A program made the translations under genes and the position numbers. From Oscillospiraceae bacterium (GTDB taxonomy: Bacteria > Bacillota > Clostridia > Oscillospirales > Oscillospiraceae), in assembly GCA_017524845.1 (NCBI GenBank), contig JAFXUU010000019.1:1-36519 (forward strand): a DNA stretch of 36,519 nucleotides, read 5' to 3'. Within the stretch, counting starts at the first letter, position 1; each line of letters starts with the position of its first letter. The notes under the pieces were generated by a model that saw only the letters and a program-made list of their open reading frames with translations, searched no databases and was not told the origin of the DNA. Below, piece after piece: positions 1-36,519 of the stretch.

Positions 1-188
1 GAGGGATCCTCCACGCCGAACATGGCCGCCGCCAGCCTGCGGCAGGCACATGCCTCCTCCGCTGCGCGGACCGCCGGGGGATGGGCGCCCCTGCCGGGGC
101 TTCCCAGGGTCCTTACCGCCGCTGCCCCTGCCCTGGCCACGCCGGGCGGCTTCATCAGCGTCGTGGCCGCATTGTCAAAATAGATCAT
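1..188 (-). CDS. Class V aminotransferase / cysteine desulfurase-like protein, N-terminal part
   Basis: The reading frame opens at an ATG at 188 and continues off the left edge, giving about 62 residues. It begins MIYFDNAATTLMKPP, the characteristic start of PLP-dependent class V aminotransferases of the cysteine desulfurase (NifS/SufS) group, where the DNAATT strand lies near the active site. Such enzymes remove sulfur or selenium from cysteine or selenocysteine. The start codon overlaps the stop of the upstream DUF3343 gene (ATGA), so the two are probably translationally coupled. The PLP lysine and catalytic cysteine would lie outside the window, so the subfamily cannot be assigned. The family call is firm; desulfurase versus related lyase is inference. 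Confidence 0.8.
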   Translation of the reverse strand, partial: MIYFDNAATTLMKPPGVARAGAAAVRTLGSPGRGAHPPAVRAAEEACACRRLAAAMFGVEDP

Positions 189-394
189 GGCCCCATCCCC
201 TCACCGGCGGGAAATCCGGCTTGCAGGAGCGCGGCGCGGGTCCGCTCCAGGAACTGCGTCTGCACCCGGATGCCGTAGCCGCAGCCTCCGGCAGCGGGCC
301 GCCGGGCCAGGGACGCGGGGATCCGCTTCGCGCGGAGGAGCTCCAGGCCCCGCTGCGCCTCCGTCAGTGAGCGGAACGGAAGGTAGGAATACAT
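185..394 (-). CDS. DUF3343 protein (putative Se/S carrier-like)
   Basis: A 69-residue protein starting MYSYLPFRSLTEA, with a glycine-flanked cysteine (AAGGCGYGIRV, about residues 37-47). This fits the DUF3343 family, which is often described as a possible sulfur or selenium carrier because of its conserved cysteine and its neighbours. I chose the ATG at 394 over an upstream one at 418 because an AGGGGG stretch precedes 394 at workable spacing, and because homology-like sequence begins here. The gene overlaps the following cysteine-desulfurase-like gene by four bases, which supports a joint role in sulfur or selenium transfer. The role is inferred from family and context. Confidence 0.7.
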   Translation of the reverse strand: MYSYLPFRSLTEAQRGLELLRAKRIPASLARRPAAGGCGYGIRVQTQFLERTRAALLQAGFPAGEGMGP

Positions 395-569
395 AAAGGG
401 TCGCCCCCTGTTCGTCATGCGATTATCCGGCAGGACAGCCTGCTCGGTCTGATCGGACAATCGTCGGAATAAGGAAAGACCGGCGGCCGGACGCGCCCAG
501 TCGTCGGGCGCGCGCGTCTCCGCACGGTCTTGCCGTATCATTCTATGCCAGGGGATCCCCTCTCGTGTC
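395..569. other. Intergenic stretch with a GC hairpin
   Basis: This 175-base gap separates lon from the DUF3343 gene. It holds one clear hairpin (arms 492-498 and 506-512, 7 bp, 7-base loop) but no T-run after it on either strand, so it is at most a weak terminator for lon. An open frame crosses it upstream of the DUF3343 start but lacks a ribosome binding site. I see no convincing promoter or RNA gene. Confidence 0.4.
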
Positions 570-2990
570 TCAGTTGGGATGGGTGCGCTCCGGGCTCCGG
601 TCAGGCTCCGCAGGGGCTGCGGGCATCAGGTTCTGAGGCTTCGGCTCCGGCCGCCAGGGCCGGACGCCCGTGAAGTCCAGGGCCAGGTGCAGGACGTCGT
701 CGATATGGGAGGCGGTGATGAATTTCAGCCTTGCGCGGACGTCCTGGTCGATCTCCGCCAGGTCGGGCTCGTTCTCCTTGGGGATGATGACGGTATCCGC
801 GCCCGCACGGAGAGCCGCCATGGTCTTTTCCTTCAGGCCGCCGATGGCCAGCACCCTGCCCCGCAGGGTGATCTCCCCGGTCATGGCGATGTTGCCGCGC
901 ACCCGCGCGCCGGTCAGGGCGGAGATCATGGCCAGGGTCATGGTGATGCCGGCGCTGGGCCCGTCCTTGGGCACGGCCCCCTCCGGGAAGTGCACGAGGA
1001 TATCCTTCGTGCGGTGGAAGGCGGGATCGATGCCCAGCAGCTCCGCGCGGCTGCGTATGTACCCCATGCCCGCCGCGGCGGATTCCTTCATGACCTCGCC
1101 CAGGTTGCCGGTGAGGCGCAGCATGCCGGTGCCCTCGATCACCGCCACCTCCACGTCCAGGGTGACGCCGCCTACGCTGGTCCACGCCAGCCCTCTGGCG
1201 AGACCCACCGTATCCTCCCGGCGCTTCTCCTCCGGCTTATACTTCCGCACGCCCAGGAAGCTCTCCAGCTCCTTCACCGGCACGGTCACGGAGGGGACCC
1301 CCTCCTCCACCAGCCTGACGGCGGCCTTGCGGCAGATGGCGCCCAGCTCCCGCTCCAGGGTACGGACGCCGGATTCCTGCGTCCAGCCGGTGATGACGGC
1401 CCGCAGGGCGGCGTCGGACACCCGCAGCTGGCGGGCCTTGATGCCGTGCTTCTCCCGCTGCTTGGGAAGGAGATGATCCTTGGCGATGTGCAGCTTTTCT
1501 TCGTCCGTATAGCTGCTCAGCTCGATGACCTCCATCCGGTCCAGCAGCGGACGGGGGATAGACGACGTGGTATTTGCGGTGGTGATGAACACCACGTTGC
1601 TCAGGTCGAAGGGGACCTCCAGATAGTGATCCCGGAAGGCGTAGTTCTGCTCGGAATCCAGGGCCTCCAGCAGGGCGGAGGACGGGTCCCCACGGTAATC
1701 CGTGCCCAGCTTGTCCACCTCGTCCAGCAGCAGGACGGGGTTGGCGCTGCCGGCCTGAGCCATGGCGTTCATGATCCTGCCGGGCATGGCGCCCACGTAG
1801 GTCTTCCGGTGGCCCCGGATCTCCGCCTCGTCGTGCACGCCGCCCAGACTGATGCGGCTGAGCTTTCTTCCCATGGCCCGGGCGATGCTGATGCCGATGG
1901 AGGTCTTGCCGGTACCCGGGGGGCCCACCAGGCAGAGGATGGCGCCCTTCATATCCGGCGCCAGCTGCTTCACGGCGACGAACTCCAGGATGCGCTCTTT
2001 CACCTTCTGCAGGCCGTAGTGATCCTCGTCCAGGATCCTCCGGGTCTTTTCCACGTTGAAATCGTCCTCGGTGTATTTTCCCCAGGGGAGCTCCAGGACC
2101 TTGTCCAGATAGGTGCGCAGCACCGCGCCCTCGGAGGAACCCATGCCCTGGTGGTTCAGGCGGCTGAGCTCCTTCCGGAGCTTTTCCTTCACCTCGTCGG
2201 AGGCGGGCAGCGCTTCGATCTTCGACCTATATTCGTCGTATTCCGACTCGGCCTCCTGCTCCTCGTCCATCCCCAGCTCCTGCTGTATGGTCCGCATCTG
2301 CTCCCGCAGGATGCTCTCCCGGTGGGCGGCCATCATGCGGCCCTGGGTCTTCTGATGGAGCTGGGATTCCACCTCCAGCACTTCGATCTCGTACTCCAGA
2401 AACTCGTTCATCTTCTCCAGCCGCCGCAGAGGCTGGACCGTTTCCAGGATCGTCTGCTTCTTCTCATGGGGAATGTGCATGTTCTGGGCCAGGAAATCCG
2501 CCAGGGCGCCGGGATCGCGATACCCGTCCACGTTGCCGCTGACGGGGCCGTTGCCCTGCAGGAGCATGCGCATATGGCCCACCAGGCCCCGGGTGCGGCG
2601 CATGAGAGCCTCCCGCAGCCGGACGTGCTCCAGGTCGGCCTCCTCCGGGATGAGCTCCACGGCCGCTTCCATCCAGGGCTTCATGGCGATGATGCGGTTG
2701 AGCTGCGCCCGGCTCTTGCCCTCCACCAGGACCCGGACGGCGCCGCCGGGCATACGCAGGATCTGCCGTACGTAGGCCACGCAGCCGATATGATACAGGT
2801 CGCGCTCCTCCGGCTCCTCGATATCGGCATCCCGCTGGGCCAGCAGGAAGATGCGGCGTTCCCCTTCCATGGCCTGATCCAGAGCGGCGACGGAAATCGG
2901 CCGCTCGATATCGAAATTCAGGATCATGGCCGGGAACACGGAGAGGCCCCGCAGGGCGATCATCGGCAGTTTTTCAAAATTCTCTGTCAT
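570..2990 (-). CDS. lon: ATP-dependent protease Lon
   Basis: 806 residues, full length for bacterial LonA, a cytoplasmic homohexameric AAA+ serine protease that degrades misfolded and regulatory proteins. The N-terminal substrate-binding domain occupies about residues 1-200, followed by a helical stretch. The AAA+ module has Walker A GPPGTGKT at 356-363 and Walker B ending DEVDK at about 423-427. The protease domain carries the catalytic dyad Ser679 (PKDGPSAG) and Lys722 (GGLKEK), the same numbers as in E. coli. The ATG at 2990 is preceded by GAGG at 8-base spacing. It is the last gene of tig-clpP-clpX-lon, 60 bases after clpX with a strong hairpin between them. No truncation is visible. Confidence 0.98.
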   Translation of the reverse strand: MTENFEKLPMIALRGLSVFPAMILNFDIERPISVAALDQAMEGERRIFLLAQRDADIEEPEERDLYHIGCVAYVRQILRMPGGAVRVLVEGKSRAQLNRIIAMKPWMEAAVELIPEEADLEHVRLREALMRRTRGLVGHMRMLLQGNGPVSGNVDGYRDPGALADFLAQNMHIPHEKKQTILETVQPLRRLEKMNEFLEYEIEVLEVESQLHQKTQGRMMAAHRESILREQMRTIQQELGMDEEQEAESEYDEYRSKIEALPASDEVKEKLRKELSRLNHQGMGSSEGAVLRTYLDKVLELPWGKYTEDDFNVEKTRRILDEDHYGLQKVKERILEFVAVKQLAPDMKGAILCLVGPPGTGKTSIGISIARAMGRKLSRISLGGVHDEAEIRGHRKTYVGAMPGRIMNAMAQAGSANPVLLLDEVDKLGTDYRGDPSSALLEALDSEQNYAFRDHYLEVPFDLSNVVFITTANTTSSIPRPLLDRMEVIELSSYTDEEKLHIAKDHLLPKQREKHGIKARQLRVSDAALRAVITGWTQESGVRTLERELGAICRKAAVRLVEEGVPSVTVPVKELESFLGVRKYKPEEKRREDTVGLARGLAWTSVGGVTLDVEVAVIEGTGMLRLTGNLGEVMKESAAAGMGYIRSRAELLGIDPAFHRTKDILVHFPEGAVPKDGPSAGITMTLAMISALTGARVRGNIAMTGEITLRGRVLAIGGLKEKTMAALRAGADTVIIPKENEPDLAEIDQDVRARLKFITASHIDDVLHLALDFTGVRPWRPEPKPQNLMPAAPAEPDRSPERTHPN

Positions 2991-3013
2991 AACTGGTACC
3001 TCGCAATAGCGCA

Positions 3014-3037
3014 GGGGACGGTCTCAGGACCGTCCCC
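3014..3037 (-). terminator. Hairpin between clpX and lon
   Basis: A perfect 10-bp stem (3014-3023 with 3028-3037) and a 4-base loop fill most of the 60-base clpX-lon gap. No T-run follows on the minus strand, so partial attenuation or an mRNA processing/stability element is more likely than full termination. It could lower lon expression relative to clpX or protect the upstream transcript. Confidence 0.45.
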
Positions 3038-3050
3038 GGTGGGTCAGCCG

Positions 3051-4307
3051 TCAGCCGGCTATCTCTTTCGGCGCGCGGCGCAGCACGGGCTCTTCCTCGC
3101 CCCGTACGCAGCCCGCGGTGATCTCGACTCCCGTGATGCCGGGATCCGAGGGGATGCGGAACATCACGTCCCGCATCAGGTTTTCCATGATGCTCCTGAG
3201 GCCCCGGGCGCCCAGGTCCATGGCCAGCGTCTTGTCGGCGATGGCCTCCAGCGCCTCCGGGGTGAAGCTGAGCATCACGTGGTCGTAGCCCAACAGGGTC
3301 TGATACTGTTTGGTCAGGCTGTTCTTAGGCTCCGTCAGGATACGGATCATATCCTCCCTGGTGAGGCTGTGGAGGGGGGTGATCACGGGAAGCCGCCCCA
3401 CAAGCTCGGGGATGAGCCCGTATTTCAGGATGTCGTGAGGCTGCACGTTCTGCAGGATCTCCCCGATGTTCATTTCCTTTTTGCTCTGCACCTCGCCGCC
3501 GAAGCCGATGGTCGTCTTGTTCCGCCGGTCCTCGATGATCTTTTCGATGCCCGCGAAGGCGCCGCCGCAGATGAAAAGGATGTTGGAGGTGTCGATCTGG
3601 ATGAATTCCTGATGGGGATGTTTGCGCCCGCCCTGGGGCGGCACGTTCGCCACGGTCCCCTCCAGGATCTTCAGCAGCGCCTGCTGCACGCCCTCGCCGC
3701 TGACGTCCCGGGTGATGGATACGTTCTCGCTCTTCCGGGAGATCTTGTCCAGCTCGTCGATATAGATGATGCCCCGCTGGGCCAGCTCCACGTCGTAGTC
3801 GGCAGCCTGGAGCAGACGCAGGAGGATGTTCTCCACGTCGTCGCCCACGTAGCCCGCCTCCGTCAGCGTCGTGGCGTCCGCGATGGCAAAGGGCACGTCC
3901 AGCAGCTTGGCCAGGCTCTGGGCGAACATGGTCTTCCCGCAGCCGGTGGGCCCGATCAGAAGGATGTTGCTCTTCTGCAGCTCCACGTCGTCGCCGCTGC
4001 CGAAGAAAATGCGCTTGTAGTGATTGTAGACTGCCACGGAGATGGTGACCTTCGCTTCCTCCTGCCCCACGATATACTGATCCAGGAATTCCTTGATCTC
4101 CAGGGGCTTGGGCAGGCCCTCCTCCTGCATCTGCTTCATCATCTGCCGGCTCTTCCGCTGCTGGGGCAGGTAATCCTCCCCCATCACGCTGAGGCAGAGC
4201 TCCACGCACTCGTTGCAGATGTAGGCGTTCCGGCCGGCGATGAGCCTTTCCACCTCGTCCTGGCTCTTTCCGCAGAAAGAGCAGCGCGGATTCCGTTTGT
4301 CTTCCAT
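3051..4307 (-). CDS. clpX: ClpX, ATP-binding unfoldase of ClpXP
   Basis: 418 residues. ClpX is the hexameric AAA+ unfoldase that feeds substrates, including tmRNA-tagged proteins, into ClpP. The zinc-binding domain has Cys9, Cys12, Cys31 and Cys34 (CSFC...CNEC). Walker A GPTGCGKT is at 119-126, the pore-loop GYVG at 152-155, Walker B ending DELDK at about 184-188, and the ClpP-docking IGF loop at 267-269 (TIGFGG). I prefer the ATG at 4307 ([12 protein letters not shown]), which has GGAG 10 bases upstream; an in-frame GTG at 4331 would add eight residues. It starts 25 bases after the clpP stop, in the same operon. Confidence 0.97.
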
Positions 4308-4332
4308 AGATCTGCCGCTCCGTCCCGCCACG

Positions 4333-4917
4333 TCAGCGTTTATAGATCACACTGTCGATGAGGCCGTATTCCTTCGCTTCCTCGGCGCTCATCCAGTTGT
4401 TGCGTTCACAGTCGGCATAGACCTGGTCGTAGGGCTTGCCGCAGTTCCTGGCGATGATCTCCGTCAGGGTCTTTTTGATCCGGCCCATGTGCCTGGCTTC
4501 GATCTGGATGTCCGTCTCCTGGCCCTTGGTCTCGCCCAGGACCTGGTGGATCATGACCTCGGCGTTGGGCAGACAGATCCGCTTCCCCGGCGCGCCGGAG
4601 GAGAGCAGGAAAGCGCCCATGCTGGCGGCCATGCCCACGCAGATGGTGGAGACGTCCGCCTTGATATACTGCATGGTATCGTAGATGGCCAGCCCGTCCG
4701 TCACGCTGCCGCCGGGGCTGTTGATATAAAACTGGATATCCTTGTCGGGGTCCTGAGCCTCCAGATACAGCAGCTCGGCCACGATCACGCTGGAGGACGC
4801 CTCGTTCACTTCCCCGTTGAGGAAGACGATGCGGTCGTTCAGCAGCCTGGAATAAATGTCGTAAGAGCGTTCTCCGCGGGAGGTCTGCTCCACAACGTAG
4901 GGCACCAAAGTACTCAT
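4333..4917 (-). CDS. clpP: ClpP protease subunit with Asn at the catalytic Asp position
   Basis: 194 residues, normal for ClpP, the barrel-forming serine peptidase that works with ClpX. The start at 4917 ([15 protein letters not shown]) has a consensus AGGAGG eight bases upstream, better than the in-frame ATG at 4950. The nucleophile Ser99 (GMAASMG) and His124 (MIHQ) are present. In the segment that normally reads ERD with the third triad residue Asp, this protein reads [11 protein letters not shown], so position 173 is Asn (codon AAC). The rest is intact, so I expect a folded enzyme with possibly altered activity. It lies between tig and clpX; no second clpP is in the window. Confidence 0.96.
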
Positions 4918-4971
4918 GTGCGATTCCTCCTTCTCCCGGTTAAGGATCATAGCCCGCCGGGCGGGGTTTTA

Positions 4972-4989
4972 TTCCTCCGCCGGGAGGAA
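4972..4989 (-). other. Small hairpin between tig and clpP
   Basis: A 7-bp inverted repeat (4972-4978 with 4983-4989) lies directly after the tig stop codon, followed by a second GC-rich imperfect repeat before the clpP ribosome binding site. No T-run follows on the minus strand. It is probably an intercistronic RNA structure rather than a terminator. Confidence 0.3.
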
Positions 4990-4990
4990 C

Positions 4991-6349
4991 TTACTCCGCC
5001 GGCTTCTCCTCGGTCTCGGCGTCCGCAGCGGCTTCCGCCTCGGCGGGCTCCACCTTCTCCGGCTCGGGCTCCGGCAGGGCGACGGCGTTCTCGATGATGA
5101 AGTCGGCAGCCTTCGTATAGAGGATGCTCTCCTCCATCATGTCGGTGTCCATGAAATTCTTGATGGTGTCCACGTCCATGCCGTACTGCTCGGCCAGTTT
5201 TGCCAGCTGCTTCTCCTTGTCCTCCTCGCCCACGGTGATGCCTTCCAGATCGGCGATCTTCTTGAGGGCCAGCTCCTGGCGGATGGTCTTCTCCGCAGTG
5301 ACCTGCTGGGACTTGGTGAAATCGGCGAGGTTGGTGCCCATCCAGCTGAGATAGGTGTCGAAGGAAATACCCTGGTTCTGGATGCGCTGGGCCATATCCT
5401 CCACCATCTGCTGGGCGCGCTGCTCCACCATGGCGTCGTTCAGGTCGACCTTCATCCCGTCCACGACCTGGGCCAGGAGGAGATCCAGGAAATCGTCCCG
5501 GGTCTTGCTTTCCTTCTGCTTGATAAGCTTGTCCTCGATGTTCTTGCGGAAATCCGCCAGCGTGTCGAACTCGCTCACGTCCTTGGCAAACTCGTCGTCC
5601 GCCTCGGGCAGGAGCTTCTCCTTGACCTCGTGCACGTGGCACTTGAAGACCGCGGGCTTGCCCTTCAGGTTCTCGGCATGGTAATCCTCGGGGAAGGTGA
5701 CGTTCACTTCCGTGTCGTCTCCGGCGGAGGCGCCGATCAGCTGGATCTCAAAGCCGGGGATGAAGCTGTTGGAGCCGATCTCCAGATCGTGCTTTTCGCC
5801 CTTGCCGCCCTCGAAGGGAACGCCGTCGATGAAGCCCTCGTAGTCGATCACGACGGTGTCGCCGAACTTGGCGGGACGCTCCGCCGTCTGCACGGTGGCG
5901 TTGCGCTCCCGGAGCTGGTCCACCTCCATGTCGATCTCGGCGGGATCCACCTTGACCGCCTTGCGCACGGCCTCCAGGCCCTTGTACTGCCCAAGCTCGA
6001 CCTCGGGGTAAAGCACGGCGTTGAACTTCAGCGTGAGGGACTTGTCGTCCTCGACCTTGGCGTCTTCGATGGAGGGATTGGCGACGACCTTCAGTTCCTT
6101 TTCCTTGACGGAGTAGAAATAGGCATCGGGTGCGACTTCGTTGATGGCGTCTTCATAAAACACCGATTCCCCGTACATGGCCTCCACGATCTTCCGGGGG
6201 GCCTTGCCCTTTCGGAATCCGGGGATCTGGATGCTCTTGCGGTTTTTGTTGAAGACCTTGACGAGGGCGGCCTCAAACTCCTCGGGGGAAACGGAAACGG
6301 TGATCTCTGCGCTGTTTTTCTCTTTCTTTTCGATGCTCTTGACTTCCAT
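4991..6349 (-). CDS. tig: Trigger factor, ribosome-associated chaperone
   Basis: 452 residues. Trigger factor binds the ribosome at the exit tunnel and shields nascent chains; its middle domain is an FKBP-type prolyl isomerase. The ribosome-binding signature GFRKGKAP is at 44-51. The FKBP domain contains YEGFIDGVPFEGGKGE and the SFIPGFEIQLIG segment. The C-terminal arm is helical and ends in an unusually acidic Glu/Ala/Pro-rich tail of about 25 residues, common as a variable end in the family. The ATG at 6349 has GGAGG 10 bases upstream. It is the first gene of the tig-clpP-clpX-lon cluster. Confidence 0.98.
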   Translation of the reverse strand: MEVKSIEKKEKNSAEITVSVSPEEFEAALVKVFNKNRKSIQIPGFRKGKAPRKIVEAMYGESVFYEDAINEVAPDAYFYSVKEKELKVVANPSIEDAKVEDDKSLTLKFNAVLYPEVELGQYKGLEAVRKAVKVDPAEIDMEVDQLRERNATVQTAERPAKFGDTVVIDYEGFIDGVPFEGGKGEKHDLEIGSNSFIPGFEIQLIGASAGDDTEVNVTFPEDYHAENLKGKPAVFKCHVHEVKEKLLPEADDEFAKDVSEFDTLADFRKNIEDKLIKQKESKTRDDFLDLLLAQVVDGMKVDLNDAMVEQRAQQMVEDMAQRIQNQGISFDTYLSWMGTNLADFTKSQQVTAEKTIRQELALKKIADLEGITVGEEDKEKQLAKLAEQYGMDVDTIKNFMDTDMMEESILYTKAADFIIENAVALPEPEPEKVEPAEAEAAADAETEEKPAE

Positions 6350-6407
6350 GTCGGCTTATCCTCCCATACAGAATGACGCATAAAGCAGATTTTTCTACAG
6401 TAGATTT

Positions 6408-6413
6408 ACTATA
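6408..6413 (-). promoter_or_regulatory. Possible -10 element of the tig operon
   Basis: The 103-base gap upstream of tig contains TATAGT on the minus strand (6408-6413), about 60 bases before the start codon. No good -35 hexamer is visible at 16-18 bases. I see neither a CtsR box nor a CIRCE element, so heat-shock control is not supported by sequence. Confidence 0.35.
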
Positions 6414-6452
6414 TCACAGCCGCTCGACTTTTGCCACACTTTTTTTCTGACG

Positions 6453-7169
6453 TCACAGAACCGCGGCGGGCGCCTCCCCATCCCGGATGCGCCGGGGCGC
6501 GAAGCCCAGATAATCCGCGCTGACCAGCTGATAATGCACGCCCTCGACCCAGCCCTGGACGGCCCCCTTCTGTCCCGGACCGTGGAGGTGCCCGTAGTAG
6601 CACTCCTTCACGCTCCAGGCGCCGAGGAGCGACGTGATCTCCCGGCAGACGTAATCCGCGCCGTAGCGGGGCGGATAGTGGAGGAAGCAGAGCTTTTCCC
6701 TGTCCCCCGCCGCCTTCAGTGACGCTTCCAGGCGCATGATCTCCCGGTTCATGATCTTCTTGTCGTGTACGCCGCCCTTTTCCTCCTCGAAAAACCAGCC
6801 GCGGGTGCCGCAGAGGGCCAGGTCTCCCCACAGGACGCAGTTGTTGTGCAGGATCTCGATGCTGCGGATGCCCTCCGCGGCGAAGAAGCGCTCCATCTTG
6901 GCGGCTGTGGTCCACCAGTAATCGTGGTTCCCCTTCAGGATGATCTTCCGGCCCGGCAGCTCGTCGATGAAATGAAAATCGGCGGCTGCCTCCTTTAGGC
7001 TCATGCCCCAGCTGAGATCTCCGCAGAGGACGACGGCGTCCTCCGCCTTCAGGGCGGAAAAGCTCTCACGCAGCCGCCGGACGTGGTCCGCCCACCGGTC
7101 GCCGAAAACGTCCATGGGCTTGTCCGAGCTCAGAGACAGGTGCAGGTCGCCGATGACGTAGAGGGCCAT
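6453..7169 (-). CDS. Calcineurin-like metallophosphoesterase
   Basis: 238 residues with the full set of calcineurin-like phosphoesterase motifs: GDLHL near the N-terminus, GDLSWG, GNHDYWW and GHLHG near the C-terminus. These coordinate the two metal ions of the active site. It resembles the predicted-phosphohydrolase group found widely in Firmicutes. No signal peptide or membrane segment is visible, so it is cytoplasmic. The start at 7169 is 2 bases from the thrC stop, so it is the last gene of the long operon from rplS. The substrate is unknown. Confidence 0.85.
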   Translation of the reverse strand: MALYVIGDLHLSLSSDKPMDVFGDRWADHVRRLRESFSALKAEDAVVLCGDLSWGMSLKEAAADFHFIDELPGRKIILKGNHDYWWTTAAKMERFFAAEGIRSIEILHNNCVLWGDLALCGTRGWFFEEEKGGVHDKKIMNREIMRLEASLKAAGDREKLCFLHYPPRYGADYVCREITSLLGAWSVKECYYGHLHGPGQKGAVQGWVEGVHYQLVSADYLGFAPRRIRDGEAPAAVL

Positions 7170-7171
7170 GG

Positions 7172-8655
7172 TCAGCCGATCCCCAGCATCTCCAGCACGG
7201 CCCGGGGCATCTCCGTCTTTTCCACCGTCCGATCGAAGCGCACGGGCCGCTTGTCCAGCCCCGCCAGCGGCGGCGGAACCGGCGTGCCGGTGACGCGGGA
7301 AAGGGTCTCGATGAGCTTCGTCCCGCTGCCCTGTGCCTGGGAGCCCACGGCGCGGAGCACGCTGTCGCAGAACTTATACGGGCTGGCGGTGGAGACCACC
7401 ACGGCGGGCTTCCGCTCCCCGTTCTCCCGGCGGCAGCTCTCCAGCACGGCGGCGGCCACCGCCGTGTGCGTATCGATCAGGTATCCGGCCCGGTAACGCT
7501 CGCCGATCTCCCGAAGGGTCTCCTCCTCGCCGCACCAGCCGAAGGCGAAATCCGCCTGCAGGGTCCGGAGAAGCTCCGCAGGGATCTCATAGCTCCCCTT
7601 CCCGGAAAGCTGCTCCATCCAGGCCCGCACCTGCCGGTCGTCCCCGGAGGCCATATACAGCAGCCGCTCCAGATTGCTGGAGATCAGGATGTCCATGGAG
7701 GGGGACATGGTGGTGTGGAAGGGGCGCATCCGGTCGTAGACGCCGGTGCGGAAAAAGTCCGTGAGCACCTTGTTGGAATTGGAAGCGCAGATGAGCCTGT
7801 CCACCGGCAGGCCGCACTTCTTGGCGATCCATCCGGCCAGGATGTCCCCGAAATTCCCCGTGGGCACGCAGAAATCCAGGGGCTCGCCGAAGGGGAGCAT
7901 CCCCGCTGCTGCGGCGTCGCAGTAGGCGGAGAAGTAATAGACCACCTGAGGCAGCAGACGGCCCCAGTTGATGGAATTGGCCGAGGAGAAGAAATAACCC
8001 GCGTCCGCCAGGACCCGGCGCATCTCCCCGTCCCCGAAGATGGCCTTGACGCCGCTCTGCGCGTCGTCGAAATTGCCGCGGACGGCGCAGACGCCCACGT
8101 TTGCGCCCTGCTGGGTGCGCATCTGGAGCTTCTGAACGTCGGAGACCCCGTCGGAGGGATAGAATACGAAGATCCTGGTTCCCTCCACATCCCGAAAGCC
8201 CTCCAGCGCAGCCTTCCCCGTATCACCGGAGGTGGCCACCAGGATGCAGACCTGCTTCGTCTCACGGTCTTCTTCAGGGCGGCGCGCAGGAGGTGGGGCA
8301 TCACCTGCAGGGCCATGTCCTTGAAGGCGCAGGTGGGCCCGTGCCAGAGCTCCAGGAAGGCGGTGCTCCCGTCAAAGAGGCGCAGGGGCGCGGCGGCGCC
8401 GGGGAAGCGCTCCGGAGCGTAAGCCGCCTCGGTATAGGCTTTCAGCTCTTCCGGGGAATAATCCTCCAGAAACAGCCCCATCACGGCGGCCGCCCGCTCC
8501 TCATAGCGCATGGGCAGCAGGGAGCGCAGGAAAGCCTCCCCGACCTGCGGCAGCGTTTCCGGCACGAACAGGCCCCCGTCGGGGCTCAGGCCCCGGGCGA
8601 TGGCCTCGGCGGCGGTCACCTTCAGGGACGCATCTCTCGTACTGACGTATTTCAT
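7172..8655 (-). pseudogene. thrC: Threonine synthase, interrupted by a one-base frameshift
   Basis: Two overlapping frames together encode a complete PLP-dependent threonine synthase of about 494 residues, which converts O-phosphohomoserine to threonine. The first part (8655 down to about 8265) starts MKYVSTRDASLKVTAAEAI and contains the PLP-lysine motif GPTCAFKDMALQ. It then loses frame just after RAALKKTV. The second part (about 8263 to 7172) resumes with ETKQVCILVATSGDTGKAALEG and continues to the normal end. The break is at about 8261-8266, where GTGAG stands in place of an expected GTGGAG, consistent with loss of one G. Both halves are otherwise well conserved, so a recent mutation or a sequencing error is likely. 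The start has AAGGAG upstream. Confidence 0.9.
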
Positions 8656-8661
8656 CGTGCT

Positions 8662-9618
8662 TCACTCCTTATGGGCAGCGTCCTGCAGGGGCAGCACCCG
8701 CAGCAGGTTATTGCAGAAAATGTCGTCCAGCAATTCTTCTCCGTAGCCTCTCTGCGCCAGCGCATCCCGGATCAGGTGCACGTCCTGCAGACCGGCGATC
8801 CCCTCCGGCAGCTGCTCGCAGCCGTCCAGATCGCCGCCGACGGCCAGGGTCTTTTCCCCGCCCAGATCCAGGAAATGATCGATGTGGCGGAGCACCGTCT
8901 CCACCGTCACGTTCTCCTCGCCCAGGAAGAGGGCGTAGAGGTTGAGCCCCACGGTCCCTCCGTGGTCGCGGATGGCCCGGAACATATCGTCCGTCAGGTT
9001 CCTGGGATGGGGATGGATGGCACGGGAATTGGAATGGCTGGCGATGAAGGGTCCCCCGGCCAGCTTCTCCACGTCCCAGAAGCCGGGATCGCTGAGGTGG
9101 GACACGTCCGTCACCATCCGAAGCTCCTCCGCCAGGCGCACCAGCTCCCGTCCCTTCGGACCGAGGCCCCGATCCGTATCCTCGGCGCAGGTGCCGGTGA
9201 TCTCGTTTGCCCGGTTCCAGCAGACGCCGAAGCCGCGCACGCCCTTTTCCGCCGCCTCCTCCAGCTTCTCCGGACGGCAGCCGATCACCTCGGCCCCCTC
9301 GATGCTGAGAAAGGCTGCGGCCTTATGCGCCTTCCCCGCCGCCTCTGCCTCGCTGCGGCTGCGGCAGAAGGACACGGAATCCCGGCAGGCCTCCATTTCC
9401 TCCGCAAAGCGGCCGTAAAGCGTGTCGAACACGTCGGCAAAGCCCATCTCCCGGAAGCCGAAAAGGGCGAAGACCTGGGCGTAAAAATCCAGCTCCAGGC
9501 CCCGTTTCAGATCCACGTGCAGCGAATTCTCATAGAGGCTGCCCACGGGCAGAGGACCGGATCGCGGATTTCCCAGGAGCCCGAGCAGCGTATCGCAGTG
9601 CCCGTCAAAGAGCTTCAC
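8662..9618 (-). CDS. Membrane-dipeptidase-family (M19) metallopeptidase
   Basis: 318 residues, typical for peptidase family M19 (renal dipeptidase-like), zinc enzymes that hydrolyse dipeptides, often including D-amino-acid-containing ones. Visible metal-site residues are His7 and Asp9 (DGHCD), Glu107 (SIEGAE), His174 (VTDVSHL) and His195 (ASHSNSRAIHPHPRN). No signal peptide or membrane helix is seen, so despite the family name it is probably cytoplasmic. It lies 6 bases upstream of thrC and 2 bases after yraN, in the same operon. Substrate preference is unknown. Confidence 0.9.
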   Translation of the reverse strand: MKLFDGHCDTLLGLLGNPRSGPLPVGSLYENSLHVDLKRGLELDFYAQVFALFGFREMGFADVFDTLYGRFAEEMEACRDSVSFCRSRSEAEAAGKAHKAAAFLSIEGAEVIGCRPEKLEEAAEKGVRGFGVCWNRANEITGTCAEDTDRGLGPKGRELVRLAEELRMVTDVSHLSDPGFWDVEKLAGGPFIASHSNSRAIHPHPRNLTDDMFRAIRDHGGTVGLNLYALFLGEENVTVETVLRHIDHFLDLGGEKTLAVGGDLDGCEQLPEGIAGLQDVHLIRDALAQRGYGEELLDDIFCNNLLRVLPLQDAAHKE

Positions 9619-9620
9619 GT

Positions 9621-9980
9621 TCAGAAAGCCTCCTCTATCTGATGGATCCTTTTCACCCGGCCGCCGGTCCTTTCCAGATAGACCTCGATCACGTCGAAGC
9701 GGCAGGGCACGTCCTCCAGCTCGTTTTCCGCGAGCCAGGACTCCGCGGCGATGCGCAGCTTCCGCTGCTTGGCAGGGGTGACGGCCTCCGCCGCCCCCGC
9801 GTAGCCGCCTTCCCGCCGGAGCTTGACCTCCGTGAATACCACGGTCCCCTCCCGGCGGGCGATGATATCCAGCTCTCCCAGGGGACAGCGGTAATTCATC
9901 CCCAGGATCTCATAGTGTTTTTTCCGCAGGTATTCCGCGGCGGCGGCCTCCCCGAAGGCGCCCAGCAGCTTCTCATTCAC
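9621..9980 (-). CDS. yraN: UPF0102 (YraN) nuclease-fold protein
   Basis: 119 residues, the usual size of UPF0102. The conserved restriction-endonuclease-like core is visible: GELDIIARREGTVVFTEVK (about residues 35-53), with the Glu, Asp and Glu-x-Lys expected of this fold. The biochemical role of the family is not firmly settled; its regular position after rnhB suggests nucleic-acid processing. It overlaps rnhB by four bases. Confidence 0.9.
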   Translation of the reverse strand: MNEKLLGAFGEAAAAEYLRKKHYEILGMNYRCPLGELDIIARREGTVVFTEVKLRREGGYAGAAEAVTPAKQRKLRIAAESWLAENELEDVPCRFDVIEVYLERTGGRVKRIHQIEEAF

Positions 9981-10558
9981 GGCAGAAGCACCTTTTTCAG
10001 AAAACTGCGCCGGTGGATCGGGCAGGGGCCGAATTCGGCCAGGGCCTCGTAATGGGCCTTCGTGGGATAGCCCTTGTGGCGCAGGAAGCCGTATTGGGGA
10101 TAGACCCCGTCGTATTCGTCCATGAGGCGGTCCCGGCTCACCTTAGCCAGCACGGAGGCCGCGGCGATGCAGGCATAGCGCCCGTCCCCCTTCACCTCGC
10201 AGCGGGTGGGGAGCCCCAGGCCTGGGTCCCGGTTCCCGTCCACCAGGGCGAAGTCAGGCTTTACCGACAAGCCCTCCAGGGCCCGACGCATGGCAAGGAA
10301 GGTGGCCTGCAGGATGTTTACTTCGTCGATCTCCTTCTCGGAGGCGAAGGCGACGCTCCAGGCCAGGGCCCCGGCGGTGATCTCGCCGTACAGGGCTTCC
10401 CTTTTCTGTGGACTGAGCTTTTTCGAATCGTTCAGTCCCTCGGGCTCCCAGCCCTCCGGGAGGATCACGGCGGCGGCGCAGACCGGCCCGGCCAGAGGGC
10501 CGCGCCCTGCCTCGTCCAGGCCGCAAACGAGACCCAGTTCCCTATCCGGCGCCAGCAT
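9977..10558 (-). CDS. rnhB: Ribonuclease HII
   Basis: 193 residues. RNase HII cleaves RNA in RNA-DNA hybrids and starts removal of misincorporated ribonucleotides. The active-site motif CGLDEAGRGPLAGPV supplies Asp15 and Glu16; further acidic residues are Asp107 (LVDGN) and Asp144 (SRDRLM). The ATG at 10558 overlaps the ylqF stop by one base (TGATG), and the 3' end overlaps yraN by four bases, indicating coupled translation. Confidence 0.97.
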   Translation of the reverse strand: MLAPDRELGLVCGLDEAGRGPLAGPVCAAAVILPEGWEPEGLNDSKKLSPQKREALYGEITAGALAWSVAFASEKEIDEVNILQATFLAMRRALEGLSVKPDFALVDGNRDPGLGLPTRCEVKGDGRYACIAAASVLAKVSRDRLMDEYDGVYPQYGFLRHKGYPTKAHYEALAEFGPCPIHRRSFLKKVLLP

Positions 10559-11403
10559 CAGGGCACCTCCAGCGTCAGACGGCCCAGCTTGCCCGCCCGG
10601 AATTCATCCAGCAGCACGTTCGCCATGCGCAGGGTGTCCGGCTCCCCCCGGGAAATGAGGAAGCCCCGCTTCCGGGCCGCGGCCTCCAGCAGCTCCCAGC
10701 CGGGAAGCCCCGCGGTCTCCGACAGCCTGTAGCGCTCGGACAGCGCCTGGGGAGCAATCTCCGCCAGGAGAGAGAGCAGGCGGGAGGCCAGTTCCTCCGC
10801 GTCCAGGATCTGATCCTTCACCGCCCCGGTGAAGGCCAGGAGCTCCCCGGTCTTCGGATCATCGAATTTCGGCCACAGGACGCCGGGGGTATCCAGCAGC
10901 TCCAGTCCCCTGGAAACGGAGACCCACTGCCGACCCCGGGTGACGCCCGGCCGGTCGGAGGCCGCCGCGGCCTTCCGTCCGGCGGCTTTGTTGATGAAGG
11001 TGGACTTGCCCACGTTGGGGATCCCCGTCACCATGGCCCGCAGGGGCCTTGTCCCCTGGCCTTTGGCCTCCAGCGCCTCCAGCTTCTCCTGCAGGAGACT
11101 GCGGACGGCCTCCGGGAAGCGGTCCACTCCCCGGCCGCTGCGGCAGTCCGTTTCCAGAACGGCGAGGCCCTGGGAACGGTAATGCTCCGCCCACCGCTTC
11201 GTGGCGGCGGGTTCGGCCTGGTCCGCCCGGTTGAGGATCAGCAGCCGTGGCTTCCGCTCCAGCAGCGCGTCCAGCGCCGGGTTGCGGCTGGCCCGGGGGA
11301 TGCGGGCGTCCGCCAGCTCGCAGACGCAGTCCACCAGCTTCAGATCGCTCTCCATGCTCCGCAGGGCCTTGGTCATGTGCCCGGGGAACCAGTTGACGTT
11401 CAT
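10558..11403 (-). CDS. ylqF: Ribosome biogenesis GTPase YlqF/RbgA
   Basis: 281 residues from the ATG at 11403 (MNVNWFPGHMTKA), the standard start of the family and preceded by GGAGAGG. An in-frame ATG at 11418, overlapping the lepB stop, would add five residues. This circularly permuted GTPase acts late in 50S subunit assembly. The permuted order is visible: the G4-type motif LNRADQ comes first, then the P-loop GIPNVGKST, then DTPG. It is placed between lepB and rnhB as in many Firmicutes. Confidence 0.96.
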   Translation of the reverse strand: MNVNWFPGHMTKALRSMESDLKLVDCVCELADARIPRASRNPALDALLERKPRLLILNRADQAEPAATKRWAEHYRSQGLAVLETDCRSGRGVDRFPEAVRSLLQEKLEALEAKGQGTRPLRAMVTGIPNVGKSTFINKAAGRKAAAASDRPGVTRGRQWVSVSRGLELLDTPGVLWPKFDDPKTGELLAFTGAVKDQILDAEELASRLLSLLAEIAPQALSERYRLSETAGLPGWELLEAAARKRGFLISRGEPDTLRMANVLLDEFRAGKLGRLTLEVP

Positions 11404-11417
11404 GGCCTCTCCGGACA

Positions 11418-11981
11418 TCAGCGCACCGTTCCCAGCTTCGTCACCGGCCACAGCCGCAGAACGACCTTCCCCAGGATGCAGCGCTTGTCGATCATGCCGA
11501 TCACGCTCCTGCGGCTGTCGGTGCTGCGGTTGCGGTTGTCGCCCATGCAGAAGACGCAGCCCTCCGGCACCATGACCGGCCCCGAGAAATCCAGGGACCT
11601 GCTCGTCTTCTCCGCGATATACGGTTCGTCAAGGGCCCTTCCGTCCACATAGACGACGCCCCGTTCGAAATCGATGTCGATGGTCTGCCCGCCGGTGGCG
11701 ATGACCCGCTTGACGATGCTCTCGTCGCTGTAGGCCGTTTTTGTCAGCACTACGATATCGCCGTATTCATAGTTTCCCGCCAGGCGGGAGATCACGATCT
11801 TGTCCGAGTCCTCCAGGGTCGGCACCATGCTGGTCCCGTCCACGTTGACGACCCGGAAAAGGAAAAGGAAGATCAGGATGCAGGCGACCACGGCGGTCAC
11901 CAGGCTTTCGATCCAATCGTACAGGTTGGCGGCGGAGTTCTTTTCACTCCTGCCCGCCTCCGGACGCGCGCTCTCTTCCAC
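11418..11981 (-). CDS. lepB: Type I signal peptidase
   Basis: 187 residues from a GTG at 11981, which has GGGAGG eight bases upstream. The open frame extends further but would run into rplS without a binding site. Signal peptidase I cleaves Sec signal peptides on the outer face of the membrane. One membrane anchor is at about residues 24-45, followed by the catalytic Ser51 (GTSMVPTL) and Lys91 (VKRVIATGG), and the MGDNRNRSTDSR box near the C-terminus. It follows rplS after a hairpin. Confidence 0.96.
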   Translation of the reverse strand: MEESARPEAGRSEKNSAANLYDWIESLVTAVVACILIFLFLFRVVNVDGTSMVPTLEDSDKIVISRLAGNYEYGDIVVLTKTAYSDESIVKRVIATGGQTIDIDFERGVVYVDGRALDEPYIAEKTSRSLDFSGPVMVPEGCVFCMGDNRNRSTDSRRSVIGMIDKRCILGKVVLRLWPVTKLGTVR

Positions 11982-12000
11982 GATGCTATCCTCCCGAATA

Positions 12001-12035
12001 ACAAAAGGGGGCGCCTGCAAAGCACCCCCGTTTGT
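12001..12035 (-). terminator. Attenuator-like hairpin between rplS and lepB
   Basis: Arms 12001-12014 and 12022-12035 form a mostly paired stem with two mismatches, directly after the rplS stop and ending about 20 bases before the lepB start. On the minus strand it is followed only by a short T-rich stretch. Partial termination, which would keep rplS expression above that of the downstream genes, is the likely role. Confidence 0.5.
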
Positions 12036-12039
12036 CCCC

Positions 12040-12381
12040 TTAAAGCTTTTCCTTGACCTTCGCCTGCTTGCCGACTCTGTCCCGCAGATAGTACAGCTTG
12101 GCACGGCGGACCTTGCCGCGCCGGATCGTATCGATGGATACGACGTTGGGGGAATGGATCGGGAACACTTTTTCATAGCCCACGTTGTAGGCGATGCGGC
12201 GGACCGTGATGGTCTCGTTAACGCCGCCGTGTCTCCGCGCGATGACGATGCCTTCAAACACCTGAATACGCTCGCGGTTGCCTTCCTTGACCTTGACGGA
12301 CACGCGGACCGTGTCGCCTACGTGTACCTGAGGCACTTCGGCCTTCATGTACTGCTCGGAAAGCGCTTTGACCAAATCCAT
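12040..12381 (-). CDS. rplS: 50S ribosomal protein L19
   Basis: 113 residues, normal for L19, which sits at the interface between the ribosomal subunits. The start [17 protein letters not shown] at 12381 has a consensus AGGAGG eight bases upstream; upstream in-frame ATGs are too close to or beyond that site. The family segments [28 protein letters not shown] and [16 protein letters not shown] are all present. It is the first gene of the operon that continues through lepB to the metallophosphoesterase, with its own strong promoter. Confidence 0.98.
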
Positions 12382-12448
12382 TTGCATTTCCTCCTTTCCG
12401 CAATCGGGCATTCGTACCGCTCTTCACGGCATAGGACTGCCCCGTTCC

Positions 12449-12500
12449 GTCTGCTTATTGCAGACTAGTGGATATTACCACAGCTTTCTTGCGATTGCAA
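12449..12500 (-). promoter_or_regulatory. rplS promoter and leader hairpin
   Basis: On the minus strand TTGCAA (12495-12500) and TAATAT (12472-12477) are separated by 17 bases, a good sigma-A promoter. The predicted transcript starts at about 12465, exactly where a perfect 6-bp hairpin with a 5-base loop begins (12449-12465). The leader to the rplS start is about 84 nt. Leaders of rplS are regulated by their product in some Firmicutes, so this may be an L19-type leader, but I cannot confirm that from structure alone. Confidence 0.65.
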
Positions 12501-12506
12501 GACTTT

Positions 12507-13127
12507 TTATTGAAAAGTTTCTCCGTCGGCCCGCAGCAGCCGCAGACGCAGGCTTTTCATCCGGGGCTCGCTTCCAAGCCCCGCCGCCAGCGCCTTGCGC
12601 ACGTCCCCCGTGTTCACGACGGGCGAGTCCGCCCGCAGGCGCAGCAGCAGGTCCCTCCCCTCCCGGGAGAGGAGCTGCACGTGGGGGGCGATGTCCAGCG
12701 TCCCCAGGCCCCGCTTCGTCTTTTTCTCCACGGGCAGGGACGGGAAGCGGAGGATGCGCTCCGCCTCCTCCGCATCCCCCTCCGAGGGAAGCGAAATGCG
12801 CCATTCGGCCCAGGCGATCTCCCGCACCGGCCGCTCCTGAAGGCTTGCGCTCAGGACGTGCAGACCCTCCGGCAGCGCGGCGTTCAGGGCGGAGGTCATG
12901 TCCGCCGGTCCCTCCAGCACGGAAACGTCCAGCACCTCACAGACGCTCTCGCAGCCCAGCTGCAGCGGCAGGGCGATGGACATTTTCGGATGGGGGTTGA
13001 AGCCCTCGGAATGCCGCACGCCGATCTCTGCGCGGACAAAGGCGCGCTGAAAGGTGCGCATCACGTCCAGATGGCTCAGAAACGCTGACCGGCCCCGCTT
13101 TTCAAAGCGGAAACGCAGCTCAGGCAT
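12507..13127 (-). CDS. DUF2344 / TIGR03936-type protein
   Basis: 206 residues. It begins MPELRFRFEKRGRSAFLSHLDVMRTFQRA, with the GFNPHPKMSIALPLQLGCES segment typical of the family that accompanies a radical SAM protein. The molecular function is not established. Here it overlaps the upstream B12-radical SAM gene by 8 bases, the usual arrangement. I see no membrane segment or nucleotide-binding motif. Confidence 0.88.
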   Translation of the reverse strand: MPELRFRFEKRGRSAFLSHLDVMRTFQRAFVRAEIGVRHSEGFNPHPKMSIALPLQLGCESVCEVLDVSVLEGPADMTSALNAALPEGLHVLSASLQERPVREIAWAEWRISLPSEGDAEEAERILRFPSLPVEKKTKRGLGTLDIAPHVQLLSREGRDLLLRLRADSPVVNTGDVRKALAAGLGSEPRMKSLRLRLLRADGETFQ

Positions 13128-14955
13128 CGCAGCGGCCTCCCTTCAGCAGCCGGTCGGCGCCGCAGCCCAGGCACTGCTTCCGGCAGTCCGGGCTGGTGAC
13201 GCCCGCCTCCGCCAGATGCTTCTCCCGGAGCAGATGCCTTTTGGAAACGCCGTCGTCGATCACGTCCCAGGGCAGGAGCTCCTCCTCGCCCCGCAGGCGG
13301 CGGACATAGAAATCCAGGTCCAGTCCTTCGCTCCGGAAGGCCTCCAGCCAGGCCTCGTAATTGAAATACTCTTCCCAGGCCTGCAGACCTCCGACGGTCT
13401 CGTACACCCGCCGCAGCACCCTGCCCTGCCGCCGGTCCCCCACGGCCAGGGCGGCTTCCACGTAGCTCACGTCCGGCTCGTGCCAGGAATAGCTGATGGC
13501 CTTCGTGCGCATGGCTCCCTTCAGGAGCTTCTGCTTGCGGATGAGCTCCTCCCGGCTGTCCTGGGGATACCACTGGAAGGGCGTCATGGGCTTGGGAATG
13601 AAGCAGGAGGTGGAAACGGTGATCCGCACCCCCCGGCTGCGGTTCGGCGTCGATTCCCGCCAAACCTGGAACACCTTGTAGGCCAGGTCCGCGATGGCCA
13701 GCACGTCCTCGTCCGTCTCCGTGGGCAGGCCCAGCATGAAATAGAGCTTTACGCCGCTCCAGCCGCCGGAGAAGGCGGTGCGGCAGGCGTTGAGCAGGTC
13801 TTCCTCCGTCACGTTTTTGTTGATGACGTCCCGCAGGCGCTGGGAGCCTGCCTCCGGCGCGAAGGTGAGGCCGCTGCGGCGGACCTTCTGTACCCGCTGC
13901 ATCAGAGCCAGGGAGAAGTTGTCCGCCCGCAGGGAGGGCAGGGACAGGCTCACACTCCTGGGCTCGCACCATTCCAGCAGCCCGTCGCAGAGAGCGCCCA
14001 GCTCCCGGTAGTCGCTGGTGCTGAGGCTGGTGAGGCTGATCTCCTCGTAGCCGGAGTGCCGCAGGCTCTCGATGCCCTGCCGGATGAGGGTCTCCGCCTT
14101 TTTCGCCCGGACCGGGCGGTAAACGTAGCCCGCCTGGCAGAAGCGGCAGCCCCGGATGCAGCCCCGGAACAGCTCCAGCATGGTGCGGTCGTGAACGATC
14201 TCCGTTGAGGGGATGACCGTACGGACGGGGAAAAGGGCTCCGTCCAGGTCCTGCAGGATGCGCTTGCGCACCCGCTCCGGCGCGCCGTCCCGGGGCGTCA
14301 CGGAGGCAAGCGTCCCGTCGGCGCCATAGCGCACGTCGTACAGGGAGGGCACGTACACGCCCTCGATCCCGGCGGCCGCCCGGAGGAAGCGTTCCTTTGT
14401 CCAGCCCTCGCGCTTGGCGGTGCGGAAAAGCTCCGTCAGCTCCGCGTCCAGTTCCTCCCCTTCGCCGATGACCGCAAGATCGATGAAATCCGCGATGGGC
14501 TCCGGGTTGTACATGCAGGCGCCGCCGGCGAACACGATGGGACGCAGATCCTTCCGGTCGGCGCTGAGAAGGGGGATCCCCGCCAGAGAGAGCATGTCCA
14601 GGATGCCGGTGAAGGACATCTCGTATCCCACGGAGAAGCCTATGAGATCGAAATCCCGGATGGGGTCGCCGCTTTCCAGGCCGTAGAGCGGGATGCCGTG
14701 CTCCCGCATGGCCTTCGCCATATCCTCCCAGGGCTCGAAGACCCGCTCGCACCAGACGCCTGGCAGGCGGTTCAGCACGCCGTAGAGGATGCGAAGGCCG
14801 AGATTGGACATGCCGATCTCATAGGTGTCCGGAAAGCAGAGGGCAAAGCGCAGTTCCGTCTCATCCTTGCTTTTTATGATCTCGCCGTATTCCCCGCCGG
14901 TATAGCGGGCCGGCTTCTGCACCTTCGGCAGGATCGCTTCCAGTTCCGGATGCAT
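13120..14955 (-). CDS. B12-binding-type radical SAM protein (TIGR03960 family)
   Basis: 611 residues from the ATG at 14955 (MHPELEAILPKVQKPARYTGG), chosen because AAGGAAGG precedes it at 9 bases. The N-terminal half resembles a cobalamin-binding-like domain (for example VFAGGACMYNPEPIADFIDLAVIGEGEE). The radical SAM cluster motif CIRGCRFC gives Cys266, Cys270 and Cys273. A C-terminal cysteine pair (CRKQCLGCGA) may bind another metal centre. It is coupled to the DUF2344 gene by overlap. Its reaction is unknown; a modification role is inference from the fold. Confidence 0.9.
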   Translation of the reverse strand: MHPELEAILPKVQKPARYTGGEYGEIIKSKDETELRFALCFPDTYEIGMSNLGLRILYGVLNRLPGVWCERVFEPWEDMAKAMREHGIPLYGLESGDPIRDFDLIGFSVGYEMSFTGILDMLSLAGIPLLSADRKDLRPIVFAGGACMYNPEPIADFIDLAVIGEGEELDAELTELFRTAKREGWTKERFLRAAAGIEGVYVPSLYDVRYGADGTLASVTPRDGAPERVRKRILQDLDGALFPVRTVIPSTEIVHDRTMLELFRGCIRGCRFCQAGYVYRPVRAKKAETLIRQGIESLRHSGYEEISLTSLSTSDYRELGALCDGLLEWCEPRSVSLSLPSLRADNFSLALMQRVQKVRRSGLTFAPEAGSQRLRDVINKNVTEEDLLNACRTAFSGGWSGVKLYFMLGLPTETDEDVLAIADLAYKVFQVWRESTPNRSRGVRITVSTSCFIPKPMTPFQWYPQDSREELIRKQKLLKGAMRTKAISYSWHEPDVSYVEAALAVGDRRQGRVLRRVYETVGGLQAWEEYFNYEAWLEAFRSEGLDLDFYVRRLRGEEELLPWDVIDDGVSKRHLLREKHLAEAGVTSPDCRKQCLGCGADRLLKGGRCDA

Positions 14956-15595
14956 CCGCGTTTTCCTTCCTTCGATCAGGATTTTTGTCATCATACACGA
15001 TACCGCGGCGAAAATCAATCTTGCCCTGGTCCGAGAAGGCGCGGAAGAGCAGCCAGAGGCCGAAGAGCAGCAGCTGCGGGCTGAAGCGGAGGCCCAGAAG
15101 TGTGAGCAGCGCGGAGGAAAGGAGCCCCGGCAGCAGTTCCTCCAGGGCCGAAGCCGGCGGCCTTCGCAGGCAGCGCAGCATCCGTTCCCCGTCCAGGCCG
15201 CAGGCGGGGAGCAGGTTCGTCAGGCTCAGGAGCAGGCTCACCTTCCCCATGCTCATCAGGACTTCCGTGCCGGACAGCTGCAGAGAAAACCAGAGGACGA
15301 GACCGGCAAGGGGACCTGCCGAAGCCCGGAGAAGCTCGCCCCGGAGATCCGGCTCCGGGCCCGCGCAGTCCAGCGAGGCGCCGGAGATATCCAGGCGGAG
15401 CCGCCGGGGCAGGGCGCCCTGGGCCAGGATGACGGCCAGGTGCCCCAGCTCGTGGACCGCGGCGGCCGCAGCGATCTCCGCCACCGCCGCGGCCCCGCAA
15501 AGGAAGGCGGAGAAGGACAGCAGCAGAAGGAAACCGCCGCTGATCTCCAGGCGGAAGGAAGTTTGCCCCGCGGGCAGGGACTTTTCGTTTGACAT
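14861..15595 (-). CDS. M50 site-2-protease-like membrane protein
   Basis: 244 residues from the ATG at 15595 (MSNEKSLPAG). Several hydrophobic segments are visible, with the zinc motif HELGH at 48-52 in the second one and the matching NLLPACGLDG motif further on, as in SpoIVFB-like site-2 proteases that cut within the membrane. The frame then runs about 95 bases past the start of the next gene in another frame, giving a charged tail that may not be functional. A SpoIVFB-type role in sporulation is possible but not shown. The binding site is weak (AGGA). Confidence 0.8.
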   Translation of the reverse strand: MSNEKSLPAGQTSFRLEISGGFLLLLSFSAFLCGAAAVAEIAAAAAVHELGHLAVILAQGALPRRLRLDISGASLDCAGPEPDLRGELLRASAGPLAGLVLWFSLQLSGTEVLMSMGKVSLLLSLTNLLPACGLDGERMLRCLRRPPASALEELLPGLLSSALLTLLGLRFSPQLLLFGLWLLFRAFSDQGKIDFRRGIVYDDKNPDRRKENADASGTGSDPAEGAEAGPLYRRGIRRDHKKQG

Positions 15596-15616
15596 ACCGT
15601 TGCATCCTGATATAAT
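15589..15616 (+). promoter_or_regulatory. Consensus sigma-A promoter for the recombinase/MBOAT operon
   Basis: TTGACA (15589-15594), 16-base spacer, TATAAT (15611-15616): both hexamers match consensus perfectly. Transcription should start near 15623, about 40 bases before the recombinase ATG. The -35 hexamer overlaps the start codon of the divergent M50 gene, so leftward transcription must cross this promoter. Confidence 0.9.
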
Positions 15617-15662
15617 AATCTGTATTGACATGGCGGAAGACGCCGCCGACGGGAGGACGCGC

Positions 15663-16664
15663 ATGGATTACCGGGAGGAAGCACCGGAGGTCATCCGGGA
15701 TTTTCTCAGCTATCACGAGGTCGTTCGGGGACATTCCCAAAGGACCATCGACGAGTATTACCTGGACCTTCGAACCTTCATCCGTTTCCTGAAAATAAAG
15801 CGCGGTCTCGTCTCCAAGGACACGCCCTTCGAGGAGATCTCCATCGCCGACGCGGACCTCGCCTTCCTCGGCGCCCTCACCAAGACGGAGGTCTACGACT
15901 ATATGAGCTTTCTGGGGCGCGACCGGGTGCGGAACGCCAGGAGCCGCGAGACGGAATACGGGCTCTCCCCCGCCTCCCGCGCGAGAAAGCTCGCCACGCT
16001 CCGCTCCCTGTATAAATACCTCACCGTCAAGACCGGAAAGCTGGAAACGAATCCTCTGGACGGCTTCGATTCCCCGAAGCTCCGCCGGAGCCTGCCGAAA
16101 TACCTGACCCTGGAGGAGAGCATCGCCCTGCTGAGCAGCGTGGGCGGCCGCAACCCGGAGCGGGACCGCTGCATCCTCACGATCTTCCTGAACTGCGGCG
16201 TCCGGATCAGCGAGCTCACCGGCCTCGACATCGGCGACGTCGCGGAGGATCGGCTGCGGGTCACGGGCAAGGGCGACCGGGAACGGGTGGTCTATCTGAA
16301 CGACGCCGTCACCGCCGCCATCAACGAGTATATCCCCCTGCGGAAGAAATACGGCACGGGGCACACCCAGGCCCTCTTCGTCTCCGAGCGGGGGGAGCGC
16401 ATCGCCCGCAGCACCGTTCACCGGCTGGTGAAGACGCATCTGGGCGAGGCCGGGCTGGATCGGGATGGGTATTCCGCCCACAAGCTGCGCCACACAGCCG
16501 CCACCCTCATGCTGCGCAACGGCGTGGACGTGCGCACCCTGCAGGAGCTCCTTGGCCACGAGCACCTTAACACTACGGAGATATACACGCACATTGAAAA
16601 CACGGATCTCCGCATGGCCGCCGACGCGAATCCTCTTGCCAAAATCACGCCGAAGAAAGGATAA
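15663..16664 (+). CDS. Tyrosine recombinase, XerC/XerD type
   Basis: 333 residues from the ATG at 15663 with GGGAGG six bases upstream. The N-terminal SAM-like core-binding domain (about 1-125) is followed by the catalytic domain with the complete set Arg181 (GVRISELTGL), Lys203, His273 and Arg276 (HKLRHT), His299 (GHEH) and nucleophile Tyr308 (IYTHIE). The length is close to XerC/XerD, although residues 45-100 are longer than usual. Xer proteins resolve chromosome dimers at dif. No dif-like site or flanking inverted repeat was recognised here. It is the first gene of an operon with MBOAT and DHHW genes, 11 bases apart, so a housekeeping or local role is open. Confidence 0.92.
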   Translation: MDYREEAPEVIRDFLSYHEVVRGHSQRTIDEYYLDLRTFIRFLKIKRGLVSKDTPFEEISIADADLAFLGALTKTEVYDYMSFLGRDRVRNARSRETEYGLSPASRARKLATLRSLYKYLTVKTGKLETNPLDGFDSPKLRRSLPKYLTLEESIALLSSVGGRNPERDRCILTIFLNCGVRISELTGLDIGDVAEDRLRVTGKGDRERVVYLNDAVTAAINEYIPLRKKYGTGHTQALFVSERGERIARSTVHRLVKTHLGEAGLDRDGYSAHKLRHTAATLMLRNGVDVRTLQELLGHEHLNTTEIYTHIENTDLRMAADANPLAKITPKKG

Positions 16665-16675
16665 AAGAGCGAATC

Positions 16676-18064
16676 ATGGTCTTTTCGAGCCTCCTGTTTC
16701 TGTTCTTTTACCTGCCGGCAACGCTGCTGGTCTATTATCTCGTGCCCTCCCGGTACCGCAGCCTCTGGCTCTTTGCGGTCAACCTCGTTTTCTACGGCTG
16801 GGGCGAGCCGGTCTTCGTCCTGCTGATGGTCTTTTCCATCGCGGTGAACTACGCGGCCGGACTGCTGGTGGAAAAGCACAGAGACAGGGCCGTGCCGATC
16901 CTGACGCTGAACGCGGTCGTCAACCTCGGGCTGCTGTTCTTTTTCAAATACTACGATTTCCTGGCGGGGAGCCTTTCCCGCATCCCCGGCCTCGGCTTCC
17001 TGCATCCCCTGGGCGTCACCCTCCCCATCGGCATCTCCTTCTATACCTTTCAGAATATGTCCTACCCCATCGACGTATACCGGGGGGACGCGAAGCCCCA
17101 GCGCAGCTTCATCCGCTACGGGACCTACGTGGCCCTGTTCCCCCAGCTGATCGCCGGCCCCATCGTCCGCTACAAGGACATCGCCGATCAGCTGGACGAC
17201 CGGCGGGAGACGGCGGAGCGCTTCGCTTCCGGGGTCACCCGCTTCTGCGTCGGGCTGGCAAAAAAGGTCCTTCTGGCCAACAGCATCGGCGCGCTGTGGG
17301 ACGTTTACAAGTCCATGTCCCCCGCCTCCCTCTCCCTGGCCGACGCCTGGCTGGGCGCCGTGGCCTTCACCTTTCAGATTTATTTCGATTTCTCCGGCTA
17401 TTCGGACATGGCGATCGGCCTCGGGCGGATGCTGGGCTTCGAATTCATGGAGAACTTCAACTATCCGTATATTTCGAAAAGCATCACGGAGTTCTGGCGG
17501 CGCTGGCACATCTCCCTTTCCACCTGGTTCCGGGACTACGTGTATATCCCTTTGGGCGGCAACCGGAGAGGACGGGGCCGCCAGCTCCTGAACCTCCTGA
17601 TCGTGTGGGCCCTCACGGGCTTCTGGCACGGGGCCAGCTGGAATTTCCTCCTGTGGGGCCTGTATTATGCGGCCTTGCTGATCCTGGAAAAGCTGTTCCT
17701 CTATGATCGGCTGGAGAAAGCGCCGGGCTGGGTGGGTCACGTATACGCCCTGTTCTTCGTTGTCATCGGCTGGGTGCTTTTCAGCGTGGAGGATCTGGGC
17801 AGCTGCGCGGCCTATATCCGCAGCATGTTCTTCGGCGGGTCCGGTATCGTCTCCGGCACCTTCCTGTATTATCTGCGGAGCTACGCCCTTTCCCTGGCGG
17901 TCATGGTTTTTGCCGCCACCCCGCTGCCGAAGAAGCTCTTTTCCCGGCTGCCGGAGGGGCTCCTGCGGGTCGTGAGACCGATCCTGGTGCTCCTCTCCCT
18001 CGTCCTCTGCACCGCCTATCTGGTGGACAGCACTTATAACCCCTTTCTATACTTCCGTTTCTGA
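16676..18064 (+). CDS. MBOAT O-acyltransferase (AlgI/DltB-like)
   Basis: 462 residues with about ten hydrophobic segments. The protein belongs to the membrane-bound O-acyltransferase family related to AlgI, which moves acetyl groups across the membrane for O-acetylation of extracytoplasmic polysaccharides. The conserved FDFSGYSDMAIGLGRMLGF segment, RRWHISLSTWFRDY with His278, and FWHGASWNF with the catalytic His318 are all present. It follows the recombinase by 11 bases and precedes its usual partner, a DHHW-type protein, by 9 bases. The acceptor glycan cannot be told from the sequence. Confidence 0.95.
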   Translation: MVFSSLLFLFFYLPATLLVYYLVPSRYRSLWLFAVNLVFYGWGEPVFVLLMVFSIAVNYAAGLLVEKHRDRAVPILTLNAVVNLGLLFFFKYYDFLAGSLSRIPGLGFLHPLGVTLPIGISFYTFQNMSYPIDVYRGDAKPQRSFIRYGTYVALFPQLIAGPIVRYKDIADQLDDRRETAERFASGVTRFCVGLAKKVLLANSIGALWDVYKSMSPASLSLADAWLGAVAFTFQIYFDFSGYSDMAIGLGRMLGFEFMENFNYPYISKSITEFWRRWHISLSTWFRDYVYIPLGGNRRGRGRQLLNLLIVWALTGFWHGASWNFLLWGLYYAALLILEKLFLYDRLEKAPGWVGHVYALFFVVIGWVLFSVEDLGSCAAYIRSMFFGGSGIVSGTFLYYLRSYALSLAVMVFAATPLPKKLFSRLPEGLLRVVRPILVLLSLVLCTAYLVDSTYNPFLYFRF

Positions 18065-18073
18065 GGTAACGCA

Positions 18074-19195
18074 ATGAAGAAGCCGCGCTCCGCTGCCCTC
18101 CCCGTCGTCCTCTGCTTCGTCCTTTTCCTGGGCACGGGGCTGGGCCTGCACCTCCTCCTGCCGACAAAGGAATACAGCGAAAATGAAAACCGTTACCTGG
18201 CTTCCGCGCCCGCCTTCCGCTTAAGGACCCTTTTCTCCGGAGACTTCACCGCGGACTTTGAAGACTACGTCACCGACCAGTTCCCCTTCCGGGATTCCTG
18301 GCTGGACCTGAAATCCCGGGCCGAGCGGGCCTTCGGAAAAACGGAGAACAACGGGGTCTTCTTCTGCCGGGAGGATACGCTCATCTCCCGCTTTCCCCAG
18401 CCGAAGGAGGACGCCGTGGCGGGGGCCGTCCGGGCCGTGAACGCCCTCGCCGGGAACACCGGCCTGCCGGTGATCCTGGCGCTGGTCCCTTCCGCCGCCG
18501 AGATCTGGGCGGACCGTCTGCCCGCCCACGCGGATACCGCGGACCAGTCGGCGCTGATCCAAAGCATCTACGGGAGTGTGGAAACGGAAACGGCCGATAT
18601 CTGCGCGGCGCTCCGGGAGCATGCGGGAGAACCCGTTTACTACCGGACGGACCACCATTGGACGACCCTGGGCGCGTATTACGGCTACTGTGCCGCCGCG
18701 GAGGCCCTGGGACTCGCACCGCAGCCGAAGGAGCGCTTCAGCCCCGAAACGGTGAGCGATTCCTTTTACGGCACGGTCTATTCCTCCTCCGGCGTCCGCT
18801 GGGTAAAGCCCGACAGCATGGAGATCTGGGCGCCCGCCGAGGGCGTCGTCCTGACCCGGTACGACAGTCCGGAGGGCACGGTCAGTCCCGTCTACGACCG
18901 CGGGAAGCTGGAAACGAAGGACAAATACAGCATGTTCCTGGGCGGCAACGTTTCCCGCATCGTGATCGAAACCGGGAACGGCGGCGGCAAGCTGCTGGTG
19001 CTCCGGGATTCCTACGCGGACTGTATGCTCCCCTTCCTCTTCGCGCACTATTCCGAGATCCACGTGCTGGATCTCCGCTACTTCCGCAGCAGCGTCTCCG
19101 ATTACGCTGCGGAGCAGGGCTTCGATTCCGTGCTCGTGCTCTACAGCCTGTCGGATTTCCTCACAGATACTTCCGTCTCCCTGCTGGCCTCCTGA
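18074..19195 (+). CDS. DHHW-family (AlgX/AlgJ-like) SGNH acetyltransferase partner
   Basis: 373 residues. An N-terminal membrane anchor or uncleaved signal (about residues 8-30) is followed by an extracytoplasmic domain. The DHHW signature lies at 193-196 in YYRTDHHWTTLGAYYGY, with the serine segment VLRDSYADC near the C-terminus completing an SGNH-like catalytic set. In known systems such proteins take the acetyl group delivered by an MBOAT and transfer it to a glycan. Position right after the MBOAT gene supports this. The acceptor is unknown. Confidence 0.88.
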   Translation: MKKPRSAALPVVLCFVLFLGTGLGLHLLLPTKEYSENENRYLASAPAFRLRTLFSGDFTADFEDYVTDQFPFRDSWLDLKSRAERAFGKTENNGVFFCREDTLISRFPQPKEDAVAGAVRAVNALAGNTGLPVILALVPSAAEIWADRLPAHADTADQSALIQSIYGSVETETADICAALREHAGEPVYYRTDHHWTTLGAYYGYCAAAEALGLAPQPKERFSPETVSDSFYGTVYSSSGVRWVKPDSMEIWAPAEGVVLTRYDSPEGTVSPVYDRGKLETKDKYSMFLGGNVSRIVIETGNGGGKLLVLRDSYADCMLPFLFAHYSEIHVLDLRYFRSSVSDYAAEQGFDSVLVLYSLSDFLTDTSVSLLAS

Positions 19196-19221
19196 GACCG
19201 GGGAAGTGAAAGGAGATATCC

Positions 19222-20691
19222 ATGAAAACAAAGAATCCTCTTGCGGACATGCCCGACCTTCTTCGTCTGCTTCCCGGTGCGGCTGCGCTGGTGCTCCTGC
19301 TTGCCTCCCTCGCCTTTTCCTCCAGCCCGACGGCGCGGACGGTCCTGGCAGCGCTGAGCTTTCTCGCCTCCCTCGCGGCTCTGCGGGAGGATATCCTGCA
19401 GGCGATCCGGAAAAAGGATCTCCGCTCCGGCCTGCTGCTGCTGATCATTGCCTGTCTGATCTGCTTCTGCATCGGCAGCGGACCCTCCGCCGCACTGGCC
19501 ATGCTGCTGCGGGTGCTGGGCAGCATTCTGCTTCCCCTTGTCGAGGGAAGCGTGCGCAGCCTGATGGCCACACGGCGGGCCCTGAATCCGCTGCGGGACC
19601 AGCTTTCCGGCACCGGCGAGGACGCCGGGCCCGCGGGGCGCGTCGAGCTCTTTCTGCAGAATTACTTTACCTGGCTGATGATCCTGATCGCCGCCCTGGC
19701 TGCTGTTCTTACGGTGCTCCTGGGCAAGGTGGGGATCGCCGCCGCTCTTGCCCGGGCTGCCGTTCTTCTCGCCCTGGGCGGCTGCTTCCCTTTCTTTGCC
19801 GCTTTCCCTCTGAACGATGAAGCCGCCGCCCTCCGCGCCGGAGAATGCGGCGTGCTCTTCCGGGGCGGTACCCTCTCGGAGCTGCTGAAGCTGAAGCTGG
19901 CCTGCGTGGAGACCGTATCGCCCGTGGAGATCGGCAGCGTTTCCGTCTACCCCGCCAGGCCGGAGGCCGTCGGCGCGGATCTGATGCTGCGTCTGGCTTC
20001 CGCCGCCACGGCGGAGTGTGAGCTGCCCTTCGCGGAACAGATCCAGGCCGTGCGGAAGGCGAAGCCCGGCGCTTCCGTCCCCGAGCGGGAGGTGCTACCC
20101 GATCTCGGGCTGATCGCCAGGGTAAAGGGCGTCGCCGTGATCATCGGCAGCGGCGAGCTGATGAACCGCAGCGGCCTCAGCGTGCTCCCCTTCCCCGAAA
20201 ATCCCCGGATCCTTCATATGGGCGTCAACGGTCACTACGTGGGCTGCATCGATTTTTCCGAGCAGGAACAGGGCGGGGACGCTCCCGCCGCCTTCGAGGC
20301 GCAGGGCTTTTTCTGCTTCTCGGACGCCGCCGAGGCGGAAGCGAAGCGGCTGTCGGGAGAGCGGCTGCTGTTCGTTTCCCCAGCCTCCGGTCCCGTACCC
20401 GGGCGGAAGGAGGATATCTCCGCCGTCTCCGGCGCGGAGGACAGGCGGAAGCAGATCACCCTGGAGCGCTGCGGGAAGTCCGGCGCCGCCGCGCTTCTGG
20501 AACAGCTGCAGAATGCCCGGCTGGGGCGGAAGGGAACGGTGCTCGTCGCCCTGATCGTGAAGGCTTTTGCGTTCCTGCTGGCCCTTTTCGGCATCTGCCC
20601 CCTCTGGCTGGCCGTTGGGCTGGAGCTGGCCGCCGTCGCCTTCACCTGCCGATATACGATCCATCTGCTGGACTTCGGTGGGAAATACTGA
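19222..20691 (+). CDS. Degenerate P1B-type ATPase-like membrane protein
   Basis: 489 residues, start at 19222 with AAAGGAG seven bases upstream. Hydrophobic segments lie at about 14-33, 39-53, 68-85, 90-107, 150-168, 175-195 and 442-475. The layout follows heavy-metal P-type ATPases in several blocks: the last membrane region (VKAFAFLLALFGICPLWLAV), an LIARVKGVAVIIGSGELM block like the nucleotide-binding domain, and LASAATAECELPF in place of the usual SEHPL region. The catalytic parts are absent: VSPVEIG (232-238) stands where DKTGT is expected, GCFPFF replaces the CPC metal site, the actuator domain is nearly gone, and no GDGxNDxP hinge follows. It cannot be an active pump. A regulatory or structural role beside the acetylation genes is inference. 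Confidence 0.65.
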   Translation: MKTKNPLADMPDLLRLLPGAAALVLLLASLAFSSSPTARTVLAALSFLASLAALREDILQAIRKKDLRSGLLLLIIACLICFCIGSGPSAALAMLLRVLGSILLPLVEGSVRSLMATRRALNPLRDQLSGTGEDAGPAGRVELFLQNYFTWLMILIAALAAVLTVLLGKVGIAAALARAAVLLALGGCFPFFAAFPLNDEAAALRAGECGVLFRGGTLSELLKLKLACVETVSPVEIGSVSVYPARPEAVGADLMLRLASAATAECELPFAEQIQAVRKAKPGASVPEREVLPDLGLIARVKGVAVIIGSGELMNRSGLSVLPFPENPRILHMGVNGHYVGCIDFSEQEQGGDAPAAFEAQGFFCFSDAAEAEAKRLSGERLLFVSPASGPVPGRKEDISAVSGAEDRRKQITLERCGKSGAAALLEQLQNARLGRKGTVLVALIVKAFAFLLALFGICPLWLAVGLELAAVAFTCRYTIHLLDFGGKY

Positions 20692-20707
20692 GCGGAAAAA
20701 ATCGCGG

Positions 20708-20733
20708 GGGGAAAGGCCGGACGGCCTTTCCCC
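20708..20733. terminator. Bidirectional terminator between converging operons
   Basis: A perfect 11-bp stem (20708-20718 with 20723-20733) and 4-base loop lie between the converging pseudo-ATPase and degV genes. T-rich sequence follows on the plus strand. On the minus strand a run of six Ts follows after CCGCGA. It probably ends both transcripts. Confidence 0.85.
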
Positions 20734-20759
20734 TCACGCTGTTTCTTTCTGAACGTATG

Positions 20760-21644
20760 TTATTCCGGCCTGCGCCCCGCGCAGAGGTAGAACACGGTCA
20801 GCAATCCGGGGCCGCAATGGGCGCCGATCACAACACCCAGCTGCGTGACGGTGATCTCCCCGGTCTGGGGATATGCTTTTTTGACCTCGTCCCGGATATA
20901 CTCCGCGTCGGCGCGGCAGTCGGCGTGGAGGATGTGGACCTCCGTACCCGTCGGGTCGATGCCGGCGAGATCGTGGAGGATCCCGTCCCGGATGGCGGCC
21001 AGCGCCGCCCTGCGGCCTCTGGCCTTCTTCACCACGTCCAGCGTTCCCCGGTCCGGCACGTACAGTACCGGCTTGATGCCCAGGAGCGAGCCCACCAGCG
21101 CCGAAGCGTTGGAGACCCTGCCCCCCATCTTGAGATACTTCAGGTCGTCCACCGTGAAGCGGTGGGCGATCTTCAGCTTGTTCTCCTCTCCCCAGGCAAG
21201 CACCTCGTCAAAGCCGGCGCCCGCTTCCTTCCGCCGGACCATGTTGACCACCAGGGTACCGAGCCCGCCGGATATGCAGCGGGTATCCATCACCGTCAGC
21301 CGTCGCTCCGGATACTCGGCGCGGAGAGACTCCGCGGCGGCAAGGCTGTTCTGATAAGAGGCGGACATCTCTTTGGACATATCCAGGAACAGAACGTCCT
21401 TCCCTTCGTCCAGCAGCCTTTTGAAGAACGCACAGTAGGCGTATTCGGTGATCATGGAGGTCTTGAGGAGATCCCCCCGGCGCATGCCCGCATAGATGGC
21501 GGCCCGGCTCTCCTCCCGGCAGTCGTCCTCGCAGATGCGGTCGTTCACCGTATAGCTGTAGGCGATAAAGGGAATGCGGTGCCGGTCCAGCCAGGTGCGG
21601 GGCAGATCGGCGGTGGAAGAGGTGGCAATAATATAATCCGACAT
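20760..21644 (-). CDS. DegV family (fatty-acid-binding) protein
   Basis: 294 residues. DegV/FakB proteins bind a fatty acid between two domains; FakB members present it to the kinase FakA for phospholipid synthesis. The opening IIATSSTADLPRTWLDRHRI and the later DTRCISGGLGTLVVNM and LGVVIGAHCGPGLLTVFYL segments are typical. No FakA gene is nearby, so whether this copy serves FakA is unknown. The start at 21644 has AAGGA about 10 bases upstream. Confidence 0.9.
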   Translation of the reverse strand: MSDYIIATSSTADLPRTWLDRHRIPFIAYSYTVNDRICEDDCREESRAAIYAGMRRGDLLKTSMITEYAYCAFFKRLLDEGKDVLFLDMSKEMSASYQNSLAAAESLRAEYPERRLTVMDTRCISGGLGTLVVNMVRRKEAGAGFDEVLAWGEENKLKIAHRFTVDDLKYLKMGGRVSNASALVGSLLGIKPVLYVPDRGTLDVVKKARGRRAALAAIRDGILHDLAGIDPTGTEVHILHADCRADAEYIRDEVKKAYPQTGEITVTQLGVVIGAHCGPGLLTVFYLCAGRRPE

Positions 21645-21696
21645 ATCCTTCGATTCCTTTTCAGGTGATATGTCCTACTATACCACAGCCGGAAGG

Positions 21697-21714
21697 AATA
21701 TGCTATAGCATATT
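21697..21714. promoter_or_regulatory. 18-bp perfect palindrome upstream of degV
   Basis: A perfect 18-bp palindrome, AATATGCTATAGCATATT, lies about 55 bases upstream of degV. A minus-strand -10-like TATAGT sits about 20 bases closer to the gene, so the palindrome covers the expected -35 region. This is where a repressor or activator dimer would bind. No regulator gene is adjacent. Confidence 0.45.
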
Positions 21715-21809
21715 AGATGTTCTTGTGAAATTTTCAGGATGTGGCCATGTTTATCGGCAGGAATGCCGATCTTCGTCATTCTTATATGCCGACATTCACA
21801 TGATATGCT

Positions 21810-22613
21810 TTATTTCTTGTCCCACTCCTCGCCCGTCATCAGGCCCCAGGTCTCAAAGAGGATATCGTACATATGGGGGCGGGCGAAGTCCTCCTTCATG
21901 GTCATATAGAAGGTGCTCCGGTCGCCGTGGGCCCCCTGGGCCGCGACGCCGCGGTAGAATTCCTCCTCCCGCTGCCGGGGCACGGAGAAGATGATGTCGT
22001 CCTCCGGGGTCAGGCCGCGCTCATACTCCCCGGGGTCGGGGATGGTGATCCGGTATTTCCCTTCCAGGATGGCGGGAATGACGGAATAGGTGCAGGAATC
22101 CACAGGGCTGAAGCTGCTCTCCAGCATGGCGTGGGTCTGGGTATCCACAGCCATGAGGAAGAGGCGCAGCTGATCGTTTTTGCAGTAGATGAGCGTCACG
22201 TCCGGCTGAAAGTCCGCCTTCGTCAGCGGTGCGACCAGGATGCCCCGGTACTTACCCACCGGCAGGCAGGGGAAGCTGTCCACGAAGGCTTCCCCGGAGG
22301 CGGAGCTGCCTCCGTATTCCCTGGCGATCGCACGGAAGCCCTCTTTGCCCAGCTCCTTGTCGATCATCCCGTAGGTGATGATCGGATTCCAGCACCAGTG
22401 ATCCTCCTTCTCCAGATAAAGGACCTTGCCCTGCCTCCGGGCGAAGGCGAAGGCCTGGCAGAGGGCGATGTGCTTCCCCGTGTCCCGATAGGGCCGGACC
22501 GCGCCCTCCGGGATCGGCTCTCCCTCCCGGACCATGCGGAGGGCGACGGCGGGATAGCGGAGCCCCGCCAGCCTGTCCATCAGGGCCTGTCTTTCTTTGT
22601 TGGATTCCAGCAT
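21810..22613 (-). CDS. DUF169 family protein
   Basis: 267 residues from the ATG at 22613 (MLESNKERQALMDRL) with GGAGG seven bases upstream; the longer open frame starts in non-coding sequence. The LRYPAVALRM opening, the central CQAFAFARRQGKVLYLEKEDHWCWNP with its cysteines, and the repeated prolines match DUF169, a family of unknown function in anaerobes and archaea. Cys and His residues in the central segment could bind a metal or cofactor, but that is only a possibility. No membrane segment is seen. It stands alone between two non-coding gaps. Confidence 0.7.
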   Translation of the reverse strand: MLESNKERQALMDRLAGLRYPAVALRMVREGEPIPEGAVRPYRDTGKHIALCQAFAFARRQGKVLYLEKEDHWCWNPIITYGMIDKELGKEGFRAIAREYGGSSASGEAFVDSFPCLPVGKYRGILVAPLTKADFQPDVTLIYCKNDQLRLFLMAVDTQTHAMLESSFSPVDSCTYSVIPAILEGKYRITIPDPGEYERGLTPEDDIIFSVPRQREEEFYRGVAAQGAHGDRSTFYMTMKEDFARPHMYDILFETWGLMTGEEWDKK

Positions 22614-22652
22614 AAGGATCCCTCCATATAAGTTATTTACAGAAGCGCAGAC

Positions 22653-22687
22653 GGAAAGCCGGACGGATGACGCCGCCCGGCTTTTCC
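22653..22687 (-). terminator. Likely terminator of the HerA-like gene
   Basis: Arms 22653-22662 and 22677-22687 pair over 10 bp with one bulged base, just downstream of the stop at 22730 on the minus strand. A long T-run is lacking. It separates the HerA-like gene from the DUF169 gene. Confidence 0.5.
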
Positions 22688-22729
22688 GAGGTTCGACGGT
22701 CCGGCGGTTCGTCCCGACCGCGGACCGCA

Positions 22730-24361
22730 TCACTTTTTCTTGCTGAAGGTGCCGAAGATGCCCCGGACGATGCTGCCGCTGATCTCCCGGCCCACGTTGC
22801 CCACGATGCTGTTGAAGGCGCTGTTCACCGCCCGCTGTCCCACGCCCAGCTTCTTGCTGGTGGACCTGCGGATGGTGCTGCTGATGACGGAGGTCGTGGC
22901 ACTCTTGGCGGCGGCGCTGGTGATCCGCTCCGCCTTTTTGGTGATCTGCTGCTTTTTCCGGTCCGCTTCCTTCCGGGCCTCGGCGGCTTCCCGTTCGGCG
23001 GCCTTCTGGGCGGCGGCCGCTTCCTTCGCAGCCTGCTTTTCTTCCGCAGCCTTCTCCAGCTCTTCCTGGGCCGCCTCCGCCCGCGCAGCCAGGATCTCAT
23101 AGGCGGATTCCCGGTCTACCGGGGTATCGTAGCGGTCGCCGATGCCGTCCTGCGCGAGGGCGTCCGCCCGCTCCCCCTCGGAAATGCTTCCCATGCGGCT
23201 CTGGGGCGGGAGGATGAAGCAGCGTTCCACGGGGGCGGGGCTTCCGTCGTCCGCCAGGAAGGAGACCAGGGCTTCCCCGGTCCCCAGCTGGGTGATCACG
23301 TCCAGGGTCTTGAACTCCGGATTGGGACGGAAGGTCTCCGCGGCAGCCTTCACCTTCTTCTGCTCCGAGGGCGTGTAGGCCCGGAGGGCATGCTGCACCC
23401 GGTTGCCCAGCTGGGCCAGGATATCCCCCGGCAGGTCCGTGGGGCTCTGGGTGATGAAATAGACGCCGACGCCCTTGCTGCGCACCAGACGCACGATGAG
23501 CTCGATCTTCTGCAGCAGGGCCTTGGGCGCGTCGTTGAAGAGCAGATGCGCCTCGTCGAAGAAGAACACGATCTTCGGCTTGTGCATATCCCCGGCCTCC
23601 GGGAGCAATTCATAGAGCTCGGAGAGCATCCACAGCAGGAAGGTGGAATAGAGGGCAGGGTTCTGGAAGAGCTTTACGCAGTGGAGGACGTTAATCCAGC
23701 CGCGGCCGTCGAAGGCGGTCTGCAGCCAGTCCTTCACCTCGAAGGCGGGCTCCCCGAAGAAGAGATCGCCCCCCTGGTCCTCCAGGGAAACGAGGCTGCG
23801 GATGATGGCGCTGACGGACTGGGGAGCGATGTTCCCGTATTCCAGGCTGAGCGTCTTCGCCTGCTCGGAGATGAGGCGCAGCATGGACTTCAGATCCTTC
23901 AGGTCCAGCAGGAGGAGCCCGTTTTCATCCGCCACCCGGAAGGCGATGTTCAGGACGCCGGTCTGGGTCTCGTTCAGGCCCAGTACCCGGGCCATGAGCA
24001 GCGGTCCCATTTCGGAAACGGTGGTGCGCACGGGATGGCCGTATTCCCCGTAAACGTCCCAGAAGCGCGTGGGATAGGATTGGTATTTCCACCCTTCGAT
24101 CCCAAAGCGGGCGATGCGGGCCTGCATATCCTCGGAATCCCGGCCGGGGGCTACCATGCCGCCCAGATCTCCTTTGATATCCGCCAGAAAGACGGGCACG
24201 CCCATATCGGAAAAGCTCTCCGCCATGACCTTCAGGGTCACGGTCTTGCCGGTGCCCGTCGCACCGGCGATGAGGCCGTGCCGGTTGGCCTTCTCGGGCT
24301 CGATGCACACTTTTTCGCCGTTGACCGATCTTGCGATCCACAGCTTGCCGTCCTGATACAT
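22730..24361 (-). CDS. HerA-like ATPase (DUF853 family)
   Basis: 543 residues from the ATG at 24361 (MYQDGKLWIARSVNGE), preceded by GGAGG at seven bases. The protein is a HerA/FtsK-type P-loop ATPase: Walker A GATGTGKT at 33-40, Walker B IVFFFDEAH at 264-272, then a QSPTDLP sensor-like motif at about 305-311. DUF853 proteins are found singly in many bacteria and their role is not established. An Ala/Glu/Lys-rich coiled coil lies at about 417-480, followed by a Ser/Thr-rich end and a short basic tail. No nuclease partner (NurA-like) lies beside it, so a standard HerA-NurA end-resection role is not supported. Confidence 0.85.
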   Translation of the reverse strand: MYQDGKLWIARSVNGEKVCIEPEKANRHGLIAGATGTGKTVTLKVMAESFSDMGVPVFLADIKGDLGGMVAPGRDSEDMQARIARFGIEGWKYQSYPTRFWDVYGEYGHPVRTTVSEMGPLLMARVLGLNETQTGVLNIAFRVADENGLLLLDLKDLKSMLRLISEQAKTLSLEYGNIAPQSVSAIIRSLVSLEDQGGDLFFGEPAFEVKDWLQTAFDGRGWINVLHCVKLFQNPALYSTFLLWMLSELYELLPEAGDMHKPKIVFFFDEAHLLFNDAPKALLQKIELIVRLVRSKGVGVYFITQSPTDLPGDILAQLGNRVQHALRAYTPSEQKKVKAAAETFRPNPEFKTLDVITQLGTGEALVSFLADDGSPAPVERCFILPPQSRMGSISEGERADALAQDGIGDRYDTPVDRESAYEILAARAEAAQEELEKAAEEKQAAKEAAAAQKAAEREAAEARKEADRKKQQITKKAERITSAAAKSATTSVISSTIRRSTSKKLGVGQRAVNSAFNSIVGNVGREISGSIVRGIFGTFSKKK

Positions 24362-24477
24362 ATCGATACCTCCGCTCCAAGATTCTTTGTCCTTTTCCCT
24401 ATTTATACCGCTTACGCCGGGATATTTCAAGAGCACATCCGTCGCGGCGGAGCATTTTCGCCCTCCGGAGGCAGAAA

Positions 24478-24513
24478 GGGGGCGCTGCAGAACCTGCGTC
24501 CCACAGCGCCCCC
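24478..24513 (-). terminator. Hairpin after the MoaF-like gene
   Basis: Arms 24478-24487 and 24504-24513 form a perfect 10-bp GC stem with a 16-base loop, starting about 33 bases after the stop at 24546 on the minus strand. A T-run is short. The rest of the 184-base gap holds nothing recognisable. Confidence 0.5.
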
Positions 24514-24545
24514 GCTTCAACGGATCCGGGATCCGCGCCCCTTAC

Positions 24546-25439
24546 TTATACGAGGTAGGGGCAGGGATCAGTAAAAAAATGCTCGTCTACCTCCTCCGGA
24601 GAGCCGTACTTGCCGATCATGACGTAGATTTCGCCTTCTTCTCCGTTCATGGTGGAGGTGCCGTAGCCCCGGCCCACGCTGTACATCCGGTTCCAGTTGT
24701 CCAGGAAGCAGAGGGTGTCGCTGCGGAGGCCCATCTTGTCGCCAAGGATCTTTTCCATGTTCTGCTCCGTGATGCTGACGAGATACAGGCCCTCCTTGAT
24801 CTTCACGTAGAAGGCGGGCTCGTCGGGCCCGGGCAGGGCGGACAGGGCGCTGTTGAGGCTTTCGTTCATGGCGGCCTGATCCTCAGACTTGATCTTGTCC
24901 TTCGGATAGGTGATGCGGTACCACTTGCTGTTGTAGTAGTAGTGGACGGTGGCGAGCTCATGGCCGTAGGTCCACTTCACGCAGGTGCCGGTCACGTCGT
25001 CGGTGAAGCCGTGACGGCGGCGATCGGTGTGCTCCTTCTCGGCGTCGAAGATGTAGCCGAAGGTCCAGTGGCTCTCGATCAGGTAGGGATAATAGGGGTT
25101 TTCGCCCAGGGGGCAGCGGAGGAAGGTCACCAGGCCCTGCTCCTTGTCGATGACGAAGGTGTGGTTCTCACGGGGATCGTAAAGGCAGTAGGTGACGAGA
25201 TAGGTCCAGTCGTCGCCCTTGCGGCATTCATAGGTCGCTTCGCCGGAGCGCTTCCCGCCGATCACGCTGTAGGTGAGCTTCGTCTCGTCAATGAAATTCA
25301 GCGTGATGTCGCCGGTCTCTTCCCCGGTGTCCATGATGAACTTGAATTCCTTGCCCGCCAGCTCGAAGCACTTGGGGGGGCAATACTGGTTGATGGAGAG
25401 CTTGTTGGCTTCAGGCGCGTACTTTTCGATCAGATTCAT
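24546..25439 (-). CDS. Possible MoaF-like (lipocalin-fold) protein
   Basis: 297 residues, start at 25439 with AAAGGAGG six bases upstream. The two-part layout resembles MoaF-type proteins: an N-terminal beta-rich half (CFELAGKEFKFIMDTGEETG then ITLNFIDETKLTYSV) and a second half with VKWTYGHELATVHYYYNSK and VKIKEGLYLVSITEQNMEK. The MoaF name comes from a molybdenum-cofactor context, but no such genes are here, and members of this fold in Clostridia have other, mostly unknown roles. It is soluble, rich in Tyr, Asp and Glu, and has no signal peptide. The family match was made by eye and may be wrong. Confidence 0.5.
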   Translation of the reverse strand: MNLIEKYAPEANKLSINQYCPPKCFELAGKEFKFIMDTGEETGDITLNFIDETKLTYSVIGGKRSGEATYECRKGDDWTYLVTYCLYDPRENHTFVIDKEQGLVTFLRCPLGENPYYPYLIESHWTFGYIFDAEKEHTDRRRHGFTDDVTGTCVKWTYGHELATVHYYYNSKWYRITYPKDKIKSEDQAAMNESLNSALSALPGPDEPAFYVKIKEGLYLVSITEQNMEKILGDKMGLRSDTLCFLDNWNRMYSVGRGYGTSTMNGEEGEIYVMIGKYGSPEEVDEHFFTDPCPYLV

Positions 25440-25476
25440 TGTGCATCCTCCTTTTATTGATTTAATTCCTGATTAG

Positions 25477-25505
25477 AGATTACCCTAATTTGCCGGAAAA
25501 GTCAA
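25477..25505 (-). promoter_or_regulatory. Promoter of the MoaF-like gene
   Basis: On the minus strand TTGACT (25500-25505), 17-base spacer, TAATCT (25477-25482), about 38 bases before the start codon. The -35 is near consensus and the -10 is weak. Confidence 0.5.
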
Positions 25506-25557
25506 TCCATTCATGCCCCTTTCCCGGCAAATCGCCCAAAGCGGAACGGGACCGCAC

Positions 25558-25586
25558 TTGATATTTTTCCGGACCGCTGTTATAAT
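25558..25586 (+). promoter_or_regulatory. Promoter of the MATE gene
   Basis: TTGATA (25558-25563), 17-base spacer, TATAAT (25581-25586), about 38 bases before the MATE start. This is a strong sigma-A match. Confidence 0.85.
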
Positions 25587-25624
25587 CTCAGCATTCTTCA
25601 AGGATCGCCAAAGGAACAAGCGCT

Positions 25625-27100
25625 ATGAACAGGCAGGCCAGGCTGCAGAGTGCGGCCGAAAACAGGGATCTCACCCGGGGACCCATCACAAAGAAGATCC
25701 TGATCTTCTCGCTCCCCATCATTCTGGGGAACCTTTTCCAGCAGCTGTACAACGTCGTCGATTCCGTGGTCGTGGGAAATTTCGCAGCCGACGGCACCCA
25801 CTGTCTCGCCGCCGTCAACGCCAGCTTCGCCGTCATGATGGTCTTCAACTCCCTTTACATGGGCGTGAGCATGGGGGCCAACATCGTCATTTCCCAGTAC
25901 AAGGGCGCGAAGGACGAAAAGAAGCTGCAGGACGCCATGACCACCACCTTCGTGCTCAGCATGCTGGCAGGGCTATTCATCACCGTCGCGGGCTTCCTGG
26001 CCGCCCGGCCCATGCTGCGGATGCTGGGCACGCCCGCCGATATCCTGGACGATGCGGTGCTTTACATCCGCATCATTTTCCTGGGCACCTGCGGCAACGT
26101 GATCTACAACAACATGAACGGCATGGTGCAGGGCCTGGGGGACGCGAAATGGCCGATGTACGCCTTGGTCGTTTCCAGCATCACCAACATCCTGCTGGAC
26201 CTCCTCTTCGTCTGCGTCTTCCACTGGGACGTGGCGGGCGTCGCCGTTGCGACGATCCTGGCCCATATCTTCAGCGGCTGCCTCATGCTCTGGCGGCAGT
26301 CCACGGGGGTCTACGGCGCGAGGATCGATTTCCGGCGTCTGCGGATCAACGGCGCGATCGCCCGGCACGTGGTACGGCTGGGCCTCCCCTCCGCCCTGCA
26401 GAACATGTGCTTCGCCGGCGGCAGCCTGATCATCCAGACCTTCTCCAACCGCTTCGGCACGGAATTCATCGCCGCCAACTCCATGCTCATGAAGATAGAC
26501 GGCTTCGTCCTCCTGCCCATGATGGGCTTCAGCACGGCTGTGACCACCTACGTCGGGCAGAACATCGGCGCGGGAGACGTGGACCGTACGAATCGGGGCA
26601 TCCGCTCCACCCTGCTGCTCTCCGCCGGCGTGACGGTGTTCCTCTCCGTCATCCTCTGGTTCGTCTGCCCATCCGTCACCCTGATCTTCGGCGCGAACGC
26701 CAATTCCCGGCAGATGGCGGCCCAGGGCATCCGCTTCGTCTGCTTCTTCTACGTATTCTACTCTCTGCAGAGCACCTATTCCGGCGCGCTGCGTGGCGCA
26801 GGGGCCGCGCTGATGAGCGCCCTCTGCTCCATCGGCTCCACCCTCGTCCGGGTGCCTCTGAGCTGGCTGCTGGCGGCCCTGCCCCTCAACCGGGCGCTGG
26901 ACGCCGCCGTAGCCGCCGGGCAGTATGCCGACCGGACGGCCGCGGAGGCCGCCAAGGTGGGCTTCGAGCATTACATCGGCATCTTCCAGACCTGGGGCTG
27001 GTCCATGCTGGCGGGGCTGCTGCTGATCCTTCCCTGTTACCTTTTCGGCCACTGGAGGGAAAAGGGCGTTACCGATCAGGCGCGGAAAATCGGAAAATAA
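25625..27100 (+). CDS. MATE family efflux transporter
   Basis: 491 residues with about twelve hydrophobic segments in two halves, the MATE layout. MATE proteins export cationic drugs or metabolites using a sodium or proton gradient. The opening PITKKILIFSLPIILGNLFQQLYNVVDSVVVGNF and the second-half IARHVVRLGLPSALQNMCFAGGS are typical of the DinF/NorM-like members common in Clostridia. A stretch at about residues 425-450 with many Ala and Asp residues is an internal hydrophilic loop. It has its own promoter, stands alone, and is followed by a hairpin; the substrate is unknown. Confidence 0.93.
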   Translation: MNRQARLQSAAENRDLTRGPITKKILIFSLPIILGNLFQQLYNVVDSVVVGNFAADGTHCLAAVNASFAVMMVFNSLYMGVSMGANIVISQYKGAKDEKKLQDAMTTTFVLSMLAGLFITVAGFLAARPMLRMLGTPADILDDAVLYIRIIFLGTCGNVIYNNMNGMVQGLGDAKWPMYALVVSSITNILLDLLFVCVFHWDVAGVAVATILAHIFSGCLMLWRQSTGVYGARIDFRRLRINGAIARHVVRLGLPSALQNMCFAGGSLIIQTFSNRFGTEFIAANSMLMKIDGFVLLPMMGFSTAVTTYVGQNIGAGDVDRTNRGIRSTLLLSAGVTVFLSVILWFVCPSVTLIFGANANSRQMAAQGIRFVCFFYVFYSLQSTYSGALRGAGAALMSALCSIGSTLVRVPLSWLLAALPLNRALDAAVAAGQYADRTAAEAAKVGFEHYIGIFQTWGWSMLAGLLLILPCYLFGHWREKGVTDQARKIGK

Positions 27101-27117
27101 GCGGATCACACGCAGAA

Positions 27118-27150
27118 GCGCGGCCGGAGATCACCTCCGACCGCGCCGTT
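27118..27150. terminator. Terminator between MATE and GNAT genes
   Basis: Arms 27118-27129 and 27135-27146 pair over 11 of 12 positions, followed on the plus strand by CGTTATTTT. It ends the MATE transcript and may also serve the converging GNAT gene. Confidence 0.7.
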
Positions 27151-27164
27151 ATTTTGAAGACCGG

Positions 27165-27800
27165 TCACTCCAGCTGGCCGGGCAGCTTCAGCTTCTCCTT
27201 CGGCGGGAACTTCGCCTCAAAGCGTTCGAATTCCTCCGGCTCCCGCTCTGCGGCGAAATACCCCTCCGGCGGCCCGTATACGCCCGTGACGCCCTTCAGG
27301 TAGCCGGGGATCAGCTCCCGGCAGAGGAAGAAGGAATCGTTGGCGCCCTCCGGCAGATCGCGGTAGCGGATGCCGAATTCCCTGGCGTAGGTAAAGCCGC
27401 TCTTCCCGTAGAACAGGATGTTGCCCTCGAAGCACAGAGCGCCGCAGCCCAGCGCCGCGGCTTTCTCCAGAGAGCAGTCCAGCAGCCGCTTCCCATAGCC
27501 CCGGCGCTTCAGCTCCGGGGTGATGCAGATGGGCCCCATGGTCATGATGGGGATCTCCCTGCCGTCGTCGGCGTCGATCTTCGCATGCATAAACATATTC
27601 TGCCCGATCAAGACCCCGTCCTTTTCCATAACAAGGTCCAGCTCCGGCACGAAGGCCGGATCGTCTCTGAGCCGGTGGATCACGTAATGCTCCAGGCAGC
27701 CCGGCCGGTAGACGTTCCAGAAGGATTCCCGGATCAGGTATTCCACCGCTTCGCGATCACTTTCCCTTTCCCTGCGGATAACGATGCTTTCTTCGTTCAT
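27165..27800 (-). CDS. GNAT family N-acetyltransferase
   Basis: 211 residues. The GNAT core is visible: an N-terminal IRRERESDREAVEYLIRESF, a central MGPICITPELKRRGYGKRLLDCSL with the R-x-x-G-x-G acetyl-CoA motif, and GNILFYGKSGFTYA near the C-terminus, closest to the YhbS-like group that acts on small molecules. The substrate is unknown. It starts inside the end of the TetR gene (4-base overlap), so both are likely one operon under the TetR operators, which makes it a candidate for a TetR-controlled function. Confidence 0.85.
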   Translation of the reverse strand: MNEESIVIRRERESDREAVEYLIRESFWNVYRPGCLEHYVIHRLRDDPAFVPELDLVMEKDGVLIGQNMFMHAKIDADDGREIPIMTMGPICITPELKRRGYGKRLLDCSLEKAAALGCGALCFEGNILFYGKSGFTYAREFGIRYRDLPEGANDSFFLCRELIPGYLKGVTGVYGPPEGYFAAEREPEEFERFEAKFPPKEKLKLPGQLE

Positions 27801-28411
27801 GACTTCACCTCATTCATCAGCTTTTTCAGGCGGGCGCGGGCGTTTTCCATCAGGCAGTCCAGGAGGGACAGCACCGCGGCCCTGTCCTCCGCCCCGTCGT
27901 GTACGCCGTAGAGAAAAAACATGGGAGCATAAAAGCCCACGGCCTCCTCCATCGGCCGCGGCAGCCCCGCGGCTGCGAAGAGATCGGCCATATAGCCGAC
28001 GGGACCGGAGATCAGATACTGCTGGCAGAGCTTTCCCATTTCCCTGTTCCGGTACTGCTCCAGCGTCAGCAGTCTGCGGAAGGAGGCCGCGAAATCGTCC
28101 TCCGTCCAATAGCGGAACTGCGATTTTGCATAATCGACCATTCGATCGACGGAAGCGCCGGAATACGCCTCGGGCATCTCCTCCGCCGTCCCCTCCGGCA
28201 GCCCGTATTCCCCGGCGCGGACGGCGTCCAGTTCCTCCATGCGGGCAAGGATGCTGTCGAAGACGTCCCGCTTGTTCCGGTAGTGCCTGTACAGCGCTCC
28301 CTTCGTGATCCCCAGCTCCCCGGCGATATCGCTGACCGACACTGCCTCGTAGCCGTCCCTGGCAAAGAGCCGGAGCGCCGTCAGCAGGATGCGGTCCTTT
28401 GTATCCTTCAT
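27797..28411 (-). CDS. TetR family transcriptional regulator
   Basis: 204 residues. The DNA-binding domain runs from KDTKDRILLTALRLFARDGYEAVSVSDIA with the helix-turn-helix ELGITKGALYRHYRNK at about residues 33-48, typical of TetR. The larger C-terminal part is the ligand and dimer domain. It starts at 28411 behind GGGAGG. Two near-identical palindromes sit in its promoter, so it very likely represses itself and the GNAT gene that overlaps its end. The ligand is unknown. Confidence 0.93.
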   Translation of the reverse strand: MKDTKDRILLTALRLFARDGYEAVSVSDIAGELGITKGALYRHYRNKRDVFDSILARMEELDAVRAGEYGLPEGTAEEMPEAYSGASVDRMVDYAKSQFRYWTEDDFAASFRRLLTLEQYRNREMGKLCQQYLISGPVGYMADLFAAAGLPRPMEEAVGFYAPMFFLYGVHDGAEDRAAVLSLLDCLMENARARLKKLMNEVKS

Positions 28412-28434
28412 CCCGTCCTCCCTTCCAGTATAAA

Positions 28435-28483
28435 GTAAACGACCGTTTACTTACATTTTAGCAAACGATCGTTTACCTGTCAA
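28435..28483 (-). promoter_or_regulatory. TetR promoter with two operators
   Basis: On the minus strand TTGACA (28478-28483), 17-base spacer, TAAAAT (28455-28460). A 16-bp palindrome at 28461-28476 (GCAAACGATCGTTTAC) fills the spacer and a second at 28435-28450 (GTAAACGACCGTTTAC) lies just downstream of the -10. Centres are 26 bp apart. Binding at both sites would block transcription. Confidence 0.85.
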
Positions 28484-28778
28484 GGGGATGGGCTGCAGTC
28501 TGGCCGTCGTTCTGAAGCGCCCCGATGAAGCGGGTTTCGGGAAAGGAGGAAGACCCCGGAATCTCCGAACAATGCCGCTTGCGGCATTGCGAGGCATTCC
28601 GGGGTCTCCGACGTGGTGGAGCTCAGGAGTCCTTATACGGACCTCCGTCCCCATCCGAATCGGAGCCCAGCGAAGCGGGTCCGATTCGGGAAAGGAGGAA
28701 GGAGTCAACGGATATGGAGTTTTCGCGGCGCTTACGCAAACCGCGGAAACGGAATGCATTTGACTTCTTCCGACGTGG
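28484..28778. repeat. Repeat-bearing spacer between tetR and the tmRNA gene
   Basis: This 295-base stretch holds no credible gene. A block containing CGGGAAAGGAGGAAG occurs twice, at 28538-28552 and 28687-28701, each after GCGGGT. Three hairpins are present: outer arms 28552-28562 and 28596-28606 with an inner stem at 28570-28589; arms 28655-28664 and 28680-28689; arms 28719-28728 and 28741-28750. The first and last could end the tmRNA transcript. CGACGTGGTGGAG-like sequence occurs near 28609 and 28771, the second at the tmRNA 3' end. Confidence 0.6.
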
Positions 28779-29138
28779 TGGTGGAGGCGGGGGGTGTCGA
28801 ACCCCCGTCCGAAAACGTTTCAACAGGAACTTCTCCGTGCGCAGGCGGTTATTGCGGCCCGAAGGCCCCTTCCCCTTCCGGCTGGCAAGCCGTCACGCCC
28901 TGCCGGTCGGGTAGCTTCATGATGCATGGTGCGCGCAAAGCTTAGCGCACGCACGTTCGCCACTGAGTGACGCCCGACATCCGGGCCGTGGCCCTCCCGG
29001 AGCGGACGCGCAGCCTTAGGCGGCTACGAGATCGTAGGAATCGTTGTTGTTTGATTTATAAGTGCCCGTTTTATGGATGCCGGGCGCATCCGCACGCTAT
29101 TCCTGCCTCTGCGTCCCCGTCGAAACCAATACGCCCCC
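28779..29138 (-). ncRNA. ssrA: Transfer-messenger RNA (tmRNA)
   Basis: A one-piece tmRNA of 360 nt. It opens with GGGGGCGTATTGGTTTCGAC and ends with the T-arm GGGGGTTCGACACCCCC and encoded CCA. The first seven bases pair with CGCCTCC before the discriminator A and CCA. The RNA rescues stalled ribosomes with SmpB and adds a degradation tag. The open frame near the middle is described separately. It is transcribed in the same direction as smpB and the cyclophilin gene just upstream. Confidence 0.97.
29016..29066 (-). other. tmRNA tag reading frame
   Basis: Within the tmRNA, the frame from GGC at 29066 to the TAA at 29016-29018 encodes GTYKSNNNDSYDLVAA. The C-terminal LVAA resembles the LAA/VAA ends that ClpX recognises, and ClpXP is in this window. 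The resume codon is inferred; the alternative GCA frame gives a tag ending TIS, which is not a known degron-like end. Confidence 0.75.
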
Positions 29139-29143
29139 ATGAA

Positions 29144-29162
29144 GGGCCTCCAGGGGAGGCCC
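29144..29162 (-). other. Hairpin just upstream of the tmRNA 5' end
   Basis: An 8-bp perfect stem (29144-29151 with 29155-29162) lies between the cyclophilin stop and the tmRNA 5' end. It has no T-run. It could be a processing site if the tmRNA is made from an smpB-cyclophilin-ssrA transcript; no separate tmRNA promoter is visible in the 32-base gap. Confidence 0.4.
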
Positions 29163-29170
29163 GGATCGGA

Positions 29171-29695
29171 TCAGAGCTTTTCCGGCTCGGGGTATTCCTC
29201 GCCGAAGGTGTCCACGGTGACCTTCTTCATCACCTGCTTCTTCAGCGGCTTGTCGTTATAGACGTTCGTCTTCGTCTCGGCGATGCGGTCCACGGCGTCC
29301 AAGCCGGAAACGACCTTGCCGAAGGCGGCGTAGCTCCCGTCCAGGTGGGGCGCGTCTTCATGCATGATGAAGAACTGGCTGCCCGCGGAATCGGGCACGG
29401 AGGTGCGGGCCATGGAGAGGACGCCCCGGGTGTGCTTCAGCGCGTTCTCGAAGCCGTTGGCCGCGAACTCGCCGCGGATGGTCCAGCCGGGGCCGCCGCT
29501 GCCGCTGCCGAAGGGGCAGCCGCCCTGGATCATAAAGCCGGGAATGACGCGGTGGAAGATCAGCCCGTCGTAAAACCCGTCCTGCACCAGGTGGACGAAA
29601 TTGCGGACGGACTGAGGCGCGATCTCGGGATAGAGCTCGGCGGTGATGACGTCGCCGTTTTCCATTTCGATGGTGACCAGGGGATTCTTTGCCAT
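29171..29695 (-). CDS. Cyclophilin-type peptidyl-prolyl isomerase
   Basis: 174 residues. Cyclophilins catalyse cis-trans isomerisation of proline bonds. The catalytic Arg lies in FHRVIPGFMIQGG, with GSQFFIMHEDAPHLDGSYAAFGKV completing the active-site region. No signal peptide is present, so it is cytoplasmic. It starts directly after the smpB stop. A link to ribosome rescue is only suggested by its place between smpB and ssrA. Confidence 0.95.
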   Translation of the reverse strand: MAKNPLVTIEMENGDVITAELYPEIAPQSVRNFVHLVQDGFYDGLIFHRVIPGFMIQGGCPFGSGSGGPGWTIRGEFAANGFENALKHTRGVLSMARTSVPDSAGSQFFIMHEDAPHLDGSYAAFGKVVSGLDAVDRIAETKTNVYNDKPLKKQVMKKVTVDTFGEEYPEPEKL

Positions 29696-29696
29696 T

Positions 29697-30158
29697 TCAG
29701 TATTTCTCCTTCATTGCTCTGTCGATCTCTCGTTTTGCGCTGCGCTGCGCCTCGGCGTCCCGCTTGTCGTGAAGCTTCTTGCCTTTGCAGAGGCCGACCT
29801 CCACCTTGACGTAGGGTCCGAGGAAATAGAGGGAAAGGGGCACGAGGGCATATCCGTCCTGGGCGACCCTGGCGCCCAGCTTGCGGATCTCCCGCTTGTG
29901 CAGCAGGAGGCGGCGGGGCCGCAGAGGGTCTTTGTTGAAGATGTTGCCCTTCTCGTAGGGACTGATGCGGAGCCCGCGGACGAGCATCTCCCCGTTTACC
30001 ACGGTGCAGTATGCGTCCTTCAGGTTCACGCCCCCCTGACGGATGGACTTGACCTCCGTGCCGGCCAGAGAGATCCCGGCCTCGTACCGGTCTTCCACGA
30101 AATAATCGTGGAAGGCTTTTCTGTTGCTGGCGATGGGCTTTCTCTCCCGCGAAGCCAC
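29697..30158 (-). CDS. smpB: SsrA-binding protein SmpB
   Basis: 153 residues from a GTG at 30158 with GGGAGGGGAG upstream. SmpB binds tmRNA and reads the empty decoding site of stalled ribosomes. The OB-fold core (HDYFVEDRYEAGISLAGTEVKSIRQG) and the basic C-terminal tail (RSAKREIDRAMKEKY) are both present. It shares strand with the cyclophilin and ssrA downstream. Confidence 0.97.
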   Translation of the reverse strand: MASRERKPIASNRKAFHDYFVEDRYEAGISLAGTEVKSIRQGGVNLKDAYCTVVNGEMLVRGLRISPYEKGNIFNKDPLRPRRLLLHKREIRKLGARVAQDGYALVPLSLYFLGPYVKVEVGLCKGKKLHDKRDAEAQRSAKREIDRAMKEKY

Positions 30159-30184
30159 GGTCTCCCCTCCCTTCGGTGCTTTTC

Positions 30185-30190
30185 AGTATA
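30185..30190 (-). promoter_or_regulatory. Probable -10 element for smpB
   Basis: TATACT on the minus strand at 30185-30190, about 27 bases before the GTG start. The -35 region at 17 bases is poor (TTACGC). A TTGACA is present but only 7 bases from the -10. Confidence 0.5.
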
Positions 30191-30260
30191 CCACACTTGT
30201 CAATAGTGCGTAAGTCGCTCCGCGAACCGGGCAATCAGACAACATTTTACATGCATAAGC

Positions 30261-30289
30261 TTGCCGTATTTGTCGAATAATGGTATTAT
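30261..30289 (+). promoter_or_regulatory. Promoter of the histidine-kinase-like gene
   Basis: TTGCCG (30261-30266), 17-base spacer, TATTAT (30284-30289). Transcription would begin near 30296, downstream of an in-frame ATG at 30288, which supports the start at 30324. Confidence 0.7.
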
Positions 30290-30323
30290 GAAAAAAGAAT
30301 TTTCTGCGAAGGGGGCGAGAGGC

Positions 30324-31130
30324 ATGGCGAAAGAGCGGGACCTGTCCGGGCTGAACCGCAGGTTCAGCGAGTATCTTCTCCATACGCTGGCCTCCTCCAT
30401 CGCCGCCTCGGAGCTGCTGTCCTCCCGGCTGGAGAAGCTGGCGCTGAAGGAGAAGGACCCGGACGCGATTAAATACCTGGCAATCCTGCGGCACAGCCAG
30501 TTCCAGTCCCTTCGTCTGGCGGAAAACCTGCAGGAGCTGACGGAGGAGGACGGCGGGACCGTCCTGCGCCGCGCGGCCGTGGACCTGAACGAGCTTTGCT
30601 GCCGCCTGGCGGATAGCATCCGGGTGCTGCTGCCGGACATCGAGATCGTATGCAGGCCCTCGCCCGAAGCGTGCATCACCAGCTGCGACGAGGACCGCAT
30701 CGAGCGTCTGATCCTGAATCTGCTTTCCAACAGCCTGCTGCACACGCCCTCCGGCGGCTCCGTGCTGATCCGTCTCCAGAGCACGGAGGAAACGGTTCAG
30801 GTGGTCATTTCCGACAACGGGAGCGGCATTCCCCGGGAGCGGATGGACACCCTGTTTTCCGATTATCTCAGGATCGGCGAGTTCTCGGAGCCTCACCGCG
30901 GCGCCGGGATCGGCCTGGCCGTAGCGGACCGGATCGCCAGGGCCCACGGAGGCTCCCTGGTGATCACCTCGGACGAGGGGCATGGGACTAAGGCGGTGTT
31001 CTCCCTGCCCCGGGTCTCGACCCTCGAGCTGCACAGCTACCGGGAGCCCAGATACGGGCGGATGCGCACCCTTCTGATCGCCCTTTCCGACGTGCTGGAC
31101 TCCGACAAATATCAGCCGCCTTTTTTGTAA
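30324..31130 (+). CDS. Soluble histidine-kinase-like protein with an atypical H-box
   Basis: 268 residues from the ATG at 30324, chosen because of a GGGGG-rich binding site and the promoter position. The ATPase domain is clear: N-box NLLSNSLLH (about 132-140), DNGSG (164-168), and RGAGIGLAV (192-200). The preceding helical part has His20 in EYLLHTLASSIAASELL, but not the usual HE[LM]RTP-type H-box. No membrane segment, HAMP, PAS or receiver domain is visible, and no response regulator lies next to it. The final 38 residues have no known match. It may be an orphan kinase, a phosphatase-like or anti-sigma-like ATPase. Confidence 0.75.
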   Translation: MAKERDLSGLNRRFSEYLLHTLASSIAASELLSSRLEKLALKEKDPDAIKYLAILRHSQFQSLRLAENLQELTEEDGGTVLRRAAVDLNELCCRLADSIRVLLPDIEIVCRPSPEACITSCDEDRIERLILNLLSNSLLHTPSGGSVLIRLQSTEETVQVVISDNGSGIPRERMDTLFSDYLRIGEFSEPHRGAGIGLAVADRIARAHGGSLVITSDEGHGTKAVFSLPRVSTLELHSYREPRYGRMRTLLIALSDVLDSDKYQPPFL

Positions 31131-31138
31131 ATTTCCGC

Positions 31139-31166
31139 TTGACAATCGAAGATTCTTTGCTATAAT
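31139..31166 (+). promoter_or_regulatory. Promoter for the tRNA-Leu pair
   Basis: TTGACA (31139-31144), 16-base spacer, TATAAT (31161-31166), about 27 bases before the first tRNA. Both hexamers match consensus. Confidence 0.9.
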
Positions 31167-31192
31167 GAGGGAGCTTTCTCAAAGGAAGCCAT

Positions 31193-31277
31193 GCGGAAGT
31201 GCTGGAATAGGTAGACAGGTACGTTTGAGGTGCGTATACCGTTTGGCGTGTGGGTTCGAGTCCCATCTTCCGCACCA
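31193..31277 (+). tRNA. tRNA-Leu (anticodon GAG)
   Basis: Acceptor arm GCGGAAG pairs with CTTCCGC, and the CCA is encoded. The anticodon arm TACGT/GCGTA encloses TTGAGGT, giving anticodon GAG. A 13-base variable region and the T-arm GGTTCGAGTC fit a class II leucine tRNA. Confidence 0.95.
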
Positions 31278-31307
31278 AACGGGAGGGCCTCCGGTACTCC
31301 CGGACAT

Positions 31308-31395
31308 GCGCGAGTGGTGGAATTGGTAGACTCGCTAGATTCAGGTTCTAGTGTACACTACGTACGTGGGGGTTCAAGTCCCCCCTCGCGCACCA
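31308..31395 (+). tRNA. tRNA-Leu (anticodon CAG)
   Basis: Acceptor arm GCGCGAG pairs with CTCGCGC, with encoded CCA. The anticodon arm CTAGA/TCTAG encloses TTCAGGT, giving anticodon CAG. A long variable arm and GGGGG/CCCCC T-stem are present. It lies 30 bases after the first tRNA-Leu, and the spacer contains a small hairpin. Confidence 0.95.
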
Positions 31396-31435
31396 AAAAG
31401 GAATCCTGCCGACAAAGTCGGCAGGATTCCTTTTT
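31395..31435 (+). terminator. Terminator of the tRNA-Leu operon
   Basis: A perfect inverted repeat (31395-31413 with 31417-31435, A5 and T5 at its ends) forms a long stem with a 3-base loop, followed by further Ts. Because it is flanked by As and Ts on both sides it may also end the converging PrsW-like transcript. Confidence 0.95.
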
Positions 31436-31484
31436 GTATTCTTCATTCTTAAGTCTTAAGTATTCATTCTTCAGTTTATATCGC

Positions 31485-32192
31485 TCAGATATAGCTGTCT
31501 TCCCGGGAGAGGCGCTTCATCAGCGCGTTGGCCGCGAGGAACATGCCCAGCACGAAGAGCACGAAGATCCAGCCGAAGTACTGCCGGTCCGTCATGGCGA
31601 TGGCGTCGTAGCAGCCGTGGAGCAGCGCCGGGATCAGGAAGGCCCTGCGGCGGCTGCGGCGGCTCAAGCCCGGGTATCCGCAGTTCTCCTCCCGCCGGGC
31701 CGCGCCGTACCACATGCCCATGAAAACGCCGAAGCAGGCGTGCCCCGGCACGGCGGTCACGGCCCGGAGGAGAGCCGTGCTCAGCCCGAACATCGCCACG
31801 TAGCCGATGTTCTCCCAGAGGGCGAAGCCCAGGGAGACGAACACCGCGTAGACCACCCCGTCAAACTGACAGTCGAAGCTGGGGGAATTCCAGGTGCGCC
31901 GCTTCAGCAGCAGGTATTTCGTGCCCTCCTCCGCGCCGCCCACCACGACGAAGCAGAGCAGCAGCCGGTAGGCCAAAGAGTCTTCGGCAAAAAGGATGCT
32001 CAGGACGAGCTCCCCCGCCCGCTCCGCCACCAGGGCCAGCACCGTGGCCAGGATGCCCCGCAGCACCAGCCCCAGCAGCAGCCCGAAGGGCTCCCGCTCC
32101 AGCCGGTCCGCCCGGTAGACGCGGACGAGCAGTACCGCCGCGGGGATCACCGCCGCGGCAATCAGGATCGGATGACAAAACAGCAGCCGCAT
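31485..32192 (-). CDS. PrsW-family intramembrane protease
   Basis: 235 residues from the ATG at 32192 (MRLLFCHPIL); the GGAGG lies about 11 bases upstream, slightly far. Several hydrophobic segments carry the PrsW signature: paired Glu88-Glu89 (GGAEEGTKY), Glu127-Asn128 (ALWENIGY), His151 (PGHACFG), and His192/Asp196 (LLHGCYD). These form the active site of glutamic-type membrane proteases; B. subtilis PrsW cuts an anti-sigma factor. No anti-sigma gene is in this window, so the substrate is unknown. Confidence 0.9.
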   Translation of the reverse strand: MRLLFCHPILIAAAVIPAAVLLVRVYRADRLEREPFGLLLGLVLRGILATVLALVAERAGELVLSILFAEDSLAYRLLLCFVVVGGAEEGTKYLLLKRRTWNSPSFDCQFDGVVYAVFVSLGFALWENIGYVAMFGLSTALLRAVTAVPGHACFGVFMGMWYGAARREENCGYPGLSRRSRRRAFLIPALLHGCYDAIAMTDRQYFGWIFVLFVLGMFLAANALMKRLSREDSYI

Positions 32193-32235
32193 AAGGACCA
32201 CAGCCTCCGTTCTTTCCGGAACTCCGTTTGTCTGT

Positions 32236-32264
32236 ATTGTATTGCATTTTCCCGCCGTCCGCAA
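32236..32264 (-). promoter_or_regulatory. Promoter of the PrsW-family gene
   Basis: On the minus strand TTGCGG (32259-32264), 17-base spacer, TACAAT (32236-32241), about 44 bases before the start codon. Confidence 0.7.
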
Positions 32265-32269
32265 GTCCT

Positions 32270-32515
32270 TCAGCTGCCCCGCCGCTCCACGAACCAGCGG
32301 TTTTCCTCCAGATACAGGCAGGTGGTGGCGCGGCCGATGCGCACGGTATAGCGGATCCCGGCGCCGCCCGCCTTCAGGCTGGCGGCCTTGCGGATATCCT
32401 GGATCCGGTCGATGGCATATTTCTTTCCGTCCTCCCAGGTCACGCTTTTGGGCAGGATGCGCCCGTCCGGCAGGAAATCCGCCTCCACGGCCACGTAGAC
32501 CTTGGTCTGCTCCAT
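32270..32515 (-). CDS. Small protein of unknown function (81 residues)
   Basis: The gene starts at 32515 with AGGAGG seven bases upstream and ends about 80 bases before the PrsW-like gene. The product, MEQTKVYVAVEADFLPDGRI and onward, has no signal peptide or membrane segment. It looks beta-rich and ends with WFVERRGS. I do not recognise the family. It has its own promoter. Confidence 0.75.
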   Translation of the reverse strand: MEQTKVYVAVEADFLPDGRILPKSVTWEDGKKYAIDRIQDIRKAASLKAGGAGIRYTVRIGRATTCLYLEENRWFVERRGS

Positions 32516-32548
32516 GCTCTTCCCTCCTTTTCTTCCGGAAGTACACCC

Positions 32549-32577
32549 ATTGTAATACTCTTATTCCGGGTTTTCAA
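32549..32577 (-). promoter_or_regulatory. Promoter of the 81-residue protein
   Basis: On the minus strand TTGAAA (32572-32577), 17-base spacer, TACAAT (32549-32554), about 34 bases before the start codon. Confidence 0.75.
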
Positions 32578-32619
32578 TAGATATAATACTCATTTTATGA
32601 GATATTTTCAGGCCGTTTC

Positions 32620-32648
32620 TTGTATTCTCCCCGGAAAAGTGCTATCAT
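32620..32648 (+). promoter_or_regulatory. Promoter of the SRAP gene
   Basis: TTGTAT (32620-32625), 17-base spacer, TATCAT (32643-32648), about 30 bases before the SRAP start. It diverges from the promoter of the 81-residue gene. Confidence 0.7.
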
Positions 32649-32678
32649 CCCTTTGAAAACTGCGGGGAGGCGGAGCGT

Positions 32679-33233
32679 ATGTGCGGAAGATACTACATCG
32701 CGGCGGACGAGCGGGACATGGCGGAGATCCTGGAGGCGGTGGAATTCGGCGCGGCGGTGAAGACGGGCGAGGTCTTCCCCTCCGATCCCGCGCCGGTGCT
32801 GCGGAGCGGCGGCGTCATCACCGCCATGAGCTGGGGCTATCCCCGCTACGACGGGAAGGGCCTCATCATCAACGCCCGCAGCGAAACGGCGGCGGAAAAG
32901 CCCACGTTCCGCCGGGACCTGGCCGGGGGCCGCTGCCTTGTGCCCGCCAGCTGGTATTTCGAATGGGAGAAGCGCCGGGGCAGCCGCATCCGCTACTGGC
33001 TGCGGCCCAGGGAGCCCGGCCCGGTCTGGCTGGCCGCCCTCTCCCGCCGGGAGCCGGACGGAACGTACCGCTTCGTGATCCTGACGCGGCAGGCCGCTCC
33101 CGGCATCGCTTTCATCCACGACCGGATGCCGGTGATCCTCCCGCCCCGGACGCATGACGCCTGGCTCCACGCCCGGGACCCGGATCCTGCGCTGCGAGGC
33201 GCGGAGGAGGAGATCCTGTATGCGGAGGCATAG
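32679..33233 (+). CDS. SRAP domain protein (YedK/HMCES-like)
   Basis: 184 residues. SRAP proteins form a covalent link with abasic sites in single-stranded DNA through Cys2 and shield them from damage. The catalytic set is present: Cys2 after the initiator Met (MCGRYY), Asn65 (INARSET), Glu95 (WYFEWE) and His147 (FIHDRMPVIL). GGAGG lies eight bases upstream. It has its own promoter and terminator and stands alone. Confidence 0.95.
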   Translation: MCGRYYIAADERDMAEILEAVEFGAAVKTGEVFPSDPAPVLRSGGVITAMSWGYPRYDGKGLIINARSETAAEKPTFRRDLAGGRCLVPASWYFEWEKRRGSRIRYWLRPREPGPVWLAALSRREPDGTYRFVILTRQAAPGIAFIHDRMPVILPPRTHDAWLHARDPDPALRGAEEEILYAEA

Positions 33234-33265
33234 GGCTGCGGCCCCGCCTCCGCATATTTATTTTA
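33221..33265 (+). terminator. Terminator after the SRAP gene
   Basis: Arms 33221-33229 and 33246-33254 pair perfectly over 9 bp and are followed by TATTTATTTTAT. The first arm overlaps the end of the coding region. Confidence 0.8.
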
Positions 33266-33283
33266 TAAGGTAGGCTAAAAAGC

Positions 33284-33313
33284 TTGACAGCTGTCGGAAT
33301 AATGGGGTATTCT
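33284..33313 (+). promoter_or_regulatory. Promoter of the MBL/HD-GYP/FecR operon
   Basis: TTGACA (33284-33289), 18-base spacer, TATTCT (33308-33313), about 46 bases before the chosen start. It lies inside an upstream-extended open frame, so the longer start is unlikely. Confidence 0.7.
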
Positions 33314-33358
33314 GTTATTTGTGGAGTATTATCGATACCCAAAAGGCAGGTGATCGAT

Positions 33359-34156
33359 GTGGATACCGTTACCATCCTCGGTGCCCGGGGCTCCGTCCCC
33401 AGAGCCGGGGCTGATTTTGCCAAATACGGCGGGAATACCACATGCATTCTGGCGCAGCTCGGCGGCGAGACCATCATCCTCGACGCCGGTACCGGCCTGA
33501 TGGAACTGCCATCTCCCGGCGATGGGAGCAAACGGGCCTCGCTCCTGCTCACCCACGCCCACGTGGACCATCTGCTCGGCCTTCCGCTCTGCCCGCTTCT
33601 GATGGATTCCGCCTCCCGGCTGGATATATACTCCAAAAGCCGCAACGGTCTGGATACGGAGGCGCAGATCAATCTGCTGATCTCGCCGCCTCTGTGGCCC
33701 GTCCGGGTGAGTCAGCTGCCGGCGGACGTTCTCATGATGGAGATGCCCATGAGCTTCAGCATCGGCCCCGTGTCCGTGGAAACCATCGAGGGCATCCACC
33801 CAGGCGGCGTCACCCTCATCAAGCTCATCCACGGGGACCGATCCGTCGCCTTCGTCACCGACTGTACGCTGACCGACGCGATCATGCCCACCGTGACGGA
33901 ATTTGCCAGGGGCTGCAGCCTTCTTCTCTGCGACGGACAGTATTCCGACGAGGAATGGGAGTCCCGCCGCAGCTTCGGGCACAGCACCTGGAGCCGGGCG
34001 GTGCAGCTGGGGCTCGCCTGCGGCGCCGAAAAGGTACGCATCGTCCACCACGACCCCACCCATACCGACCGTATGCTGGACGCAGCGGCAGGCAGGCTTG
34101 CCGCGGAGCATTCGGACTGCTCATTCGCCATGGCGATGGAGGAGATCATCCTATGA
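33359..34156 (+). CDS. Metallo-beta-lactamase-fold hydrolase
   Basis: 265 residues from a GTG at 33359; AGGTGATC, an extended match to the 16S rRNA 3' end, is just upstream. The zinc motif LLTHAHVDHL supplies His66, His68, Asp70 and His71, with IILDAGTG before it and a HHDPTHTDR segment later. The GGNTTCILAQLG opening resembles the cyclic-nucleotide phosphodiesterase-like branch of the fold more than RNase or lactamase branches. It overlaps the next gene by four bases. The substrate is unproven. Confidence 0.88.
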   Translation: MDTVTILGARGSVPRAGADFAKYGGNTTCILAQLGGETIILDAGTGLMELPSPGDGSKRASLLLTHAHVDHLLGLPLCPLLMDSASRLDIYSKSRNGLDTEAQINLLISPPLWPVRVSQLPADVLMMEMPMSFSIGPVSVETIEGIHPGGVTLIKLIHGDRSVAFVTDCTLTDAIMPTVTEFARGCSLLLCDGQYSDEEWESRRSFGHSTWSRAVQLGLACGAEKVRIVHHDPTHTDRMLDAAAGRLAAEHSDCSFAMAMEEIIL

Positions 34157-35604
34157 CACCGAAACAGATCCGCCAGTTCCTGCGCATGTGTCTGGCGCTG
34201 GCCGCAGAGCGGGACAGAGAAAAGCTCCTGTCCGCCATACTGGACACCGCGATGGACCTTTCCCACTGCGACGCAGGCACGCTCTACCTTCTGGAGGACG
34301 ACGGGCTCCACTTCTGCCGGATGGTGACCCGTTCCATTCACATCCGCCAGGGCGGGCACGCGGCTCCCATCATCATGCCGCCCGTGCCGCTGGATCCCAG
34401 CTACGTCTGCTCCTGGGTCGTGCTCCACAACGAGTCCATCAACGTGCACGACGTGCACACGGACGACCGCTTCAATTTTTCCGGCTCCGCCAAATACGAT
34501 GAGCTCACCGGATACGTTACGAAGACCATGCTGGTCGTACCCCTCTCCAATGACCGGGGCGACCTGATCGGCGCCATGCAGCTGATCAACGCCCTGGATG
34601 AGGACGGCAGCACCATTCCCTTCAAGGAAAGCGTCGAGCTGCTGGTGCGGGCCATTTCCGCCCAGGCCGCCATCAGCGTGACGAATATGCAGTATTCGGA
34701 GCAGATCACCGCCCTGCTGGATTCCCTGGTGGGCGCGCTCTCCGCCGCCATCGATGAGCGCACCCCCTACAACGCCAATCATACCCGGAATATGGTGCGA
34801 TATGCCATCGCCTTCATAAACTGGCTGGACGCGGAGGACAGTCCCCTTCGCTTCAACGCGGACAAGCGCCGCACCTTCCTTCTGAGCGTCTGGCTCCACG
34901 ACGTGGGCAAGCTGGTGGTGCCCTTGGAGATCATGGACAAGGGCAGCCGGCTGGACGCCGGGATGGAGCGGGTGAAGACCCGTTTCCGCATCATGGACCT
35001 GCTGGACCGGGTCGCCGAATGCGAAGGGCGGATCAGCGCCGAGGAAGCTGCGGAGCGCAGAAAACGCAGGACGGATGGAATGGCCCTGATCGAGCGGGCC
35101 AATACCGCGGGCTTCCTCTCCGACGAGGACCTTGCCGCCATCCACGAGCTGGCGGCCCTCACCTACACGGACGAGACAGGCGAAACGCATCCGTGGCTGA
35201 CAGATTACGAGCATGAATGCCTGTCCGTCCGGAAGGGTACGCTGACTCCCGAAGAGCGCAGCATCATGGAAAGCCACGCCTCCGTCACCGCTCGCATCCT
35301 GGAGCACGTTTCCTTCCCGAAGATCTATGCGCAGGTCCCCAAATGGGCGGCAGCCCATCACGAATACCCCAACGGAAAGGGCTACCCGAACCACCTTTCC
35401 GGAGACGAGATCCCCTGGGAGGTCCGCCTGCTGACGATCCTGGACGTTTACGACGCGCTCACCGCGGAAGACCGGCCGTACAAAAAGCCCATGCCTGCGG
35501 AGAGAGCTCTCAGCATCCTGCACAGCATGGTGGAGGAAGGCAGCCTTGACGGCGACGTCCTGGCCCTGTTTGAGAAAAGCAAAGCTTGGGAGGCAACCGA
35601 ATGA
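34153..35604 (+). CDS. GAF-HD-GYP domain protein with a large insertion
   Basis: 483 residues. A GAF sensor domain covers about 20-185 and an HD-GYP domain about 195-475. The metal residues His210 (NANHTRN), His249-Asp250 and Lys253 (LHDVGKL), His402-His403 and the GYP-type loop (HHEYPNGKGYP, 402-412) are present, so a cyclic-di-nucleotide phosphodiesterase activity is plausible. About 95 residues (roughly 265-362) sit between the HD motif and LTPEERSIMESH, much more than in standard HD-GYP proteins. No membrane segment is seen. ATGA overlaps join it to both neighbours. Confidence 0.9.
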   Translation: MTPKQIRQFLRMCLALAAERDREKLLSAILDTAMDLSHCDAGTLYLLEDDGLHFCRMVTRSIHIRQGGHAAPIIMPPVPLDPSYVCSWVVLHNESINVHDVHTDDRFNFSGSAKYDELTGYVTKTMLVVPLSNDRGDLIGAMQLINALDEDGSTIPFKESVELLVRAISAQAAISVTNMQYSEQITALLDSLVGALSAAIDERTPYNANHTRNMVRYAIAFINWLDAEDSPLRFNADKRRTFLLSVWLHDVGKLVVPLEIMDKGSRLDAGMERVKTRFRIMDLLDRVAECEGRISAEEAAERRKRRTDGMALIERANTAGFLSDEDLAAIHELAALTYTDETGETHPWLTDYEHECLSVRKGTLTPEERSIMESHASVTARILEHVSFPKIYAQVPKWAAAHHEYPNGKGYPNHLSGDEIPWEVRLLTILDVYDALTAEDRPYKKPMPAERALSILHSMVEEGSLDGDVLALFEKSKAWEATE

Positions 35605-36519
35605 AAAAGATCATGGCTTTGATCCTGTCCCTGCTTCTTCTGCTGGGACTGGCGATGCCCGCCGCCGCTGCGACCGCAAAGGCCACGACCATGCGTCTAC
35701 AGGTGGTGGAGGGTACCGTCACCGTGCTGGACGCAAGCGGCGTCAATCAGACGTTCAACGCCGGCATGCGTCTTTACAGCGGCTATTCCATCGCCACGGC
35801 GGACGCGAGCTATGCCTACATCAGCCTGGACGATACCAAAGCGATCAAGCTGGATATGAACACCAGGGTCTCCATCAAGAAATCCTGGAGCAAGCTGTCC
35901 GTGGAGCTGATCTCCGGCGAGATCTTCTTCGACGTGACCGCGCCGCTCTCCGGGGATGAAACTCTGGAGATCCGGACCAGCACCATGGTCACGGGCATCC
36001 GCGGCTCCAGCGGCTACGTCACCGCGAAGCTCTCCCAGTTCCTCACCGGCCACGGCACCGTGACCTGCTTCGATCCGGCCGGAAGGCTGCGGAAGGTCTT
36101 CGCCGTCGAGGGCGGCGAAGGAGTCCGGGGCTTCCCGCTGAATGCAATGGATTTGCTCGGCCTTGATTACGATTACGAGAAGATCATCCTTGACGAGCAT
36201 TCCTTCCCGGCTTTCGTCCTCGAGGAGATCGCGAAGGACACCGTGCTGCAGGACGCCATCGTTAAAGAGGACGTGTTCGACCTCGACGAGCTTCTCAACC
36301 AGCTGGACGACGTACAGAAAGCGGAAGAGGAGGAGTACGAGCAGGCACTGCAGGAGCTTGTTCTCCCCCCTAAGGAGGAGGATTCCGGCGAGGGCTACGT
36401 TTCTCAGATCCCCCTGTTCGAAAGAGAAGACGGAGATTATGACGACGGGGACGATTGGGACGATAACGACGATTACGACGACGAGGGGGACGATGATGAC
36501 GAGCCGGAAGAGCCGGTGA
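35601..36519 (+). CDS. Secreted FecR-domain protein, runs off the right edge
   Basis: At least 306 residues, continuing past the window end. A signal peptide (MKKIMALILSLLLLLG, likely cut near residue 24) leads to a FecR-type beta domain at about 30-150: VVEGTVTVLDASG, SGYSIATADASYAYISLDD, VELISGEIFF and IRTSTMVTGIRGSSGYV. The middle is helical and acidic; from about residue 274 the chain is almost all Asp, Glu and Gly. In many bacteria such a FecR domain is part of an envelope or signalling protein, not iron uptake. The start overlaps the HD-GYP stop (ATGA). Confidence 0.85.
   Translation, partial: MKKIMALILSLLLLLGLAMPAAAATAKATTMRLQVVEGTVTVLDASGVNQTFNAGMRLYSGYSIATADASYAYISLDDTKAIKLDMNTRVSIKKSWSKLSVELISGEIFFDVTAPLSGDETLEIRTSTMVTGIRGSSGYVTAKLSQFLTGHGTVTCFDPAGRLRKVFAVEGGEGVRGFPLNAMDLLGLDYDYEKIILDEHSFPAFVLEEIAKDTVLQDAIVKEDVFDLDELLNQLDDVQKAEEEEYEQALQELVLPPKEEDSGEGYVSQIPLFEREDGDYDDGDDWDDNDDYDDEGDDDDEPEEPV

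Follow-up and report, generated by a model that had tools for sequence, protein, structure and literature searches.

An actuator-less P1B-type pseudo-ATPase maintained behind an MBOAT-DHHW acetylation operon

The question raised by this locus is what a membrane protein with the frame of a heavy-metal P-type ATPase and none of its catalytic motifs might be retained for at the end of an operon for acetylating a surface polymer. The gene was found in the window, which is the whole stretch of 36,519 nucleotides of DNA from an uncultured Oscillospiraceae bacterium analysed here (GCA_017524845.1, contig JAFXUU010000019.1), and its 489-residue product had been described in the initial annotation as a maintained pseudo-enzyme on a P1B membrane frame. 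This description was borne out in both respects, since the ORF at 19222-20691 is an end-to-end homologue of zinc/cadmium P1B-ATPases, far above chance, and a pseudo-enzyme that is maintained.

The gene is the last of a four-gene unit encoded on one strand (XER-MBOAT-DHHW-pseudoATPase), in which, according to Pfam, the MBOAT gene is followed by the DHHW gene as in MBOAT/DHHW polysaccharide O-acetylation operons. The unit comprises the following features.

15589..15616, + strand: promoter-like site TTGACA-16-TATAAT upstream of XER, 12/12 consensus letters with extended TG (consensus match only)
15663..16664, + strand: XER, a tyrosine recombinase heading the unit, start ATG (Phage_integrase, E 8.6e-38 over 15672-16661)
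16676..18064, + strand: MBOAT O-acyltransferase, 462 aa, 11 bases after XER (PF03062, E 3.7e-32)
18074..19195, + strand: DHHW / AlgX-like SGNH protein, 373 aa, 9 bases after MBOAT, DHHW letters present in the product (PF14286, E 4.6e-33; PF16822, E 5e-13)
19222..20691, + strand: actuator-less P1B pseudo-ATPase, 489 aa, 26 bases after DHHW (P1B homology)
20693..20751, + strand: hairpin just after the pseudo-ATPase stop codon (-35 kcal/mol, z -4.8)

The MBOAT and DHHW neighbours had been recognized correctly in the initial annotation, and so had the open frame with its good ribosome site: the ORF runs from ATG to TGA with 0 internal stops, and an AAGGAG box precedes the ATG. Two promoter-like sites were counted in the region, against 0.8 expected from shuffles. 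The hairpin is likely the end of the unit; it is absent from the list returned by a terminator scan of the region. A recombinase gene at the head of the acetylation unit was also observed in many relatives. In addition, an ordinary intact P1B-ATPase is encoded by the window genome on another contig.

The homology emerged most clearly at the level of profiles. A profile of the nine members of the window-type clade was aligned by hhalign with six intact P1B-ATPases (99.96%, E 6e-39, 484 of 488 columns), the gaps in this alignment falling precisely on the actuator domain and on a portion of the P-domain, and the same nine-member profile detected the zinc pump ZntA (4umv) among PDB sequences at E 2.8e-14. 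When the window protein was taken alone, TIGR01525 (heavy-metal P-type ATPase) gave E 1.2e-8 and 34.3 bits, below its cut-off of 346, Pfam returned no match up to E 10, and phmmer against the PDB returned none. Pfam also matched 0 of the 5 window-type members scanned, so that Pfam-based annotation pipelines would call them hypothetical. The segments of the window protein follow the P1B-2 order, namely MA/MB, M1/M2, M3/M4, P/N block and M5/M6, and the two blocks quoted in the initial annotation fall on the N-domain strand block and on M5/M6. The alignment with intact P1B-ATPases, supplemented by hhalign for the N-domain and P-domain segments, placed the parts as follows.

19570..19641, + strand: linker replacing the actuator domain, residues 117-140
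19642..19818, + strand: M3/M4 hydrophobic stretch, residues 141-199
19780-19788, + strand: GCF where CPC is expected (M4 metal site); CPC in 0/9 clade rows
19909..19923, + strand: ETVSP at the DKTGT columns; motif in 0/9 clade rows
19972..20256, + strand: N-domain-like block, residues 251-345
20017-20028, + strand: CELP replacing SxHP (SSHP in intact copies); HP in 0/9 clade rows
20257..20520, + strand: shortened rest of the P-domain, lacking GDGxND
20521..20652, + strand: M5/M6 pair
20560-20562 and 20623-20625, + strand: Lys447 and Glu468, at the ZntA K693/D714 columns in our own alignment

Every loss postulated beforehand could thus be located. Besides the replaced CPC and the missing His of the ATP-site block, ETVSP occupies the DKTGT columns, the VSPVEIG noted earlier beginning two residues further along, and only one of the nine clade rows, that of G005, has an Asp in the Asp column (DFPDT), the motif being absent there as well. 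The actuator region amounts to 32 residues in the window against 121 in intact copies, with the TGE column unfilled, and S-PASG lies in the GDGIND columns, the hinge being found in 0/9 clade rows, although the alignment is uncertain in the most degenerate part of the P-domain. The M5 Lys is kept in 9/9 clade rows, as is the M6 acid (8 Glu, 1 Asp), and the pair persists in 49 of 51 aligned rows, whereas the M2 Glu is gone in 9/9. According to the accessible text of two reports, K693 and D714 of ZntA are transport residues joined by a salt bridge (PMC8880997, PMC6305203).

Structure prediction gave weak support to this kinship. The AlphaFold2 model built from the window protein and two orthologues was poor (mean pLDDT 41.8, pTM 0.28), and with this low-confidence model Foldseek returned two matches at E <= 0.001, the best being 4umw at E 1.4e-4; ranks 1-25 were all P-type ATPase entries, and the N-domain of HMA6 (5lbd_B) was aligned to the N-domain-like block with a target TM of 0.66.

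The window-type clade was traced in 9 genomes of 3 genera, comprising 6 of the 7 genomes of the window's genus and three from two other genera, one represented by G013 and the other by G085 and G166, and none of the members keeps CPC, DKTGT, HP, GDGxND or the actuator domain. MBOAT, DHHW and pseudo-ATPase genes follow one another on one strand in 8/8 clade loci whose contig reaches far enough, while the contig of the ninth, G005, begins inside DHHW and shows the order DHHW-pseudoATPase. The motif losses and the neighbourhood seen in the window are accordingly shared by its homologues, with DHHW only on the G005 contig. An MBOAT orthologue is present in all 6 pseudo-ATPase-bearing genomes of the genus; the seventh, G006, which is 82% complete, contains neither the pseudo-ATPase nor an MBOAT match at E 1e-20. 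No ArsR gene lies directly upstream of the pseudo-ATPase in the window or in the 8 other clade loci scanned. When 394 genomes of the order were searched with the nine-row profile, E 1e-38 was passed only by G013 and by the genome of the window itself; the sample left out most of the window's genus, so the range of the clade may be wider.

Beyond this clade, a family search of 300 genomes at E 1e-30 matched 24, of which 17 have an actuator-less and 7 a full-length copy among the best 5 candidates scored per genome (the best 3 in another search), so that copies may be missed. Many of the genomes compared are, moreover, incomplete. In 4/4 fetched g95 loci, an actuator-less copy occupies the same place behind DHHW. 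When 71 MBOAT-DHHW loci were compared, 49 were without such a gene in the stretch examined, 8 of these having less than 1.5 kb of sequence beyond DHHW; the loci were hand-chosen, about 11 of them because they bear the gene, so the 22/71 is not a prevalence, and in the same count L108 was not included, the G350 copy was cut by the stretch edge, and the 395-residue piece of G101 was placed in the opposite-strand actuator-less group by length alone. This piece (L098:8142-9326, - strand) is an open, P1B-like frame that contains CPC and lies close to the acetylation locus; it may be a broken copy. The locus L110 of G012 was scored as gene-less because its neighbour belongs to another class of P-type ATPase, an 878-residue protein encoded behind DHHW on the same strand (L110:2344-4977, - strand) in which DKTGT, GDGxND and TGE are present and CPC is absent. 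The 49 gene-less loci imply that acetylation as such does not need the pseudo-ATPase; conversely, actuator-less copies occur away from MBOAT-DHHW in G033 (two copies), G123, G190, G282 and G010, and the family therefore does not need that partner.

That the gene is merely decaying was rejected on the basis of dN/dS well below 1 and losses common to the clade. From Met to stop, the ratios for seven pairs among eight clade members were 0.302, 0.286, 0.292, 0.162, 0.377, 0.309 and 0.165, which means that the whole gene lies below 1 in 7/7 pairs (Fisher p <= 9e-7), though some ratios are rough where dS is near 1. A length of 485-490 aa is kept though identity drops to about 30%, and no frame break was detected in the copies matched in G013, in G166 and in the six members of the genus; in G085 a TAG occurs only in the search stretch, and its ORF (L070, 6298-7866) is open. 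These results and the losses common to the 8 other clade members uphold the earlier view of a maintained gene. Neither of the outcomes that the initial annotation had named as refuting was encountered, as far as the poor structure model allows for the one concerning the fold. Homologues with intact motifs were found, and in G082 such a gene lies tail to tail with this acetylation locus, but they are distant and mark ancestry, not decay of the window copy. In the same kinds of pairs, MBOAT gave 0.09-0.18 and DHHW 0.11-0.17, so the pseudo-ATPase, at about twice these values, is less constrained than its partners. Within the gene, one pair (the window and G002) gave 0.19 for M3/M4, 0.24 for M5/M6, 0.31-0.35 for the P-domain parts, 0.40 for N, 0.49 for M1/M2, 0.56 for MA/MB and 0.99 for the actuator linker, and identity across the clade peaks in M3/M4, N and M5/M6. 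Ratios down to 0.06 were obtained for the g118 copies.

The relatives within the bacterial family can be arranged in a graded series. At its intact end, G082 carries pfkA, fba, ArsR and an all-motif P1B gene tail to tail with DHHW-MBOAT-XER, and ArsR lies upstream in 7/7 intact near relatives (G082, G063, G209, G296, G258, G116 and G129), G116 having GEGLND at the hinge. Full-length broken copies follow: that of G008 lies directly behind DHHW and reads TGET, CPC, DKTGS and GNGIGN, those of G222, G079, G112 and G404 are tail to tail with DHHW, and those of G030, G007 and G012 (L081, L080) lie away from the acetylation locus. Actuator-less copies, in which 21-36 actuator residues are left compared with 121-123 in intact rows, come from g118, G033 (two copies) and g95; most retain CPC and most a DK-type site, and in G310 and G100 of g95 ArsR still stands between DHHW and the actuator-less gene. 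In G010, CPC is lost and DKNGI occupies the phosphorylation site. The bare actuator-less stage is the window type. Directly behind the degenerate P1B gene, an OmpR-type regulator and a histidine kinase were encountered in the same orientation at L072, L078, L074, L099, L100 and L041, which belong to five g118 genomes and G030. At L179:5231-9259 in G060, two tandem P1B-type ATPase genes were found, the first of another subtype (NGES, SPC); the G060 row counts as intact (DKTGT, GDGVND) and was left out of the 40-row tree.

For the phylogeny, 8 of 60 rows were dropped at first, then 51 rows were obtained by taking out 17 names and bringing in 8 new rows, and the 40-row tree dropped 11 of these 51 and left out the actuator columns. 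Two sets were resolved in the 40-row tree: the window type, g95 and G008, all copies directly behind DHHW (12 rows, 97/94), and G082, G063 and G116 with tail-to-tail or fba-linked copies (13 rows, 100/98). A single origin of actuator loss was rejected with 22 actuator-less rows of 51 (AU p 0.0005) and with 17 of 40 (p 2.7e-5), and so was a single clade of all 22 pseudo copies among the 40 rows (AU p 0.001). Tree and gene position agree, which points to two lines with separate actuator losses, a case that appears strong but, given the long branches, not final. Somewhat short of even odds, we would tentatively propose that on at least two parallel occasions P1B pumps beside one acetylation locus became membrane proteins that no longer pump, one line being co-directional behind DHHW (g3, g95, then g1/g8/g80) and the other tail to tail and fba-linked (g74, g107, g118 and others), of which the former would have joined the acetylation operon and the latter, in places, a two-component system. 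If this proposal is true, the copies would constitute a bacterial family of P-type pseudo-ATPases, sensors or subunits, with all stages represented, from the intact pump down to the bare frame.

As to function, the core bundle and N-domain are kept while phosphorylation and dephosphorylation are impossible, and the protein is hence best read, with a probability of roughly 0.55, as a membrane subunit that assists or regulates the MBOAT/DHHW O-acetyltransferase, a role that, like the structural or sensing one suggested in the initial annotation, we infer from gene order. A zinc/cadmium pump of the P1B-2 type from an ArsR-pump cassette would have landed directly behind the XER-MBOAT-DHHW operon and would then have shed ArsR and the actuator domain along with the phosphorylation site, the His of the ATP site and the CPC that binds metal, the dead pump being retained in the membrane without pumping. 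The M3-M6 bundle, which still has the ancestral M5 Lys and M6 acid, may dock in the membrane on MBOAT or on the anchored DHHW transferase, and the N-domain may reach into the cytoplasm and act there as a lid for regulation or docking; the contact with MBOAT/DHHW is presumed, and so is any regulation. In the accessible text of the sources, MBOAT moves acetyl across the membrane and the DHHW protein transfers it to the polymer (PMC9487903, PMC7710045), and elsewhere MBOAT/DHHW-type systems employ additional proteins, among them AlgF, whose function is unknown (PMC9487903), which was counted in favour of a subunit. The gene-less loci, the partnerless copies, the roughly twofold looser dN/dS and the G005 Asp were counted against it.

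A possible though less likely alternative is a pump turned sensor (transceptor), whose bundle would bind a ligand or an ion close to the Lys/acid pair; it would signal to the operon or, in lineages other than the window's, to a neighbouring two-component system. Response regulator and histidine kinase genes indeed lie behind degenerate or actuator-less copies, in the same orientation, in G318, G242, G380, G350 and G282 (g118) and in G030 (g25), the ancestral neighbour is a metal-responsive ArsR-type gene, and the pair itself is retained in the 49 aligned rows; nevertheless, no two-component genes adjoin the window-type copies in the stretches scanned, those of G123 and G190 lie on the opposite strand, and the loss of CPC and the M2 Glu throughout the clade makes metal binding by the window type doubtful.

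A relic drifting slowly under relaxed selection, as the last gene of a useful operon, would explain why the ratios exceed those of MBOAT and DHHW and why constraint on the N-terminal helices and on the actuator linker is weak in the window-G002 pair; it is judged improbable in view of purifying selection in 7/7 pairs, open frames in the matched copies, and a length conserved at such low identity. Still less probable is a transporter or channel working by another mechanism, for example as a passive conduit without phosphorylation: the M3-M6 core is the most constrained part and keeps the Lys/acid pair, but nothing remains of CPC, the M2 Glu or the phosphorylation site, and the actuator domain is missing. 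To our knowledge, no P1B protein works as a transporter without phosphorylation. A chance resemblance to P-type ATPases, to which the absent Pfam match and a structure model unusable on its own might point, is very nearly dismissed by the hhalign and 4umv alignments, by graded intermediates with intact motifs and by the Foldseek ranking, poor as the model is.

Under the preferred subunit reading, the locus points to an unrecognized third component of Gram-positive MBOAT/DHHW acetylation. The engine is lost and selection persists, so that a pump appears converted to a non-pump, along a path still legible in extant relatives, which leads from the intact ArsR-pump through loss of motifs, then of the actuator domain and then of the regulator to the new operon. 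Kinases and proteases offer well-known examples of pseudo-enzymes. A bacterial P-type pseudo-ATPase, or an actuator-less or degenerate P-type ATPase family, was not found in the open-access literature, subscription papers being outside the scope of the search. Whether P1B pumps can serve as receptors is asked for eukaryotic pumps in the accessible part of a review (PMC10654040), and the question becomes testable in bacteria.

Among known systems, the window protein resembles the P1B-2 zinc/cadmium ATPases (ZntA/CadA; 4umv, 4umw) in helix order, N-domain block, M5 Lys and M6 acid, and differs from them by the absence of the actuator domain, CPC, DKTGT, HP, GDGxND and an adjoining ArsR gene and by the shortened P-domain. 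By tree, its nearest intact relatives are the ArsR-P1B (cadC-cadA-like) cassettes found within its bacterial family, of which that of G082 adjoins the same XER-MBOAT-DHHW locus as the window type; unlike the window, these cassettes have intact motifs and ArsR upstream, and the G082 cassette lies tail to tail. A plant P-type ATPase-like protein was judged unlikely to be an ATPase, several core motifs including DKTGTLT being missing; as far as the accessible text goes, it differs in being a single gene of another subclass, with no actuator-less family and no operon (PMC3355532). PatA1/PatB1 of Bacillus cereus and CcsH/CcsI of Clostridia share the order MBOAT then DHHW with the window, and no P-type ATPase relative is described for them in the accessible portions of the two sources (PMC9487903, PMC7710045), whereas the window adds the pseudo-ATPase as its last gene.
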